From the IMG/VR virus record IMGVR_UViG_3300008050_000027, positions 29,670-93,669 of that record: 64,000 nt of DNA; one strand, 5' to 3'. The DNA is from a virus. The notes under the pieces are model-generated. The model was not told the origin of the DNA, searched no databases, and was given only the letters and a program-made list of their open reading frames with translations. Positions 1 to 64,000 of the stretch are shown here, one piece after another; the first letter of the stretch is position 1; each line of letters starts with the position of its first letter. A program made the position numbers and the translations under genes.

Positions 1-383
1 TTAAGCCTACTTGTAAGCCCTTTTGACTTATTCGTATGGAACATTGTCTGCAGTCTAAAAGCAGTCTGTGGGGTTCCAGATGTATTTTCATATTTTGTTC
101 TAAAATATTTTGTTGTTGGAATTAGTGAATGGGGTGCTGAACCTCCTATGTTGGTGCCATCAGTAATAGGTAAGACAATTCCGCCATCCCAATTAGTTCC
201 GTCAGTCGATACTTCTAATGTTAATGTTCCAGTTGCTGCTGCCGGTTCCAGATGCAAAAAAGTTGTTATAAGACTGTATTGCGAAACATCCTCTGCTGTA
301 CCACTAAAAATTTGACTGGCCGATAGTATAGATGTTGAACTGTTGTTTGTAGAGACGATCCCTCTAGAAATAAGGTGGCTCAT
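1..383 (-). CDS. Fibre-like or accessory virion protein, partial
   Basis: The frame is open from ATG at 383 to the window edge, giving the first 127 residues of a longer protein. It begins MSHLISRGIVSTNNSST and continues as a Thr/Ser/Gly-rich stretch with alternating beta strands, including EVSTDGTNWDGG and KYFRTKYENTSG, typical of a beta-sandwich in tail fibres or baseplate-attached proteins. Its ATG overlaps the stop of the preceding gene (ATGA). Its first residues (ISRGIVST) match the start of that preceding gene (DSRGVVST), so the two are probably paralogues. The role is inferred from composition and from position after the baseplate genes; I do not recognise a named family. Confidence 0.5.
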   Translation of the reverse strand, partial: MSHLISRGIVSTNNSSTSILSASQIFSGTAEDVSQYSLITTFLHLEPAAATGTLTLEVSTDGTNWDGGIVLPITDGTNIGGSAPHSLIPTTKYFRTKYENTSGTPQTAFRLQTMFHTNKSKGLTSRL

Positions 384-824
384 ATAATGCTCCAATCATT
401 TGCTGATGAACGAAATATGAAAGTCGCTGCATCGTATTGTAGGTTTAATGCTTGTGTTGCTGCGCCGTCGATGGTATTACCGCTCCCGCTTACCGTAATA
501 GCACCACTACCACCAACATTTTTGATAGTGATCTGATTTCCAGACGCAGGAGAGCTTGGCAGATCTACGTTAAAATTTCCAGTCGACGCATCAGCAAAAA
601 TAATCTCTGATGCACTTGCTGTAAATGTTCCCGTGATTTCTTGTATTGTTGACGAAGAGCTAGCAACAATCCCAGTTAAACCAGAACCATCACCAGAGAA
701 TGTACCGGAGAATGTACCGGAGACACTAACGAATGATGACGGAACCCTGACGATAAGCTCGCTATATGTCGGATGTAGTTGGTGTACTTACGACGCCTCG
801 AGAATCAATAATTGTTTTTGTCAA
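380..824 (-). pseudogene. Frameshifted fibre-like protein (TTG start)
   Basis: Two frames together make one plausible protein of about 148 residues. A TTG start at 824, with GGAG upstream, opens MTKTIIDSRGVVSTPTTSDI and then meets TAG at 762-764. The next frame, entered by skipping one base there, stays open to 380 and reads as a Ser/Gly-rich beta-structured protein (GTFSGTFSGDGSGLTG, NVGGSGAITVSGSGNTIDG) ending FIFRSSANDWSII. That second frame has no ATG, GTG or TTG start of its own. The N-terminus resembles the start of the next gene. It could be a true mutation, a +1 recoding event (ATA TAG C) or a one-base assembly error. Confidence 0.55.
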
Positions 825-875
825 GTAACTTCTCCATCATTCTATAAATGTGACAGCTCAAACTGACAAATATAA

Positions 876-896
876 GTATACTGAGTATACTGAGTA
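876..896. repeat. Short tandem repeat in intergenic gap
   Basis: GTATACTGA occurs twice head to tail at 876-893 and is followed by a partial third copy (GTA). It lies in the 124-bp gap between the large baseplate gene ending at 949 and the TTG-started fibre-like gene at 824. No function can be assigned. Confidence 0.5.
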
Positions 897-948
897 ATGC
901 CTATTATCTCTGCCTTTATTGCTCGATAATATAGAACCAAGCGTAATA

Positions 949-3663
949 TCACCCTTTTTCTAACTTTGCCAATTCTTGTAGCGCAGCGCCGACAGAGTTG
1001 GCAAGACTTTCATAGCTACCATAGGCATCAAGGGGTACTAGCTCCATCTGTGTTTCAAATGTACCAGGAGCGATTTCATGAACTAATTTGTTTACGCCAT
1101 ATAAATTGTCGATAGTTGTACCTGTTTGAAAATCAACAAAAAACTGTTGCATGTATTGTATTAAAGGACAGCCAAGTGTTGTGACAGACGCTCTTGAAGG
1201 CAAAGTCCTAAGAGGCAAATTGCCCGCCGACAAACCTGTGGGACTAAGTGGACCCGAATCGCCTGCCCTCAACATGTGGACAGTTGATAGAACAGGTTCC
1301 TGTATAGTAGAAAAGTTAGCAGTCTTTATGCCTGTGCTGTTAGTTCCGTAAACGATCGTAGGGATATTACTGCTAATAAATTTCTTAAGTTCAGTAATGC
1401 CGCCTGCTATCTTATAAACATGCTTTTGTGAGCCAGCTTGATCATCATCTATAATTTCAAGTAAATTTTTACTTTTAGCAGCAGCTAAAAACTTATTATA
1501 CGCTGCCTTGTGACCACTTGCATCTTGTTGTGCAAGATTTCCGAGTGTTCGTAAATCTTCTTCTCTTGACGCAAGCATTATTTGCCCTAGAGACTCATAA
1601 GGTGTTGCTACTCTATCAATAAAGTGGATTTTAAGTATTGTACTTTCTTTTTCGGCTGCATCCGATAACCCATCAGTAACATTACCCCCAGGAACGGTTT
1701 CTATAATAATATCAAGCATTGGCATTTTAAAGATGCCATCTTGGACGCCTGATTTTTTTAATCTAAAATTTAACCTATCTTGAAGTTGCGTTTCGGCGAG
1801 ATTCGTGTTAGTTACTGTTCTCTGACCTGACGCATCTATAGTGTTATTATATAAACCCTTTAAACCATAGCTGAATGACGTCATGTCATCAATAAAGTTG
1901 TTTGCGATGAATTGAACAAAGTCTCGCAGTGGTATTTGAACCCCACGGCGTGCGACTGCGATTGCCTTAAACGCCTTCCGCAATTCTGGCATAGAAATGA
2001 CGAACTCTGATATGTTGAGTTGAGAAGCAGCACCAGCTTTAGCATTAAATGGGTAAAATATAAGTTGGACGTCTTTATATTTTCCTTGAGATGCCAAAGG
2101 AACACCTACAAACATAGACATTAACCTACCAAATGAAACATATCCATTCTGTGGCACAGGCTTTTGAATATTCAAGGCATTTAGTTTTTCACGTGCTTTT
2201 GTTAAAAATGGATCTGTTTTTTCATCAGAAGTTGATAAAAGCTTTAATCTCTCAGTAACGACATCAACAACTTTCTGCCGGAAATCTTTTGCTTTACCAG
2301 AATTTCCTCGCGGGCCGAACAAATCTTGCAAATTATCACGCAACTCTTTTATATCAACGCTTTTTACGTTTTTTGAACCCTTCAGGTATGTTCGAAGCTG
2401 CTTTCTTTGCTCTTTTGTTAGCGTTAATGCTGAATCTACGTCCTCAGCCGTCGAAAATAGCTGTTGCTCACCACGAATCTCTTTAAATCCTGCTGGTCGT
2501 TCTTGCCCCAGCTTCAATCTAACGTCAGCAATCTTTTTTTGTAATTCTCTTACTGCACGAGCTGCTTCTATATGCTTGCCTCCGTCGGCGAGCCTTACAA
2601 CACGTAAATCCGAAGCTCCTTTCGTAAATAATTTCAGTTTAATTTTAACTTCACCACTCTCTGTAAAGCTAAATGATGAATTTACGATGCCATACTTCTG
2701 TTTTGATCTCATCGAATTAATTAAATCACCAAAAACATTTTCTCCCGTCACATCAGGATGACTCCACCCATACTCGATTAATAACTCAGTATTACTGTAC
2801 AGATCAGGCTTAATGAATTCTGCAATCTCAGTCAATCTTGATCTATCATGCAGTGTTATATCAAGATTGGCAGATCTATACGCAAAAAATCCAACCTGGG
2901 GTGTCACATCAATAGTAAGTTTCTCTATCGACATGAATGGCCTGAATTTATCTATAACTGGTGACGCCCTGTCAGTGTCAAAAGAAACGTCTGGGTTTAC
3001 AAGCATTTGTGGTGCAGTAAATAACTCCATGCCTGACGTCGTTGTCACTTCTTCGCTGCCAGCAGATGCGCCACGTAAGCCTAAAACCAACCGCTTGTCA
3101 GTATTCGTAACACTTGCTGCGCCTTCTAGAAATTTTACCAATGATAATGCTTGGACGTTGTTATTTTTTGATATCGGAGGTCTATTAGACTGCACCTCAA
3201 TAGATAAAAGTGGCACACATCTACTAATTTCGATAGATGGAATAGAATTTAAGAATAACGACACCGCATTAACGTCACGACCTGCTGGGGTTATCTGGAT
3301 GTCATTTAGCTGGACTAGTGATAATCTTTCTGAGTTGTCTGCGCCTACTATATTTGACATCACATTTTGTGAGTCCAATGAATTGCCATCGACGTAAACA
3401 GACAGCAACTCTTCTATTCTTTTTTTAGTAGCAGGAGATTTTGACGAAAAGGATTCAAGCTCCTTTAAAATCTGCGTTGATGTTAAAGAGCCCTCAGCAA
3501 CAGATATGACAAGAGATGCAATTTTACCTTCAGGCGTCGTATTAACTGATGAGTCGGGTTTCACGGAGGGTGTAAGTGCATGTAATACAACATCCTCGCG
3601 TGTAGAAATATCAAAATACTTCTCTAAACCCTTTACGGCACGTTGCAATTTCTCATTGGGCAT
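949..3663 (-). CDS. Putative baseplate hub / large tail protein
   Basis: A 904-residue protein. Its ATG overlaps the stop of the LysM gene upstream (TAATG), with AAGGAG before it. The N-terminal 250 residues look helical and variable. Around residues 310-345 is LLIEYGWSHPDVTGEN followed by a strand-rich stretch (SSFSFTESGEVKIKLKLFTKG), a pattern I associate with hub-type baseplate proteins of T4-like phages. The C-terminus ends in a compact segment (HEIAPGTFETQMELVP) resembling the end of hub proteins that thread the tube. It sits in a tightly packed baseplate cluster with tape measure, LysM protein and another large structural protein. Assignment to the hub is inference from context and partial motif resemblance. 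Confidence 0.5.
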   Translation of the reverse strand: MPNEKLQRAVKGLEKYFDISTREDVVLHALTPSVKPDSSVNTTPEGKIASLVISVAEGSLTSTQILKELESFSSKSPATKKRIEELLSVYVDGNSLDSQNVMSNIVGADNSERLSLVQLNDIQITPAGRDVNAVSLFLNSIPSIEISRCVPLLSIEVQSNRPPISKNNNVQALSLVKFLEGAASVTNTDKRLVLGLRGASAGSEEVTTTSGMELFTAPQMLVNPDVSFDTDRASPVIDKFRPFMSIEKLTIDVTPQVGFFAYRSANLDITLHDRSRLTEIAEFIKPDLYSNTELLIEYGWSHPDVTGENVFGDLINSMRSKQKYGIVNSSFSFTESGEVKIKLKLFTKGASDLRVVRLADGGKHIEAARAVRELQKKIADVRLKLGQERPAGFKEIRGEQQLFSTAEDVDSALTLTKEQRKQLRTYLKGSKNVKSVDIKELRDNLQDLFGPRGNSGKAKDFRQKVVDVVTERLKLLSTSDEKTDPFLTKAREKLNALNIQKPVPQNGYVSFGRLMSMFVGVPLASQGKYKDVQLIFYPFNAKAGAASQLNISEFVISMPELRKAFKAIAVARRGVQIPLRDFVQFIANNFIDDMTSFSYGLKGLYNNTIDASGQRTVTNTNLAETQLQDRLNFRLKKSGVQDGIFKMPMLDIIIETVPGGNVTDGLSDAAEKESTILKIHFIDRVATPYESLGQIMLASREEDLRTLGNLAQQDASGHKAAYNKFLAAAKSKNLLEIIDDDQAGSQKHVYKIAGGITELKKFISSNIPTIVYGTNSTGIKTANFSTIQEPVLSTVHMLRAGDSGPLSPTGLSAGNLPLRTLPSRASVTTLGCPLIQYMQQFFVDFQTGTTIDNLYGVNKLVHEIAPGTFETQMELVPLDAYGSYESLANSVGAALQELAKLEKG

Positions 3664-3959
3664 TACCCTACGATCTCCTTAATCTGCCCTAAGTCTGTTG
3701 GGATTACTATTCTTGTCCCGGGTGGGACTTGTAGGCCCCACCCTATTCCTGATGCTGCAGCTATTATCCACCAGCTCTGTGAATCGCCATAATATATACC
3801 TGCTAAAACATCCAATCTTTCATTTCCCTGAAGTGTTCTGACTGTGGTTTCAAGTTGTCCCGCGTCCACCGCACTTTTAATGATACGGCTTGCGCTTGAA
3901 GTCCCTTGTTGCAAACCACCAGCAATAACTGGTGCTCTAGAATATCTGCGTATTGCCAT
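3663..3959 (-). CDS. 53: LysM-domain baseplate protein (gp53-like)
   Basis: A 98-residue protein with a LysM-type fold in its C-terminal half. RLDVLAGIYYGDSQSWWIIA at about residues 48-67 is the typical LysM helix pattern (start, turn, and W-W-x-IA), followed by GLQVPPGTRIVIPTD, the closing strand. In contractile phages small proteins of this design are baseplate wedge or hub-cap components (T4 gp53, P2 gpX). It overlaps the neighbouring genes by one base on each side, which implies translational coupling within the baseplate cluster. The LysM resemblance is clear; equivalence to gp53 rather than gpX is inferred from the T4-like background. Confidence 0.65.
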   Translation of the reverse strand: MAIRRYSRAPVIAGGLQQGTSSASRIIKSAVDAGQLETTVRTLQGNERLDVLAGIYYGDSQSWWIIAAASGIGWGLQVPPGTRIVIPTDLGQIKEIVG

Positions 3960-6900
3960 TAAAACCCTCTCTTTTTATTAGACTTGTTAACTTCTAAATG
4001 TGCCTTGCTATATTCACTATCACTTGCATCGTCGTCGAATGGATCACCTGCAACGGGTTTCGCAATCTTTCCAACTGGATAAATTGGTGCTCTATTAAAC
4101 CCAGCATCATCAAGTCCAGGAGTGATATCATGAATTGGGTGAAAGGCCATCGTTATCTGTGCCCACTGCGGAGCCCTTCTCCCAAGTGTAGTTTCCCACC
4201 TTGGCGTTTTCCAGTCTACACGCATTGATTTTATCACACCCGCTAGGCCACGTCCTGCGACCGACTCAAATGATCTAACAATAGAGTTATTTTTAGCCGT
4301 GAAGAAGTCTTCAACTGCTTGTGATTCGGGTGTTGGTTGGGCGCTATTTGCGGATTCTGCATCTGCAATTTGCGCATTTAGATAAGGTATATTCGGTTCT
4401 AGTGAACTATGATCAATGAGATAAGGTCCAGATGATACACCTTCAGCCGGCTGCTCTAATGTAAACTCGTATGTTGTAATTTGCTTATTCGAGTGAGGAT
4501 GTGAAGTTAGAGTTCTGCCTGTAATATTAACATTAAGTGGATTTGTTGTATCCCGTAGTGCTTGTTCACCAGCAATCTTAAGCTTTAAAACTCCTTTTAC
4601 AGGTTTTAAGATTGCTTTATCACCTATAAAATAGCCAGCTGATTCAGGGTCTTGGACACTCGATGGATTTGCAATCTGTCTTTTAATTGCATCACCAATT
4701 TTTTGTAAATTCGCTGCAAACTCTTCCTCTTGACTTTCCTCGATAACGGATTCTGAGCCATCAAGACTAAAATCTGATGTCCCCAAGCCAAAAAGCCTTG
4801 CTAAAGCAAACTTCGAATAATTTGATCTAAATAAATCTCCGAGCCTTAAACGAATCATAGGTGATGAGGTCATAACTTGGGAGAAGGGCTGGATAAATGT
4901 GTCACTACCAGCTTCTAACTTCTTGCCCTTCGACCATTGTGGATACAGCAACGTCACAAGCTTATTTATTTTCCACCACATTATGTCAAAATCTTCTTCG
5001 TTCGTTGATACAACCCAAAATGATAAATCAATAGCTCTTTTGGTGCTTTTATATACCATTATAGGATCCACTCTGCCAGCAAACTGCCCATCATTGTATG
5101 CTGCATCATAATTATCACTTACTGATGAGAGGAATGCATGGAATGATGTTATCTCGTTTGTTCTAAGATCATGGAAGTAGAAAGGAACGTATTCCGCCTC
5201 GAGCTTGTCTTCAATCTTTTTTGCATTTTCCGAACTTATTCTTTTGGTCGCTACTTCAATTTTTGCAGATGATAATGAAGCAAGTGCGGACGTAGCATTT
5301 ACAGTGGGCGATGACAACAAGCTTGATGCTTTTATCACACTTGCAGGTAGTAAATAGCTTGATAAAGTTGAGGACGTGCGCCAAGCTAATTGCGTCGCTC
5401 CATCTTTAGCGCGACTCTTCATTATATGCGTCGCAGTATTATCAGTCAATCTATCTATTGTAGAAATTTTCCCAGAATCAGGAAGGTTTGTAGGGTTACC
5501 TAATTGCCCAATTGCATCTGGTGTTAGAAAGCCCTGATTCTCTAACTCTATTATTCCATCACCAAGACCAGCAAGAACATTTAAGAATGCAATAATCTTT
5601 GAAGATGATATAACATCCACCATCCCTAGTAACGCCTGGACACCTGAAAGTGGTGTTGTTGAACCGGAAACAGCGTCTACTAGTCCAGAAATGATGCGTG
5701 ATGTAGATCTGATTATCGAGCGTACCAATACAGCATAGTAGCCAGGTGATTTTATGACTTTAACAAAACTGGTTCCATCAAACTCAAAGAATACGTCAAT
5801 ACCACGATTTACCGCAGTTAAATAATCATACTTCGTGGTTGCAATCCCGAAGCTACTTCTATCTACTAAACCACCTCGTGCATTTGCTCTTGCAGATGAG
5901 GCGCCCATTGGACGGATGTCACGCTCTGCGTTTGGAATTGACTTATCATTAATAGGGTCAGGAGAAAATACTAAATTAATTAATGATAGAAACCCTTCAA
6001 CTGCGAGCTTAGCAGCGATTACCAACGCAGCGCCTAATATTATCATGCCCACGGGTGCGAATCCGCCGAATGGTTCTAGGAATGTGTTTAGATTGCCATA
6101 TGACCCGCCTATAACAGAACCAGCTTCGTCGAATACAAGATCACTCTCCAATCCAGCTCCGCCTGGAGGTGCTCCTTGCGCCTCAGTTAAATCACTGGCC
6201 CATAAAGATTTTTGATCTAGTTTTGTTACTGCTAACTGTGCTTCCCCCGGGATAATCGCAGCAGTGCTGATGCCTATGTCTGTCGGATCACCATCCCTAC
6301 CTATAAATTCGCCGGTCGAGCGTAGCATCAATGCAAGGCCAATTTTTTTCATTTGTTCATATGAAACATTTCCTGCTCCATTATCGTATGAACCAAGCCT
6401 AGCTTGTGATTTGCCGATAGATCTTGTATCTATCGATTTAGTAGATGATGAAATTGAACCAGCTTGAACAAATGGCGTTTCGCCCGACGGGTTGAATCTA
6501 TTTTTCTTTAATACGGCTGAGAGCTTTCTTTGTATCGAGCCAGCTTCTGATGGCGTTTTCTTGGTGGCAAATCCATCACCATGGTTCACTGCGGTGCCAT
6601 CCTCATTTATAGATCTGCCCCCTGGGTTTCCGATGATGTCACGCAACATATCATGCAGACCCTTTTCAGGGTCTGTGATTGCTGCTATATCTTCGCTTGT
6701 AAATGTTTGACCGAGAATTCCCAGGCTCGATAAAAATTCAAGTGATGCAAAAATGTCATTGTTGCTTGTTGATAGCGGCGCGGGTGTTCCATCTTCGTTT
6801 CTTATTGACGTTACATTGGCCTCACCAGAAACCGTATATGCATTCCCATCCCTCTGATCAGATGTGATTGAGGAGATGTATTCTGACATCTCCTCAATTG

Positions 6901-7036
6901 ACATCGGCGCCGGAGATTGTGCAGGTACAATTCTTGTATCGGCTTTTTTTAGAGGGATATCATCTCCTCTCTTTGTTGTATTTTGTGGGCCCGTACCAGT
7001 TACGATGATAGACCGTTTTTTACCCTTCTCAGTCAC
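3959..7036 (-). CDS. Large baseplate-associated structural protein
   Basis: A 1025-residue protein in the baseplate block. The N-terminal 300 residues are polar and low in order. A strongly hydrophobic stretch (VGMIILGAALVIAAKLAVEG) lies near residue 335. The central part contains PFYFHDLRTNEITSFHAFL, DIMWWKINKLVTLLYPQW and FIQPFSQVMTSSPMIRLRLG. I recognise this block as conserved in divergent T4-like phages, where it is annotated only as virion structural or baseplate. The C-terminus is acidic and then basic (NKSNKKRGF). It is coupled to the LysM gene (1-base overlap) and follows the small ORF at 7040 by 3 bases. No enzymatic motif is seen. The internal hydrophobic segment is unusual for a baseplate protein and may contact the tape measure or host membrane. 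Confidence 0.5.
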   Translation of the reverse strand: MTEKGKKRSIIVTGTGPQNTTKRGDDIPLKKADTRIVPAQSPAPMSIEEMSEYISSITSDQRDGNAYTVSGEANVTSIRNEDGTPAPLSTSNNDIFASLEFLSSLGILGQTFTSEDIAAITDPEKGLHDMLRDIIGNPGGRSINEDGTAVNHGDGFATKKTPSEAGSIQRKLSAVLKKNRFNPSGETPFVQAGSISSSTKSIDTRSIGKSQARLGSYDNGAGNVSYEQMKKIGLALMLRSTGEFIGRDGDPTDIGISTAAIIPGEAQLAVTKLDQKSLWASDLTEAQGAPPGGAGLESDLVFDEAGSVIGGSYGNLNTFLEPFGGFAPVGMIILGAALVIAAKLAVEGFLSLINLVFSPDPINDKSIPNAERDIRPMGASSARANARGGLVDRSSFGIATTKYDYLTAVNRGIDVFFEFDGTSFVKVIKSPGYYAVLVRSIIRSTSRIISGLVDAVSGSTTPLSGVQALLGMVDVISSSKIIAFLNVLAGLGDGIIELENQGFLTPDAIGQLGNPTNLPDSGKISTIDRLTDNTATHIMKSRAKDGATQLAWRTSSTLSSYLLPASVIKASSLLSSPTVNATSALASLSSAKIEVATKRISSENAKKIEDKLEAEYVPFYFHDLRTNEITSFHAFLSSVSDNYDAAYNDGQFAGRVDPIMVYKSTKRAIDLSFWVVSTNEEDFDIMWWKINKLVTLLYPQWSKGKKLEAGSDTFIQPFSQVMTSSPMIRLRLGDLFRSNYSKFALARLFGLGTSDFSLDGSESVIEESQEEEFAANLQKIGDAIKRQIANPSSVQDPESAGYFIGDKAILKPVKGVLKLKIAGEQALRDTTNPLNVNITGRTLTSHPHSNKQITTYEFTLEQPAEGVSSGPYLIDHSSLEPNIPYLNAQIADAESANSAQPTPESQAVEDFFTAKNNSIVRSFESVAGRGLAGVIKSMRVDWKTPRWETTLGRRAPQWAQITMAFHPIHDITPGLDDAGFNRAPIYPVGKIAKPVAGDPFDDDASDSEYSKAHLEVNKSNKKRGF

Positions 7037-7039
7037 AGG

Positions 7040-7249
7040 TTACGAGCCCCCTTTCTTAACTTCAGCAATAAATTCTGGATCGGTCATTTTCGACTCAATC
7101 ATATCTAGGTTGGAACCGATCTCATCAAAGAATGCAGAGATTAGCTTTTCTACTTGGGCCCTGACCTCTGGATCTGCTGACTTCATGATCGCATTATACT
7201 TAGCATCTCCAGCTATTTTTTCTAAAAGCTTGTCTTTATTGGAACTCAT
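7040..7249 (-). CDS. Small acidic protein between tape measure and baseplate gene
   Basis: A 69-residue, probably all-helical protein with many Asp, Glu and Lys. It starts MSSNKDKLLEKIAGDAKY and ends EFIAEVKKGGS. Its start overlaps the tape measure stop by 4 bases (ATGA-type coupling) and it precedes the 1025-residue baseplate gene by only 3 bases. It is therefore probably translated in fixed ratio with both. I do not recognise a family. A small tail chaperone or baseplate-initiator role fits the position but is inference. Confidence 0.6.
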   Translation of the reverse strand: MSSNKDKLLEKIAGDAKYNAIMKSADPEVRAQVEKLISAFFDEIGSNLDMIESKMTDPEFIAEVKKGGS

Positions 7250-10200
7250 CTTGATATCTCCGTCGTAACAACACCTGACTCAGCAAGAACCTTAACTAAT
7301 TTATCTGCCTCCATTGTAACATTTAAGTTAATGATGAATTTTGAATCTCTGTGCTTAATAGTTAGTTCATCACCCTCGATGCCTAACTTATCACCCAGCT
7401 GCTTTAGTTTTGCGTCTATGTCAAGCGTCTTTATACTCTCGACTGTATCAGAAACTGCGCTTGCTTCTTTTACCAAGTCGTCGATTGCACCTGTAGCCTG
7501 TAAAGTGCTTGTTTTTCTTGCTTTGCGTATGAAGGCATTGTCTAATTGGCTAATTTTATCGAAAGCTGATTTTACACGTGTTACGCCAATCTTTGAGGCT
7601 GCTTCCAAGGCGTCAGGAATCCCCCTGACGCCTACCCCTACTCCGGCCGCCATGTCCTTACCTATCGACATCATCACTTTTGAAGGAGAAGCGATTCCAA
7701 GCGCCTTTTTAATCTTGCTTATACCGCCCTTAAATGGTGCTGACAACGTTGTCCCTATACCTTTGAGACCGCCAACTAAGCCTTTCATAATATTAGAGCC
7801 CAAGTCTTTCCAGTATTTAACTGTGAAAAATTCGCCGACGTACTCCAATGCATCTTCCGCCATAAGTTTCATCATTTCGAATATTAGCCCGATATATGAT
7901 GAATAACCGCCCATGCCTTTTATCATGACTCTAAAATCATTTAGCTTTTCACCAAGAAATCCAAAAACATCACCTATTAGCTCAAATGTGTCGCCCAAAA
8001 ATTCAAAAATTGGCGCAAGCAATCCACCAATTAACGGAATAGACTCAGAAAAGCTTGACATTCGTTTAAACATTCCAGATATAATATGTGATACTACAGA
8101 AAGCACTTTAGCTGCTATCTCAAGGAGTCCAGGGATTAATGTGCCTTGAATAAAATCAAATAACCAAGGGATGCCTTTCATGACTACTGCTCCCAATAAT
8201 CTTTCGCCTAAGTTATAGAGCATAGGGATACCTTCGGTTATCGCAGTATAAAGTGAAGCTAGTAGTGCGGAACCAAACTCCAAGGCTTTTAACTTTATTA
8301 CACCCATATCACCACTGAATATTGCTTTGGCGAAATCACCCAATGAAGCAAGCAATTTTATACCTGCATCGAGCTGTTTCTTGATATTCATAAAAACAGC
8401 TGGCCCGAAGATAGTCTTGATATATCCTCCAGCTGCTTGTGCGAACTGCCCAATCCACCTACCTGCAGTTTCCGATGTGCCTTTACCAAGGAGACCGAAT
8501 GTTAAAGTATCGATCATTCCTGCAGCAGCAGATGCCATTGCAGCAGATGTACCTGCCCCGAACTCTTTTGTGAATGTCGGCCCGAACTTTTTCATGCCTG
8601 CAGAGACGCCTACACCAAGTGCAGCAAACATACCAATTAGTGCAGGAACCCACAAGAGTGGATTAAATAATACCGAGCTTACTGCTCCGGCGGCAGCAGC
8701 GAATGAAGAAGCAGCCGTGCCACCAGCGAAAGCTGCGATTAATGCTTCACCGAGTGATACTACGAGAAATGAAACACCAGCCTTTATTACGCCAGCGGAA
8801 AACATCGTTGCAAAGAAAAGAGCACCGATGGCTACGGCGCCCTTCATGACAGACGGCTCAATTTTTTTCCAAACGTCATTTAAGATTTTTTCAATCTCTG
8901 GTTGGATTATCTTTATCAGTTGACCCATAACGAGCCCTATACCTCGTCCGAACTTCTTAAATCCTTCTATGAATTTTTTGCCTTTGCCCTCAGCGTCCAA
9001 GATGCCGAAGCTATCTTCTAGATCTGATAACAGATTCCCGACAGTTTTTACGTCGCCTGTTATAACTGAGGAGAAGAAACTTTTGAAACTTTTTTCTACT
9101 GATTCAATGAACTTCTTAAATTCTGAGCCCTTCTTTGACACAGAGAAAAAGTCATTAAGAACGTTGACCATGTCTTTTACGCCTGGGAACATATCAACGA
9201 ATATCTTGCCTACCCGTATGCCTATCATATACGTCTTTCGAAGTGCACCATATAAACCAGTTAGCATTGTACGAAAATCTTTCGCACCGAAGACGCCACG
9301 TGCAAAACCATCAGCGAACGCTGTAAGAAACCCAGTAAACTCCCTGAACGGTTTTATTATTCTTTCTATGCTACTAGCTAACTTTTGAACTGCTTGTGCA
9401 GTCGTTATTTGCCTGTTCTGTGCAATCTTACCCTGTTTTTCCAGCTGGGCCATCGTTACGCCCATATTCTTTTGTGAAAAAACGGTCCTTGCAGTTTCTG
9501 CATTAAGGCCAGTTGTTTGCGAAAGAAGCTTAAGCTCCTGCCTTGTCAGCTTCTCCGCACTTTGACCCGCGGCGAAAAACCCGCGCCTTAACTCTTCCAG
9601 TCGATCAGCAGGATTCTCAGCCCTCATTAACCTAATTGCGTCGACGTTTGCGCCGAAGGCTTGCGAAAGTTTTGCAGAGCTTATCGCGGCGGACTCGAAT
9701 GTGTCAAATTGTTCGACAATACCAAGAAGTGATTTAAATTCAATACCAAGCTTTTTCGAATAAACAGATACCTTAGCTAAAGCTCTTGGACCAAGGTTTC
9801 CGAAATTTTGAACGTCTTTAGACATAGCCGCTATATCGCGACCGATGTTCTTAATAGAAAGCCCAAAAGCATTACCAAAAGAAAGTGCGTATTTTGATGC
9901 ATCTCTTAATTCTTTTTCTAGAGATGAACCCATGGCAAGTGCTTTTCTTGCCAAACCGCCCATATCCTCTGCTGTCGCTCCAAGCCCCTTCTGCATCAGC
10001 AAAATAGCTGTGCCAACCGGTCCAGAAATCTCCCTCTTGAACATTTCAAATGAACCATTCATACCCTGGGCTAGCTTATTGACATAGTCAAGACGCTCAG
10101 CAAGATTTCCAAAAACTCTATAACCAGTTAAACCAGATTTTTCAAGTTCGCCAGTCAAACTTTTTGCAGTAGATACTACAGCTAGGCCCGGCCCAGAAAC

Positions 10201-10779
10201 AAGATCACCAAATGCTTTTCGAACCTCTTCAGTAGATGTAGCAATTGCTTGCATGATTCCGCGGAGTTTGTTCGCGGTCATTATTAGACCATCCAAAACA
10301 CCTAGCGGGATGCTTAAAATTGCCTTACCGATATCGAGGAATGCACCAGCAACAGACATTGTTAGTCCAGTTAGTGACTTTAGTAGATTTATCGAAAACA
10401 TAAACCCAGACGCTAGACCATCTAAGAAAGCTAACGCTGCAATTTTTGCTTTGGGTATTTCACCGCTAAAGGCTAGAAGCATACTTTTCATACCCTTCAT
10501 TGAGCCCTTAGACTTTAAGAAGGCTTTTGCGACAGCTCCCATTGATGAAGAAACACCAACACCAGTCTCCTCTGCTGTAGCAGCAGCTTCGCTCAATGCT
10601 TCATTCATACCCCTGATTGACTCAGTGACATCGCCAGTATCTGCGCCCTCAAGAGCCTTAACAAGCCCAGCAGCTAAACCGATCTGCCCTTTGAGCAGCT
10701 CAGACTGCGTTTTGAGCATTTTGGTGCGACTTGTAGCAAGCTTATTAAGCTGTTGCTGTATTTCTATCTGGGAAGCCAT
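7246..10779 (-). CDS. Tail tape measure protein
   Basis: A 1177-residue protein with the composition expected of a tape measure: long Ala/Gly/Leu/Lys helices, an N-terminal coiled coil (residues about 1-60), several hydrophobic blocks in the first 250 residues and a strongly hydrophobic central region (about 640-740, with runs such as LLWVPALIGMFAALGVGVSA). It also has a short GMGGYSSYIGL segment and a C-terminal IASPSKVMMSIGKDMAAGVG motif, which is a common tape-measure signature. The gene follows the tail chaperone pair and precedes baseplate genes, as in other contractile phages. By the usual rule of about 0.15 nm per residue the tail would be near 175 nm, but this is only an estimate. Confidence 0.85.
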   Translation of the reverse strand: MASQIEIQQQLNKLATSRTKMLKTQSELLKGQIGLAAGLVKALEGADTGDVTESIRGMNEALSEAAATAEETGVGVSSSMGAVAKAFLKSKGSMKGMKSMLLAFSGEIPKAKIAALAFLDGLASGFMFSINLLKSLTGLTMSVAGAFLDIGKAILSIPLGVLDGLIMTANKLRGIMQAIATSTEEVRKAFGDLVSGPGLAVVSTAKSLTGELEKSGLTGYRVFGNLAERLDYVNKLAQGMNGSFEMFKREISGPVGTAILLMQKGLGATAEDMGGLARKALAMGSSLEKELRDASKYALSFGNAFGLSIKNIGRDIAAMSKDVQNFGNLGPRALAKVSVYSKKLGIEFKSLLGIVEQFDTFESAAISSAKLSQAFGANVDAIRLMRAENPADRLEELRRGFFAAGQSAEKLTRQELKLLSQTTGLNAETARTVFSQKNMGVTMAQLEKQGKIAQNRQITTAQAVQKLASSIERIIKPFREFTGFLTAFADGFARGVFGAKDFRTMLTGLYGALRKTYMIGIRVGKIFVDMFPGVKDMVNVLNDFFSVSKKGSEFKKFIESVEKSFKSFFSSVITGDVKTVGNLLSDLEDSFGILDAEGKGKKFIEGFKKFGRGIGLVMGQLIKIIQPEIEKILNDVWKKIEPSVMKGAVAIGALFFATMFSAGVIKAGVSFLVVSLGEALIAAFAGGTAASSFAAAAGAVSSVLFNPLLWVPALIGMFAALGVGVSAGMKKFGPTFTKEFGAGTSAAMASAAAGMIDTLTFGLLGKGTSETAGRWIGQFAQAAGGYIKTIFGPAVFMNIKKQLDAGIKLLASLGDFAKAIFSGDMGVIKLKALEFGSALLASLYTAITEGIPMLYNLGERLLGAVVMKGIPWLFDFIQGTLIPGLLEIAAKVLSVVSHIISGMFKRMSSFSESIPLIGGLLAPIFEFLGDTFELIGDVFGFLGEKLNDFRVMIKGMGGYSSYIGLIFEMMKLMAEDALEYVGEFFTVKYWKDLGSNIMKGLVGGLKGIGTTLSAPFKGGISKIKKALGIASPSKVMMSIGKDMAAGVGVGVRGIPDALEAASKIGVTRVKSAFDKISQLDNAFIRKARKTSTLQATGAIDDLVKEASAVSDTVESIKTLDIDAKLKQLGDKLGIEGDELTIKHRDSKFIINLNVTMEADKLVKVLAESGVVTTEISR

Positions 10780-10845
10780 ATCAAACCCTCGTGTTAATAA
10801 GTATTATGTTAGACGAAACGTGTACTTATTAATAAATGTTCAATA

Positions 10846-11127
10846 CTAGAGAGGGAAAGGAACGCCGAGCTTTTTTTCGAAGTCACTTGATGTGGCATTT
10901 TTTGCTTGTAGCTTGTTCATAATCGTCTCTGCGGTTGCACCGGGACGATTCAATTCTTCTTGAAACTTCTTTGTTGCAATTAAAGCTGCCTTGACGACCT
11001 CGACCTGTTCAGACGTTCCGTGTATCTTTAAATTAGATATTTTGCCAAGTGCTGAGGCTGCGACACCCGCAAGAAATAGTTTTCCTACAGTACTAATGCC
11101 AAAATCGTCGAATATACTTTCATTCAT
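10846..11127 (-). CDS. Small conserved tail-region protein
   Basis: A 93-residue protein lying between the tail chaperone and the tape measure. It has a short acidic start (MNESIFDDFGIS), a hydrophobic helix at about residues 13-30 (TVGKLFLAGVAASALGKI) and an amphipathic lysine/glutamate-rich helix. The product ends KKLGVPFPL. No domain is recognised. The gap to the tape measure start is 66 bases and holds no gene. A role in tail assembly is inferred from its position only. Confidence 0.55.
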   Translation of the reverse strand: MNESIFDDFGISTVGKLFLAGVAASALGKISNLKIHGTSEQVEVVKAALIATKKFQEELNRPGATAETIMNKLQAKNATSSDFEKKLGVPFPL

Positions 11128-11145
11128 AAAAACTCCTATGTTTAA

Positions 11146-11388
11146 CTATTGAAGAAACCTTTGCATGTTATCAGATATTTGCTGATTTTCTCTTGGAGTA
11201 TGATTTCTAGGAACATTAGGCGATGCATCATTTTCATCACCCTTTTGCAACTCCCTGTTTGTTCTGTTGATGAACCAGCGCCTGTATGTAACTGGGATAT
11301 TCCAAGCAGCCTCGAATGAAAAATTCGAGTGCCACATCAACAGAAAAATGGGTTCTAGAAAAATTTCATGATCACTCGGCGTTAGGCC
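11146..11388 (-). CDS. C-terminal frameshift extension of tail chaperone
   Basis: This frame continues the preceding gp26-like gene if the ribosome shifts +1 (or -2) at the T7 run at 11389-11395. The joined sequence then reads GLTPSDHEIFLEPIFLLMWH followed by FSFEAAWNIPVTYRRWFINR. This has the hallmarks of a tail-assembly chaperone C-terminus: LTP...E..F.L, an amphipathic block, a Pro, and an R-x-W-x-I-x-R motif. A free-standing ATG exists at 11340, but it would remove the conserved LTPSDHEIFLEP segment, which is good evidence that the real product is the fusion. The tail after residue 50 is polar (GDENDASPNVP). Pairs of this kind immediately before the tape measure gene are the rule in many tailed phages. 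Confidence 0.7.
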   Translation of the reverse strand, partial: GLTPSDHEIFLEPIFLLMWHSNFSFEAAWNIPVTYRRWFINRTNRELQKGDENDASPNVPRNHTPRENQQISDNMQRFLQ

Positions 11389-12214
11389 AAAAAAAGTTGG
11401 CCCCTAAGGGCATCGTTACCTCCCACTCATTGTCACATTTAGAGCATGTCATACCATGTTCCATATCGATACCAGGTTCATTATTCTGTATATATTTTAG
11501 AAGATACTGTGAATCAGCGGCCGGCATTGTAGGGATTGCTCTTGCCAACTCTGCGCGATCGGTGACGCCATTAATCGACACAATTGATGCCAGCAGACCA
11601 GATGTAATCAATTCGCTACTAGCATCACCAAGAGACTTCTTTCTCTTTGTAGAAACCAGCGTCATTTCTTCTTCATCATGACCAGTTAAAAATCTAAATC
11701 TAACTAGATACTTTGACATCGGTAATCTTGTTTCGAACACATTTGTATTTGGCTCGACTGAATCTATATTCAATTTCTTTAATTCAAGCTTATTTAATTC
11801 AAACGTCCTCTCTTCTTTATGAGTACAATTCGGGCATTCAACCTTTGCTGGATATGAAGCGCCATACCCTGAAATTCGTAGGGCGATCATAAGTGTGTTT
11901 CTATCGCCGACGAGCATTTCTCTTACGTCGATCGCTTTGTTTACTAAACTTGAATTTAGTAGATGAGACATTAATGTCCCTTTTTTCGCAAGGGCTGCAT
12001 TAGTTAAGATGTTTTCTTGTGCTGCCGTCATTGCGTTGATATCAATTGCTACACTATCACATAATGCACTGCCTTGTGGGTAAACAGCACCCTGTGATGG
12101 AACAGGAACACTAATGGAGGGAACATTAAATGTTAAACCACCAGGCGGAGCACTAGACATTTCATCTACTGCAGCTTTCTTATCAAAAATTTCATTTTTT
12201 CTAGTTTTTCCCAT
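11372..12214 (-). CDS. 26: gp26-like baseplate / tail assembly chaperone
   Basis: A 280-residue protein resembling the T4 gp26 baseplate family. The N-terminus is disordered, then comes a helical core (AMTAAQENILTNAALAKKGT, VDVREML-like GDRNTLMIALRISGYG). It carries two paired cysteine motifs, ECPNC at about residue 139 and TCSKC near residue 256, which probably bind zinc. The frame-0 product ends ANFFWPNAE just after a TTTTTTT run; shifting there fuses it to the 11146-11388 extension. It precedes the tape measure, as tail chaperones do. The family call rests on the double zinc motif, length and position. Whether it acts in the baseplate (T4 gp26) or as the long/short chaperone is open. Confidence 0.65.
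   Translation of the reverse strand: MGKTRKNEIFDKKAAVDEMSSAPPGGLTFNVPSISVPVPSQGAVYPQGSALCDSVAIDINAMTAAQENILTNAALAKKGTLMSHLLNSSLVNKAIDVREMLVGDRNTLMIALRISGYGASYPAKVECPNCTHKEERTFELNKLELKKLNIDSVEPNTNVFETRLPMSKYLVRFRFLTGHDEEEMTLVSTKRKKSLGDASSELITSGLLASIVSINGVTDRAELARAIPTMPAADSQYLLKYIQNNEPGIDMEHGMTCSKCDNEWEVTMPLGANFFWPNAE
11389..11395 (-). other. Candidate frameshift site (T7 run)
   Basis: On the coding strand the sequence is AAC TTT TTT TGG CCT. Skipping one T (or stepping back two) moves translation into the frame that encodes the conserved chaperone C-terminus. A -1 slip instead meets TAA three codons later. If the true run were six Ts, the two ORFs would be one continuous gene, so a homopolymer sequencing error is the main alternative. 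Confidence 0.5.
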
Positions 12215-12398
12215 ATTACCCCACTATTTTATATCATAGCATTCAAAAGTAAATACTACCTAGTGTAAAGTTATGGAAAGATTATTTGTTACATTAGCAC
12301 TCAAAGCATGCATACGAGATGCCAGAATGCTCTCTAATCGCTGTTAATGATGTATGTAATAAACACATCATATGAAAATTCAATGTATAAGATGTACA
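12215..12398. other. Intergenic gap, nothing recognised
   Basis: A 184-bp AT-rich gap between the chaperone gene and the 123-residue structural gene. A 24-codon minus-strand ORF ending in CFEC lies inside it, but it has no ribosome binding site. I see no clear promoter or terminator. Confidence 0.4.
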
Positions 12399-12770
12399 TT
12401 AGATTATTGTGACGTCACGAATGCTGACTAGTATCTCGACTTCATCAGCAGGCTCGGCTTCTGCATCTATTCTTGTTACAATAACATTCGCTTTATTTGA
12501 CTCGTCAAAGTAAATGATGCCTGTATCCCCATCAGCAACAACCGCATTTGAACCAGAGCCTATAAGCTGCGCTGTTACTCTATACTGGCCATAGGGTAGT
12601 CTCTTATTAATGTCATATTCAACTTCATATTTTCTACCAGATCCGCCACGGCTCCCAATTCTACGTGCGGGTGCGTCACCGACTGTAAATACTAAAGCTA
12701 AACCATACCCACGGGTAATAATTTTGCCATCGGGCCCAAAACCTCTTGTGATTATCTGTGCGTTTGCCAT
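12399..12770 (-). CDS. Small beta-rich tail-region protein
   Basis: A 123-residue protein, mostly predicted beta strand. It starts with a duplicated hexad, IITRGFGPDGKIITRGYG, followed by LALVFTVGDAP, an Arg/Gly-rich loop, and a C-terminal strand run (ANVIVTRIDAE, VEILVSIRDVTII). The repeated IITRG(F/Y)G motif suggests a small beta-barrel or decoration protein of the virion. It is the first minus-strand gene of the tail block, just after the plus-strand kinase-like gene; the two start codons face away from each other across 45 bases. The function is unknown, and structural is an inference from neighbours. Confidence 0.5.
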   Translation of the reverse strand: MANAQIITRGFGPDGKIITRGYGLALVFTVGDAPARRIGSRGGSGRKYEVEYDINKRLPYGQYRVTAQLIGSGSNAVVADGDTGIIYFDESNKANVIVTRIDAEAEPADEVEILVSIRDVTII

Positions 12771-12786
12771 CTAGTCCTGTGTTTAT

Positions 12787-12794
12787 TATAAATA
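12787..12794 (+). promoter_or_regulatory. T4-type late promoter candidate (TATAAATA)
   Basis: An exact TATAAATA lies 21 bases before the ATG of the only plus-strand gene in this region. T4 late promoters consist of this single -10 element. The leader would be only about 10-15 bases and I see no strong ribosome binding site, so use of this promoter is plausible but unproven. Confidence 0.45.
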
Positions 12795-12815
12795 ATAAAT
12801 AAGCTTTATATAATT

Positions 12816-13451
12816 ATGAATATGAAACCGCTTAATGAATTTATTAGTTACGTGTTAAGTGAGCGCAAGAGAACCTTTACATTTAATGCCTTCAGACATT
12901 TGACTGATCTTGGTGAGATGCTGCGTTATCTTGATGCCACCTTACGAATGCAGCAAGCAGGTGTAGGGTCATCCAGGAGAGCATACAGAATTAATAGCAG
13001 AAAGGTTATAAAAATAGCTATGAACTCTCAGGGAATCGCGCAAAACAAAGCAGAGATAGAAACATACACAGACCCAGAAGCGAAACCACTCATGGCAAAA
13101 ATCTTTGATTATCATGATAAATTTTTGTGGCTGGAAGTTGAGCACTTGCAAAAAGTTGACAATAAAACATTTAAGATGGATACTGGCATTTACTTTTATG
13201 ATTTTTGTGACTGCATTTCTGGCGTGCTTTTAGATAATGAGCCAATTGAGAGTGTTATCGGTGACATAGATGATAAAAGAGCCATTAAGCTGATAAAAGA
13301 TACTATTGGGTTTGCCAGATCAACCGGTACTGTTGTTAATGATCTATTGGCCGGAGAGCAATGGGGTAAGACTGCAGACGGGCGCTACGTAGTTCTGGAT
13401 TATGGGTTTAATAAAGAAGTAGCGCATTTATACGGCTTCACGCAGTTCTAG
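12816..13451 (+). CDS. Kinase-like protein with possible capsid-targeting N-terminus
   Basis: A 211-residue protein on the strand opposite to the bulk of the genome. It shows protein-kinase-like landmarks in order: a glycine-rich loop GVGSSRRAYRI (about 49-59), the beta-3 lysine in KVIKIAMNSQG, an acidic helix QNKAEIETY, a hinge-like FLWLEVEHL, NDLLAGEQWG in the catalytic-loop position, and DGRYVVLDYGF as the DFG-type metal motif. There is no canonical HRD. The first 16 residues (MNMKPLNEFISYVLSE) resemble the T4 capsid-targeting peptide (MKTYQEFIAE) and end L-S-E, but the next residue is Arg, not Ala or Gly. It converges with the beta-helix gene with no space between stops. Kinase activity is inferred and untested. 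Confidence 0.55.
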   Translation: MNMKPLNEFISYVLSERKRTFTFNAFRHLTDLGEMLRYLDATLRMQQAGVGSSRRAYRINSRKVIKIAMNSQGIAQNKAEIETYTDPEAKPLMAKIFDYHDKFLWLEVEHLQKVDNKTFKMDTGIYFYDFCDCISGVLLDNEPIESVIGDIDDKRAIKLIKDTIGFARSTGTVVNDLLAGEQWGKTADGRYVVLDYGFNKEVAHLYGFTQF

Positions 13452-14858
13452 CTATTTAGCAACCCAAACTTGAGGGCCACCGACACATTTGCCTCTGTTT
13501 ATAATGGTGCCCTGACAAACGCACACAGCTTCCAATGGCTCACCTTTTAAGGGAGCATTATTTACAATTCGTGAGCCAACCAAAGATGATGCACATGATT
13601 TTCCAACTCTAATTTTGCCCCAACATTTTTCTATTGTAGCATTGGGCTTACTTTCGTAAATACACCCTTGCATCCCAACCCAAGCTCGATTAGGTGTCAA
13701 CTTTGTTCCATGGCTCGTTTGTGATCTATGTGTTGTCATAGACAGATCAGAACCTGACAATTGACCAACACGCCAGCCGAAGACTCCAAACTCTGGTTTC
13801 CATCCCATATCAACAAGCTGCCTGCCACTACTGAATGCGAATGGGGTATCTCTATGTAATCCGAGCAGACCCGTTCCATCTGCATATCGTATACTACCTT
13901 TAAGATGATGACCACGAAGTTGTACGACGGAATCATCACCTGCATTTTGTATATTACCTCCGATGACAGTAATATTACCACCAAGAAATGAACCGACTGC
14001 TGATCCTTCTTGGTATGGGTTAATGATAGCAGATGGTGCATTGTTATTGCCAACGCTGATTATATACGACGGAAACTCTTTTTTTGTCTTTGTATTCCAC
14101 ACATATGCAACTTGTGGAGAGATAATCGTATTGCCCAAAAAGCTCTGTTCTTTCCATCCCCAGCAATCTGTTACAGCTTTTTCGCAAACGTTACTGATAT
14201 CGACATGTTCAAAGTGACCAGCATTTGCATCAGCACCACGGACATACAATCCCCATGATGCCATATTACGAATTTGTACTGAGGAGAGATAGACACCATT
14301 GGCATTGCCTTGTGGGTATGTTGCCTCAATTCTGAGGCCCATACTATACCATCTTATCTCGACATCGCGTAACGCGATTCTTGCAGACGCAGTAATGCCT
14401 GTTGCACCTTGTGATTTAGAAGTTCCCCATACCGACAGCTTTTCTAGTGTTGCATCGCCCTTAAACCCTCTAGGCATTGGGCTTGCACACGCAGGATCGG
14501 TTTCTTTTCCACCAGCACATACACGAGTCGTGATACCTCTATCTATCTCAAGAATACTGCAGCTTGTGCCGCACCCAATGATGTAATGCCCTCTATAAAG
14601 AATAAGTTCTTGTAATCTGTATACGTTATTTCCAAGCTTTATTTCGCCGACCCTGTATAGATCTCTACGAGATGATGAGGGTTCTATAGAGCGGAATGCA
14701 CGATCAAAAACATCATCCCAATATTCACCAGAGTTTGGGCATTGCTTTACTACAGAGCCATCATCTTTTTTAATAGAATTACAAAAATTTTCTACTTCAA
14801 CAGCAAAAGCTGGAGCAGAAAATAACATCATTATAAGCAGGAACAAGACATTCTTCAT
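13452..14858 (-). CDS. Exported Cys-rich beta-helix protein
   Basis: A 468-residue protein with a clear Sec signal peptide: MKN, then a hydrophobic core (VLFLLIMMLFSAPAFA) and a predicted AFA cleavage site near residue 19. The mature part has repeating short strands and Asn/Gly turns (GVYLSSVQIRN, GLYVRGADANAG, GGNITVIGGNIQNAGDDS), typical of a right-handed parallel beta-helix such as pectate-lyase-like proteins. Many cysteines (CGTSC, DPAC, CVCQG, GKCVGG) fit disulfides outside the cytoplasm. No catalytic residues could be identified. It follows nadV by 40 bases and its start is buried in a hairpin. Phages rarely encode such proteins. Possible roles are a cell-surface function, superinfection exclusion or polysaccharide binding; none is shown. 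Confidence 0.6.
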   Translation of the reverse strand: MKNVLFLLIMMLFSAPAFAVEVENFCNSIKKDDGSVVKQCPNSGEYWDDVFDRAFRSIEPSSSRRDLYRVGEIKLGNNVYRLQELILYRGHYIIGCGTSCSILEIDRGITTRVCAGGKETDPACASPMPRGFKGDATLEKLSVWGTSKSQGATGITASARIALRDVEIRWYSMGLRIEATYPQGNANGVYLSSVQIRNMASWGLYVRGADANAGHFEHVDISNVCEKAVTDCWGWKEQSFLGNTIISPQVAYVWNTKTKKEFPSYIISVGNNNAPSAIINPYQEGSAVGSFLGGNITVIGGNIQNAGDDSVVQLRGHHLKGSIRYADGTGLLGLHRDTPFAFSSGRQLVDMGWKPEFGVFGWRVGQLSGSDLSMTTHRSQTSHGTKLTPNRAWVGMQGCIYESKPNATIEKCWGKIRVGKSCASSLVGSRIVNNAPLKGEPLEAVCVCQGTIINRGKCVGGPQVWVAK

Positions 14859-14883
14859 GCAAATAAATATGAAGAATGTCTTG
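14844..14883 (-). promoter_or_regulatory. 15-bp perfect hairpin over the start codon
   Basis: The arms at 14844-14858 and 14869-14883 are perfect inverted repeats of 15 bases with a 10-base loop. On the minus-strand RNA the downstream arm is ATGAAGAATGTCTTG, exactly the first five codons of the exported protein gene, so the start codon is fully paired. There is no U-tract, which argues against a plain terminator. T4 genes e and soc are known to use such hairpins to block translation from early read-through RNA. Confidence 0.7.
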
Positions 14884-14898
14884 CTTTATTAAGAATTA

Positions 14899-16311
14899 TT
14901 ATTTCAATCTAGCACGTTGACGAACGTCAGCGAGTGTTTGATCACTCATTAATTTTCCATCTCTAAAAACGACATTTAACATGTCAACAGCATCCGGAAT
15001 CTGTAAATCATCAGTTACCGTCATATACTCTGATCCATTCGTTGGTGTAACGAATGATGGGTGTGACAATAATCTAAGGCGACCCTTTTTACTATTTTTC
15101 GAGGGCATTGTCGCCGGCCTTTTAAAAACATCACGCTGCTGCCCATTTACGACGGCACTTGAGCACTTAAATGCAAATTGACATGTGTCTCTATTACAAT
15201 CTTGTAACAAGCCGCCGCCAGAACCAAAGACAACATTATCGAGACTATACCCTGCTTCTAGTACGGCATCAATAATTTCACTTAAGGTGCGACGATTGAT
15301 GCCATCGCCCTGAATCACTCTTACTTGTGGTGGTAACATACGGTAACCTTTGTCATTGTAAGCACCCCCAAATTCAGTGTCTAAAATCCTTAGGAGGGCA
15401 GGTACGACCTTTCTGGGATCACCTGAATCTGGTCGAATGACCACCGTACCATCTCTTGCCAAGACAGCTTCCTTTAATTCTCTACCCCAAAGCCTTTTTG
15501 TCGCTTCGTATATATCCCAAGAATCAGACACAACAGCTACTGGCCCAGTAGGAAATTGTTCTAACATATTTTTATATGCTTCTAACTCACTGGCCTCGCC
15601 CCAGCTCGTAATAGTTGAGTGCTCGGCGGCGGGAATACTAACCCCTGCCATATTATGGCCGTAGTACTCTCGTAAGAACTGGATTGCCGGAAGAGTATCT
15701 GATCCACTGAAGTTCACTAGATGTGCTGCGCCACCCATAGCTGCAGATTCCATAGATGTTGAACCTCTGCAACCAAAATCATGCAACTTATACTGTAGGC
15801 CAAGCAGATCGTCAGCAGAACGCTTAAGCCCACTCTTAATAGCTTTCTTCATTTCCCTTGAAATGGTCGCGACCGTTGATGTATACCAGCATTGAACTAA
15901 CAATGTCTCAACGTAATTGGTCAACCACCAACACTGTGGATCTGTATTCTCCACAGTCATCATTACATTTCTTGGCTTGATTGGCATTCCCTCAGGAACT
16001 GCCTTAATTTCAATTGGCAGCCGGCCATCATGCTTTTCTAGGATATATTCCCAGCCCTTTCTATAGAACATGTCTGAGTTGCCAAAATGATCAGCAAAGT
16101 ATATTGAAGCTTCATTGATCTTTTCTTGTGTTACAACTTGACCAGCAAGATATCTCTTGATTAAATACTGTAAGCCGAAGAATACAACTTCTTCAAACTC
16201 GCCGCCCCTAGATTCAAAATAAGAATATATATTTGATGTATTAGGAGGATATTGTTTAGCGTGTGATGCTTTGTATGAATCAGAAAGTAGGATAATATTG
16301 TCGTTGATCAT
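14899..16311 (-). CDS. nadV: Nicotinamide phosphoribosyltransferase
   Basis: A 470-residue NAMPT-family enzyme, full length. It converts nicotinamide and PRPP to nicotinamide mononucleotide, the first step of two-step NAD salvage. Family signatures are obvious: SYKASHAKQYPPNTSNIYSY at the N-terminus, HDFGCRGSTSMESAA around residue 175, VAVVSDSWDIYEATKRLWG near 255, VIRPDSGDPRKVVPALL near 287, and VFGSGGGLLQDCNRDTCQFA near 360. Its start overlaps the stop of the upstream NMN adenylyltransferase gene by 4 bases, so the two form an operon. nadV plus an adenylyltransferase is known from vibriophage KVP40 and other large phages, where it rebuilds NAD, including after host NAD-depleting defence. 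Confidence 0.93.
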   Translation of the reverse strand: MINDNIILLSDSYKASHAKQYPPNTSNIYSYFESRGGEFEEVVFFGLQYLIKRYLAGQVVTQEKINEASIYFADHFGNSDMFYRKGWEYILEKHDGRLPIEIKAVPEGMPIKPRNVMMTVENTDPQCWWLTNYVETLLVQCWYTSTVATISREMKKAIKSGLKRSADDLLGLQYKLHDFGCRGSTSMESAAMGGAAHLVNFSGSDTLPAIQFLREYYGHNMAGVSIPAAEHSTITSWGEASELEAYKNMLEQFPTGPVAVVSDSWDIYEATKRLWGRELKEAVLARDGTVVIRPDSGDPRKVVPALLRILDTEFGGAYNDKGYRMLPPQVRVIQGDGINRRTLSEIIDAVLEAGYSLDNVVFGSGGGLLQDCNRDTCQFAFKCSSAVVNGQQRDVFKRPATMPSKNSKKGRLRLLSHPSFVTPTNGSEYMTVTDDLQIPDAVDMLNVVFRDGKLMSDQTLADVRQRARLK

Positions 16312-17207
16312 GGTAGGTATTCCTTTTTTAGAAAGTTGATAAGAGGTCTATGGCCCGGCATTATGCCTTCATGCGCTTTACGTAATTCGAACCATTTAAC
16401 TTCACACAGATCATCACCAGCAACAGCTTCTGTATCATCTATTCTAACAGCAAAGAGTGATGTTAGTAACCCTATTTCGCCGGCTTGCTTCATCCTCCAA
16501 TCACCAACGGGCGTACTCATAAGGTATTTAAAATCATCTTTAATAATATCAATTCCAGTTTCTTCTCTCAATTCTTTAGAAGCTTCACATTCAAGTGTTC
16601 TACCTTTATCAACCATTCCACCTGGCAAACGCCATTTTACTTCATTATTTTTTCTACCCAGGAGAACCATCATACCACTTGATCGAACTGTCAAGACTGC
16701 TATATCTACGCACATTTTGACATAAGGCCATGAATTTTGCGTTGAGTAAATTATTCCAGCTCTAAAGTCTGGAGAATTTCTTACAACTTTGCCTAAGTCC
16801 TCGCGTTGTTCTGTACCACTATGGTACCTTATCGCTGATTCTACCTTTACTGTAGTAAACCTCCCTTTGTAGTGAGATTGAAATGAATCTCTTCCACCAT
16901 ATAGCATGGCTTTTGATATATTGGGAATGACAGCAGTAACAGCTGAATCTAGTTGATCGCTCCATACCTCATCTGACTGTTTGTCGTGTAAAGGTAAGAG
17001 AATAGCATCTGGATACTCAGATTGAATTGCTCTTGCCCTTGTTTGGTAATCTAAAGGATCATGCTTTGTCCCTTGGATTGGTGATACACCAATAAAAATT
17101 ACTACTTTTCTATGATTTTCAAATGCCTTGTTTATAAGGAATCTGTGTCCCTCATGTAAGGACTCTACTTGGAAGCGCCCAACTATGACGCCAACATCTA
17201 CACTCAT
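16308..17207 (-). CDS. nadM: NMN adenylyltransferase / Nudix hydrolase
   Basis: A 299-residue two-domain protein. The N-terminal nucleotidyltransferase has GRFQVESLHEGHRFLI (residues 10-25) with the HxGH nucleotide-binding motif, and a later QGTKHDPLDYQTRARAIQSE segment typical of NadM. It makes NAD from NMN and ATP. The C-terminal Nudix domain has GGMVDKGRTLECEASKEL then REETG (about residues 197-220). The core EE-x-G is kept, but the usual GE and REL positions read GR and KEL, so hydrolase activity may be altered. The fusion matches the KVP40 type. It is followed with a 4-base overlap by nadV, together a complete route from nicotinamide to NAD. Confidence 0.9.
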   Translation of the reverse strand: MSVDVGVIVGRFQVESLHEGHRFLINKAFENHRKVVIFIGVSPIQGTKHDPLDYQTRARAIQSEYPDAILLPLHDKQSDEVWSDQLDSAVTAVIPNISKAMLYGGRDSFQSHYKGRFTTVKVESAIRYHSGTEQREDLGKVVRNSPDFRAGIIYSTQNSWPYVKMCVDIAVLTVRSSGMMVLLGRKNNEVKWRLPGGMVDKGRTLECEASKELREETGIDIIKDDFKYLMSTPVGDWRMKQAGEIGLLTSLFAVRIDDTEAVAGDDLCEVKWFELRKAHEGIMPGHRPLINFLKKEYLP

Positions 17208-17228
17208 TTTACTTCTCCAACCTACTTA

Positions 17229-17259
17229 ATTGGGTCTACATCGTGTAGGCCAATTTTTT
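17229..17259 (+). terminator. Candidate terminator upstream of NAD operon
   Basis: ATTGGGTCTACA and TGTAGGCCAAT can pair with one bulge and a 3-base loop, followed on the plus strand by six Ts. Read on the minus strand it lacks a T-run. It would stop plus-strand transcripts before the 17320 gene and could also act as a leader hairpin for the NAD operon. Confidence 0.35.
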
Positions 17260-17319
17260 GAGGTTAATTAAATTATTTTGTTAAATTATAATAACACTAT
17301 CATTATAATTTGTTCAACG

Positions 17320-17979
17320 TTATTTTTCACAAGGAAAAAATAGTTCTTCTGCTTTTGATAGATGCGCTGGTATTAGCAACTTGAATGCACCCAATGCATC
17401 AGAATCCGTCGCTACGATATTGTCCCAAGTATAAGAGCTATCATCATATCCATAAGTGAATGTTACAGGCATTACTCCAGGATCCGAAAACTTCGCAGTC
17501 GGAGCTTTCTTATTGACCTTAACTAACTTCGTTAAAAACTCTTTGTCAAATGCTTCCCTTATAGTGTTATAAATAATATGTGTCCCAGGAAATGTCTGCC
17601 TACTAGAAATGCTAGTAAGTGATGACATTGACATAGGGATTTCTTTATCTTTTAGATGATCAGTACCTGCCATAACGTTCATCCGCATTTTAGCATTGTC
17701 ACCCAAAAGTAAACCTTCAGTTGGTGAAATCTTCGCTGTATTTGCTGTATTTAGTTCAGTATATAGCTTGGACCCACAAACAACAGAATCGACGAACTTC
17801 AATGAGACTACTGTAATTTTATTTTTAATATCAGATGATAGATTACAGATTGCAGTCTCGATGTCATTAATCAATTCAGCGTTAATAACTTCATGACAAG
17901 AAGCAAGTTTAAATTTAAATTTCTTTGTGTTCTGTGTACCTACTATTTTCCAGATGTGTGTTTTATTTACTTTGTTCAT
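17320..17979 (-). CDS. Hypothetical protein
   Basis: A 219-residue protein with no recognised domain. The N-terminus is basic (MNKVNKTHIWKIVGTQNTKK). The middle has several Cys residues, a polar segment and a Met-rich stretch (KMRMNVMAGT, EIPMSMSSLT); the end is PAHLSKAEELFFPCEK. It is flanked by a 112-bp AT-rich gap toward the NAD operon and by a divergent plus-strand gene. Codon pattern and length support a real gene, but nothing indicates its job. Confidence 0.5.
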   Translation of the reverse strand: MNKVNKTHIWKIVGTQNTKKFKFKLASCHEVINAELINDIETAICNLSSDIKNKITVVSLKFVDSVVCGSKLYTELNTANTAKISPTEGLLLGDNAKMRMNVMAGTDHLKDKEIPMSMSSLTSISSRQTFPGTHIIYNTIREAFDKEFLTKLVKVNKKAPTAKFSDPGVMPVTFTYGYDDSSYTWDNIVATDSDALGAFKLLIPAHLSKAEELFFPCEK

Positions 17980-18046
17980 TTTACATTCTAAATAATATAT
18001 TTTTTTGTAAAAATGAATAAAAACGTAATATATTAATAATACATTA

Positions 18047-18536
18047 ATGCCATATAAATTAGAGTTTATAATAACACGGGATTCTAATCTTCAAATCTTT
18101 ATGCGCGATGATTGTAAGATTATAACTGAGATTGACTATGTTACTGGCAAAATCGATAGTATTATGTACGAAAAATATTGACTCAGCCGATAACTTTGGT
18201 TACTACAAGCTGCATCGTGAAGATGGACCTGCCATCGTAGCTTTTTATAATAATGGCAATGTATGGTACGAAAAGTATTTTGAAAATGGTCATTTGCACC
18301 GAGTTGATGGCCCAGCTGAAGTCAGTTATTATGATACTGGCGTCAAAGCGACAGAACTCTACTGCCAGAAAGGCCACATGCATCGAGAAGATGGTCCCTC
18401 AAAGACATATTTTACCGATGGCAATTCTGAAACCATTCTGTGTTACGCTATTGACGGGACAGACTATACAGTTAGTGCTTATAGACTCTATCTTCTTATG
18501 AGAGAAGATTTTAACTCTTTAAAAGAGACTTATTAA
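18047..18536 (+). pseudogene. MORN-like repeat protein, frameshifted
   Basis: Two plus-strand frames together encode about 162 residues. Frame one runs from ATG 18047 to TGA at 18179 (MPYKLEFIITRDSNLQIFMR to DSIMYEKY). The other frame carries repeats of about 22 residues: GYYKLHREDGPAIV, GHLHRVDGPAEV, GHMHREDGPSKT. This HREDGPA pattern is the MORN-like antitoxin-repeat type. Repeat spacing continues smoothly if one base is skipped at the stop, giving YEKY then DSADNFGYY. The break context TAT TGA C resembles the prfB +1 frameshift site (CTT TGA C), but no upstream Shine-Dalgarno-like stimulator is seen. A simple indel is equally possible. A weak TCTAAATA at 17987 could be its promoter. Confidence 0.5.
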
Positions 18537-18751
18537 TGAAAATTGAATGTGCAGACATAAAATTAGGTGATATAATTGAGGTGCCAATCTATGGGAATGG
18601 TGGCTTGAAGGACACTAGGTGTTACGTTCTAAGTATTGAGCCACAAATAAGCGGTTTACTTCGACTGCTATTACTCACAATGAGTGACAATAAGGTATAC
18701 GGAAGGCTAGGGCATGCGACAACACCCATAACGCTCATTTGTCGTCTTTGA
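18536..18751 (+). CDS. Small beta-barrel-like protein
   Basis: A 71-residue plus-strand protein. Its ATG overlaps the stop of the MORN-like gene (TAATG), so they are co-translated. The sequence starts MKIECADIKLGDIIEVPIYG, a short turn (KLGD) followed by alternating strands, and ends TPITLICRL. This looks like a small SH3-type barrel, similar in size to members of the array at 37.9-40.1 kb, but I cannot show real homology. Function unknown. Confidence 0.5.
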   Translation: MKIECADIKLGDIIEVPIYGNGGLKDTRCYVLSIEPQISGLLRLLLLTMSDNKVYGRLGHATTPITLICRL

Positions 18752-18786
18752 AATTAGAACTAGTCATCTTATGCCGATGAATTTAA

Positions 18787-20420
18787 TTATGTATACTCGA
18801 CAACAAGGTTTGGGCACCCATAAATTTTGACAACACCATTAGCAGCAGCAACATCTTTTTCACTTATTCCATTTGTTGCTCTGAACTTGAATCTGTCATA
18901 TCTATTAGTAAAGTCTGTCCACCAAAATCGTGGTTTTGTTTTTGCTACTATTTTATAACCTGCAGCTTTATACCCTTTCCCATTTCCGTATCTCAAATCA
19001 ATATACGAGATTAACCCTACTTTTCCGTCATTAGTAGATATTTTAAATGCACATTTTGTAAGTCTTGATAAACCTCCAACGACTGTGCAATCTTTCTTAA
19101 CAGCAAACCGAGCGACTTCATAAAATTTATCATATTTTTTGTGAAAAGCACTTCGCAAAGAAATCGCAGCCATTAATTTATCTTTATGAAATAAACCAAA
19201 TGCATATTTTGCCCTTACATCTCCATCAATATGATTATTATCAAAAAAAGCTCTGCGCTCTTTTAATTTAATTTGCTTAATATTACATTCTCTAGCCCCA
19301 ATTTTAGTTGCAGACAATCCAAGTTTATACTTTAGCATACTTTCAACTATATGTCTTTTGTTCTTCCATTCATCTTCAAAAATGTGTATAAGCTGCACAC
19401 CCGCAGTATTACATATGTCTGTTTTTTTCATTGCATAATCATAATTTAAAAATCTTTCTGAGTGCCAAAATAAACCGTCGTATTCTATAGCAAGTTTTTT
19501 ACCAATTAAAATGTCAACTTCTTTTGGTTTAATTAAAGTTCTATCAGATAACGTGACATTATTTTCAAAAGATTTTATGAATTCATATAAATCAAGCTGG
19601 CCCTTCGATTCTTTTGGATTGCAATTATGACAAACTGGTGTTGTCTCTATCGTACCTAGTGTCTTAAAGCTTGAAACATTGCAGTTTAAACATTTAAACT
19701 CAAGTTTCGTAGTGTATTTACCTCTATATACTTCTGGTGAAGTTATTAGCTCAAATCCATGCAGTCTAGATGTACGTTGAACTAATTCTGATATCTTCAT
19801 TCGGCGGCCAGCTTCTCTATGAACATACCGATCAGAGATTTTTTTACTCATTGCTAAAACTTTCGGATCAGAAGATTTTACAAGCCCTTTATTCCACGAA
19901 GTAAGAACACCCTCCGCGTATAATCTCTTCTTTGTCTCAGATATCTTTTTTGCTGATGCTTAGCCTTGACTGGATCTTTAATTCTCCAGTCTAGTATCTC
20001 GCCCGCCTCGGCTTTTTTTGTGTATGTTTCACTCGTCTTCTTTGCTGACTTAAACACCCTTTCATCAGTATTCTTAGTTAAACCGTCATTCCAAACTTTA
20101 TATTTTCCGTCTTTATAACCTTGCGCTCTTTTGGCTATCATTTTTGCTTGTACAGTTTTATCAGCAAAACAAGAATCAATTCTTGCATTGTGTCCACGCA
20201 CGTACTTTGAAAGATAACCCTTTTTCCACCCTGCCCACTTAATCGGCTCTGAGCATTCTGAAGAACATTGACAAGTTGGAACTATCCCATCTAAATACAG
20301 ATCGACATATTTTGATTCGTAATCAGAAATTTCATGATCTGTATTTAGGTGGACAAGAAACCTTTTCTCTTGTTTATATTGTTTTGAGCAAATATAACAA
20401 ACTATAGCTTTTTGTACCAT
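18787..20420 (-). pseudogene. Broken zinc-finger/NUMOD3/Vsr-like homing endonuclease
   Basis: Two ORFs (19878-20420 and 18787-19851) form one decayed homing endonuclease. The first part has a C-x2-C...H zinc finger (VCYICSKQYKQEKRFLVHLN), a second Cys cluster, KYVRGHNAR and a NUMOD3-like WNDGLTKNTDERV. The second has repeats of that motif and a Vsr-like/EDxHD nuclease core: KPKEVDILIGKKLAIEYDG, LFWHSE, HIFEDEW. The frames join at about 19960: restoring one base after VKAK gives ASAKKISETKKRLYAEGV, which continues the SAKKTSET motif. So a one-base deletion split the gene. It sits between the tail tube gene and the accessory block. Its closest relative in this window is the intact gene at 40099. 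Confidence 0.75.
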
Positions 20421-20488
20421 AATATATGGTACATTTTTTTTATAAATTGTTCAACCCAATGCAAGCTATTATATAGATTTATAAGAAA

Positions 20489-20977
20489 TTAAAATTGGAG
20501 TACGGCGTTATCATATCTTACGACGAATGTTACCCAGCATGCTTCGTTATTTTCCATAGCTAGCTCATTATAATTAACATCTTTAGGCCAACAACCTTTG
20601 AGATCCCATAATTCCACAACCGTACCGACTGGATCTAATAATTTCAATTGCATATCTCTTTTGTAGAAATCTGCATATCCAGAACGACCAGAAACTGATT
20701 CGAAGTTCAGCCTTAGCCATTCTTCAATTTGCTGTGCACCAGATGGAGCAATAGCATCATATAATTCGCAGCTTATAGGTTGGAACTCATGCTTACCAGC
20801 AAGGTAGCGTTTGGAATTAATCCAGTCGATTGTAATTTCTTCAAAAACACGTTGTGGGCGTGCTGTGGACTTCATAAGAAAAGCGTCAACGCCCTCGATT
20901 TGCAAGATCCATCGGAATTTTCTTTTTGGTTCGTAACGGTTTGGTAACATGTCTACGACGTCGAGTGTTTCAGCCAT
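20489..20977 (-). CDS. 19: Tail tube protein (gp19-like)
   Basis: A 162-residue protein of T4 gp19 length (163). It begins MAETLDVVDMLPNRYEPKRK and has the tube-fold pattern FRWILQIEGVDAFLMKSTAR (residues about 21-40), then ITIDWINSKRYLAGKHEF and WLRLNFESVSGR, and ends in a strand pair (CWVTFVVRYDNAVLQF). It would polymerise as hexameric rings inside the sheath. In T4 the tube gene directly follows the sheath gene; here a cluster of small tagged proteins, a plus-strand gene and a hairpin separate them. Confidence 0.88.
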   Translation of the reverse strand: MAETLDVVDMLPNRYEPKRKFRWILQIEGVDAFLMKSTARPQRVFEEITIDWINSKRYLAGKHEFQPISCELYDAIAPSGAQQIEEWLRLNFESVSGRSGYADFYKRDMQLKLLDPVGTVVELWDLKGCWPKDVNYNELAMENNEACWVTFVVRYDNAVLQF

Positions 20978-21015
20978 TGTCTCTCCTTTTGATGATGTCT
21001 AACATCATTTCTTGT

Positions 21016-21023
21016 TATAAATA
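21016..21023 (+). promoter_or_regulatory. T4-type late promoter candidate (TATAAATA)
   Basis: An exact TATAAATA lies 75 bases before the likely start (21099) of an isolated plus-strand gene. It is in the gap upstream of the tail tube gene but faces away from it. Confidence 0.45.
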
Positions 21024-21098
21024 TATCATTACTTATTTTTCGACCAGAAATTGTTATTTTACTTTATTATAAAGCTCTTATTAAAGATATTTATTTCT

Positions 21099-21353
21099 AT
21101 GACGTCACTTCGTGTTTGCTTATTGGAAACTCCAGAAATCTCTATCAAACATCTCATGCATCTGGACACTGGAGTGTTTATACATTATGCTATTTCATTC
21201 CCCAAAACAGAAGGCTTTTATGTCTACAAAATCTCACCTTATATTTCTAAAAAAATAGAGACAGCGTATAGAAGACATAAATCAATCGGCAAAAAAGCTG
21301 TAGCAATTAAGAAAAATGCTCAGGGTGAACCTTTTAAAGTTAAATCACTTTAA
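21099..21353 (+). CDS. Small plus-strand hypothetical protein
   Basis: An 84-residue protein if read from the ATG at 21099 (MTSLRVCLLETPEIS). The frame is open further upstream to 21051, but those residues are a low-complexity Ile/Leu/Phe run coded by AT-rich promoter DNA, so I prefer the later start. The protein is basic at its C-terminus (YRRHKSIGKKAVAIKKNAQG). No domain is recognised. It overlaps by 9 bases, tail to tail, with the minus-strand tagged peptide gene. It is one of the few plus-strand genes; a TATAAATA lies upstream. Confidence 0.45.
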   Translation: MTSLRVCLLETPEISIKHLMHLDTGVFIHYAISFPKTEGFYVYKISPYISKKIETAYRRHKSIGKKAVAIKKNAQGEPFKVKSL

Positions 21354-21461
21354 ATCTACAATAGTAGCTTCCGTTAGAAGCTGCGAAATAAAGTTCCGAA
21401 GAGTACCCGCAGCAAGCTGGTTTGAAATGGCGGCGCGGACATCTTTGACCCTAACAAGCAT
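21345..21461 (-). CDS. 38-residue capsid-targeting peptide remnant
   Basis: A short ORF (MLVRVKDVRAAISNQLAAGT, then LRNFISQLLTEATIVDLK). It aligns without gaps to the first 38 residues of the three LRV proteins (MLI...LR..ISNQL...L+...QLLTEA). Like them it has Glu31 in an L-T-E followed by Ala motif, the predicted prohead protease site. Nothing of the LRV protein follows; a stop comes seven residues after the predicted cut. It is either the stub of a deleted fourth family member or a bare targeting peptide. It was found only by reading the gap between 21353 and 21476. Confidence 0.6.
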   Translation of the reverse strand: MLVRVKDVRAAISNQLAAGTLRNFISQLLTEATIVDLK

Positions 21462-21475
21462 TTTATTTCAAAATC

Positions 21476-21877
21476 TTAAGCGTTGACGCCAGATAATCTT
21501 TCTCTTGGCTTTTGTGGTACTTTTTTACCCTGCACGATTGGAATAACTTTTCCCTCACTTTCTTGTTTTTGTAATACAGCTAATAGTTTTCTAGATGACC
21601 ATTCCAGATCGCTGTGTCTTTTTCCCCTACCTTTAAGCACGACTGTATTTACATCATACTGGCGTATAAACTTTCTCCAATCATCCCGCTTCCATTTCTT
21701 TGAATCATCAACAAGCCCGATTCCATGGACGGGATCAATAATACGCTGGACACCAGTTTCATCAAAAACTACATGGACTGTATCATGTGATTTAGGAGCT
21801 GGGGCATCTTGCGTCATGGCACGCATGTCCATAGCTTCGCTTATTAAAGACCTTAATTGGCTAAATTTAATTTTCAT
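21476..21877 (-). CDS. Tagged putative internal head protein
   Basis: A 133-residue protein. Its first 14 residues (MKIKFSQLRSLISE, followed by Ala) fit the pattern basic start, amphipathic helix, then I-S-E/A, the T4 gp21 cleavage rule. The rest has strands and a basic patch: HVVFDETGVQRIIDPVHGI, VNTVVLKGRGKRHSDLEW, then a Lys/Arg/Pro-rich tail (GKKVPQKPRERL). The positive charge suits a DNA-associated internal protein. The start overlaps the stop of the upstream tagged gene by 4 bases. Packaging into the head is inferred from the tag only. Confidence 0.55.
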   Translation of the reverse strand: MKIKFSQLRSLISEAMDMRAMTQDAPAPKSHDTVHVVFDETGVQRIIDPVHGIGLVDDSKKWKRDDWRKFIRQYDVNTVVLKGRGKRHSDLEWSSRKLLAVLQKQESEGKVIPIVQGKKVPQKPRERLSGVNA

Positions 21878-22785
21878 TTGTTATCACCCAGGCGGTTATT
21901 TTTGATTATCTCTTGTGCCATCTCGAGGTGTCTTTGGACCTCAACTCTGCGAGCCATTGGGACAAGCCCTACAAGCTTTTTTACACGTTCTAACTCAGTT
22001 TCGATAGATCTCATTTTCCGTATAGCATTACCATCAGGTTTCTTTGGTGTTAGATAGTCTTCATTCATCTCACGAATTAATGTTTTAAGTTCACCATAAG
22101 TAATTTTTGCCACAGACTCACTTTTAAGTGACGGTACAGCGGATAATATTTTCGCGACATCACTCATCATATTTTTATCTAATGCAACCATGAGCACTTT
22201 TTTCAATGTTTTCTTATATCTAGGATCTGATTTCGCTTTTGCAATTAAAGGCGGAATAATCTTTCGCAACTCTGCATGAGGTAAGTCGCCCCATGTCGGT
22301 TCTTTCATACTTCTTGCTTTATCTGACAAAGCAACATCACCACGAGCTGAGGGTCGCCCGGTCATCTGCACGTCATTCGCAACAGCATGAACTGAAGCGC
22401 CAGGGTTATCTGGACCGCTGGCAGTTCTATACCTTTGTGCTCCAGTTTGGATCTCTTTCCCACGTTGCGCAGGAGACATCCAGACTAACTCTTTCTGTTG
22501 AGCATGATGCAAGTTACCGTACTCCCACCAGTCAAGAGGCTTTGGTTTGCGAAGTTGCCCAAAAACAAGTTTCTCAGGGACGTTTGTCCAGATTTTTGTA
22601 GGCCTATTTGAATCATAAACAAACAGCAGGAACATCCCATGTGTTTGAAATGTTCCATGATTAACATCATCGCCCAGTCGCCCGTAAGCAATTGCCTTCA
22701 GCCGTTTAACTTCCTCATGCGGAATATTACTTGTCGTTCCAGCTTCATTTATTATGTGTTTAATTTCACCGATGGTCAATTTCAT
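21874..22785 (-). CDS. Tagged putative internal head protein
   Basis: A 303-residue protein whose N-terminus MKLTIGEIKHIINE, followed by Ala-Gly, fits the capsid-targeting and cleavage pattern. A central region (GRLGDDVNHGTFQTHGMFLL, NRPTKIWTNVPEKLVFGQLR) is mixed alpha/beta. After about residue 225 there is a second tag-like helix (AKITYGELKTLIREMNE), suggesting fusion of two tagged units or an internal processing site. The C-terminus is a coiled coil rich in Arg, Lys and Glu. It lies between the sheath genes and the tail tube gene, separated from the sheath by a perfect hairpin. It is coupled to the next tagged gene by a 4-base overlap. Function unknown. Confidence 0.55.
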   Translation of the reverse strand: MKLTIGEIKHIINEAGTTSNIPHEEVKRLKAIAYGRLGDDVNHGTFQTHGMFLLFVYDSNRPTKIWTNVPEKLVFGQLRKPKPLDWWEYGNLHHAQQKELVWMSPAQRGKEIQTGAQRYRTASGPDNPGASVHAVANDVQMTGRPSARGDVALSDKARSMKEPTWGDLPHAELRKIIPPLIAKAKSDPRYKKTLKKVLMVALDKNMMSDVAKILSAVPSLKSESVAKITYGELKTLIREMNEDYLTPKKPDGNAIRKMRSIETELERVKKLVGLVPMARRVEVQRHLEMAQEIIKNNRLGDNK

Positions 22786-22874
22786 CTTATATTGCTCTCT
22801 ATGTCCCTAGGCTCTTCATACAAGCTCTATTGTATACTGGCTATTGGTACATATGGCCCACACAGCGAGTAAAC

Positions 22875-22915
22875 CAGAAGTGATCTTATAAACCCAACTT
22901 ATAAGATCACTTCTG
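22875..22915. terminator. 17-bp perfect hairpin after the tail sheath
   Basis: CAGAAGTGATCTTATAA and its exact complement flank a 7-base loop, 5 bases beyond the sheath stop at 22921. Neither strand has a good T-run after the stem, so it may be an RNA processing or stability site rather than a standard terminator. It separates the highly expressed sheath genes from the tagged protein genes. Confidence 0.5.
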
Positions 22916-22920
22916 TGTGT

Positions 22921-25900
22921 TTATGCATCTGAGCCGGCATTTGACACGACGAAGTCAACGCTAATGACTTCAGCAACTCTTGTGGGTTCGACGAATATCT
23001 TACCCCTGATAGTGTTATTTTCAATATCAGCCTGAGTTGTTGTTGTAGTATCAATTATAACTTTGAAACGTGCTACACCTTGTTGCTCTTGAATTCTCTG
23101 TAAGACAGGGTTAACAAGACTAGAGAACCGGTTTAGTGTTGATTCTCTATTAGGCTCAAAAATAATTTGATTTGAAATTGAACGTACTTGACGTCTGATT
23201 TCAATCATAAGTCTTCTGACATTTACTCTATCAACTGCAGATTGTGCAGCATGCAAAGTTTTTTGCCCAAATACAACAACCCCATCACTCCCAGGGAATG
23301 AAACAAGCGGGTTGATACTAGCGTCTTGTAGTGTATCCATATTAGAACGATTCAATAATAACGAAGCATTATCCGTAGTTTGAAGTGCTCCTCTAACGAA
23401 TCCTGCTGGAGCATTCCATGGGAATCCTACAGAGTCATTCAAAGAGAATGCTCCCAATACTGCAACAGACGGCGGTACTTGCGTTGGCAAATTCGTGAAT
23501 GGGTTATTAATAACCACATCTGGGAAATATGCTGCAGCAAAGCTGCTATCCAAACCTCGGCCGTTAAACTGCGTCGCAGTATTTGTGACATGAACGTTTT
23601 GCACAGATGCTGTAACAACGGCATTGATTTCATCACGCTCTTCTACATCCATGATATACAGAGCATCGAATCTATCATTTTCGACTGTATCAACACCAGC
23701 ATCGGATACGACTGAATGTCTAATTCCGGGAATCGCAAGAAGCTTGATATCGACGTCAGTCGTATCACCCATTATCTGCAGTCCCTTTCTATACGACTTC
23801 ACAGTTGAACCGTTATTTAGATGTCTTGCTGAATCATCCATTTCTTGCTTCACAGCAATATTGGTTAGCTCATTAGACTCTTTATCGAATATATTCGTTC
23901 CATCATAACCACCCTGGACAAAGAAGTTGAACTTAGCGATCGTTCTAACAGTTAAATCTCCGAAGTCTGTAGCAACGCTTAACGCTCTCGTCTTGTTCGC
24001 AGCATTGGCGCTGATTTGACCATTTCTTACATACGACATGCTTGCAAGTTCTTTTGCATCAACTATACCGTTCGATGCTGTTCTAACCTGGATTCTGTCT
24101 AGTGAGAAAATGTTATTATTATATAAATCACTATCTAAAACAGTTCCATTAGAGTTAGCAACACCTGCGTTTTCCCCGACCTGGACATTTCTCAATGATG
24201 TCTGGAAATTTGGGAAATACTTAGTCAAACTTCTGATTGTCTTATTCTCAACTTTCGATGAGTTAGGCTCCGTAAGTGATGTTTTTTGTGTAAACTGGAC
24301 TCCCCAATAAAGTGACTTATTGACAATGACCTTTGGATCAATTCCTTGTGCAATATTATCTCTAAATGGGATTGGTAATTCGACGACCCTCTTTAAGCCT
24401 TCGTTGCCATAGTCAGTCAAGCCTGCAGAAGCAGCAGTAGAACCACTAATTGCCGTTAGAGGATCAGAGCCTGAGGTTATTAAGTGTGCAGGCCCTCTAA
24501 AGCCAATGGGTAATGATGTAGGGCTTATCTCTTCGTCGTCAACCCTTTGATCAATCGCAACCCTAATTAGATTTGAAACATTAGGATATTTGCCTTCAAC
24601 AACAAGCTTTTGGCCAGATGAATTTTTGTCAAAATCATAATATGCATTCAAATCGCCAATCCGGCGCCCGATATAGTTTTGTGATGTAGGATCAAGGTTA
24701 AGCCCGGAAAAGCTTTCCAAGATTACACGGTTCTCATCAGTATCACCGAACCTTCTTACAAGAAGGTCAAACGTACCGAATTGGTCATCATTAACGTTTG
24801 ACTTTGCAATATTCTGAATTGATATCTTATATTTCTCGTTAGACTCGCGGCCATCCGACAGCATAAAGACTCTAAACAGATTTATTGGGTTTCCACCAAA
24901 CTTTTGTGAAATTACTGTAGGCGATGAAGGAGTCGAATACCTATCTTCAAAGTTTTCGTAATTTGGTGCTGTAGTTGCGCCAGTATTTCTAGGTGCAGAG
25001 CCTGTAAGCAAAAATGCTACTGGCTCTTTTGATGCAGCCGAAGCAGCATAGTTACCAGCAGCGATGACTCCAGTACCCGTTACTGCAGCATATGATGGAT
25101 GAATATCATAGTGTGAGTAAAGATAATGGCCAGCAACCTCAATCTTCGTAGGGTCTTGGTTTAATACATTACCGAGGTAATTAGGTGCAGTCTGATCAAA
25201 CGATGCTGTTATAACATTCGGATATGATGCATCATTTCCCTTATGACCATTAAGCAATAATACAAAGTTTTGATTTCCGCCTAATAAATCAACAGAGCCC
25301 GTCATAGCCCCATTTGGTCCTGCAGACGTTGCGACCTGCGCGACAGCAGGGGCTCCAGATGGAGACACTGAGGATGAAAGCATTGGTACAACACCAGATG
25401 CTGCCATCACTATACCCCTAACAATCGGGACTGCGACAGCAACAGTTGCAGTTCTGTGTGCAATACCTGCATCAGAGAAAATGGATGAACCATTTGACTC
25501 AGACATGTATGTTCCCAAAATGTGCATTCTGCCTTTTGGACCAGTGCTATTTGCGTATGCGTTATCACCGAGGTTACCATTAGCTCCCGGAATCTGTTGC
25601 CCGACAACAAACCCAGCACCTTCTACGCTACCAAGATTATTTCCAGTTGTAAGCCTCTTTTCTCCGCGACCTGCGCCAAGAACTCTTAAGAAGGTTACAG
25701 CCCGAGCATTACGTAACCATTCAGCTACAGCAATCGGCCCGAACTTTGTTCCATCAGAACCGCCGAATTTAACAACGAAATCCGGAAGTGATCCAACAGT
25801 AACTGGAACGAACGCAGGACCACGCTCTGCGGCACCAATAACACCGGCAGGAACGCCTACAGGCGTTACATTTTGCGGACCGGTTAAATCTATTTCTCTG

Positions 25901-25938
25901 ACGCTTACGCCAGGTGATCTTCCACTAAGTTCGACCAT
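22921..25938 (-). CDS. 18: Tail sheath protein, second paralogue
   Basis: A 1005-residue sheath protein, longer than T4 gp18 (659). The N-terminus is the typical sheath start: SPGVSVREIDLT, GVPAGVIGAAERGPAFVPVT, then FGPIAVAEWLRNARAVTFLRV. The C-terminal contraction domain is equally clear: RVNVRRLMIEIRRQVRSISN (about residue 900), NQIIFEPN, RFKVIIDTTTTTQADIENN and GKIFVEPTRVAEVISVDFVV. The large middle region is inserted and likely surface exposed. It follows the first sheath gene by 37 bases and shares its layout. Two full-length sheaths suggest either a mixed sheath or a specialised variant. Confidence 0.92.
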   Translation of the reverse strand: MVELSGRSPGVSVREIDLTGPQNVTPVGVPAGVIGAAERGPAFVPVTVGSLPDFVVKFGGSDGTKFGPIAVAEWLRNARAVTFLRVLGAGRGEKRLTTGNNLGSVEGAGFVVGQQIPGANGNLGDNAYANSTGPKGRMHILGTYMSESNGSSIFSDAGIAHRTATVAVAVPIVRGIVMAASGVVPMLSSSVSPSGAPAVAQVATSAGPNGAMTGSVDLLGGNQNFVLLLNGHKGNDASYPNVITASFDQTAPNYLGNVLNQDPTKIEVAGHYLYSHYDIHPSYAAVTGTGVIAAGNYAASAASKEPVAFLLTGSAPRNTGATTAPNYENFEDRYSTPSSPTVISQKFGGNPINLFRVFMLSDGRESNEKYKISIQNIAKSNVNDDQFGTFDLLVRRFGDTDENRVILESFSGLNLDPTSQNYIGRRIGDLNAYYDFDKNSSGQKLVVEGKYPNVSNLIRVAIDQRVDDEEISPTSLPIGFRGPAHLITSGSDPLTAISGSTAASAGLTDYGNEGLKRVVELPIPFRDNIAQGIDPKVIVNKSLYWGVQFTQKTSLTEPNSSKVENKTIRSLTKYFPNFQTSLRNVQVGENAGVANSNGTVLDSDLYNNNIFSLDRIQVRTASNGIVDAKELASMSYVRNGQISANAANKTRALSVATDFGDLTVRTIAKFNFFVQGGYDGTNIFDKESNELTNIAVKQEMDDSARHLNNGSTVKSYRKGLQIMGDTTDVDIKLLAIPGIRHSVVSDAGVDTVENDRFDALYIMDVEERDEINAVVTASVQNVHVTNTATQFNGRGLDSSFAAAYFPDVVINNPFTNLPTQVPPSVAVLGAFSLNDSVGFPWNAPAGFVRGALQTTDNASLLLNRSNMDTLQDASINPLVSFPGSDGVVVFGQKTLHAAQSAVDRVNVRRLMIEIRRQVRSISNQIIFEPNRESTLNRFSSLVNPVLQRIQEQQGVARFKVIIDTTTTTQADIENNTIRGKIFVEPTRVAEVISVDFVVSNAGSDA

Positions 25939-25975
25939 CGTTTATCTCATCTCCTAAGGTTAACCCTTAAGCCCC

Positions 25976-28900
25976 TTACTCTGCGAAACTTACGCCCGCG
26001 TTCGTTATAATAAAATCAATCGCAACAAACTCTACAGTTCTGGTTGGTACCAGTTCAATACGCCCATTAAGTTTATTATTCTCAATGTCATCCTGCGTAT
26101 TGTTAGTTTCGTTCATAACAACTTTGAATTTCTCTATTCCTGCCTGCATTTGTACAAGAGCTAGCCTAGGTGTAATTTGATTTACCCAGCGTGCCCTTGT
26201 TTGAGGCGTGTTCTGTTCAAATACGAATCCTGCTCTCGAAATATCAGAAACTATTCTCTTTACTTCAAGTAACATTCTTCTAACATTCACTCTATCAAGT
26301 GCCGACTTTGCTTGCTGCATTGTCTTTTGCCCAAATATTACGAATGTGGGCGAAGTTCCCTGTCTAGGGAAGTTTGCGATAGGATTAATATTTGACTCTT
26401 GTAATCTATCTCGATCACCTTTATTCAATCGTACATCAGTATTCGAAACAAAATCAAGAGCACCACGATTGAATCCAGCTGGAGCAAACCATGGGAATCC
26501 GACCTTATCATTATACGCCAACGCCCCAAGCGCAGCTACTGAAGGCGGTACTTTTACCTTTTTGCTTGTCACACTATCTGTAATTACGACATCTGGGAAA
26601 TACGCAGAAACATAGTTATTATCAAGTGCACGAGTATCAAGTTGTTCTGATGTTTTCTCTACATCAGGTTTAGTACTATCAGTATCAAATAATCTTGTAG
26701 TGTTCTCGTCGTATCCAACAAGGTCTTGTAAATAAATGGCGAGACCATACTCTTTGATTCTAGTTGCAGCATGATCTGTGATAAAGGAATCCCTTATTCC
26801 TGGAATCGCAAGGATATTTGTGTTAACAGTTAGTTCATCTGTCATAATCCTTGATGCTGCACGATATGAGAATACTGTATTGTTTTCTTGACCAGCCCCC
26901 GCGATATTAGTCGTTAAACCAGGTGACGTGTAAGCAGAATTTGCGCCTCCACCTGTATCACTAGATGATGCTTTATCATTTAATCTTGATGCATCAACAT
27001 CTAATATATTAACGCCATCATAGCCGCCAGCCATAAAGTTAGTAAACTTTGTGAAACTAGAGAACTTATTAAACTCTGCTGATGACGTTAGGTTTACCAA
27101 TGTACCAAGCGTAACCCTGTTAACGGCTAGGCTATCAACCACTCTGTAATCATTAGGGTTTGGACTTCCGTTTCTAATGTATGCAGTTTCACGCATATGC
27201 TCTGCTGCAGACGCTGTAACAGCAGCAACAGATGTGTTACTAAGTGCGACCTTCGCTAGCGAAAATTTGTTATTGCAAAAAGTATCTGCGCTTGATCCAG
27301 TAACCAATGCATCGAGCTTCGAAATTCCCAAGAACTTCGAGTATGACTTGACTAATGGGTTAATTACTGAAGATACATTTGGGTTTAGGATAGCATCTGT
27401 GATTGAACCTGTAGCAGGTACTTTCGTAAACTTAACTCCCCAATATAATCTAGAGTCGACGATTTCTGCAGCACCTGGTTGTCCAACAAAACTTGATGCC
27501 GTAGTCGTTATTCCCTTTGTTACCTTAAATGTATGAGGAACTGGGGGAACAATAGATGATGTACCAAATAACGCCCCGATTCCAACGCCGGTCAATCTAC
27601 GTGATACGCTTGTATCAGCAGCTGTATCAACCAGCATATCATTAGTATTTAATAAAGACTGTCCCCTAAACCCAAATGGAAGTGCTGTTGCAGGAATATA
27701 TCTTTTTTCTATGTCTGGATTAATTACAATTCTAACCAACGCAGACTTATTAGGGAATCTTCCTGTCACTCTTACGCGACGTTCATCTTCTCTATCAGTG
27801 TCGAAAACAAACTCTGCCTTCATATCACCGATAACGGCAGCGACATAATTCTCGCTGCTTGGGTCCAATGAACATACTGGATATTGTTCTAAAATTTCTG
27901 GCTTAAGGTCAGTGTCATTAAATGATCTTACCTGTACTGCGAATGTTCCATATTCATTTGCTGGATCAACAGATTTTCTAACATTTGCAATTGAAATCTT
28001 GTACTTATCATTTGCAAATTTTCCATCAGAAATTGACTCAAAGCTAAATAAGTCATATTCTTTCGTTCCATATGGTTGCGAAATAAAATCAGTCGTTGAG
28101 GGTGTTTGGAACCTTGTATCAAACCTACCGTATACATCTCTGAATGTTTCTGATGTATCACCTGACGTCGATGATGTGTTTGTTGTTCCTGATAGAACCA
28201 TAACAGAGCCAGTCGTAGCAGACACTGGTGCTAATTCGTCTTCAACACCGAAGTCAGCGTATAACAAATGCTCTTCAGTATTGAACTTTGTAGGGTCGGT
28301 ATTTAATATCTTCCCAATATAGTTGTCGCTTGTAGGATTAAATGATGCAGTAAGTACCCTAATAGCTGTTAAGCCATCAGATGTTGCATAATTTGGTGTC
28401 GAAGACGAAATAACAAGCTTAAACATCCCGTCCATTTCGCCAGCTGCAGCCAATGTAGCAACATCATCATGATCAGATATACTGGGTACAACTTCCTGAG
28501 CGCCATCAAGGACCATCATTCTTGTTCCAGATGCGACCATAATCATAGCACGGATAAGGTTGACGTCAGTTAACCCGAATGAGTCATTATCAGTAAATAC
28601 TGGATAACCAAACGCCTCATTCGCTCGTGGCGTATGTCGAGCAGCTAAGAACATCGTCCCGCCATTATCTCTAGCCCATACATCTTTACCTGCCGATGCT
28701 GCTAGCGAAAAGCCAGCATTTTTTACTGTGCCCTGTGTTCTAGTTACTTCGATATCAGTGACAGTATCATTTGCACCTGCTCCCAATACTCTCGTGTATG
28801 TAACCGCAGACCTGTGCTTTAAAAACTCATTTACTGCGTAGGGCCCAAACCTCTTTGAGTTCATTTGCCCAAACTTCGATTTAAAGTCTGGAATTGAACC

Positions 28901-29050
28901 CACTGTAACTGGGACAAATGCTGGACCCTTTTCTGCTGTACCAATGATACCTGCAGGAGTCCCTAGTGGCGCCTGTTGGCGCTGTGTTAAATCGATTTCT
29001 CTTTCAAAAAACCCCGGTGATCTAAAAGTCTGCTCTGGCATATTATACAA
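25976..29050 (-). CDS. 18: Tail sheath protein, first paralogue
   Basis: A 1024-residue sheath protein. N-terminus: SPGFFEREIDLTQR, GTPAGIIGTAEKGPAFVPVT, FGPYAVNEFLKHRSAVTYTR. C-terminus: RVNVRRMLLEVKRIVSDISR, FKVVMNETNNTQDDIENNKL, GRIELVPTRTVEFVAIDFII, each matching the neighbouring paralogue position by position. The middle domains are more divergent (SKKVKVPPSVAALGALAYND is shared; the surface regions are not). The likely true start may be the second Met (MPEQTF). Preceded by the probable sheath stabiliser gene, as expected in a neck-to-tail order. Confidence 0.92.
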   Translation of the reverse strand: MYNMPEQTFRSPGFFEREIDLTQRQQAPLGTPAGIIGTAEKGPAFVPVTVGSIPDFKSKFGQMNSKRFGPYAVNEFLKHRSAVTYTRVLGAGANDTVTDIEVTRTQGTVKNAGFSLAASAGKDVWARDNGGTMFLAARHTPRANEAFGYPVFTDNDSFGLTDVNLIRAMIMVASGTRMMVLDGAQEVVPSISDHDDVATLAAAGEMDGMFKLVISSSTPNYATSDGLTAIRVLTASFNPTSDNYIGKILNTDPTKFNTEEHLLYADFGVEDELAPVSATTGSVMVLSGTTNTSSTSGDTSETFRDVYGRFDTRFQTPSTTDFISQPYGTKEYDLFSFESISDGKFANDKYKISIANVRKSVDPANEYGTFAVQVRSFNDTDLKPEILEQYPVCSLDPSSENYVAAVIGDMKAEFVFDTDREDERRVRVTGRFPNKSALVRIVINPDIEKRYIPATALPFGFRGQSLLNTNDMLVDTAADTSVSRRLTGVGIGALFGTSSIVPPVPHTFKVTKGITTTASSFVGQPGAAEIVDSRLYWGVKFTKVPATGSITDAILNPNVSSVINPLVKSYSKFLGISKLDALVTGSSADTFCNNKFSLAKVALSNTSVAAVTASAAEHMRETAYIRNGSPNPNDYRVVDSLAVNRVTLGTLVNLTSSAEFNKFSSFTKFTNFMAGGYDGVNILDVDASRLNDKASSSDTGGGANSAYTSPGLTTNIAGAGQENNTVFSYRAASRIMTDELTVNTNILAIPGIRDSFITDHAATRIKEYGLAIYLQDLVGYDENTTRLFDTDSTKPDVEKTSEQLDTRALDNNYVSAYFPDVVITDSVTSKKVKVPPSVAALGALAYNDKVGFPWFAPAGFNRGALDFVSNTDVRLNKGDRDRLQESNINPIANFPRQGTSPTFVIFGQKTMQQAKSALDRVNVRRMLLEVKRIVSDISRAGFVFEQNTPQTRARWVNQITPRLALVQMQAGIEKFKVVMNETNNTQDDIENNKLNGRIELVPTRTVEFVAIDFIITNAGVSFAE

Positions 29051-29115
29051 GCTCCTGTCTATTGGCTACCATGCTATCAATTAATTATGATTGTCATGAC
29101 ATAAAATTTCTTTTA

Positions 29116-30351
29116 CTAGAAATTAATATCGTCAATCTTTGTTATTAGTCTCTTACTTATCACGGTTTCTCCCTTTCTTTGGTTCCGTGAAAGTACTTTT
29201 AAGTGTCTTGTAGTATCTTTCCCTGAGAATGGATCCTTCACAATGTCTAACACTTTTAAAGTGTCAATACGCTCTGATTCTACTCGATTGCCTCTTTTAT
29301 CAAGCTTATCAACATCACTCAGTATAAATTTGTCAACGTTACCAGTACCCACGGGTGATTCTGCCTGGATAGAAGCAGGGACTGTACCTTCATGTAATCC
29401 AAATGATAGCTGCGGCGCAGATAAAAATCGCCTAAATGGGATTCCTGAGCCTTTTCTTTCGATTGCATGAAAATATGCCGGAACTTTCATTGTAAATTTA
29501 TACTTCACAAATCTTTCGTCACCAGTATATTCTGTGAAATTGTCTTCTGACGAAAAATCATCATCGACATACCCGACGAACCAGTACCCTTTATCTGTGT
29601 CTAATCTAAACTGGTTTCCCTGCGCATCATATGATGTCATAAATCTTTCTATTAAAGAATTCATGTGCTGGACGTACTGTGTCCAAAATGTTATTTCATA
29701 CAATGCAGTATAGAAATGCGGGAAAGGCATAGTAATGATTTCAACAATGTTTTTAGAAATATCAGGTGCTAACATTTCGCCAGTAATTGTATTGAATGTT
29801 TTTTGCTGGTGCCGCCTGCTGGCAACAGTACCTTGGTTAGAGCCTTGGGGCGCACCATCAGAAATACGATTATTTACTGTCGCTACGTTATCTTGATTTT
29901 CTAATTGTAGCTTATTCAAAAGATTTTGAAATTTTGGATCTTTCTTAGATAGTCTTTTTTTAATGACTATCTCGCCTGTATCTTGGCCCATACCCCTCCC
30001 GGGGATAGTACCATGCTCTGATTGTTCTATAGATGTTCTTCTTATAGAAACAAGTGGCAGAATAAATGCACCACTATTATCTTTCGGTGGCTTTCCCCGT
30101 TTTATAATAGCGAATCTTTCACCACCAGCAAAGATAGTGTCTACAGGAACCGTTTGTTGCCCAGCGGACACCTCAAGCTTCAGCTTCTTATTAAATAATG
30201 TGAACATAGCTCGATCGACATCTGCTAAGTCAGCACCCGGGATATGAAAATCTGTAGGGATATTAGTACCCTTAACACCATCAGGTAGTTTCCCTTCATC
30301 ATCAATTCTATCATGGATCGAGAATGTACGAGCTGTTTTATCGTCTGTCAT
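29116..30351 (-). CDS. 15: Probable tail sheath stabiliser (gp15-like)
   Basis: A 411-residue protein. The segment PFPHFYTALYEITFWTQYVQ, continuing HMNSLIERFM (about residues 208-240), then RLDTDKGYWFVGYVDDDFSS and YKFTMKVPAYF, resembles the T4 gp15 family that caps the tail and joins it to the neck. The N-terminal 200 residues (with IPTDFHIPGADLADVDRAMF) and the C-terminal 100 are extra compared with T4 gp15 (272 residues). Gene order supports this: gp13-like, gp14-like, this gene, then sheath, the same as T4 13-14-15-18. The call depends on the order and the central motif. Confidence 0.6.
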   Translation of the reverse strand: MTDDKTARTFSIHDRIDDEGKLPDGVKGTNIPTDFHIPGADLADVDRAMFTLFNKKLKLEVSAGQQTVPVDTIFAGGERFAIIKRGKPPKDNSGAFILPLVSIRRTSIEQSEHGTIPGRGMGQDTGEIVIKKRLSKKDPKFQNLLNKLQLENQDNVATVNNRISDGAPQGSNQGTVASRRHQQKTFNTITGEMLAPDISKNIVEIITMPFPHFYTALYEITFWTQYVQHMNSLIERFMTSYDAQGNQFRLDTDKGYWFVGYVDDDFSSEDNFTEYTGDERFVKYKFTMKVPAYFHAIERKGSGIPFRRFLSAPQLSFGLHEGTVPASIQAESPVGTGNVDKFILSDVDKLDKRGNRVESERIDTLKVLDIVKDPFSGKDTTRHLKVLSRNQRKGETVISKRLITKIDDINF

Positions 30352-30363
30352 CTGTATACCTCA

Positions 30364-31038
30364 TTAGCTCTCATCATCATAAAATCCAGAACTTGTTTTA
30401 CGCCCCTGTGAACCCTTTGGTGAAACCTCTTTTGGCCTAGAGATAGGACGTTCAAGCACACCTTTCTTTTGAAGGTCTCTAACATCGCCTGTTTCGCCTA
30501 TCCTTATGTCTGTAGGGAAACCTCTCTGTTGTACAAACGTTTCTTGTACTGCATCAGGATCGGAGTATGCCTCGCTTGTAGGACCGAACAGCTTAGAAAC
30601 AAACTGTGTCTTTCTTGCTTGCTTGCCGAATATATGCCAACCGACTGTGTGTTCAATTTCGCCATATACATTATTAGTCGTAACATACTTTGTTATTTCA
30701 AAAAATACATCACCAAAACTGAAGAAATCGCCCTCGGATAGCTCGATCTGTTTATCTAGAAGATCACGTCCATGAACCCAAACTTCAATGTCAAACATAG
30801 TCTCAGATCCAAACTCACTTGTTTTGACGACTTCAGATTGATATTCAACCATCGCATCAAGAGCTATTGGTGTATCAAATATTTTTTCTGGAGACTCCAT
30901 GTATATATCATGGACTTTCGTCTTAAGTTCATTAATAGAGAAATAATAAATCTTTTGGCCAATGACATCTTTAATTATTTCTTTAGTAATATCACTAATG
31001 AAATCAACTTCTCTTGGAGTTATAAACAAGCGTGCCAT
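30364..31038 (-). CDS. 14: Neck protein (gp14-like)
   Basis: A 224-residue protein, near T4 gp14 length (256). It begins MARLFITPREVDFISDITKE. Its mid-part (FGSETMFDIEVWVHGRDLL, then ELSEGDFFSFGDVFFEITKY) matches the gp14 pattern of a strand pair, an E/P-x-EGD-hydrophobic turn and an F-E-I strand. The C-terminus is basic and probably disordered (SPKGSQGRKTSSGFYDDES). Gp14 and gp13 build the collar that closes the filled head and receives the tail. Position between gp13-like/LRV and gp15-like genes supports the call. Confidence 0.62.
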   Translation of the reverse strand: MARLFITPREVDFISDITKEIIKDVIGQKIYYFSINELKTKVHDIYMESPEKIFDTPIALDAMVEYQSEVVKTSEFGSETMFDIEVWVHGRDLLDKQIELSEGDFFSFGDVFFEITKYVTTNNVYGEIEHTVGWHIFGKQARKTQFVSKLFGPTSEAYSDPDAVQETFVQQRGFPTDIRIGETGDVRDLQKKGVLERPISRPKEVSPKGSQGRKTSSGFYDDES

Positions 31039-31083
31039 CGTTAGTAATAGATATGACAGCCAACAGCAGATTATAGTTTATGG

Positions 31084-32822
31084 TTATAGCAAATTTTCGC
31101 TTGTGACCATAAAATTCTTTTCTAAATTATATTTTGCCCATCCTCTAATCATTGCATGCTTATCATTTGCAAGAGCTGCCACAATCTCTTTGGGTGTGTG
31201 TCTATTAAATGCCACAGAAATTCTTACGTTAACTGATCTATCTTTTGCAAGAGCAGCAAAATATCCAGGCTCCAGGGATTTACTTTTAGCTATCTCTGAC
31301 CTTACTGCTGCTGCCCTGTCCTTCATTAGAACTTTTAAAGTTTTAAGAGAGATGCTATTATTCGATGCCAAAGCAATTCTTACTTCTTTAGATTTGTCAT
31401 TTACAAGAAGGTCTAAAATATGAGGTGCTATACTCGGGCTACCCGCGACACTCTGTCTTACTTTTGTACTTTCGTCATTCATCAAAAGCTTCAAAGTTTC
31501 CTTCGGGGTATTAGGGTTACTTGGTAAGTAGCTCCTTACAACTTCACTTTCATCATCTACAAGAAGTTTTAAAGCTCCAGGTGGTGTATTGTCATTATTG
31601 CTTATTGCGCCCCTTACGCGCCAATCTTCATCTTTTGCAAGGTTCATTAGGATTTTGGGTGATATCTTCTTACTACGAGCTACCATTCCCCTTATTTCTG
31701 CGTCTGTATCATTCATTAGGTTGCCTAAGGTCTCTGGTGAGGTATAGCGATTAAGTGCTACTGCAAATCTTACCTCTCTATCTTCATCTTTTGCAAGGCG
31801 CTCTAAAACTTCTGTATGTTTATTTTGCTTTATGGCTGCGGCCCTGCGGTCACTAGGATCAGCACTCTTTGACATTTTTATTGCTTGCACACTCGAGTAT
31901 TCATTAATATATTCTTGAACATCATTAGATAAGTGAAGAGCATGTCGGTGGCCAATCGCATTAAGTAAAGCGAAATATGCTGGTGGTCTAAGGCCATTAG
32001 TGAGCTTTTTAAACCTAGGAACCGACGAAACAGCTCTTTTGACGTCTGCTAGCGCTGGATGTTCCCCTATTTTTCTTGAGTGACTTTCAATTGCAGTAAG
32101 AATACTTTTTTCCTCTACTTTAAAGACTTTCTTAAAATTAAATGTTCCGTTGTTCATATTAACAGTAATGCCGCCATATCCTGGGCCTTGAACTTTCCCC
32201 TGTATTGTTCCAATTGACCACTTTCTTTTCTTGTTGTTCTTGTCGAAAACATAATAAAGAATTATGTTACCTGCAAGAACATAACTATAGAATAAATTTT
32301 CGCCTTTAGTTATTGCAGTGCACCATGTTGTGCCGCGCCCAAGCGCGCACGAAGCATCCAAACTTCTTGGCATCAGAACAACAAAATTTTCTGATTCATA
32401 AACTTTGTCAGCATCGCCAGATGCTACTTCAAAGTTTATCTTAGAATCATCCGGAAGCTCTTCAAGCTTCCGGTGCAAGTCACCAGCTGTTTTGTAACCG
32501 TTGATGTCAGCATCTCTTCCTTTTAATTTTTGGCGACTCTTTGCAGAATCAAAAGAAATGACCAAGGGAGTAATGTCTCTTAAAGGTTCTTGATTTGAAC
32601 GTGAAACACGTTCAAGCCATTGAAGGTATTGTTTTAGCTTAGCTTGAGGTAGAACTTGAAGTTTTTCGAAAACTTCATCCCATTCTTCTGGAGAGCGATT
32701 TGACTTTGCTTTAATGTCATCAATGCAGCTTCAGTTAGAAGCTGCGAAACGAAACTTCGAAGATTATTTTCTGCAAGCTGATTTGAGATAACTTTTCGAA
32801 GTTCTTTGACTTTGATTAGCAT
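31084..32822 (-). pseudogene. Tagged LRV-repeat protein, frameshifted (family copy 1)
   Basis: Two ORFs (32634-32822 and 31084-32565) reconstruct one protein of about 578 residues. It has the tag MLIKVKELRKVISNQLAENN then LRSFVSQLLTEAA (Glu31 cut site). The frame shifts near 32727, where one base appears missing. The other frame then reads IDDIKAKSNRSPEEWDEVFE and on through EPLRDITPLVISFDSAKS, matching both other family members. The middle domain has GRGTTWCTAITKGENLFYSY. The C-terminal half consists of LRV repeats (NPNTPKETLKLLMNDESTKV type, about 24 residues each). It lies inside the neck gene cluster. Either it was recently inactivated or the base is an assembly error. Confidence 0.75.
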
Positions 32823-32863
32823 ATAGTATTAAATATGTAGCCAAAATCATTTTGCACCAGATA

Positions 32864-32926
32864 TCAATCAAGTTCTATAAATGTAGGATTTCCTGTGCCG
32901 ACTGATTGAAATTGAATGCTTGACAT
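32864..32926 (-). CDS. Possible 20-residue peptide
   Basis: An ATG at 32926 with a good AAGGA ribosome binding site opens MSSIQFQSVGTGNPTFIELD and stops at 32864. It sits directly after the gp13-like gene, in the gap before the LRV gene. The leading Shine-Dalgarno is as good as those of real neighbours, but the peptide is too short to test by composition. Could also be a leader peptide for the LRV gene. Confidence 0.35.
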   Translation of the reverse strand: MSSIQFQSVGTGNPTFIELD

Positions 32927-32952
32927 TATTTGTCCTTCTTGAGTTTAACTGA

Positions 32953-34131
32953 TTATCCCATCCATATACTGCAACCATTAGGCATAGGAACAAGGCGTAA
33001 TTGTCTCAAAAGGTTTTCTCCCTTTTCTGCTTCTCTTTCAATGATCTTATCATACGTAAGTTTTTCCATTGTTTCTTGAAGCTGCGTGCGCATTCTTTCT
33101 TGATCTTCGCGACCTTGGTCAAGTAATGAATCACCATCAAGTGTAAGTTCTTGTCCAGGGATTGGAACAACTTGATATTTTCTTCTTACTCGTCCAAGAA
33201 CTTCCTTACACAACGCAAGTGTGTATTGCCGAATCCACTGGTGAGCCCAGCCACTATTAATATTCTGGTATTGGATTCTACCAAATGGCATCTGTGATAT
33301 ATTCGAAACTGTGCCACTTATCGTTGCATCAGGTACATCAGGATTCAACGGGTCTGGTGTATTAAATACCCTAACCCACAACTTTTGTGTGCCACGACCG
33401 GTCAACTGGGGAGCAGGAAAGATCCTTAGATTGGTGCCTATGACCTGATAACTATAATTTGATCTACGAACCCTTTGGGAGACGTCCATCTGGCCTGCAC
33501 GTAAAATATCTTCGAAAACTGGAAGCACATAAAAAATAGTCTCTGGTGTAAATGACTCAAACCCAAACTCATTGTTCAAATAGTTTACTGCTGATGTCGA
33601 GTCAAAGAACCTGAATGCAGCTGATGGGCTAAAGTGGAATATCTCGCCTATTCTCATCCTGGAGCCAGACGCGAAACCTGTCGCTAGGGGGACCTTGGTG
33701 TCATCATTCAGCAATTTTGTGTATAGATTATAATCCTGCACACCAGGTTCTAATGCGATAGACCCAGATTCAGAATTGTATGCGCCACCGAGACCCGCAT
33801 ACATAGCGTAAGGCTCAGCTTGCCTCATTAAGAATTCGAGATTGTTTCTAGGATACTGTTGCTCTGATCCCGCTAGCGAGCCAGTCGTTAAACCAAGAAA
33901 GCTAGAAATCTGTGATATCGTCTGATATTGGTTTACCCAATATCCAAAATCTAGTAGCGACTGTTCAAAGCAAGCCCAAATTTGCTTCTTCGTGAGTTCA
34001 ACACTAAGAATATCATCACCAAGAACACGCTTCGTAAATGTAACAATAGAGTCAGCTTCAGAAATAAAAGAAGCATCATTGTCAAAAAACCCAAAAGGTG
34101 TAGGGTTTAATGTTGTTGCAAATGTAGCCAC
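32953..34131 (-). CDS. 13: Neck protein (gp13-like)
   Basis: A 392-residue protein related to T4 gp13 (309). The helix FTKRVLGDDILSVELTKKQI, continuing WACFEQSLLDFGYWVNQYQ (about residues 32-70), is a characteristic gp13 segment. So is the later SGWAHQWIRQYTLALCKEVL followed by GRVRRKYQVVPIPGQELTLD (about 300-340). The extra length is mostly a mid-protein insertion (FRFFDSTSAVNYLNN region). It works with gp14 in head completion. Its ATG overlaps the upstream gene stop by one base. Confidence 0.75.
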   Translation of the reverse strand: MATFATTLNPTPFGFFDNDASFISEADSIVTFTKRVLGDDILSVELTKKQIWACFEQSLLDFGYWVNQYQTISQISSFLGLTTGSLAGSEQQYPRNNLEFLMRQAEPYAMYAGLGGAYNSESGSIALEPGVQDYNLYTKLLNDDTKVPLATGFASGSRMRIGEIFHFSPSAAFRFFDSTSAVNYLNNEFGFESFTPETIFYVLPVFEDILRAGQMDVSQRVRRSNYSYQVIGTNLRIFPAPQLTGRGTQKLWVRVFNTPDPLNPDVPDATISGTVSNISQMPFGRIQYQNINSGWAHQWIRQYTLALCKEVLGRVRRKYQVVPIPGQELTLDGDSLLDQGREDQERMRTQLQETMEKLTYDKIIEREAEKGENLLRQLRLVPMPNGCSIWMG

Positions 34132-34655
34132 TATTTACCTGCCTTCGCTTTATTTCTTCTATCATATAGTTCTCGTAGCGTTAACTCTTTCGCTGGAGCC
34201 GACGCAGGCTTAGAAACGATGGCTGCCTCTTGAACTCTTCTTGGTTTAATACTTTTTTCTGATTTCCCTATACCAATAAGCGATGCAGAGACTGCAGCTG
34301 GTTCGATAACCTTCGTTTGCGAAGTGACAGAAACAGACTCGGCGACAACCGTCGTTGCAAGTTCAAAGTTAGCAACGAAATTCATAGGAACGAATAATTT
34401 ATTGTCAACAATCGCCTCAAGGTGGACATTGTTACGCCCAGGATTAACAAACTCCTGTAGAGCTGGAATATCTACTCTTACGTCGCCATCATCCGTCGGC
34501 GCACCATGGAACATAAGCTCTAAGCCATTCTTTCCCTCGCAGACAAGTCTCCAAACAGATTTCGCGTCGCTTGAACCCTGTACTTTAACACAAAATGTTA
34601 ATTTATTCTTCTCATCTAGTTTTAGAGAGATAGCCTCAGTCTCATTCATATTCAC
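34131..34655 (-). CDS. Hypothetical neck-region protein
   Basis: A 174-residue protein with a beta-rich N-terminal domain (ISLKLDEKNKLTFCVKVQGS, LELMFHGAPTDDGDVRVDIP, NNVHLEAIVDNKLFVPMNFV) that looks like a small beta-sandwich. A low-complexity linker and a basic C-terminus (TLRELYDRRNKAKAGK) follow. It overlaps the gp13-like gene by one base, so the two are coupled. I do not recognise the family; a virion role is inferred from coupling. Confidence 0.5.
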   Translation of the reverse strand: MNMNETEAISLKLDEKNKLTFCVKVQGSSDAKSVWRLVCEGKNGLELMFHGAPTDDGDVRVDIPALQEFVNPGRNNVHLEAIVDNKLFVPMNFVANFELATTVVAESVSVTSQTKVIEPAAVSASLIGIGKSEKSIKPRRVQEAAIVSKPASAPAKELTLRELYDRRNKAKAGK

Positions 34656-34660
34656 TTACT

Positions 34661-34699
34661 CCTGTTATAAGTATTAGATTCTATACTTAATTATAACAG
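34661..34699. promoter_or_regulatory. Imperfect inverted repeat over a stop codon
   Basis: CCTGTTATAAGTAT and ATACTT(AAT)TATAACAGG can pair as a 14-bp stem with a short bulge and an 8-base loop. It covers the stop of the 34674 gene and the leader of the 34655 gene, so it may tune coupling between them. Confidence 0.4.
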
Positions 34700-35255
34700 G
34701 AACTGCGCCTCTATTCGTTAACTTTTTTAAAAGTAGCTGATTCATGTTATTGTATGTATATCTATCATACAGTTTGTCTATTGTTTGTGTATTATTCATT
34801 GTTGTCATACAGGATACGTCAATTAAGATTTCAATAACTTCACAAAATTTTTGCGATAACTCTGAATATACTGGATGCCCACCGACGCCAGAAGCTTCAG
34901 CGTAGCCTAACTTGCCCATATCAGCGTAATAACCGAATAGAGAATTTGTTATTACGCTGTCATTTAAAAACCCAGATACAAACAACGAGACATCACCGAG
35001 CCTTTTAAAAGCATGAGTGCGTTCTTCTCGTTGTTTGTATAACGCATTTTCGTACAGCACTACAAGAGGAGTTGTGCCATTATAATTAGTACCAAATTCA
35101 TGCAGCATAACAGGATCTGCAAATGTGGTTAATAAATTTGTTAAATACTGTTTAGATAAATCACTTAATAAGAAGCCAGTTTTGTCTAAACAATCATTTA
35201 AAAGGTTCTGGAAATATAAGAAAATTGTATTTTCGACTAAGTCTTTTTTGTTCAC
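34674..35255 (-). CDS. Conserved helical protein, function unknown
   Basis: A 193-residue, mainly helical protein: TIFLYFQNLLNDCLDKTGFL, YLTNLLTTFADPVML, then ERTHAFKRLGDVSLFVSGFL, which contains the most regular part of the sequence. The C-terminus has DKLYDRYTYNNMNQLLLKKL. I recall FKRLGDV-type proteins as uncharacterised families in phages and bacteria, but cannot name one. It begins the gp13-side gene run after the accessory genes. Confidence 0.5.
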   Translation of the reverse strand: MNKKDLVENTIFLYFQNLLNDCLDKTGFLLSDLSKQYLTNLLTTFADPVMLHEFGTNYNGTTPLVVLYENALYKQREERTHAFKRLGDVSLFVSGFLNDSVITNSLFGYYADMGKLGYAEASGVGGHPVYSELSQKFCEVIEILIDVSCMTTMNNTQTIDKLYDRYTYNNMNQLLLKKLTNRGAVPVIIKYRI

Positions 35256-35268
35256 TTATAAGTATATA

Positions 35269-35502
35269 TCATGATGCGAGTGTAATAAAATCTTCTCTCC
35301 ATTGTGAAATGGTTTCATTGACCAAAACATTCCAGTATCTATGTTCTGTATCGACAGCTTCATATGCCGTATCATCGATGTCAATTATAATCCCTAAACC
35401 AGACAACGACAGTGTTGTTAATGTAGTTAACGAAATTTTGCAGTTATTTTCTGGTTGTGACCAGATATGAAAAACGGAATCACCAGGCGTAAATTTATTC
35501 AT
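35269..35502 (-). CDS. Small SH3-like accessory protein
   Basis: A 77-residue protein: MNKFTPGDSVFHIWSQPENN, then strands (KISLTTLTTLSLSGLGIIID) and a C-terminal helix (WNVLVNETISQWREDFITL). The F-x-PGD-x-V start is typical of small SH3-type barrels and recalls the PGD and P-x-GSL starts in the array at 37.9-40.1 kb. Length and layout are similar, but sequence identity outside this motif is low. Function unknown. Confidence 0.5.
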   Translation of the reverse strand: MNKFTPGDSVFHIWSQPENNCKISLTTLTTLSLSGLGIIIDIDDTAYEAVDTEHRYWNVLVNETISQWREDFITLAS

Positions 35503-35533
35503 ATTTAATTATACAATGAAGTGAATAGAAAAA

Positions 35534-35953
35534 CTATAATAAATCAGCTATATTATTCTTATAGAAAAGTTCTTTCACTTCATCATAAAGTTTCATAGAG
35601 TCATTTTCTCTCTCTATTTTTCTTACAGTGGCAGCGGCGCACTCGTCTGTCCACTCAGCAAGCTTTAAATTATATACCTGAAGTTTGTCTTTATATTCAG
35701 CTAGTTGCTTTTCATATTTTGCATTTGGTGTGATTATTACGTATGAGACGTATGCGACATTATTATTAACCTGCACAGTGATGTTGCTTGCAGGTACATC
35801 AGTAGGTATGAGATTTATTAGATCGGCAAGGGTGGTAGATCCACTAGATGATGACCAAATGCACTCTGTCTTTTTTGTCGTTTCGTTGGGTCTACGAGGT
35901 TTTGACGGCTTCTTTGAGACAAGCTCTGTAACTATGTTTCTAACTTTCTGCAT
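35534..35953 (-). CDS. Coiled-coil hypothetical protein
   Basis: A 139-residue protein. The N-terminus is basic and Pro/Lys-rich (KKPSKPRRPNETTKK). Then comes a short strand segment (ASNITVQVNNNVAYVSYVII) and a long charged coiled coil (KYEKQLAEYKDKLQVYNLKL, RKIERENDSMKLYDEVKELF). No signal peptide, membrane segment or known motif was found. Located between the zinc-finger protein and the small SH3-like gene. Confidence 0.5.
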   Translation of the reverse strand: MQKVRNIVTELVSKKPSKPRRPNETTKKTECIWSSSSGSTTLADLINLIPTDVPASNITVQVNNNVAYVSYVIITPNAKYEKQLAEYKDKLQVYNLKLAEWTDECAAATVRKIERENDSMKLYDEVKELFYKNNIADLL

Positions 35954-35974
35954 GTGATATCCAATAATAACTAT

Positions 35975-36592
35975 TTATGAATCTGGATTAAAGCCACCAT
36001 GGACTATTAAGCCATGTACGTCTTGCTTTAAAATGATAGCTATACGTGCGTGCTCTATACACCAGTCTTTGATGGCTGTGAATCTTCTCTGTGCTTCGCG
36101 ATCAGCAAAATCATCTATTATGTAAATTATTTTCTTTTTAAGGTGAAGCAAACTTGGCTTGTATAAATGAATCTTTCCAGAAGAATCTTCCCAGGGTATT
36201 TTCGCGCCTGAATCGACGTATACTGGATCATTCGCTTTGACGCACGCGTTAAAAAGCTCGACATCAGCGTACGTTGCAAGATATTCTTCTTGTCCATTAA
36301 ATGGATTAGCGAACCAGCCTGGTGAATTAATAACAACATCTGCAGGTGTCACAGACATTGAGTTTTGCAAGCCGGAATTATCATGCCCTTTAATATATTT
36401 TGCAAACCCGCCCTTTCTCCATGGAAGCCTTTCTGAGCACCCGCAAATGCAGACTGGCCAGATGTTATTATGTTCATATTTAACGATATATTCTGGCCAG
36501 TCTGTTTCATGTGCAGTTCTAACATGTCGCGCAAGAACATTATTTGAGTTCGCAACGGCTTTATCACAAATTTTACAAATAAGCGTTTTCAT
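35975..36592 (-). CDS. Zinc-finger protein with nuclease-like C-terminus
   Basis: A 205-residue protein. The N-terminus CKICDKAVANSNNVLARHVR with a later CICGCSERLPW and YIKGHDNSG is the same double zinc module found at the start of the homing endonucleases at 18787 and 40099. The C-terminal half differs: VELFNACVKANDPVYVDSGA, LYKPSLLHLKKKIIYIIDDF, RFTAIKDWCIEHARIAI. The D-x(n)-Y-x-P pattern and the strand-helix order suggest a PD-(D/E)xK-like or Vsr-like nuclease, but key residues are not certain. It may be a free-standing homing endonuclease using a shared DNA-reading module. Confidence 0.5.
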   Translation of the reverse strand: MKTLICKICDKAVANSNNVLARHVRTAHETDWPEYIVKYEHNNIWPVCICGCSERLPWRKGGFAKYIKGHDNSGLQNSMSVTPADVVINSPGWFANPFNGQEEYLATYADVELFNACVKANDPVYVDSGAKIPWEDSSGKIHLYKPSLLHLKKKIIYIIDDFADREAQRRFTAIKDWCIEHARIAIILKQDVHGLIVHGGFNPDS

Positions 36593-36596
36593 CTAT

Positions 36597-36762
36597 ATTA
36601 CTTTAAATATACACGCTTTTTGTAAAATTTGTTCAATAATTATTCTAATCCTTCAATTAGTGCCTATATTACATCCAGAACATACTTAAAGTAGAGCCTG
36701 TTGCCCTTTAGATACATGATATACTGATTATTATAGAACCTATATTAAAAATATCATGGCAT
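36597..36762. other. Intergenic gap, nothing recognised
   Basis: A 166-bp AT-rich gap. It holds a 17-codon minus-strand ORF without a ribosome binding site and no clear promoter, terminator or tRNA. Confidence 0.4.
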
Positions 36763-36996
36763 CTAGATGTAAGCAGGAGTATTGAGTAAGCGAAGGAATC
36801 TTAAACAACTTTTGCCTATAATAAAGATGTCACCCTTGTAAAGGAAAGTGGCGCTTAAGGCGGTGGCGCTGGTATTTAAGCAGATAGCAACTTGCTTTGG
36901 CTTCATAACAGTAATGTGATATATACCACTCTTGATATTACTGTCTGTCATGAAGGGCCGCACTATTTCATACATACACCCAGGTTCAAACTTCAT
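36763..36996 (-). CDS. Small SH3-like accessory protein
   Basis: A 77-residue protein: MKFEPGCMYEIVRPFMTDSN, IKSGIYHITVMKPKQVAICL, then two more strands. The FEPG-x-x-Y-x-I start is a beta-barrel turn like the PGD start at 35502. It overlaps the preceding 113-residue gene by 11 bases. Part of the small-gene accessory block around ClpP. No function can be given. Confidence 0.5.
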   Translation of the reverse strand: MKFEPGCMYEIVRPFMTDSNIKSGIYHITVMKPKQVAICLNTSATALSATFLYKGDIFIIGKSCLRFLRLLNTPAYI

Positions 36997-37327
36997 CTCG
37001 TTTTCTTTCTACAGAGAGGCGCCAAGTATCATTCTTTGACAATGTAGCCTCCAAGAAGCTATGTGGAACATCAAAGAATGGAGGACTATCAATCTCTGGT
37101 ATTCTTAAATATCCCCAACTCTTTTGTGTCTTAAGATAAGTGCCTTCACCAATGACATAGCAGAATAACATTGGGCCTAAATTGTTTATGCATACAACCC
37201 ATACATGTGATTTTTTATCATCATATTCAACGCAGTTTTCTGTTACTTTCTCAACAACGGCTTGTCTGCCTTCACCAGGCATTGCTATCCAGCCATTAAG
37301 CTTCTTGTTATCGTCGTCTGTTGTCAT
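36986..37327 (-). CDS. Small beta-rich accessory protein
   Basis: A 113-residue protein: LNGWIAMPGEGRQAVVEKVT, then VEYDDKKSHVWVVCINNLGP and FCYVIGEGTYLKTQKSWGYL. Two Gly-bounded strands with conserved-looking Trp suggest a small barrel. The C-terminus is basic (RLSVERKRDEV). It starts 1 base after the clpP stop and overlaps the next gene, so the three are likely one transcript. No known family. Confidence 0.5.
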   Translation of the reverse strand: MTTDDDNKKLNGWIAMPGEGRQAVVEKVTENCVEYDDKKSHVWVVCINNLGPMLFCYVIGEGTYLKTQKSWGYLRIPEIDSPPFFDVPHSFLEATLSKNDTWRLSVERKRDEV

Positions 37328-37328
37328 A

Positions 37329-37913
37329 TTACTTGATTACCTTATCAACCAAGCCGTATGCTACAGAATCTTTCGCGGAAAGATAAGTATCTCGTTCTGT
37401 ATCCTTGGTTATTTTCTTCTTTTTTTGGCCAGTATGCTTTGCTAAGATCTTGGTTAGTTTCTTCTTGACAAATCGCATCTCAGTTGTGGCAATTTCCACG
37501 TCTGTGACTTGGCCATAGCAGCCCCCGGTAGGTTGATGAATCATTACCCTTGCGCTGGGAAGAATTGTTCTGTGCCCTTTGCTACCAGCAGCCAAAAGTA
37601 CTGCAGCCATAGATGCAGCTTGGCCCATACAAACTGTTGCTACCTTGCACTTTAAGGACTGCATTGTGTCATAAATCGCAAGGCCAGCCGAAACACTACC
37701 ACCCGGGCAGTTTATATAGAGGTTGATTTTTGCATCGCTATCCGCTTGATCTAAAAATAACAACTGTGCAATCAGCACATTTGCAGTTTCATCATCAATA
37801 GCTGATGTTAAAAACAGTACTCTTTCTTTCATCATGCGAGAATAAATGTCATAAACACGCTCGCCTTCATCAGTTTGTTCAATAATAATCGGTGTTGATA
37901 CCATATAAATCAT
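37329..37913 (-). CDS. clpP: ClpP-like serine protease
   Basis: A 194-residue protein of full ClpP length. The catalytic triad is visible: Ser101 in MGQAASMAA, His126 in RVMIHQPTGG, and Asp175 in TERDTYLSAKD. The oxyanion loop CPGGSVSAGLAIYDTM is intact. The N-terminus may start at Met1 or Met4 (MVSTPIII). ClpP forms a tetradecameric chamber that degrades proteins with a Clp ATPase partner. No Clp ATPase is in this window, so it would depend on the host ClpX/A or work alone. It follows the small-protein array by 26 bases and precedes two more small genes. It could serve virion processing or manipulate host proteolysis. Confidence 0.92.
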   Translation of the reverse strand: MIYMVSTPIIIEQTDEGERVYDIYSRMMKERVLFLTSAIDDETANVLIAQLLFLDQADSDAKINLYINCPGGSVSAGLAIYDTMQSLKCKVATVCMGQAASMAAVLLAAGSKGHRTILPSARVMIHQPTGGCYGQVTDVEIATTEMRFVKKKLTKILAKHTGQKKKKITKDTERDTYLSAKDSVAYGLVDKVIK

Positions 37914-37939
37914 TATATAACATTGTGTTTTAATTTACA

Positions 37940-38239
37940 CTAGATTCCTTTGCAAAGGAATTTGACGTTAGCCAATAGTGTAGTATGAAAAGAGGCAACT
38001 GTAGCATAAACTTTACCTTTTAAGAGAAGATACAGATTATATTCATCACTTCCATTACTGTGTATATACCCTATAATGATGAAGTAATCAGACGCGAGGA
38101 AGTACGGGCAGGTCCACCCGGTCACCTGCCGACTATCAGACAAGGCAGCTAAACGGCAGTATGTTACTAGATTAACCAGCGAACCTAATGGATATAAGCG
38201 TTTTAAATGCTCTAAGCTATTAATATAGTCGGTGGACAT
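37940..38239 (-). CDS. Small paralogue array member 1
   Basis: A 99-residue protein, N-terminus INSLEHLKRLYPLGSLVNLV. It is the nearest relative of the next upstream gene (38273), which starts with SLEHFKRLFPLGAIA. The rest is strand-rich (DYFIIIGYIHSNGSDEYNLY) and ends in a variable tail. The (F/Y)PxGSL motif followed by a beta-barrel-like pattern is shared through the array at 37.9-40.1 kb. Function unknown. Confidence 0.55.
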   Translation of the reverse strand: MSTDYINSLEHLKRLYPLGSLVNLVTYCRLAALSDSRQVTGWTCPYFLASDYFIIIGYIHSNGSDEYNLYLLLKGKVYATVASFHTTLLANVKFLCKGI

Positions 38240-38272
38240 TACACTATTACCTCAAATGGGGTAGACATTATT

Positions 38273-38626
38273 TTACGTTAGATTTTTATTCATACTTGCG
38301 ATCACACGAAAAGCTCTCAGGGGTGTTGAATGAAAAAAGAAGTCAGTAGCATAGCATGTGTTGTTCAAAAAAAGGTATAGATTATAACTAACGTGAAAGT
38401 CAGTGCCGGTGTACGTGTGGCCTACAATTACAAAATTGGTGCCAGGCTCAGCGGTAAAGTGTTCTAAAGTGCTTGTTGCATACCCGATCCAGGAGCCCAC
38501 TACATTAGAATACACGGGTAAATCATCACCTGCCGCTATGACTTCGATTGCTTCGTTTGAAGTCGCGATCGCACCGAGCGGAAACAATCGTTTAAAGTGT
38601 TCTAGGCTTGTTATCGTATTGGGCAT
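38273..38626 (-). CDS. Small paralogue array member 2
   Basis: A 117-residue protein, N-terminus MPNTITSLEHFKRLFPLGAI. It has strands TNFVIVGHTYTGTDFHVSYN then LYLFLNNTCYAT, aligned with member 1 (DYFIIIGYIHSNGSDEYNLY). It overlaps member 3 by 16 bases. It shares the layout of a conserved head motif and a diverged C-terminus. Function unknown. Confidence 0.55.
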   Translation of the reverse strand: MPNTITSLEHFKRLFPLGAIATSNEAIEVIAAGDDLPVYSNVVGSWIGYATSTLEHFTAEPGTNFVIVGHTYTGTDFHVSYNLYLFLNNTCYATDFFFHSTPLRAFRVIASMNKNLT

Positions 38627-38892
38627 CGCGCTATAACCTTGAATGGGACAAGAATGCTGTTTGAAATGTTTATCTTTACTATCATCCTATTAAAATAAAA
38701 TCTAAATAATCGTGTATGAGATAGCTCACGCATCCCTAAAGAAACAAGCGGAGATGTATAAGGAACGTCTATAATTTCAGTCCAATCTTGCCAAAAATGA
38801 AAAGTAATGTCCGTAGAACTAACTACGAGATCTCCTGGCTGGATGTAGTATTCACTGGGGGTCTCGTAGTAATAAGACTCGATATCAGACAT
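38611..38892 (-). CDS. Small paralogue array member 3 (diverged)
   Basis: A 93-residue protein: YYYETPSEYYIQPGDLVVSS, then TDITFHFWQDWTEIIDVPYT and FRFYFNRMIVKINISNS. The IQPGDLV turn takes the place of FPIGSLI in the neighbours. It is the most diverged member. It overlaps the genes on both sides (16 and 8 bases). Function unknown. Confidence 0.5.
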   Translation of the reverse strand: MSDIESYYYETPSEYYIQPGDLVVSSTDITFHFWQDWTEIIDVPYTSPLVSLGMRELSHTRLFRFYFNRMIVKINISNSILVPFKVIARCPIR

Positions 38893-39151
38893 GACGAAAA
38901 AGATCCTCGAGTGTTCTATAATAAAATGCAGCAGTAGTGTAATGTTCGCGCCTGTAGTAAAGATGAAGTCGGTAATAGTATGCGTGTGATTTCACAAACC
39001 CTAAAACGATGCCTGCAGTGTTTTCATCAAACCATGGCTTGTCATTTGGCCGGGAGAGCACTCGATATAACCACAATCTCCTACATGAAACTGGAGATAT
39101 CAGCGAGCCAATGGGGAATTCTTTTTCCAGTTCTTGAATGTACTTATCCAT
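38885..39151 (-). CDS. Small paralogue array member 4
   Basis: An 88-residue protein. LEKEFPIGSLISPVSCRRLW is identical to member 5 over 20 residues, after which the two diverge (YRVLSRPNDKPWFDENTAG versus PGSAGSYTAPALDF). Both then share a VLGF strand. It overlaps neighbours by 7-8 bases. This pattern indicates a recent duplication followed by rapid change of the C-terminal half. Confidence 0.55.
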   Translation of the reverse strand: MDKYIQELEKEFPIGSLISPVSCRRLWLYRVLSRPNDKPWFDENTAGIVLGFVKSHAYYYRLHLYYRREHYTTAAFYYRTLEDLFRHV

Positions 39152-39440
39152 TGTGGTAACCTGCTATAACTATAAAAAGCTCTTTGAACATTTCATTCCC
39201 ATAGGCTGCAGTTATATAGCATGCACCTTTATAGTAAATAACCATCCCATGATATGCTGCAGAATATTGCTCGAACCCTAAAACAACAGCAATTGTATCT
39301 TCAACAAAATCTAGTGCAGGTGCAGTGTATGAACCTGCTGAGCCCGGTAACCACAGTCTTCTGCACGAAACTGGAGATATCAGCGAGCCAATAGGAAATT
39401 CTTTTTCCAGTGGTTGAATGCAATTATCCATTATAGACAC
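39144..39440 (-). CDS. Small paralogue array member 5
   Basis: A 98-residue protein, MSIMDNCIQPLEKEFPIGSL, near-identical to member 4 in the head motif. It then has AVVLGFEQYSAAYHGMVIYY and a diverged end. It overlaps members 4 and 6 by 8-10 bases. Function unknown. Confidence 0.55.
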   Translation of the reverse strand: MSIMDNCIQPLEKEFPIGSLISPVSCRRLWLPGSAGSYTAPALDFVEDTIAVVLGFEQYSAAYHGMVIYYKGACYITAAYGNEMFKELFIVIAGYHNG

Positions 39441-39733
39441 CCGACCAATATAAAACTGTCTGTCAACTTTTCCAATGTGACACCATCCGTAGTGACTATG
39501 CCATCCGCAGAATATAGCGTTAGTGCTATAATGCCTCGGTGCTTATATGGTTTTACGCAATTTAAGACTATAAAACATCCAGGTCTAGAGAAAGGTCGAA
39601 GGTAAGTAAGAGCGTCTTTCTTCACTTCATAACGCATACATGTATGTGCGTTATATAAACTAGTAGCTGTTCGTTTAAGAGATATTAAAGCCCCAGCAGG
39701 AAACCCTTTTTTAGCTTGGGCTATCATAGACAT
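39431..39733 (-). CDS. Small paralogue array member 6
   Basis: A 100-residue protein: MSMIAQAKKGFPAGALISLK, FSRPGCFIVLNCVKPYKHRG, IIALTLYSADGIVTTDGVTL. Its PGCFIVL, L-x-SADGIVTT and SFILVGCL segments match member 7 (PGCFVVL, STSGILTT, FMLVKCL). It therefore forms a second pair within the array. It overlaps both neighbours by about 10 bases. Confidence 0.55.
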   Translation of the reverse strand: MSMIAQAKKGFPAGALISLKRTATSLYNAHTCMRYEVKKDALTYLRPFSRPGCFIVLNCVKPYKHRGIIALTLYSADGIVTTDGVTLEKLTDSFILVGCL

Positions 39734-40080
39734 TTGACCAGCATAAAGTTTTCTAATAATCTATAGAGTGGATCACCTGTAGTTGTTAATATACCACTCG
39801 TTGACCATAATATCAACGCAACTTGCTTATCTCGCTTTACTTTCCAACCTAAAACCACAAAGCATCCTGGACCTCCGAGAGATTGGGAGAACATATATTC
39901 ATTTAATATAGATGTATAGTGAATGTCTACACGCGGGCCTAAATCACCTCGCTTAATAATCCAATTCCCTCTAAAGAAAACTAAAGATCCACGGGGAAAC
40001 TCTTTTTCTACATCAACCAGCAAATAATATTTTTCGTGAACGAATAAACTTTCAGGAGATAATTTGTTTTTCCGTTCCAC
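39724..40080 (-). CDS. Small paralogue array member 7
   Basis: A 118-residue protein. VEKEFPRGSLVFFRGNWIIK contains the array motif, and GGPGCFVVLGWKVKRDKQVA matches member 6. It is the first gene of the array in transcription order, following the homing endonuclease by 18 bases. Function unknown. Confidence 0.55.
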   Translation of the reverse strand: MERKNKLSPESLFVHEKYYLLVDVEKEFPRGSLVFFRGNWIIKRGDLGPRVDIHYTSILNEYMFSQSLGGPGCFVVLGWKVKRDKQVALILWSTSGILTTTGDPLYRLLENFMLVKCL

Positions 40081-40098
40081 TTAATATATTATATTACT

Positions 40099-41541
40099 TT
40101 ATTCACAGATTTGCATCATATATTTTTTGCTGCCGCAGCCATAAATTTTGTTTACGCCCGCTACGCCAGCCACTGCTTGCTCAGTCATCCCGTCTTTTGC
40201 ACGAAATTTAAATCTAGAATAACGTTTACTACCATCATTATAGTCGTAGCTCAATCCTGTCCACCCTATATCTTCAAATCCAGCTTTTTTGTATCCTAAA
40301 CCCTGGCCATATCGTAAATCTGCATAAGTGACAATAGACTTATAACCTTTGCTTCGGCATATAAGACGACCTCGTTTTAAAAGCTTTTGCAATCCGCCTA
40401 CTACACATGTATCAAGTAATGAAGCGAATCGAGCAACCTCAGCTGAGCCCTTGTATTTTGACGTGTGAAACGGCTTCCTGAAGGATATAGCAGATACTAA
40501 CTCGTCTTTTTCATAGAGGCCTAAATTGACTATCCCAGCCCTTGTATAACCAGCGACATGCGTTGAATCAAAGAATCGTCTAGCTTCTTGTGTAGAAATC
40601 TCTCTGACACTGCACTTTCTAGCGTATACTCTGCGCTTGGTGGTGCCCAACCTGTATGCTATCATTGACTTGACGATCGCCTGTTTATCTCTCCATTCAT
40701 CCTCAAATATATGAATAAGATTAATATTTAAAGCTTCACACGCAACAGTCTTAGCGTAATGTCTATCTTTTCTTGTGTCTTTTTCGCTATATGAATGATA
40801 ATAGAAGCTATCATATTCAATAGCAACTTTGCGAGATGGTATGTAGATATCAAGCTCTTTAGGCCCAATCGCTTCTCTGTCATTGTAAATTAAGTCTGTA
40901 ATGCCTAATGTCTTTATGAAATCTGCTATCTCAAGTTGAGCGACAGACCCACCTGGATGACATGTCTTGCAGATAGGATTACGCTCAAAGTTAAGAAGTG
41001 TGTGTTCTATAACATCATCGCATGTTTGACACTTGAATAAAAGCTTCTGGCCTTGTCTGTACTTATAATCATTATAACTGGATAGGCATATGAACCTATC
41101 TGGCTTTGAGTTTACGCGATTTGAAAATTCTTCTAATGAAAGTCTATGTTTATCCGCATTAGACTTTTTGGCAGCATCAGTGTGTTTTTTTCCGTAGAAA
41201 GGATTCAGTTTACCAGGGAACGTCGATTTTTCAATTCTTGAATCAGTGTTGATTGTCTTGCCTTTATTCCATGCTTGAGCTTTCCCTCCCTTTGTGCCTC
41301 CTCGAGACTCAGCAATTGAACTATGTTTCTTGCAATAATCTTTAAAGTCATATGTGCAGTATCTAGTTGGTTCACCACACTCCAAGCATTCGGGTAGTTT
41401 ACCAGCACGGAGGTATTTGACAGTGTATTCATGAGCTTTTAACTTGTGCTTAGATAATACATGTTTAGAAAAGTGCCAGGGCCGAGTTTCAATGTGGCCG
41501 CAAATAGCGCATATCGTAGGGTATATTTTTTTGTTTGTCAT
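40099..41541 (-). CDS. Homing endonuclease (zinc finger, NUMOD3, Vsr-like)
   Basis: A 480-residue intact homing endonuclease. Zinc finger: ICAICGHIETRPWHFSKHVL and later PECLECGEPTRY. NUMOD3-type motifs: AQAWNKGKTINTDSRIEKST and GKLNPFYGKKHTDAAKKSNA. A further Cys pair (CQTCDDVIEHT, PICKTCHPGG) precedes the nuclease core: GPKELDIYIPSRKVAIEYDS (about residues 228-250), YYHSY, and LIHIFEDEWRDKQ. This is the Vsr-like/EDxHD arrangement. A C-terminal domain (FFDSTHVAGYTRAGIVNLGL) resembles that of the 18787 copy. It sits between the capsid terminator and the small-gene array, not inside a visible host gene, so it is free standing. Confidence 0.85.
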   Translation of the reverse strand: MTNKKIYPTICAICGHIETRPWHFSKHVLSKHKLKAHEYTVKYLRAGKLPECLECGEPTRYCTYDFKDYCKKHSSIAESRGGTKGGKAQAWNKGKTINTDSRIEKSTFPGKLNPFYGKKHTDAAKKSNADKHRLSLEEFSNRVNSKPDRFICLSSYNDYKYRQGQKLLFKCQTCDDVIEHTLLNFERNPICKTCHPGGSVAQLEIADFIKTLGITDLIYNDREAIGPKELDIYIPSRKVAIEYDSFYYHSYSEKDTRKDRHYAKTVACEALNINLIHIFEDEWRDKQAIVKSMIAYRLGTTKRRVYARKCSVREISTQEARRFFDSTHVAGYTRAGIVNLGLYEKDELVSAISFRKPFHTSKYKGSAEVARFASLLDTCVVGGLQKLLKRGRLICRSKGYKSIVTYADLRYGQGLGYKKAGFEDIGWTGLSYDYNDGSKRYSRFKFRAKDGMTEQAVAGVAGVNKIYGCGSKKYMMQICE

Positions 41542-41602
41542 GCATCATTATACCTTTACGTGGCGTTGTTGTAAACTTGCGTTGTAACAACTCAGCTCAT
41601 TT

Positions 41603-41639
41603 TTTAAAGAAAAAAAGGGAGCCGCAAGGGCTCCCTTCT
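41603..41639 (-). terminator. Rho-independent terminator after capsid gene
   Basis: On the minus strand AAGGGAGCC pairs with GGCTCCCTT around a 5-base loop, followed by TTTTTTTCTTT. It lies 34 bases past the major capsid stop and would end the head-module transcript before the homing endonuclease. Confidence 0.9.
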
Positions 41640-41672
41640 TAAGTTTAAGATTTCTCTAAGGTACCAATATTA

Positions 41673-43601
41673 TTAGATAATATTCATATCTCGGACGGTT
41701 ACTGTACCGTAGAAATCGCTTCTGACCATACGCTTACCGTATCTCGTCATCACGCCCTTCCTGGGTGTGAAATCTTCAGGAGCGAATATTGTAGGAGTCA
41801 CAATCAATGGGACATAAGGTGCGTAAACGTACCCAGTTTCAAGATAATTCTTGCCCTTAAACCCTACCAAAACCTTGTTCTGCGGGAAGTAAGGATCCTT
41901 ATAGACTGTGAATCTATTACTGATTGAACCTACAGGTTCTGCGCCCATCGTAAATGGATTCGCGACTTGACCCTGTGCATCAAGACTTAGAAGTGGCTTC
42001 CAAGCAATCGATGCTTCAAGGATAGTTGCAACATCAGGCCCGACAACAATGAAGTTAGCAGAGCCACGAAGCGTCTTACGATGAATAGTATTCGCTACAT
42101 CAATGATTGTTTCGACAAGAGTCTCGTACCATTCACGTACTGTACCAGTAAATGTTGGGCCGGGAGCAAGTGTGCTAGCCAATAATTGTTCAGCACCAGT
42201 ATTCTTGTTAACAAATCTACCAGGTGCTCTTGACCAATAAAGGTTAGCACCATTAGCTTCACGAAGAAGGTCAGAAAGAATCTCACGATCAATCTCAAGA
42301 GCGATTTGCTCAGAAAGAATCTGAGTAAGCTCGACTTCTGCGTCCATGCTGTGATAAGCGTTAAGATCCTGAGCAAGCTCTGGAGACCAACGTGCTCTTA
42401 ACTTACGAGTGACTGCCGTTACAGAGATTGACTCAATCTTGATATCAATTTCTGGAATGATAGGTGAAGCATCAGATGTACTGAAGTCCGACTCGAAGGA
42501 AGGAATTGTCAACGTTGAACCATCAGAACCATCGACATCAAGACTTGCGCCCTGTGCAAATGAAGCAGTAAGTCCAAGTACTGGAGTTGCAGGAGCCAAA
42601 GGACCTACAAGTGTACCAGAAACGACTGTTAACAACGCAGCGTTAGCGTCAGTTCTACCAACCAAAGCGTTTGCAGTAAATACGCCATTAGCATATGTAC
42701 CTAACTGGTTAGTACGACGGAGGTTAAGAACATTCTGTCCCTGGCCTTGAAGTGCTTGTGGCATTACTGCCAAACCAGTTTGAGCCAACCCTGCTGAGAA
42801 GACTGCAAATGATTCAACCTGAGTTAAATCGATTGTGCTAGGTAGTGCGGAAAGGTCAAAAACCAAGAATGAAAAACGTCCAGTGTTATCAAAAGCACCA
42901 TTCGCAGAATCTTCTTCGATTCTTTGTCCAAGCTCAGGATCGAACATCATAAGCTGTCCGTCTGTACCCGTTGCATGAAGGAAAGCACCTGCAGAAAGTG
43001 TAGTACCACCCTGATAAGCACCAGAAGCAAGAAGAACTAGCTCATTGCCTGATGTAGTATCATGGACCTTCGTGTAACTCTGCCCAACAAGGTCGTATTG
43101 TCCGCCAGTTGCTAGTGAACCGGAACGAACACCCTTACCAGTAGGGGCATTGTAAATTGATCTTCCTGCTGAATACGTTTGTGCATTCGCGGAACCTGCT
43201 GCGCCAGTTGCTCTAGCACTGTCGCCACCTACGTTAGTACCGTAAGTATAATCAAGATAGAAAAGCAGGCCAGAAGGAAGGCTCATTGGTTGAATTGAGA
43301 CAAGCTCATTAGCAATTAAGCCACCAAAAACACGACGAACAATTGGGAATGCGATATTGCTAAAGCCCCTAATATCGCCTGATGATGCTAGTGCACCTGC
43401 GCCAGTTGAAAGTGAGTTAACCTCACGAAGGACTTCGGCTGCTTGGTTTTCAAGCATCCGCGCCATATTCTCTTTACCAGCTCCGCCGAGGCCACGAAGA
43501 AGACCAGTACGGTTCCACTTCTCACAAAGCTTGGTTGCTACTGCACCCATATCGCGTTGCTGAATTCCTTCGGTGAGTTGATCTAAACTAAATTTACCCA
43601 T
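41673..43601 (-). CDS. 23: Major capsid protein (gp23-like)
   Basis: A 642-residue T4-type capsid protein (T4 gp23 is 521). The gp23 core is evident: AFPIVRRVFGGLIANELVSI then QPMSLPSGLLFYLDYTYG (about residues 86-122), matching T4 MVRRAIPNLIA and GVQPMNSPTGQVFAL. A long central insertion (about residues 125-400, Gly/Ala/Thr-rich with beta strands) is likely surface exposed. The C-terminus has LVTPTIFAPEDFTPRKGVMT-type text and ends SDFYGTVTVRDMNII. The N-terminal 60 residues look like the delta-domain that the protease removes. VLRE60 aligns with the T4 cut after Glu65, although the next residue is Val. Terminator follows. Confidence 0.92.
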   Translation of the reverse strand: MGKFSLDQLTEGIQQRDMGAVATKLCEKWNRTGLLRGLGGAGKENMARMLENQAAEVLREVNSLSTGAGALASSGDIRGFSNIAFPIVRRVFGGLIANELVSIQPMSLPSGLLFYLDYTYGTNVGGDSARATGAAGSANAQTYSAGRSIYNAPTGKGVRSGSLATGGQYDLVGQSYTKVHDTTSGNELVLLASGAYQGGTTLSAGAFLHATGTDGQLMMFDPELGQRIEEDSANGAFDNTGRFSFLVFDLSALPSTIDLTQVESFAVFSAGLAQTGLAVMPQALQGQGQNVLNLRRTNQLGTYANGVFTANALVGRTDANAALLTVVSGTLVGPLAPATPVLGLTASFAQGASLDVDGSDGSTLTIPSFESDFSTSDASPIIPEIDIKIESISVTAVTRKLRARWSPELAQDLNAYHSMDAEVELTQILSEQIALEIDREILSDLLREANGANLYWSRAPGRFVNKNTGAEQLLASTLAPGPTFTGTVREWYETLVETIIDVANTIHRKTLRGSANFIVVGPDVATILEASIAWKPLLSLDAQGQVANPFTMGAEPVGSISNRFTVYKDPYFPQNKVLVGFKGKNYLETGYVYAPYVPLIVTPTIFAPEDFTPRKGVMTRYGKRMVRSDFYGTVTVRDMNII

Positions 43602-43629
43602 GTTATATCCTTAACTCTTAAAGTTATTA

Positions 43630-45630
43630 TTAATCCTGAAGCAAATCTGTTCCTGCAATACGAGACCACTTTTCAAGTAGCTGATCGTTTTTGCGAGTAG
43701 CAGTTGCTGATGTCATTACCTTAGATGTTCCTGAGGCTTTTGACCGTTGTGCTGATTCTTTAAGTGTAGCTGCATTCTTTTTGAGTGCACCAACAATTTT
43801 ACCATACAGCTTATTTACTTCCGCACCAGTTCTTCCCTTGTCAAGAGTCTCAACAATCTTCAACTTCTGGGCCTTTTTAAGACCAGGAACTTGTAGAACC
43901 TTATTCAACGCGATGAGCTTTGTGTTAAACAGATTAGATTCTGCCAACTTTGCTTGGAGCTTTTTATTTTTAGCTTCCAAAAGCCCGTTTTTCTTATTTC
44001 GTTGCGCATTTTTTCGCGCTACGTTACGGCGTCTCGACTCGACAATGTCTTCGTCGTCGCCTTCATCGATTTCGTCCAATTCGTCAAGCTCATCAAGCTC
44101 ATCGCAATCTTCGGCTTCATTAACGTTTAGGTCAGATTCACTTGAGTCTTCAAATGATTCTCCTTCAACATCGCCATCCCCAAAATCGCTTAAATCTGAT
44201 CCTGGGCCGTGGCCGCCGTGTTGTATTGGATACTTTTCTTCTCTCAATTTCTTCATTTTCTTTAGTTCTCTTAGAAGTGCGTTTTCGTCAATCTCGACGA
44301 TATCATCATCATCGTACATTTCCTCAACGGGCTCTTCCAAATCAACCTCAGCTGGTTCCGCGTCATATTCGCCAGGAACCTCATCGTCCATTACGGAAAC
44401 GTTAACGTCTTCACCATCAACTTCATCATCGCCAGGAATATCAAGGTTTAGAAGATAATCACCTTCTTCAACGTCATCATCAGGTCCCATAGCAGGAGCT
44501 TCATCATCAGCGACATCTAAATCTAGATCATCATCGCCCATGTCATCCATGCCTTCAAGATCATCCATTTCGTCGTCTTCTGCAGGAACAACAGAAACTT
44601 GAATAGCATCTGCGTCAATTTCACCAAGTTCATCTGGTAGGCTGAGGCTAAGTCTAACTTCCGCCTCATTGAGTAGCTTGCCCTTTCTGTTAGCCATTTG
44701 TCTTATCTCCGTATAAAGTTTTGAGAGGTTACTCTCAGCACATTGAATTTCTGAACTATCAATGCTGTCATCAGTTCCCAGGGTTTCATATAACCCTTGG
44801 ACCGTTTTGTGTAAATCAGCTGCTTCTTTTAAAAACTTAAAACATGAAACAACATACTTAGTTACGCTCGATTCATTTAACTGCTGGTTACGAGTGTTTT
44901 TACTTAATTTGCCAGCCCTCAAATTCAAGCTCTTAGTAGCTTCAACAATAGTAGCTAAATGTCCTGCGCCACTGTAACTTTCCATTACAGTACGAAAAAC
45001 GGCTTCGAGCTTATTTTCAATGAGGTTTACCCTACTTTCGTTAGCATGTTCTTTAACTTGCTGCAAGTCAGAAAAAAGGCTTTCGCATTCAACTTTAATT
45101 TGTCTAGCAACTTCCTGGTTGCTGACCGTTGATTCGTTTATAGTCGCTAGTTTCTTAAGGGCTTCGTTTATTTTTAAGGTTCTTAACTCAATATAGTCTA
45201 AGCCCTTATTTTTCTTTGTGCTTATCAAACTACGCAAAACGTTCGCGGACTCTGTTGATAAGTCATATTGGGTACCTGATGCCAGGTCGTCCATGTCAAC
45301 AGTAACTTTACCATCTTCATCTGGTAGAGTTATGCCGGCGGCGTCGGGTGCTAATTGCGTGTTTAAATCGCCGGCCGGTAAATCAATCATTGGATCATCA
45401 CTAGGTACTACATCAAGTGCCGGGATAGGGTCACTTTCACCAGGGTCAGTGACAAGGTCTAAAAGAATGTCATCCTCATCAGCCTCAGTCATTTCTCCCA
45501 GAAGTGCATGATCCAACATTTCTTTGATACGTGGTGTAACCGCTTCGATAATTTTATTCTTTGCATTCGCCTCAGCAATTTCAAGAAGTTTCTCTTTATC
45601 TGCTACGGCTTCATTAAAAAGATCAGACAT
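43630..45630 (-). CDS. 22: Prohead scaffold / core protein (gp22-like)
   Basis: A 666-residue, extremely acidic protein with long coiled coils. The middle (about 345-540) is a run of Asp/Glu-rich repeats (DELDELDELDEIDEGDDED). The C-terminal basic helix AKLAESNLFNTKLIALNKVL with LKKAQKLKIVETLDKGRTGA resembles core proteins that bind the capsid shell. Many x-x-E/A-type sites occur (EMTEA, LLNEA, IVEAT, GLLEA), as expected for a scaffold digested by the prohead protease. Position directly before the capsid gene is that of T4 gene 22. Length is well above T4 gp22 (269). Confidence 0.8.
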   Translation of the reverse strand: MSDLFNEAVADKEKLLEIAEANAKNKIIEAVTPRIKEMLDHALLGEMTEADEDDILLDLVTDPGESDPIPALDVVPSDDPMIDLPAGDLNTQLAPDAAGITLPDEDGKVTVDMDDLASGTQYDLSTESANVLRSLISTKKNKGLDYIELRTLKINEALKKLATINESTVSNQEVARQIKVECESLFSDLQQVKEHANESRVNLIENKLEAVFRTVMESYSGAGHLATIVEATKSLNLRAGKLSKNTRNQQLNESSVTKYVVSCFKFLKEAADLHKTVQGLYETLGTDDSIDSSEIQCAESNLSKLYTEIRQMANRKGKLLNEAEVRLSLSLPDELGEIDADAIQVSVVPAEDDEMDDLEGMDDMGDDDLDLDVADDEAPAMGPDDDVEEGDYLLNLDIPGDDEVDGEDVNVSVMDDEVPGEYDAEPAEVDLEEPVEEMYDDDDIVEIDENALLRELKKMKKLREEKYPIQHGGHGPGSDLSDFGDGDVEGESFEDSSESDLNVNEAEDCDELDELDELDEIDEGDDEDIVESRRRNVARKNAQRNKKNGLLEAKNKKLQAKLAESNLFNTKLIALNKVLQVPGLKKAQKLKIVETLDKGRTGAEVNKLYGKIVGALKKNAATLKESAQRSKASGTSKVMTSATATRKNDQLLEKWSRIAGTDLLQD

Positions 45631-45708
45631 ATACTTTATCCCTCATGGATGCGTTATTGATAAGTACGCTGTTCATAGCAAAAAACATTATAATTTAACA
45701 CTTTATAC

Positions 45709-46338
45709 TTAAAAAACTTCATTAAAAATAACTTTTATGTACTTGTTAAGAAGAGCATGCCCTTCTTTTACAGTAAAATTTTGTGAATGAATCCTGTTTT
45801 TGATGATGTCAGCATGGTCTTCAGCATCAGATTCAGTATCTGCGATATCTCTTAAAGTATATGCAGGTGTTTCTGGATCAGATAGCTTTGGGCTCGGAGC
45901 CGAAAACCATCCTGCTTTAGAACCTATCCCTTTCTTAGGCCCAGTTTTAATCACACCAGCGCCATTAGCTATATTACTGGGAGATGCCTTATTTATAGAA
46001 GCTCCCAACTCAGTCACAAGATGCTCCAAAACATCACTAGCCTCGATAGAAGCCATGATGTTTTGTGAACTAGCAAATGAATTAGGGTGATAAACTTTTT
46101 GACCAACATGATCAGCTGGTTGGTAACGCCCCTTTCCTCTCACTGCTTCTTTTGAGTCTTCATCGTCTAAATTAGATGACTTTGCCTCAATCTCAGTATC
46201 AGTTAAAGTGGTGTACGGATAAGAGTCGCTTGATCCAATGTCACCGCCTGCGCCTCTAGGGCCATGACGGGCTGTTCCATAACCACCTGCTACGTTGGCA
46301 TCACCGCCAACAAGCGTGTTCGCTCCGCGATGAGGCAT
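45709..46338 (-). CDS. Head-module hypothetical protein
   Basis: A 209-residue protein. It has a Gly/Ala-rich start (MPHRGANTLVGGDANVAGG), a polar middle (YQPADHVGQKVYHPNSF), a helix (IMASIEASDVLEHLVTELGA), and an ordered end (HALLNKYIKVIFNEVF). It follows the 155-residue gene by 3 bases. No family recognised; a head-assembly role is inferred from location between protease and scaffold. Confidence 0.5.
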   Translation of the reverse strand: MPHRGANTLVGGDANVAGGYGTARHGPRGAGGDIGSSDSYPYTTLTDTEIEAKSSNLDDEDSKEAVRGKGRYQPADHVGQKVYHPNSFASSQNIMASIEASDVLEHLVTELGASINKASPSNIANGAGVIKTGPKKGIGSKAGWFSAPSPKLSDPETPAYTLRDIADTESDAEDHADIIKNRIHSQNFTVKEGHALLNKYIKVIFNEVF

Positions 46339-46341
46339 TTA

Positions 46342-46809
46342 TTAGCAGGTAGCGCCAGAATCGCCAGGTGATAGATTTCCGGGGGTTACTCCGCCACCTT
46401 CATCCTGAGTTGCAATTTGTACAGAGCTCTCATGAGGTGACTTTGAAGATCCAGCACCAGAAGCTCCACTACGCGGGTGATTAGCAGGGGGAGCAGGTAT
46501 GTCACTTGGATTCATGCTTCCTGGACCCGGGCTTCCCGGAGCAGGAGTATGCGCAGATCCAGGTAAACCACCAGCTCCCACATTAACAGACGAAAGATCA
46601 GGTGCATCGCCATAGTCAAGATCAACATCTGGTAGATCAGGGTTACCAGTAGGTGTACCATTAGTGAGTGTTTTCATAATAAAAGCAACTTCATTATTAT
46701 CATAGCCACTAATAGCTGGTGAAGCAGGAAACATCGCTTCTAATGTCGCAACATCAGAGCTACCTTTTTGGCCTACTCTTATTCTTTTTTCGATTTCAAT
46801 TTTAGCCAT
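46342..46809 (-). CDS. Pro/Gly/Ser-rich head-module protein
   Basis: A 155-residue protein. The first 60 residues look folded (MAKIEIEKRIRVGQKGSSDV, NEVAFIMKTLTNGTPTGNPD); the remaining 90 are low complexity (PGSPGPGSMNPSDIPAPPAN) and probably disordered, ending in a Cys. It is 3 bases from the next gene, so likely co-translated. A packaging or flexible surface role is possible but not shown. Confidence 0.5.
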   Translation of the reverse strand: MAKIEIEKRIRVGQKGSSDVATLEAMFPASPAISGYDNNEVAFIMKTLTNGTPTGNPDLPDVDLDYGDAPDLSSVNVGAGGLPGSAHTPAPGSPGPGSMNPSDIPAPPANHPRSGASGAGSSKSPHESSVQIATQDEGGGVTPGNLSPGDSGATC

Positions 46810-46875
46810 TATCTATCTTCCTATCTTTCGACTGTCCAATGCCGCCTACTCTATTTACTAGTGATGGTCCATGCT

Positions 46876-47169
46876 CTATTGGCTCTTTTTTAAAGAGCGT
46901 GCTTCGTTAATTCTTTTACGGCGAACCTTCATTGATTCACGGAGCGTTTTAAGCATGCGAACCAACTTTGCTTCTTTAACCTTTTGTGCCTTCAACTGGT
47001 CAAGATCTTTTTCAAGAACCTTCTTAGTTCCATGCTCATCGGCGTCGACTTCTTTAGTCTTCTTAGCTATCTTTGATACATCTTCGATTGCAGCTTCGCG
47101 TAAGCTCTTGCTCTCTTGTTGAATTAGTCTCTTCAGCACATTTACTGATAATTTATGAACTTTTGGCAT
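46876..47169 (-). CDS. Small basic coiled-coil, possibly tagged head protein
   Basis: A 97-residue Lys/Arg/Glu-rich helix: MPKVHKLSVNVLKRLIQQES then KSLREAAIEDVSKIAKKTKE. LRE25 followed by Ala fits the prohead protease site, so the first 25 residues may be a targeting peptide. The C-terminus is very basic (RKRINEARSLKKSQ). Its size and charge resemble T4 prohead core proteins gp67/gp68. Location between protease and scaffold fits a core component. Confidence 0.55.
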   Translation of the reverse strand: MPKVHKLSVNVLKRLIQQESKSLREAAIEDVSKIAKKTKEVDADEHGTKKVLEKDLDQLKAQKVKEAKLVRMLKTLRESMKVRRKRINEARSLKKSQ

Positions 47170-47222
47170 TTTACTCTCCGTGGTTATGTTATAAATATAA
47201 CGTTATAAAGATCTTTACTCAA

Positions 47223-47834
47223 TTATTTGAATGCTAAGTTTGCCCAGTTACCAGCAGACTGTGGGAAAAGATCACTGGGGGTATGTTTCTCTGCGAATGC
47301 AGCAGCAGCATCAGCCGGTGGTGAGTATCCTTGACCAGGCATCTGTGGACCAGTGCTGGGAACTGATTTTCCATGGCCCTTTGAGTTTTGTTCGGCAAGC
47401 GTCGTGGCCGCTGTATGCGCAAAGATATCCTGCATAACATCAGGTGATATTCCTGCAAGCTCTTGGGGCGCCTGTCGTTGATTACTATGTGATACATCAT
47501 TGGCAATATTGCCTAATATATTCTGCGTCGGAGATGGCTTGTCAAGAACGCCATCAAATTCCTGGCGGCGCTCATTTTGTCGTGACATCATAAGACGCTG
47601 TGAAGGATTAATATAATCCCTAGATGCTGGTTCCTCTCCAAGACCAGCTAGTACGGAGAACTTACTAGTGTCAGTAATTGATGCATAAGATTCTGCCCCC
47701 TGTATTTGGGCGGGCTTGGGCTTCGAGGTTGGTGTTAAAGCTTCCAGCATTGAACCGGGATTAACTTGCTCCTTGATTATTTCACGCAAACATTCTTTGA
47801 CTAACTCTTTCAGCTGGCTTCTTTTTAATCTCAT
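47223..47834 (-). CDS. Head-module protein with tag-like N-terminus
   Basis: A 203-residue protein starting MRLKRSQLKELVKECLREII, very similar in style to the tags elsewhere, but its first L/I-x-E sites (LRE-I, IKE-Q) lack a following Ala or Gly. The rest is Pro/Gln/Ser-rich and mostly disordered (TSKPKPAQIQGAESYASITD, QMPGQGYSPPADAAAAFAEK), ending DLFPQSAGNWANLAFK. It begins 4 bases after the protease stop. Possibly a prohead core protein. Confidence 0.5.
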   Translation of the reverse strand: MRLKRSQLKELVKECLREIIKEQVNPGSMLEALTPTSKPKPAQIQGAESYASITDTSKFSVLAGLGEEPASRDYINPSQRLMMSRQNERRQEFDGVLDKPSPTQNILGNIANDVSHSNQRQAPQELAGISPDVMQDIFAHTAATTLAEQNSKGHGKSVPSTGPQMPGQGYSPPADAAAAFAEKHTPSDLFPQSAGNWANLAFK

Positions 47835-47837
47835 ATT

Positions 47838-48479
47838 TTACTCGTCGAAGGTTAGGATGCTCTCTGCAGCACTTAAAATTCTGCCACTTTTTTCTGGCGA
47901 TTCCTGAAGTGGTTTGTTTCCTATTACATTTCCATGGCGATCATAAATGACCTTACCTTCACTCATCATAAATGCACCAGGTGTCGAAGGTTCTGCAACC
48001 ATATCCCAACAAATCAACTGGAAATCATCATTTACTAATTGGTGGTCTCCCTTATCAGATGTCGAGCCAACGCCTCTTGATGAAATTCCGACCTTGATTC
48101 CAGATGTAATTAGTCCTTCAAGAATTTTACCCATAGGCGTCGAAGTAAGTACTTCGATTTCACCCATAACGACGTCACCTTCTAGAACAGCGCTAGTAAC
48201 TACATGTGATACCTTTTGTAGCTCTACTACAGATGTCGATGGATGGTCTAATTCACCTAGTGCCCGTCTTTCATTAATAAATTTCTGGTAATTTCGTACT
48301 TCACGCTCCAATATAGCATGTGGGTAGATTCTACCATTCTGGTTTAATGTTTCAGCTTTTTGCAGAACACCTTTCAAAATTATCTTGCCGCCATTTCTAT
48401 CACGCGATTCACGGATAGAATCTGCAGTATATGAAAATGGAGCCCATTCTTGAAGTAATTTGACTGGCACTTTACTCAC
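47838..48479 (-). CDS. 21: Prohead core protease (gp21-like)
   Basis: A 213-residue T4 gp21-type serine protease (T4: 212). Visible signatures: LNQNGRIYPHAILEREVRNY (about 45-64), the catalytic His79 in ALGELDHP, the Ser in KVGISSRGVGS (133 or 134), and an Asp in LICWDMVAEPS (159). It matures the prohead by cleaving scaffold, core and capsid proteins, in T4 after L/I-x-E. In this genome that specificity would explain the shared N-terminal L/I-x-E/A tags. It overlaps the 280-residue gene by 8 bases. Confidence 0.9.
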   Translation of the reverse strand: MSKVPVKLLQEWAPFSYTADSIRESRDRNGGKIILKGVLQKAETLNQNGRIYPHAILEREVRNYQKFINERRALGELDHPSTSVVELQKVSHVVTSAVLEGDVVMGEIEVLTSTPMGKILEGLITSGIKVGISSRGVGSTSDKGDHQLVNDDFQLICWDMVAEPSTPGAFMMSEGKVIYDRHGNVIGNKPLQESPEKSGRILSAAESILTFDE

Positions 48480-49314
48480 CTATAATCTCATATTTAAGCT
48501 TTGAAACCCTTAAATATCTAGTTAAAATTTTGTCGTCGATTACACTCACCGGTGTTTCTATTAACAGTTTGACTTCGTTAAGCTTATTTAAAACATCTGG
48601 ATTGTTTTGCTCTACTAAACATGACTGGATAGCATTAAGAGATGTCATTCTAATTTTTTCTACTTGCTCTTCTACAGTAGCTTTGTCATTCGATTTCTCA
48701 GAGTAGACATATGAATTAATTAGTGCGATTTGCTCATTATTAAGAACATTCTCATACTTCGTTTCAAATTTCCTTAACATCAAACCTACAGTAAATGGAT
48801 CGGCGTCTTTCGTCTTTTGTTCGGCAAGTATATTTTTTTCTTTTGGCTGTAATAAGAAGTCAGTCATACTCGACTCATATATCGCCGTTCTAGCAATATC
48901 ATATGTCATGTCAGATCTCCAATCGTTGATCAAGGTCTGTACCGTCGCATACGTTTTATACTCTTTTATCTGCTTGTTATAAAAGTTAGGACTCTTGAAT
49001 GTGTGGTTAATACTTCTAATTAACAAAGACTTTTCTTTATCAAGAGCTTCCCTATTATAGGATCTAGCAGCATTCTTAGCTTCGGAAATTATCCTACCTG
49101 CGATATCTCGATCTTCGACGTATGTATTAATTAAAGCATTAAATAATCGAAATTCCCTGTATAGCTCAGTACCTTTCTTGAAATGCTTTTTTATAAGTTT
49201 TGTCGTCTTCTTAGCTTGTGCAATATCATTCTCGACAAGGCACTCAGTAACATGCTTGACTAAAAACTCATACATCAAGCCTGTGTTTCTCTTTTTGTTG
49301 TGTGACCTACTCAT
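48472..49314 (-). CDS. Conserved head-module protein (gp67/68 position)
   Basis: A 280-residue helical, lysine-rich protein: MSRSHNKKRNTGLMYEFLVK, then AKKTTKLIKKHFKKGTELYR and SLLIRSINHTFKSPNFYNKQ. Charged helices and no known motif. In T4 the genes between portal (20) and protease (21) are 67 and 68, small prohead core proteins. The location is the same, but I cannot claim homology. Its start follows the portal stop by 12 bases and its end overlaps the protease start by 8. Confidence 0.55.
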   Translation of the reverse strand: MSRSHNKKRNTGLMYEFLVKHVTECLVENDIAQAKKTTKLIKKHFKKGTELYREFRLFNALINTYVEDRDIAGRIISEAKNAARSYNREALDKEKSLLIRSINHTFKSPNFYNKQIKEYKTYATVQTLINDWRSDMTYDIARTAIYESSMTDFLLQPKEKNILAEQKTKDADPFTVGLMLRKFETKYENVLNNEQIALINSYVYSEKSNDKATVEEQVEKIRMTSLNAIQSCLVEQNNPDVLNKLNEVKLLIETPVSVIDDKILTRYLRVSKLKYEIIGE

Positions 49315-49326
49315 TTTGTCCTCATA

Positions 49327-52300
49327 TTATGAATCAGACTCGTTTTCGAAATCACTTAAGTCAATTTCGAAAATCGGATCGTTAATTACAATGTCATCTA
49401 CATTAAGATACTCTGTTAACATTTCCCGTGGCATTTTCATTTCTTTCTTAATACTATCTATATGCTTGCCAAGTGAAGTTAAAATAACTCTCATTTCATA
49501 TGACATATTTGATGTCTTATTTTCTGCAAGAAGCAAAGAGTCATCGTTTAAAATTGCATCAGAGAGTGAACCACTAAATGGACTACCACGAAAAAACTTT
49601 AAATCGTTAGGATCACCATCAGGCTTTACTATAGAACTAAAATCTGGCATGTGCGTTTTTGTGGGACCGTGTGTTCTGCGACGCTTCCTATTATAACCAT
49701 ATCTCGATAGTTGATCAGATTGCTTCACAGACTTTTTGCGCTTCCTAGGTTTATCATCATCTTCACTTCCATCATCCATTAGCGCTTGGTGAAGTGAGAT
49801 ATCCTCATCGTCGTTTGGATCATCATCAGAAACGATTAATCTCTTTCCGTGATCTTCGCCTGCGAATAAGTCTTCTTCTCCAGCGCCAGAATCTCCGCTA
49901 TCGTCGTCAATGTCAAGGTCTTCGCCACCGCCCCCGTCATCACCCGCTAGACCATCTGGAAGATCGCCGTCGCCGTCTTCACCTTCATATCCGCCACCGA
50001 GCCCGCCGCCGCCAAGAGCGCCGCCACCCCCTCCGCCCATGGGTGAATTATCCTCAAGTTCTTCTGACTCAAGTTTTAAGTCAAGCACTCTATCTTTGAA
50101 TCTGCCCTTCTCAATCAGCTCAATCTCGTCATCTGATAAGCTTAATACTTCTTTTTGGATATATGATCTGTCAAGAAGGCCTTCTGGAATTGAACCTGCA
50201 ATTTCGAATTTAGTTCTAAATAACTCTAATTTTTGTTGCTGGGCGACCGTAGAGGGGTTCGATAGCATTAGCGAAAAATCTGATAGATCTTCGCCCTCAT
50301 ATCCATGTGTATATAGATGGATTTGAGCTATCTTCTCCAATTCTGAAATTAGGACGCGTTGAATCTTACTAATTGTTCTACTAAACCTGATGTCTTCCTG
50401 TGCAAGTGTTGCCTTACTGGATAAACTCTCGTCATACCCCAAATATGCTTTGGGAACTTTTAGAGCAGAAAACAGCTTTCTTTGAATGTACTCTACATCA
50501 GCGATGTCAGATACGTGTTGTCCACCAGCCAAAGTATCAATCTTCGTTCCAGTTTCGCCACCACGAACAGGGATGAAGTAATCTTCGTCCACAGACAATG
50601 GGTTATACCTAAGATCAACCCTACCCGATGATTTATCGACGACTTGAGACCTTTTTAGCTTAGTTTGGGCGGCTTCCATGTAGTTAGGAATATCCTCAGT
50701 AGGTACCGTTCCGACATCAATGTAAAAAACACGCCTTTCTGGTGATCTGACAACCCTATAAACAAGCATTGCATCTTCAATAAGGATTAATTGCCGCCAA
50801 ATCCTTCTTGCACTTTCTAAGACGGACGACCCATATGGCAAGAAGGCATCATTACCGACCATTCTGAAATGTGATACCTGCCAGGCGTCAAGTATTTGGT
50901 TACCTTGTGTAACCCACCTAAATCTTACAGCAAGGGGCTCTTCTGGATCATACCCTTCCTCACGCTCGACTTCATTTACAGGCATGGGAAACACATTGAC
51001 TACACCAAGCTCAGGGTGTACATCATTGAATAAGAACATATCACCATATTTGCAAAGATTTCTAGTCCAGGCTGTCAGGTTATGGTCAACATTAATAATA
51101 TCAAGAAATAACTCATCAAGAAGCTGCTTTATTTTAGGGTTCTCAGAAAAAATGTGGAGTGATGAATCCTTCTCATTTACGGCAGTCGTTTCCTCAGAAA
51201 AGATGTCAAGTGCACTACAAATCTCAGGTGTATTATGCGAAATGACCGTATCAGTGGCGAAATTCTTATACCCGTCAACAGTCAAGTCATACAGGGGAAT
51301 TTCTCCATAATACTCTACAGAAACAACTTTATGATTTGCGTAATTTTCTCTAAAATCAGTAAAGTTTTTGTAACCGTTGTTTTTTAGCCTGTTTTTAACT
51401 TTAGCAGCCGTTGTATCTAGTTTTTCACAAAGAAGTGACAACTGCATGCCATCTTCGTATGTGTCACAAACAGACTGGAATGTTAACGATGAATCGTAGC
51501 GTGGGTTTTTACTTCCCTTATTATCCCATGAGTTATTTTTCCACCCAGGTGAGTAGGCTGCAGCAAACGTTTCGAAATTCTTAAAACCATTTTTTCGCAA
51601 TCTTCGCTTGATTACGTTCGGGTCAGTATCAAGCTTGCTGCATAAAGAATAAAGATTAAACTCAGAATTTTCGCATATTTCTAAAATTTTTCCGAAAGTG
51701 ATGTCTCGTCTTTCAGCAGGATTATTCTCCTTCATAAATTTAGAATGATTAGCTTTAAATTTGTTTATCCACTCTTGATTATCAGGTGACCACTTGTGCC
51801 CATTTAAAATCTTACGATGGTAGCGATTATGTTCGTCTGCCGTCATTATCTGTAGATTTTCTGGGTTATTATCAAATTTCGTGAAATTCTTATGATGAAC
51901 AACTTCGCCCTCTTTAAGTTGTCTGTTTGATGCCCACTCTGCTACTACTTTATGTTCACGCTGCCAACCATTCGCGATAGTATATATAAATCTATAATCG
52001 GTACCAGAATCTGTGCCTTTCCCTTCGCCATACCATGATTTACGATAAAATGGCATCATCGAATCGCCGGCACTTAAACCGTCAATTCTACAAAACGTAC
52101 CGTCACGTTTCATTAATCTATGATTTGCTGTCCCTATTATTTCCTTGCCACTATTAAATGTAACTTTCCAAGCATGATCAAATCTTGTCTGTCTAGCATG
52201 TTTTCCGAGAGCCGGTACGATACTTTTTTTCTCATGATCGTAAGCATAGACATAAAAAGTATCATCAGCGCTATACTCTTCAGATAATTGTTTTATCGTT

Positions 52301-53727
52301 TTATACCCATCTAGTGTAGCTATCTGTGTATCGCCCGCCAAACAATATTCCATTTCAGCGAAATCTGCGTACCGTGAGTTATGGCAAACTATTGAATTTG
52401 TTGCAAAATTCTCATGCCCGTCGACAGTCATATCGTAAACCGGAATTTTTTTCCAAGGAGTAACAGAGACAACTTTATGATTTCTAAAATTATCTTTCTT
52501 AAATTGCTTCCATTTTAAATCTTTTTTATCAAGAAATCGTGTAAGTGTTGCGCCGCTAATATTTAGTTGATCTGATATTTTTAAGACTGTTGGTTTATCG
52601 ATTCTCTTTCCAGTTTCAACTATTAAATCAATTGTTAATTTAGCAGTTTCACTTTTTCTTGATCGGCCTTTCCAGTATTCTGCAAAATTTCTTGAAGATT
52701 TTATTCTACCCTCAGCCCATGCGTGCTTTATTGTTTTTGAATGTTTATTTTTATTTTCTTCTACTTTATACCAATCGCTACGTGTTTTCGCACCCTTTGC
52801 AACACTCTCAGGATTATGCGATGGATTATTATTTAACCAATGATTTCGGCGCATTTCACGAATTTTTGGTTGGCGATTAACATTAGCGACACCGGCTCGT
52901 CGAGAGCCATCATCTTCATCCCAAGCTTGCTGGATCCCTGCAATCATTTTTTCGCGATGGTCGATCCATTGTTGCTTTGTATCTTGGGCATGTAACTTTA
53001 GGTGCTCTTTAGCATCCATAATTAACAAGTTGTCTGGAGTGTTATTCTCAGAATCATAATCAATATGATGAATATGTTCCTCGCCTTTCTTTACTTTTCT
53101 TTTTGTGCTCCACTCTGCAATTAATTTATGCTCAGATATCCACCCATTCCAACCAGATGGATCCATTGTATAAATGTTTTTATAACCGGTGAATTGTTTA
53201 CCATCTTTTGATGTTCCATTAAACTGCTTACGATAGAAAGGCATCATTGAGTCACCAGCTTTTAAACTGCCAGCGTCTTGATACTCCCCGCTACGTGTCA
53301 TACAAGGATGATCAGGCGTACATATAAGCTCTGTGTCATCGTCAAATTTAATTTTTACAGTGTCTTTTATACCTGACTGTCTTGGATGATGCGCGTAAGC
53401 TGGAACTATCTGTTTTTTCTCATGATCATATGAATAAACAATAAACTTTTCATCTTTAGGATATCGCTTAGCTAATTCTGCAATCGACACAAATCCCTCT
53501 TTTCCAGGAACTGGTATAAGTGTATGTCCCGCTAGACACTGTCGATCATATTGCCCATATGCATTTAATGCATTACTATATACTTGGCTGTATGATTTTT
53601 TAAATGCGGTTACCGCACTCGTTGCAGTTGGTTGTCTAAAAGAACGAACTTTTTTCTTTAATACCGGGCCGCCACGAAAAAGTTGCGTTAGCCTTTTGAA
53701 TAAATCATCTCGTCGATTTTCTGCCAT
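49327..53727 (-). CDS. 20: Portal vertex protein with two inteins (gp20-like)
   Basis: A 1466-residue precursor. Removing two inteins (residues 64-450 and 462-832) leaves a portal of about 708 residues. The joined exteins read NAYGQYDRQ, SRYADFAEMEY, TPEICSALDIFSEETTA, a near match to the T4 gp20 segment RYAEY..MEYTPEI.SALDIY.DE. Downstream portal signatures include RFRWVTQGNQILDAWQVSHF, PYGSSVLESARRIWRQLILI, EDAMLVYRVVRSPERRVFYI and DFSLMLSNPSTVAQQQKLEL. The C-terminal 200 residues carry a Gly-rich acidic linker and a basic patch (KPRKRKKSVKQ). The portal is the DNA entry ring and nucleates head assembly. It follows the terminase gene by 50 bases. Confidence 0.93.
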   Translation of the reverse strand: MAENRRDDLFKRLTQLFRGGPVLKKKVRSFRQPTATSAVTAFKKSYSQVYSNALNAYGQYDRQCLAGHTLIPVPGKEGFVSIAELAKRYPKDEKFIVYSYDHEKKQIVPAYAHHPRQSGIKDTVKIKFDDDTELICTPDHPCMTRSGEYQDAGSLKAGDSMMPFYRKQFNGTSKDGKQFTGYKNIYTMDPSGWNGWISEHKLIAEWSTKRKVKKGEEHIHHIDYDSENNTPDNLLIMDAKEHLKLHAQDTKQQWIDHREKMIAGIQQAWDEDDGSRRAGVANVNRQPKIREMRRNHWLNNNPSHNPESVAKGAKTRSDWYKVEENKNKHSKTIKHAWAEGRIKSSRNFAEYWKGRSRKSETAKLTIDLIVETGKRIDKPTVLKISDQLNISGATLTRFLDKKDLKWKQFKKDNFRNHKVVSVTPWKKIPVYDMTVDGHENFATNSIVCHNSRYADFAEMEYCLAGDTQIATLDGYKTIKQLSEEYSADDTFYVYAYDHEKKSIVPALGKHARQTRFDHAWKVTFNSGKEIIGTANHRLMKRDGTFCRIDGLSAGDSMMPFYRKSWYGEGKGTDSGTDYRFIYTIANGWQREHKVVAEWASNRQLKEGEVVHHKNFTKFDNNPENLQIMTADEHNRYHRKILNGHKWSPDNQEWINKFKANHSKFMKENNPAERRDITFGKILEICENSEFNLYSLCSKLDTDPNVIKRRLRKNGFKNFETFAAAYSPGWKNNSWDNKGSKNPRYDSSLTFQSVCDTYEDGMQLSLLCEKLDTTAAKVKNRLKNNGYKNFTDFRENYANHKVVSVEYYGEIPLYDLTVDGYKNFATDTVISHNTPEICSALDIFSEETTAVNEKDSSLHIFSENPKIKQLLDELFLDIINVDHNLTAWTRNLCKYGDMFLFNDVHPELGVVNVFPMPVNEVEREEGYDPEEPLAVRFRWVTQGNQILDAWQVSHFRMVGNDAFLPYGSSVLESARRIWRQLILIEDAMLVYRVVRSPERRVFYIDVGTVPTEDIPNYMEAAQTKLKRSQVVDKSSGRVDLRYNPLSVDEDYFIPVRGGETGTKIDTLAGGQHVSDIADVEYIQRKLFSALKVPKAYLGYDESLSSKATLAQEDIRFSRTISKIQRVLISELEKIAQIHLYTHGYEGEDLSDFSLMLSNPSTVAQQQKLELFRTKFEIAGSIPEGLLDRSYIQKEVLSLSDDEIELIEKGRFKDRVLDLKLESEELEDNSPMGGGGGGALGGGGLGGGYEGEDGDGDLPDGLAGDDGGGGEDLDIDDDSGDSGAGEEDLFAGEDHGKRLIVSDDDPNDDEDISLHQALMDDGSEDDDKPRKRKKSVKQSDQLSRYGYNRKRRRTHGPTKTHMPDFSSIVKPDGDPNDLKFFRGSPFSGSLSDAILNDDSLLLAENKTSNMSYEMRVILTSLGKHIDSIKKEMKMPREMLTEYLNVDDIVINDPIFEIDLSDFENESDS
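51232..52344 (-). mobile_element. Intein 2 in portal, with HNH endonuclease
   Basis: 371 residues (462-832). Cys1 in CLAGDTQIATLDG, block B GTANHRLM, C-terminal LYDLTVDGYKNFATDTVISH followed by Asn832 and Thr as the +1 residue. HNH region: GEVVHHKNFTKFDNNPENLQ, ADEHNRYHRK. Two helix-turn-helix-like repeats (LCSKLDTDPNVIKRRLRKNG and LCEKLDTTAAKVKNRLKNNG) follow. It is clearly related to intein 1 (shared SYDHEKK/AYDHEKK, AGDSMMPFYRK and HKVVSV segments), and lies only 11 extein residues downstream of it. Confidence 0.92.
52378..53538 (-). mobile_element. Intein 1 in portal, with HNH endonuclease
   Basis: 387 residues (64-450). Splicing signals: Cys1 in CLAGHTLIPVPG, block B CTPDHPCM with His140, and C-terminal block VYDMTVDGHENFATNSIVCH followed by Asn450 and Ser as the +1 extein residue. 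The insert carries an HNH-type nuclease: GEEHIHHIDYDSENNTPDNL then MDAKEHLKLHAQ. A helix-turn-helix segment (KPTVLKISDQLNISGATLTR) near residue 385 could read DNA. All splicing residues are present, so it should be active. Confidence 0.92.
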
Positions 53728-53777
53728 TACATCTTACCTTACACAAAAACTTGAAAATGTGAACACTCGAAGCTTAT

Positions 53778-55406
53778 TCAAAACAGCCAATCCATATTAG
53801 CAGCGGGGTTTGTGTTCTTTTTCCGCTTTTTGTTCGCTTCGATACCAGTCCCACCAGCGTATGGTACCATCCCTGTCCAGGAAGGTAGTACTTCATTACC
53901 ATTATTGCTTAAATTTTCGAAATCATTGTGTGACATACCAAACCCGCCCAACATAGCAGAATTTAGTTTCGTTGCAAAGTGGCTATGTGTTCCAGACACA
54001 TCAAATAAATATAGTCCAATAGCTAAAGCCATCACTAAGTCGTCATTGCAACTTTTTTGTGCCTGGGGTTTGCGACCCTTCATAATGAATGTTTTGAACT
54101 CATCATATAATCGCGAAGAATACGTTTTGAACACCCTATTGCGGATAACTTCTTCCAACTTTGTTAAAACATTCTCTCGTGACCCTTTTTGCATGTCAAA
54201 CCCAGCATTCGAAACTGAATTTGGTTGCACATAGTCACCTACAGGTGCGTGTTTTTTGTTTTCGTAGTATATATTCGTGTACCCAATATAATCTATTAGA
54301 TGGATTAGAACATGGTTACCGTATGTGTTCTTCTCTGGTGCAATCAGCGCGTTATTATATTTTATTGCATACTCAGCAAGCAGATTTGCGAACTTATCTG
54401 GTCTTATTTTGCCGCGATATTCTGCAACTTGCTCTGCCAATGTTGTATTGATAACATGAAAAGTAGAATAGTCATTACTATCACCACGTCCGACGTCTGC
54501 GGAGATAATATACTTGACGTCATCGTCGATTATCGGCTCTTTCCAGACCCAAACATTTCTTTCTGGCCCTTCACGCCTAATAGGGTCAATGATATTTTGG
54601 CTTACCCATTCTATATCACTAGCCTCTAAGTATGTATCACCAGAAGCACCAAAGTCGCACAAAAGTTCTTGAGCGACGCCTTTTTTTGACAGTTTTGTAC
54701 ATTCGTTCTCAAACCATGCTTGATCACGTTCTGGGTGTACGTCCCAAGGCAGCAAAATTGGGAAGAATTCGCTTGTTCCGTCTTGTGCATCCTTCCATAA
54801 CGTGTGAAACTGGTTACCAACACCCTTTGGGGTCGAAATAATTATAGCCCGACCACCCGTTGATAATGTAGAGTTCAAACCCGTCCATAATTCATCAAAA
54901 TTGTTGATATGGGCTGCTTCGTCAATGATCAACAAAGATAGAGCTTCTGATCGACCAGCATCGGGAGCAGTCGGGATAGCTTCAACTCTTGAATTCGAGG
55001 GCGCACCAAAAATAAGTGATTGCTTATTATCTTCAACGATCTTAGGTAAAACAAGCCACTTAGGGAGGCTATTAACGACATGTTTTACTTTACGGATCAA
55101 TCCCATTGCCGTCTTTAACTTCGTAGCCATCACCAATACTTCTTTATTTCTGTGAAATATTAGTAACCAAGCAGCATATGCAGTGGCGAGAGTCGTTAGA
55201 CCAAGCTGGCGTGATTTATTTACGATCACATACCTATTAGAAACGAATGCTTTAAGACAGTCATCCTGAAATGGAAATGTCTTGAATATGACTGGTCCTT
55301 TTACTGGGTGAGGAATTTTTGCGTAAGTATTAAGGAAATAATGCGGATCTCTTGCGCACCGACGGATTTCATCAGTTTGCATCTTTTTACTTACTGATAA
55401 TGACAT
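53778..55406 (-). CDS. terL: Terminase large subunit (gp17-like)
   Basis: A 542-residue packaging motor. ATPase: Walker A-like NKSRQLGLTT (about 63-72, with the adenine-binding FKTFPFQ before it), Walker B LLIIDEAAH (158-166), and coupling motif IISTPKGVG. Nuclease: SADVGRGDSNDYS with Asp304, IAPEKNTYGNHVL with Glu358, and KSCNDDLVMALAI with the third Asp near 456. All metal ligands of the RNase H-like nuclease are in place. It would dock on the portal encoded next. No clear small terminase was found, though the 151-residue gene upstream occupies the T4 gene 16 position. Confidence 0.95.
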   Translation of the reverse strand: MSLSVSKKMQTDEIRRCARDPHYFLNTYAKIPHPVKGPVIFKTFPFQDDCLKAFVSNRYVIVNKSRQLGLTTLATAYAAWLLIFHRNKEVLVMATKLKTAMGLIRKVKHVVNSLPKWLVLPKIVEDNKQSLIFGAPSNSRVEAIPTAPDAGRSEALSLLIIDEAAHINNFDELWTGLNSTLSTGGRAIIISTPKGVGNQFHTLWKDAQDGTSEFFPILLPWDVHPERDQAWFENECTKLSKKGVAQELLCDFGASGDTYLEASDIEWVSQNIIDPIRREGPERNVWVWKEPIIDDDVKYIISADVGRGDSNDYSTFHVINTTLAEQVAEYRGKIRPDKFANLLAEYAIKYNNALIAPEKNTYGNHVLIHLIDYIGYTNIYYENKKHAPVGDYVQPNSVSNAGFDMQKGSRENVLTKLEEVIRNRVFKTYSSRLYDEFKTFIMKGRKPQAQKSCNDDLVMALAIGLYLFDVSGTHSHFATKLNSAMLGGFGMSHNDFENLSNNGNEVLPSWTGMVPYAGGTGIEANKKRKKNTNPAANMDWLF

Positions 55407-55412
55407 ATTGAC

Positions 55413-55868
55413 CTACGAGATTCCGTATACTGCCGTAACTCTGTAGTATGCTCGCTTGTGTGCTAGTGGAGTAACCTGTGTATAAGGACTAAGTGAGCTT
55501 CCTGTTTGCAGCATTTCAATAGAGTCTGTAATTGCGGAATCTTTGACTTTAAGTATCTTCTTTTGACATGCACGATACTCTTTCTTAATTGACTTCACCT
55601 TATCGTCCATCAGCTTTTTTGCTTGAGCCATGAACTTTGTTCTTTGGACGTGAGATTCTTCTGCAGTCCTAAATGTTATTACGGTGACGTACTTTACAAT
55701 GAGCTTTAAGTCTTTTCCCTCTTCATATTGTACTGCTCCCTGCAAATTACATTTTATAGAGTGCTGGGGTGACGTTCTGAGTGGGTAACCCGTTCCGTCT
55801 GCCGATGAAGCTCCCCAGTCAGTATTAATGATTTGTCCGATAGTGTTTATCTCTTCAGTTGATAGCAT
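55413..55868 (-). CDS. Hypothetical protein in small-terminase position
   Basis: A 151-residue protein directly before terL (6-base gap), where T4 has gene 16 (164 residues). It has a beta-rich start (NTIGQIINTDWGASSADGTG, KLIVKYVTVITFRTAEES) and a central coiled coil (FMAQAKKLMDDKVKSIKKEY, CQKKILKVKDS). T4 gp16 also has a central coiled coil, but I see no helix-turn-helix and no sequence match, so the small-terminase idea is position-based only. Confidence 0.45.
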   Translation of the reverse strand: MLSTEEINTIGQIINTDWGASSADGTGYPLRTSPQHSIKCNLQGAVQYEEGKDLKLIVKYVTVITFRTAEESHVQRTKFMAQAKKLMDDKVKSIKKEYRACQKKILKVKDSAITDSIEMLQTGSSLSPYTQVTPLAHKRAYYRVTAVYGIS

Positions 55869-55918
55869 CTTATAACCTCACGCAAATATCTAACATTAAT
55901 TATGGTCCATGGACTTAA

Positions 55919-56260
55919 TTAGACACTTAACTTTATTACCTTCTTTCTAATTTGTCTTTTTTTATTTTCGGCGTGGACCTGTTGCTGTGATGGTCGCCAA
56001 CCCTCTTGCCAATCTTTTTGGTGTGTATCATACCATTTTAATGAGCACAAAAAACAGCATTCATTACTGTCATAGCTTATGACGTCGTCACCCATAAGCA
56101 TAGCATGACCACAAACACCACAGAATAGCGGCATTGGAGCAGTAGAGTTTTTAGATTTAATTATACTAAATCCAAGCTGATGATGAAATATCAGCCTAGA
56201 ATCATCGAGTGATTCCCAGTTATTACACATATAAGTATAATAACTGGAAACACCCAACAA
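55919..56260 (-). CDS. Small zinc-ribbon protein
   Basis: A 113-residue protein. Cys pairs FCGVCGHAM and ECCFLCSLKW (about residues 46-75) likely form a zinc ribbon. The C-terminus is basic (AENKKRQIRKKVIKLSV), suggesting nucleic-acid binding. It starts 5 bases after the gp46-like gene ends. Its function is unknown; a regulatory or recombination-linked role is possible. Confidence 0.55.
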   Translation of the reverse strand: MLGVSSYYTYMCNNWESLDDSRLIFHHQLGFSIIKSKNSTAPMPLFCGVCGHAMLMGDDVISYDSNECCFLCSLKWYDTHQKDWQEGWRPSQQQVHAENKKRQIRKKVIKLSV

Positions 56261-56265
56261 ATAAA

Positions 56266-58845
56266 CTAATCGCAGATAACTAGTGAGTCCTTTGTATTTT
56301 CTGGTCGCGTAATCTCGATTAAGTTGTCAGTAATATCTTTCACGCCGTCGATATGCGAAATAACTAAAATGTTCTTATACCAGCGCTTCAAAGAAGCTAG
56401 CATTCTGTTACATGCTTCGATGCTAGATTCATCCAAAGTACCGAACCCTTCATCTATTATTAGGAAATCTGGTCGGGGCAGCGATGACGCATTTTGTAAA
56501 GCGACCCTAATAGCTAGTGATGAAATCATCTTTTCCATTCCGGAACCTAACTCTATTAATCGCTTTGAGTCGCCATAATCTATATAGATGTTTGTCCTAT
56601 CGTCACCCTCATCTTTCTCGAATCGTAATGTAAAGTTCACAATCCCTTGTAGCGTTTTTTGAATCTCTGAATTTATCACTGGTAACTGAGATTCTATTAT
56701 CTGTGTGGGTATCCCTTTTTTTGACGTCGCTAGCGTAAACATTTCGAACAGCTTCCACTTTGTTCGAATACCTTTATACTCGTCACGCTCTTTTGTAAGC
56801 CTTTCTATTTCATTTTTTAAACTTCCCTGCTCTGATGCTACTAATATCCTGTTTTTGTCTATTTGGTTTACTTTCGTTTGCAGGGTGCCTATTTCTGTTT
56901 TGATGTTATCCGTCTTGTCATCAGTAGTATCAACAACCCTGAGCGTATAGTCAGATAGTGTGTACTCCGCATTAGCAATATTTTTTTGCATATCTGCAAT
57001 ATCACGTTCAGTGCTGTCCAATGATGCTTTAGATTTTGCAATCTCTGTATCAAGCTTTATCTTTTTCTTGACAAGCATGCCATGCTCTTTTATCTTACTC
57101 TCCACTGATTCCAGCTCTAGGGACGTTAAAGCCTTCTCTGACTCTTCTACGTCCTTCATTAAAGCAGCAACTTTCGATTCCTGTGTAATGACCAATGCTT
57201 TATCTCTATGTGAGTCCTTAATATACTTACACCCAGGAAATTTATCATCACATGGAACATCTGCTAGTTTTAAAACAGACTTTCTTTGCAGTTTGAGTCT
57301 ATCGTAAGCTTTTTCGTGTTCATGTTTTAAAGCCAATGTCGCACGCTTCAGATTATGTATACTCTGTGCTTTTTCATTTAGCTCGTTAATTGAAATTTCA
57401 CTAAGCAACATCTCTGTATTAGACAACAGCTCTTTGTTACTCTTCATGCTAGCGTAGACTTGCTCCTTTACACTCATGTCAGACTTCAAGTTGTTTAAAA
57501 GTTGCGCTAACTTCTTTTTTTGGCGTTCAACATCACCCGGCGTGATTTGTGTAGCATGTTTTGATGTTGCAAGTTTGACCTTTAGAACATCTAGCTCTTC
57601 TCTGTAAGCACTTAGACTCTTCTCTGCCGTACTTAATATACCACCATACTGGAGTATTTTGTCTTTATGCTGTGCAATCGTGCTATCCCAATCAACATCA
57701 GGAGCATTTTTTACCTGAGCCTTGATCAAGCTTGAATCTTCTTTCACATATGCATTGATCTTATCAAATATAACAACATCTAAGAGTCTAGAGATTATTT
57801 GGTCACGTGTTGTAGTACCAGCATCGATGAACTTATTCATACCATCTTGTGATGCTAATGCAGTCATCATAAAATCTTCTGGTGAACCGATAAGCTTCCT
57901 TATCTCTTTCTCCGTATCTTTTCTTTGCTCTCCGTTAAGTTCTTTCTTCACAGTTCCGTCATCATTTAAAAGATCAAAGTTTAAGCTTGTTATTGCATGT
58001 TTGTGCCCAGCTTTTGTTTCATTTCTTACCGACTGTCTAGAAACACGATAATCTTTGCCATTCACTGTGATTACAACAGTAGAGACGCAATGATTATACC
58101 TGATGTTTATCATGTGAAGGTTTTTTATTGACCCTCTGTCTGATTGGTTAAACAACGCAAAGAGTAGCGTTCCTAATAATGATGATTTGCCTATTCTATT
58201 TGCTCCAAAAATGCCTGTTATGCCACGTAAGTTCTTAAAATTTACTCTATTTCCTGAGCCGTACCCGAATGTGTTATCGAATGTCATTTCTTTTAATGAC
58301 CATCTAATACCACGAGCAGTCTGATCATCAACCACAGCACGGGCAGTGTACTTTTTTATCATATCTCGTACCTCAACCCACTCTTTATCAGAGAACTCAT
58401 CCTCCTTGAAAAATTCACGAAACAGCTTAAGCATAATGTCAGGATCACGAAGGTCTGTTTTTTGCAGAGATATATTCTGTGTATCAATGACGTTCGAGTC
58501 GACGATATGTTCATCTTTGAAAACGACCTCAGATGCACCTCTTACAGCCTTTATCTCATTCGTAAGCTGCTTAACTTCAGTCTGTGTGATCAGTGCATTT
58601 GATCTGACGCGGATTCGGGCCCCTTTTGGTACATTATTTATCGCACTGACGGTATCTTTAATAGTCCCTTTCCAATCGATCGTCCAAAACTCTCTATCAT
58701 GTTCAATTTTCTTGAATGTAACATCAAAATCTTTTTTTGCTCTAATTTCCCATAGCAAATAGCCTTTCCCAGGCTCTTCGCCGTAAGATTGCATAATTGT
58801 TGATCCGCTATATCCGATATAGGGCTTTTTAATCTTTATTTTCAT
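56266..58845 (-). CDS. 46: gp46/SbcC-like ATPase with N-terminal gp47 cap domain
   Basis: An 859-residue recombination ATPase. Residues 1-165 are not ATPase: PYIGYSGSTIMQSYGEEPGK followed by GYLLWEI is the end of the Mre11/SbcD nuclease and start of its DNA-capping domain (the Y-x-GS-x-x-Q motif). The ATPase begins near 183 with the lobe SLKEMTFDN and Walker A GANRIGKSS (214-222). Coiled coils flank a hook ADVPCDDKFPGCKYI with Cys532 and Cys539. The C-terminus has the signature ELGSGMEKMISSLAIRVALQ and Walker B DFLIIDEGFGTLDESS. It would process DNA ends with the gp47-like nuclease encoded upstream. The cap-to-ATPase fusion is unusual. Confidence 0.9.
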   Translation of the reverse strand: MKIKIKKPYIGYSGSTIMQSYGEEPGKGYLLWEIRAKKDFDVTFKKIEHDREFWTIDWKGTIKDTVSAINNVPKGARIRVRSNALITQTEVKQLTNEIKAVRGASEVVFKDEHIVDSNVIDTQNISLQKTDLRDPDIMLKLFREFFKEDEFSDKEWVEVRDMIKKYTARAVVDDQTARGIRWSLKEMTFDNTFGYGSGNRVNFKNLRGITGIFGANRIGKSSLLGTLLFALFNQSDRGSIKNLHMINIRYNHCVSTVVITVNGKDYRVSRQSVRNETKAGHKHAITSLNFDLLNDDGTVKKELNGEQRKDTEKEIRKLIGSPEDFMMTALASQDGMNKFIDAGTTTRDQIISRLLDVVIFDKINAYVKEDSSLIKAQVKNAPDVDWDSTIAQHKDKILQYGGILSTAEKSLSAYREELDVLKVKLATSKHATQITPGDVERQKKKLAQLLNNLKSDMSVKEQVYASMKSNKELLSNTEMLLSEISINELNEKAQSIHNLKRATLALKHEHEKAYDRLKLQRKSVLKLADVPCDDKFPGCKYIKDSHRDKALVITQESKVAALMKDVEESEKALTSLELESVESKIKEHGMLVKKKIKLDTEIAKSKASLDSTERDIADMQKNIANAEYTLSDYTLRVVDTTDDKTDNIKTEIGTLQTKVNQIDKNRILVASEQGSLKNEIERLTKERDEYKGIRTKWKLFEMFTLATSKKGIPTQIIESQLPVINSEIQKTLQGIVNFTLRFEKDEGDDRTNIYIDYGDSKRLIELGSGMEKMISSLAIRVALQNASSLPRPDFLIIDEGFGTLDESSIEACNRMLASLKRWYKNILVISHIDGVKDITDNLIEITRPENTKDSLVICD

Positions 58846-58852
58846 CTAATCT

Positions 58853-59500
58853 CTACGAAATGACTTCAGCATTAGGGTACTTGTGAAGATCTTCTTCGTC
58901 TATTTCAATCTCATATTCTCTGTAATCAAGAAATTGCTGACGGTGGATATCACCAAGCATAACATAATCATAATCTTTAAAAAAATCGACAGCTAATTCT
59001 GATTCAAGTTCCCAACCTGCATCAGTAACGCTACCTGTAACAGAACCATGAAATAACGCAATGTTTATTTCACCCTCTACAGGCTTTACTCTACTCCATC
59101 CTTCTTCATCAAAAACTGAAAATACGCACCAATTATAACCTGGGGCAAAATTATATGTTCCAGACTCTTTATACAGGAATATCCTGTCGTCATCTATTGC
59201 ATTAATGATGGGTGATATTGCATCTTGCCTATAAGAGTTTACCAGATTCCCATCATGATTCCCTAGAATTACGTGGACATCACAGATCTTGACCATCTCT
59301 TTGAACCACCAAGTAAGCTGATCAATCAGTTCTGGTGATATTCCTTGCGTTTTGTTATGAACGATATCGCCTGCTATCATGATGATATCAGGCTTTGTTA
59401 CTTTTAGTTCTTCGAATAATTTTTCAAAAACTCTTCTATACTCTTCGTGGCGTTGAAGGCCCCGCCAATGCACGTCACCAATGTGTACTATGCGACACAT
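58853..59500 (-). CDS. 47: gp47/SbcD-like nuclease, catalytic domain only
   Basis: A 215-residue protein with all phosphodiesterase motifs of Mre11/SbcD: HIGDVHWRG, IAGDIVHNK, ILGNHDGNLV, ALFHGSVTG and MLGDIHRQQ (the last usually reads GHxH). It ends LDYREYEIEIDEEDLHKYPN, after which T4 gp47 (339 residues) would continue into the cap domain. Here that domain begins the next gene, 7 bases on. Both relevant frames have stops in the junction (TAG at the end, another TAG just before the ATG), so a single indel does not reunite them. Likely a real split, with the two proteins acting as a complex. Confidence 0.88.
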   Translation of the reverse strand: MCRIVHIGDVHWRGLQRHEEYRRVFEKLFEELKVTKPDIIMIAGDIVHNKTQGISPELIDQLTWWFKEMVKICDVHVILGNHDGNLVNSYRQDAISPIINAIDDDRIFLYKESGTYNFAPGYNWCVFSVFDEEGWSRVKPVEGEINIALFHGSVTGSVTDAGWELESELAVDFFKDYDYVMLGDIHRQQFLDYREYEIEIDEEDLHKYPNAEVIS

Positions 59501-59597
59501 AGCTTATCCCCATGTATATCAAGAGCAAATTCTTGTTTAATCATATATGATTATACATGTATATGGTAAATAGTGTTAATCAGGTAACAGACTCCAG

Positions 59598-61217
59598 TCA
59601 GGCACGTGAGGCGGCCCACTTGACATCTATGTCTTCATCTTTCAAAAGTGCGAACAGAACATCATCTGGTGTGTTTTTATTGAGTCCTACACATGTCTTA
59701 ACTGAACTATTGGGATCTTTCGCAAGTACCCTTAATATATCAGGTGATATATTGGGGTTATTCGCTAAACCCCACCTAACTCCTGCGGCTTTATCTTTTA
59801 TAAGAGCTTTTAAGACATCACCCGGCGTGCGGTGGTTCATCGCCACCGCACGCCGGACATTTGCACCTGGGTCTTTTGAAAGTTCTCTTAAAGTCTCAGG
59901 GGGCATATTATTGGACGCAGCATTTTGCCTTGTCTGGTGATCGTTATCTTTTGCAAGCTCTTCCAGGGAGTCGGGAGGTGTATTTGGGTTTGATGCTATA
60001 CCACGTTTAGTCTGTTTATCTTTACTTTTCACAAGTTCTCTCAAAGTATCAACTGGTATATTTGGGTTAAGTAATGTATTGTACCGTGTAGTTTCATCAG
60101 GATCTTTCGCAAGCTCTTTTAAGGAATCAACTGGTGTATTTGGGTTTGATGCTGCGCAATGCCTAACCGTTGCATCTTTATCTTTTGCAAGTTCTCTCAA
60201 AGTATCAACGTGTACGCTTGTATTATAAGCTACATCTTGTCGAATGCGGACATCTTTGCTTTTTGACATTTTTGAATAGTGGTGGTTATTTAAAACAATA
60301 ATATAATCTTGAACGTCTTTTGTTGGCTTTAAGCCAGCAATATTCTTGAATTGATTTGTAGTTGCGACGAATGCGGGTGGTCTTAAGCCCTGAGCGAATT
60401 TTTTAAATCTTGGAACTGACGTTACTGCTTTCTTGATATCTCTTATTGCTGGGTGGACGTCATCGATTGCACGGCTCATTTCGATAGCCGCATGTATCTT
60501 GGGCCATTCATCACCAAAAGCTTCCTGGAAATCAAACTGCTGATTATTTTGGTTAACAGTCATTTCATTCGGGTGTGATGGTTGTACCTCACCGCCGATT
60601 GTTCCGATTGACCACTTCTTATTTTCGTCATGTTTATCAAGAACATAATAAAGTGATGTTGTACCTTCTAAAATATAGCTATAAAATAGATTCTCGCCCT
60701 TTGTTCTTGCAGTGCACCATGTTGTGCCCTTTCCGATTGCACAAGAAGCCTGGATGCTTCTTGGCATCAGAACAATAAAGTTGTCTGACTCATAAACTTT
60801 GTCAGCATCGCCAGATGCTGCCTTGAAGTCTATCTTAGAGTCATCAGGAAGCTCTTCAAGCTTCCTGTGTAAATCACCGGCCGTTCTATAACTATTAATG
60901 TCTGCGTCTTTTCCCTTTAGCTTCTGTCTGCTTTTGGCGCCATCAAAAGAAATAATGAGGGGCGAAATGTCTCTTAAAGGTTCTTGATTTGAACGTGAAA
61001 CACGTTCAAGCCACATAAGATATTGTCTTAGTTTGGCTTGAGGTAGAGCTTGAAGTTTTTCTAAAACTTCATCCCACTCTTCTGGAGACCTGTTAGATTT
61101 TGCTTTGACATCATCAATCGCACCTTCTGAGAGTAATTGTCTGGCTAGGTCTTTTATGCGGGCCTCTACCAGCTGATTTGAAATTATTTCCCGGAGTTCT
61201 CTAATCGTGATGAGCAT
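59598..61217 (-). CDS. Tagged LRV-repeat protein (family copy 2)
   Basis: A 539-residue protein. Residues 1-31 are the tag MLITIRELREIISNQLVEAR, IKDLARQLLSE, with Gly next (cleavage-type L-S-E/G). Then PEEWDEVLEKLQALPQAKLR, a linker (SRSNQEPLRDISPLIISFDG), and a conserved domain with IQASCAIGKGTTWCTARTKG (about 165-185) and YSYILEGTTSLYYVLDKHDE. From about 335 the protein is leucine-rich-repeat-variant (LRV) units of about 24 residues: SNPNTPVDSLKELAKDPDET, NPNIPVDTLRELVKSKDKQ and so on, seven or more. Related to the genes at 31084 and 61880. The WCTA domain is of unknown function. Confidence 0.8.
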   Translation of the reverse strand: MLITIRELREIISNQLVEARIKDLARQLLSEGAIDDVKAKSNRSPEEWDEVLEKLQALPQAKLRQYLMWLERVSRSNQEPLRDISPLIISFDGAKSRQKLKGKDADINSYRTAGDLHRKLEELPDDSKIDFKAASGDADKVYESDNFIVLMPRSIQASCAIGKGTTWCTARTKGENLFYSYILEGTTSLYYVLDKHDENKKWSIGTIGGEVQPSHPNEMTVNQNNQQFDFQEAFGDEWPKIHAAIEMSRAIDDVHPAIRDIKKAVTSVPRFKKFAQGLRPPAFVATTNQFKNIAGLKPTKDVQDYIIVLNNHHYSKMSKSKDVRIRQDVAYNTSVHVDTLRELAKDKDATVRHCAASNPNTPVDSLKELAKDPDETTRYNTLLNPNIPVDTLRELVKSKDKQTKRGIASNPNTPPDSLEELAKDNDHQTRQNAASNNMPPETLRELSKDPGANVRRAVAMNHRTPGDVLKALIKDKAAGVRWGLANNPNISPDILRVLAKDPNSSVKTCVGLNKNTPDDVLFALLKDEDIDVKWAASRA

Positions 61218-61246
61218 ATACGATAACTATTGCACACACACACGAA

Positions 61247-61822
61247 TTATGCAGGATCACCCAGCCCTAGATTGCAAGCCTCAGCAATAACGTAAGCATC
61301 AACTTTATCCAAACAATATGGCTGAACTTTCTTATTCCTATTCAGCTCCCAAACTTCATGCTTAAAAACTGAGTTGGAAAGATATTCAAACGTCTGCTCT
61401 TTTTGATTCTTACCTCCAGCTTTCTTCTTTGATAGTAATGGAATACCAATTGCTTTACGTGCCGCTGTTGCGTCTATATAGATTGGGTCAATTAAAAACA
61501 GTTCACGTGCAAAATATGATACCATGATGTTAAATTTTGCAAGCAAAGCAATCGTGTTCGCAGATGACATACCACGTCTGAATTTCTTTACTGGATCTTC
61601 TATCGCTAGTTTCGTTATTGAGAAGTTGTATAAATCAATGTCATACTTTAGAGCTTTTAATGATTCTTTCGTGATGTCAACTTTACCCCAGAAACCAGAT
61701 TTAACTTTTCTAAGGTCGATATAACCCATTTTAGCCGGATACGATAGAAGCAGATTCGATTCTTCTAATATAGACCATCCGATTACGCTTGTGCTAACAT
61801 CTAACGCCAGTATATAGCTCAT
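61247..61822 (-). CDS. RuvC-like Holliday junction nuclease
   Basis: A 191-residue RNase H-fold nuclease. The first strand is YILALDVSTSVIGWSIL with catalytic Asp8. KLAIEDPVKKFRRGMSSAN has the second acidic residue (about 75), and CLDKVDAYVIAEACNLG (about 170-186) has the C-terminal acidic pair. This order matches RuvC-like resolvases. It sits between two LRV genes, 29 bases after copy 2, in the recombination region with gp46/47. Likely resolves branched replication intermediates in place of T4 gp49. Confidence 0.75.
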   Translation of the reverse strand: MSYILALDVSTSVIGWSILEESNLLLSYPAKMGYIDLRKVKSGFWGKVDITKESLKALKYDIDLYNFSITKLAIEDPVKKFRRGMSSANTIALLAKFNIMVSYFARELFLIDPIYIDATAARKAIGIPLLSKKKAGGKNQKEQTFEYLSNSVFKHEVWELNRNKKVQPYCLDKVDAYVIAEACNLGLGDPA

Positions 61823-61879
61823 GCATAATAATACACATAGGTTTGCTGGATGGTAAATTACCTGTGTATGTCTTTGCTG

Positions 61880-63343
61880 CTAATAATTATTGTCTGCAGC
61901 AAATTTCACAGAATCATTTTTATCTTTTCTAAGCATAACAACAATTTCATCTGGTGTCGAGAGATTTTCGGCGACGTTGCGCCTGACACCTGCGTTACTA
62001 CTCTTTGCTAAAATTTCGTAAATGTCAAATCCGAGGGCCGGTCGGCGTGATAGTGTGGAGGTAACAAATGGAATATCATTTGTCGCAAGTATCTTAAAAA
62101 CTTCATGCGAAGCATTTTTATTATTTAAGACAGCATACTGGATCGATTGGTTGGGACGTTTGGCAAGCATGGTGATTGTTTTCGGATCTGTAACAGTCAT
62201 TGCAGCTTGAGCTAGAAGATCTTTATCATCGCCGTCTATAAATGTCATTAATACTTGCTCGGGTGTCGAAGGGTTACGAGCAACGCCGCGACGCACAAAC
62301 CAGTTATCATCAGAAGCCAATGTAGCAAGAAGCTCTGGAGGTGTGCGAGAACTATGAGATGCTTCTTCTCGCACACCCTCATTTTCGCTTGTTGTCATCT
62401 TTGTTAAAGCCGGTATTATAATTTCGTTGGTATAATCACTAACTTCACCAGATAATTTATTACCTGCTGATTCTAATGAACTCAATAAAGCTAAAATTGC
62501 TGGGACTCGCATGCCTTTAACGAGCTTTTTAAATCTTGAGACTGACGTTACTGCTTTCTTGATATCTTTTATTGCTGGGTGCTCTTTTACTTTTTTTGAA
62601 TGCAGTGTAATAGCATTTATAATGTCTTCTTCTTCTTCTTCGAACTCAAAACTAAAATCAAAATCATCGTTATCTTCGTCAACTGTTACAGAACCATACT
62701 CAGGCTCTTGTACTTCGCCATTGACTGCCCCAATTGACCACTTTCTTTTTTTATCATGCTTGTCAAGAACATAATAAAGAATGACGCCATCATTTATTAT
62801 GTAATTGTAAAATAAGTTCTCACCTTTGGTCCTTGCTGTGCACCATGCCGTGCCGCGCCCAAGCGCGCACGAAGCATCAAGGCTTCGGGGCATCAAAACA
62901 ACAAAATTGTCTGATTCATAAACTTTGTCAGCATCGCCAGATGCTGCCTTGAAATCTATCTTAGAATCATCAGGAAGCTCTTCAAGCTTCCGATGAAGAT
63001 CCCCAGGGGTCTTATAGGCGTTAATATCTGTGTCTTTTCCCTTTAACTTCTGCCTGCTTTTAGCTTTGTCGAAAGAAATGATTAAAGGTGAAATATCTCT
63101 TAGGGGCTCTTGATTTGAACGTGAAACACGTTCAAGCCACGTGAGGTATTGTTTTAGTTTAGCTTGGGGGAGGATTTGAAGTTTCTCGAAAACTTCATCC
63201 CATTCTTCAGAATGTCTATCAGATCTTGCTTTAATGTCATCAATGGTGCCTTCTGTAAGAAGGCAATTTATTAGCTCTTTCAAGCTAGTTTCTACCAGCT
63301 GATTTGAAATTGCTTCCCGAAGTTCTCTAATCGTGATGAGCAT
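61880..63343 (-). CDS. Tagged LRV-repeat protein (family copy 3)
   Basis: A 487-residue protein. Tag: MLITIRELREAISNQLVETS then LKELINCLLTE, followed by Gly, the same length (31) and register as copies 1 and 2. The shared middle runs SEEWDEVFEKLQILPQAKLK, LRDISPLIISFDKAKSRQKL and LDASCALGRGTAWCTARTKG. It ends in fewer and more diverged LRV units (NPSTPEQVLMTFIDGDDKDL; NENLSTPDEIVVMLRKD-like). An acidic stretch FDFSFEFEEEEEDIINA is unique to this copy. The three paralogues differ mainly in their repeats, which suggests changing binding partners. Confidence 0.8.
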   Translation of the reverse strand: MLITIRELREAISNQLVETSLKELINCLLTEGTIDDIKARSDRHSEEWDEVFEKLQILPQAKLKQYLTWLERVSRSNQEPLRDISPLIISFDKAKSRQKLKGKDTDINAYKTPGDLHRKLEELPDDSKIDFKAASGDADKVYESDNFVVLMPRSLDASCALGRGTAWCTARTKGENLFYNYIINDGVILYYVLDKHDKKRKWSIGAVNGEVQEPEYGSVTVDEDNDDFDFSFEFEEEEEDIINAITLHSKKVKEHPAIKDIKKAVTSVSRFKKLVKGMRVPAILALLSSLESAGNKLSGEVSDYTNEIIIPALTKMTTSENEGVREEASHSSRTPPELLATLASDDNWFVRRGVARNPSTPEQVLMTFIDGDDKDLLAQAAMTVTDPKTITMLAKRPNQSIQYAVLNNKNASHEVFKILATNDIPFVTSTLSRRPALGFDIYEILAKSSNAGVRRNVAENLSTPDEIVVMLRKDKNDSVKFAADNNY

Positions 63344-63455
63344 GTAGTATTATATATTGACGTTACATCGTAAATCATTGAATTTTATGCCTTAGTACCC
63401 AATACATATGAGGTTAAAGTTAACTAGATGATGATACATGAACACTGGTGAAACA
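63344..63455. other. Intergenic gap, nothing recognised
   Basis: A 112-bp AT-rich gap between the primase gene and LRV copy 3. No promoter, terminator or short gene was identified. Confidence 0.4.
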
Positions 63456-64000
63456 TCAGGATATATACCCCAGCCCGCCTAAAAATTTATTAACCTCACC
63501 CTGTGACATTTCTCCAAGATCGCCAAATTCTTCTGGGATTGTATGAGCTTTGTTACCATATTTTGCTAGCTTTGCTCCAGCTTTGCCCTTATCCAATATA
63601 GCAATCAATGGTCGGTTCAAGGCCATAAAAAATGATTTTAAGTAGTGGGGATCGTTAGATAACACAGCGATACAAGGGAACCCAGCATTTAAGATTTTGA
63701 TCGCATCAAAAATACCTTCAGTTATGAATATTGTAGCAGTAGACAGCTCAAGATACTCAAGACCCCAAACAAGAAGCTTTTTCTTGCCTTTTCTACGGAG
63801 TGGATCACCTTCCAAACCGGCATACGTAAAGTATTTTAGTTCACTCTTGCAAGTTACGCCTTCTATGTGTAATGATTTTGCTCGTGCTGGATTATATTGT
63901 TGGTAACCTGCAAGTTGTCCTGACATGTTCCAGATCGGAAACGTCGCTATACCCTCTATCTCATTCAAATACACATTAATAGATGTTGTGTCAACCCCCC
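63456..64000 (-). CDS. Toprim primase, partial
   Basis: The frame is open across the window end (GVDTTSINVYLNEIEGIATF), so the start is outside. The visible 181 residues contain the Toprim domain: KKKLLVWGLEYLELSTATIF then ITEGIFDAIKILNAG (catalytic Glu and aromatic/Asp pattern), PCIAVLSNDPHYLKSF, and IAILDKGKAGAKLAKYG in the place of the usual D-x-D. There the second Asp appears as Gly, which is odd. The N-terminal part (FPIWNMSGQLAGYQQYNPA) is also typical of phage DnaG-type primases. It would make primers for lagging-strand synthesis. Confidence 0.75.
   Translation of the reverse strand, partial: GVDTTSINVYLNEIEGIATFPIWNMSGQLAGYQQYNPARAKSLHIEGVTCKSELKYFTYAGLEGDPLRRKGKKKLLVWGLEYLELSTATIFITEGIFDAIKILNAGFPCIAVLSNDPHYLKSFFMALNRPLIAILDKGKAGAKLAKYGNKAHTIPEEFGDLGEMSQGEVNKFLGGLGYIS

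Follow-up and report, generated by a model that had tools for sequence, protein, structure and literature searches.

Two class 1 inteins 11 residues apart in a T4-like portal gene: one case of a portal intein hotspot

Introduction

The T4-like portal gene of an environmental phage contains two complete class 1 inteins that lie only 11 amino acids apart. This raises the question of how two such elements came to occupy nearly the same place in one gene: whether one was copied from the other, whether both arrived as a pair, or whether neighbouring sites were invaded separately. A published description of this portal intein cluster was not found in the openly accessible literature. Neighbouring inteins in one gene have been tested experimentally for MCM-a and MCM-d of haloarchaea, according to the accessible part of PMC10643990. 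Mycobacteriophages have portal inteins (PORT, six inteins, cluster C1) and TerL inteins at sites a-g, as given in the accessible part of PMC5050341. Genes with multiple inteins include the ribonucleotide reductase of Trichodesmium, with four, and the RFC gene of M. jannaschii, with three (PMC1635734).

Portal gene and its inteins

The source record is a single incomplete 93.7-kb metagenome contig. The window, which is the whole stretch of 64,000 nucleotides analysed here, comprises bases 29670-93669 of this 93,669-base IMG/VR record. The portal ORF (49327-53727, minus strand) encodes 1466 aa and has no internal stops. Its identity as a T4-like portal (gp20) is given both by the PF07230 Portal_T4 match (E 1.4e-70) and by the head-gene neighbourhood, which comprises terminase, S77 prohead protease, and Gp23 capsid genes. 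When both inteins are excised, a 708-aa portal is obtained that aligns without gaps to intein-free relatives. A match to T4 gp20, which is very weak and serves as a lead only, places the insertion region at about gp20 residues 80-100. Upstream of the head genes, two proteins with LRV (leucine-rich repeat variant) or HEAT repeats are encoded at 59598-61217 and 61880-63343 of the window, minus strand.

Table 1. Features of the portal gene, in window positions
Feature	Position	Strand	Evidence
Portal N-extein, residues 1-63 (end ...YGQYDRQ)	53539..53727	-	Alignment to intein-free portals
Intein 1 (site a), 387 aa, HINT splicing domain, HNH nuclease, and helical DNA-binding tail	52378..53538	-	Cys1, T74xxH77, HN, Ser+1; Pfam, predicted fold
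HNH core of intein 1, EHIHHIDYDSENNTPDNLLIMDAKEHLKLH	52990..53082	-	HNH_3 19.2 bits (below cut-off), motif residues, predicted beta-beta-alpha
Extein between inteins, SRYADFAEMEY, 33 bp, contains unoccupied site c (ADF/AEM)	52345..52377	-	Site c filled in relatives
Intein 2 (site b), 371 aa, HINT splicing domain, HNH nuclease, and helical modules	51232..52344	-	Cys1, T72xxH75, HN, Thr+1; Pfam, predicted fold
HNH core of intein 2, EVVHHKNFTKFDNNPENLQIMTADEHNRYH	51817..51918	-	HNH_3 28.1 bits, above cut-off
Portal C-extein (TPEICSALDIF... to stop), T4-like portal domain	49327..51231	-	PF07230

Intein 1 covers aa 64-450 and ends in VCHN, the intervening extein covers aa 451-461, and intein 2 covers aa 462-832 and ends in ISHN. 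Block B reads T74-P-D-H77 in intein 1 and T72-A-N-H75 in intein 2. Both have the features of class 1 inteins, namely Cys1, TxxH, HN with Ser or Thr at +1, and the HINT fold. Pfam Intein_splicing matches both above its cut-off (E 5e-14 and 1e-14), and the N-terminal and C-terminal NCBIfam intein models each match twice in the portal ORF. Intein_splicing and HNH_3 had no further matches anywhere else in the 93.7-kb record. The AlphaFold2 models, for which each intein was folded separately, the aligner having placed site-a fragments onto intein 2, have mean pLDDT values of 82 and 83 and include predicted ββα HNH nucleases. In Foldseek, both models match intein HINT structures of the PDB (DnaB, RecA, DnaE) with E about 5e-6. 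Chance is excluded by the E-values, by the PDB HINT matches, and by the many relatives that are empty at exactly these junctions. By sequence and predicted fold, both inteins are real and complete.

The nuclease regions differ in how well they score. The HNH_3 match (PF13392) of intein 2 exceeds the cut-off, while that of intein 1 lies below the required 24.8 bits, so that DNA cutting by intein 1 could be lost. The family-invariant HH...N...N...H residues of intein 1 are kept, and H157, H158, N166, N170, H179, and H183 are invariant across 18 relatives. The sequence-only reading had described two HNH inteins of 387 aa (Ser+1) and 371 aa (Thr+1) with all splicing residues, separated by SRYADFAEMEY. 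The intein models and residues bear out the pair, with the reservation on the intein 1 score, and the boundaries and intein-free relatives agree with the 11-residue spacing. We infer from the residues and models that both inteins splice, cut, and home.

Insertion sites in related portals

Relatives were gathered from viral contigs, using as queries the portal, each of the two inteins, and a site-a alignment; one scan of cellular genome contigs found no relatives. At the insertion region, intein-free relatives read YDRM-ARYSDF-SEMEY-TPEI without a seam, which shows that the intein junctions are exact. There are at least three sites in these 11 codons: site a before SRYADF, site c between SRYADF and SEMEY, and site b before TPEI. 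Among IMG/VR portals the occupancies none, a, b, c, a+b, a+c, and a+c+b are all found.

Among the matches listed, 60 non-redundant portals have site b only. Considering these three sites, site a alone is filled in L056, which bears another intein downstream, and in L138, and site c alone in L006. The a+b state is found in the window and in L140/L141, and the a+c state in L060, L139, and L146/L147. L143 (IMGVR_UViG_3300008255_000136) has all three inteins, with gaps of SRYSDF (6 residues) and SEMEY (5 residues). In L181, which has a portal ORF truncated at the beginning, a row of c-b-k inteins is separated by 5 and 14 residues. Some intein boundaries, in L063, L150, L181, and L006, required manual checking.

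Scanning twice with the C-terminal part of the portal, a query without bias to a, c, or b, gave 159 portals; these are top-ranked samples rather than a survey. The automatic parser found inteins in seven of them (L158, L164, L180, L181, L182, L187, L296). Site b is thus widely distributed as a target, yet only sporadically filled. The window exemplifies a portal intein hotspot and adds a variant to the already known cases of neighbouring inteins.

The residues around the sites also vary. In the site c inteins of L006, L143, L146, and L147 the last residue is Gln (MVFQ or SLQ, followed by Ser+1) rather than Asn, and the C-terminal stretch is odd. The -1 residue of site b is Ala or Ser (EMEA, EMES) in some marine portals with or without intein, and mostly Tyr or Phe elsewhere.

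Kinship of the two inteins

The intein tree, which is unrooted, comprises 81 splicing domains and 148 columns. In it, the eight site-a inteins form one clade (support 100/92), and so do the 49 site-b inteins (99/94). Intein 1 has its nearest relative in the site-a intein of L138, with 66% identity in the splicing domain, and intein 2 has its highest identity, 72%, to the site-b intein of L143. When the two window inteins are forced to be sisters, the tree is rejected (p-AU 0.004). A branch with 99/94 support separates families a and b jointly from the inteins at other portal sites, and the two families may share an older ancestor. In the HNH-region tree, which has 76 columns only, the sites are not cleanly separated.

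Compared directly, intein 1 and intein 2 have 38% amino acid identity and 53% DNA identity, and their longest common run is 15 nt. Identical codons are used at 69 of 129 shared residues, with about 57 expected from codon usage. The segments YDHEKK, GDSMMPFYRK, and HKVVSV, from which the sequence-only reading had deduced common descent, are family-wide motifs and not specific to the window pair. Its view that the two are related stands on the amino acid identity and on the joint branch of families a and b. Its further proposal, that one of the two was here derived from the other, is not supported by the tree, in which the pair are not sisters. Recent duplication or gene conversion between them is ruled out by the allelic clades, the rejected sister pair, and the DNA divergence.

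Gain, loss, and probable order of invasion

The portal tree is built from 88 exteins, and the minimum number of changes on it is 17 for site b, 5 for site a, and 3 for site c. Gain and loss of these inteins is sporadic. The sister of the window portal is L063 (100/100), in which site b is filled and site a is empty. The sister of the a+b portals L140/L141 is L064, which has b only (98/79), and the triple portal L143 is nested within a clade of a+c portals. Since the sisters of doubles are b-only singles and L143 lies inside the a+c clade, the portal tree suggests stepwise invasion of already occupied genes as the simplest reading. From this we infer the order b first, then a; alternatively, the state of L063 could reflect loss of a rather than gain of a in the window. 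Stepwise invasion agrees with haloarchaeal MCM, where double inteins were much more successful at entering alleles that already held one intein than alleles with none (PMC10643990).

Crowding and possible nuclease loss

In the automatic count, inteins shorter than 260 aa make up 7 of the 17 with a neighbour within 30 residues, 4 of the 39 with a farther neighbour, and 1 of the 40 that stand alone. This one short lone intein, the k intein of L150, really belongs to a cluster, as the filter overlooked the intein at site b next to it. A hand count of nine tight clusters found at least one short intein in seven; only the window and L139 have long inteins throughout. The short-intein counts rest on automatic boundary calls and on the best 80 matches of the intein scan, a restriction that biases them towards long inteins. 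They are suggestive of an excess of nuclease-less inteins in tight clusters.

One tentative reading is that the N-terminal segment of the portal is a contested site. Several families would target the same few dozen overlapping base pairs, occupation would mask or alter the target of the neighbour, and crowded inteins would lose their nuclease and ride on the homing of the neighbour. This is possible, though we would not expect it. If it is true, the window represents a still fully armed stage of nuclease loss.

Origin of the double state

The window very probably holds two independent, splicing-competent class 1 HNH inteins, at two of at least three adjacent sites in 11 codons, that excise themselves, spread by homing, and were acquired stepwise. 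Each intein would excise after translation by an acyl shift at Cys1, transfer to Ser+1 or Thr+1, and cyclisation of the last Asn. Excision of both would leave an intact 708-residue portal, and the 11-residue piece would serve as C-extein of intein 1 and as N-extein of intein 2. It is plausible that both splices are required before head assembly. In co-infection, each HNH nuclease would cut a portal allele without its own intein, and repair would copy the intein in. The double state would arise in steps, with site a invaded in a portal already bearing the site-b intein.

Three other explanations were weighed against stepwise invasion. Local duplication, with one intein giving rise to its neighbour by homing nearby within this phage lineage, would account for the amino acid identity, the shared motifs, and the common branch of families a and b. 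The evidence against it is that each intein is closer to allelic inteins of other phages than to its neighbour, that the sister pair is rejected, and that the DNA has diverged to the point of no common run above 15 nt; any move between a and b must therefore be ancient. As a recent event local duplication is refuted, and for this lineage it is hardly credible; an old event between families a and b is possible. Joint colonisation, with a two-intein cassette homing as a unit and one nuclease dragging its neighbour along in a long gene-conversion tract, fits the spacing, as 33 bp is far below usual gene-conversion tracts. It also accords with the composition of the nine tight clusters, of which eight have a full-length intein in at least one position and seven a shortened intein without HNH. 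It is nevertheless unlikely, given that the nearest relatives of doubles are singles, that both window nucleases look intact in sequence, and that joint homing was hindered by two active nucleases in haloarchaeal MCM (PMC10643990).

The third explanation is that the inteins are kept for their conditional splicing, which would set the timing of portal maturation and head assembly. Such splicing has precedent in some inteins, e.g. mycobacterial DnaB (accessible part of PMC6195587), and site b is found in many unrelated portals. Most portals are however intein-free, a clear intein being present in only seven of the 159 from the portal-based scans, and frequent gain and loss point to a mobile parasite and not to a needed switch. 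A role of this kind is very unlikely.

The +1 residue

At site a, the +1 residue is Ser in all eight occupied portals, compared with 14 of 89 empty marine-type portals, which mostly have Ala. Fisher's test on 8/0 against 14/75 gives 2e-6, with kinship not removed. The number of independent pairs, counted on a preceding version of the portal tree, is at most five, so that significance is unattainable for a link between Ser+1 and occupancy. Intein 1 requires Ser, Thr, or Cys at +1. At site c of the window, the would-be +1 residue is Ala (AEMEY), and the site is empty. The same type of +1 gate is present in haloarchaeal MCM, with co-conversion of Pro to Ser required there (PMC10643990); here Ala to Ser would be needed.

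Comparison with known systems

The haloarchaeal MCM-a/MCM-d pair and the window have in common two full nuclease inteins at nearby sites of a conserved gene, here two HNH inteins 33 bp apart, and sporadic gain and loss (PMC10643990). They differ in that the MCM inteins have LAGLIDADG nucleases in a helicase gene, while the window has HNH nucleases in a portal gene (PMC10643990). The MCM sites are called close in the accessible part of that paper, which gives no residue spacing; the portal sites here are 6, 5, and 11 residues apart.

Mycobacteriophages share with the window inteins in the phage portal, and their TerL, a DNA-packaging gene, has several sites (accessible part of PMC5050341). They are different phages, and that part of PMC5050341 describes no two inteins in the same portal gene. 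The Trichodesmium ribonucleotide reductase and the M. jannaschii RFC gene resemble the portals in having several non-allelic inteins per gene (PMC1635734). The portals differ in having up to five per ORF (L145, L151), in being a phage structural gene, and in having three sites in 11 codons. Five inteins exceed the highest published count found, which is the four of Trichodesmium ribonucleotide reductase in the accessible part of PMC1635734.

Neighbouring inteins have been tested experimentally in an archaeal helicase gene, and the portal family offers a natural set. It comprises, within one phage gene family, most occupancies of three sites in 33 bp, the triple included; only b+c was not seen in a gene intact to the portal start. 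With this set one can ask whether inteins compete with, assist, or block one another, how splicing proceeds when the extein is 5, 6, or 11 residues long, and at what stage homing nucleases are lost. Searches with portal and gp20 markers can miss or misread intein-bearing genes. Closely packed inteins may also be of use in protein engineering.

Inteins at other portal sites

L145 and L151 each have their five inteins in one portal ORF of 2484 aa. The huge phages LR756508 (L052) and LR756511 (L053) have T4-like portals whose inteins are inserted at positions corresponding to sites k, h, i, and f. Their sites a, c, and b are all empty, and their inteins are only distantly related to those of the window. 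The inteins at portal sites d and e (L068, L077, L078, L100, L107, L142, L145) mostly have Pro as the first residue and a Cys in the C-terminal block (DVYCMTV). This combination is presumably that of class 3 inteins, which lack the N-terminal nucleophile.
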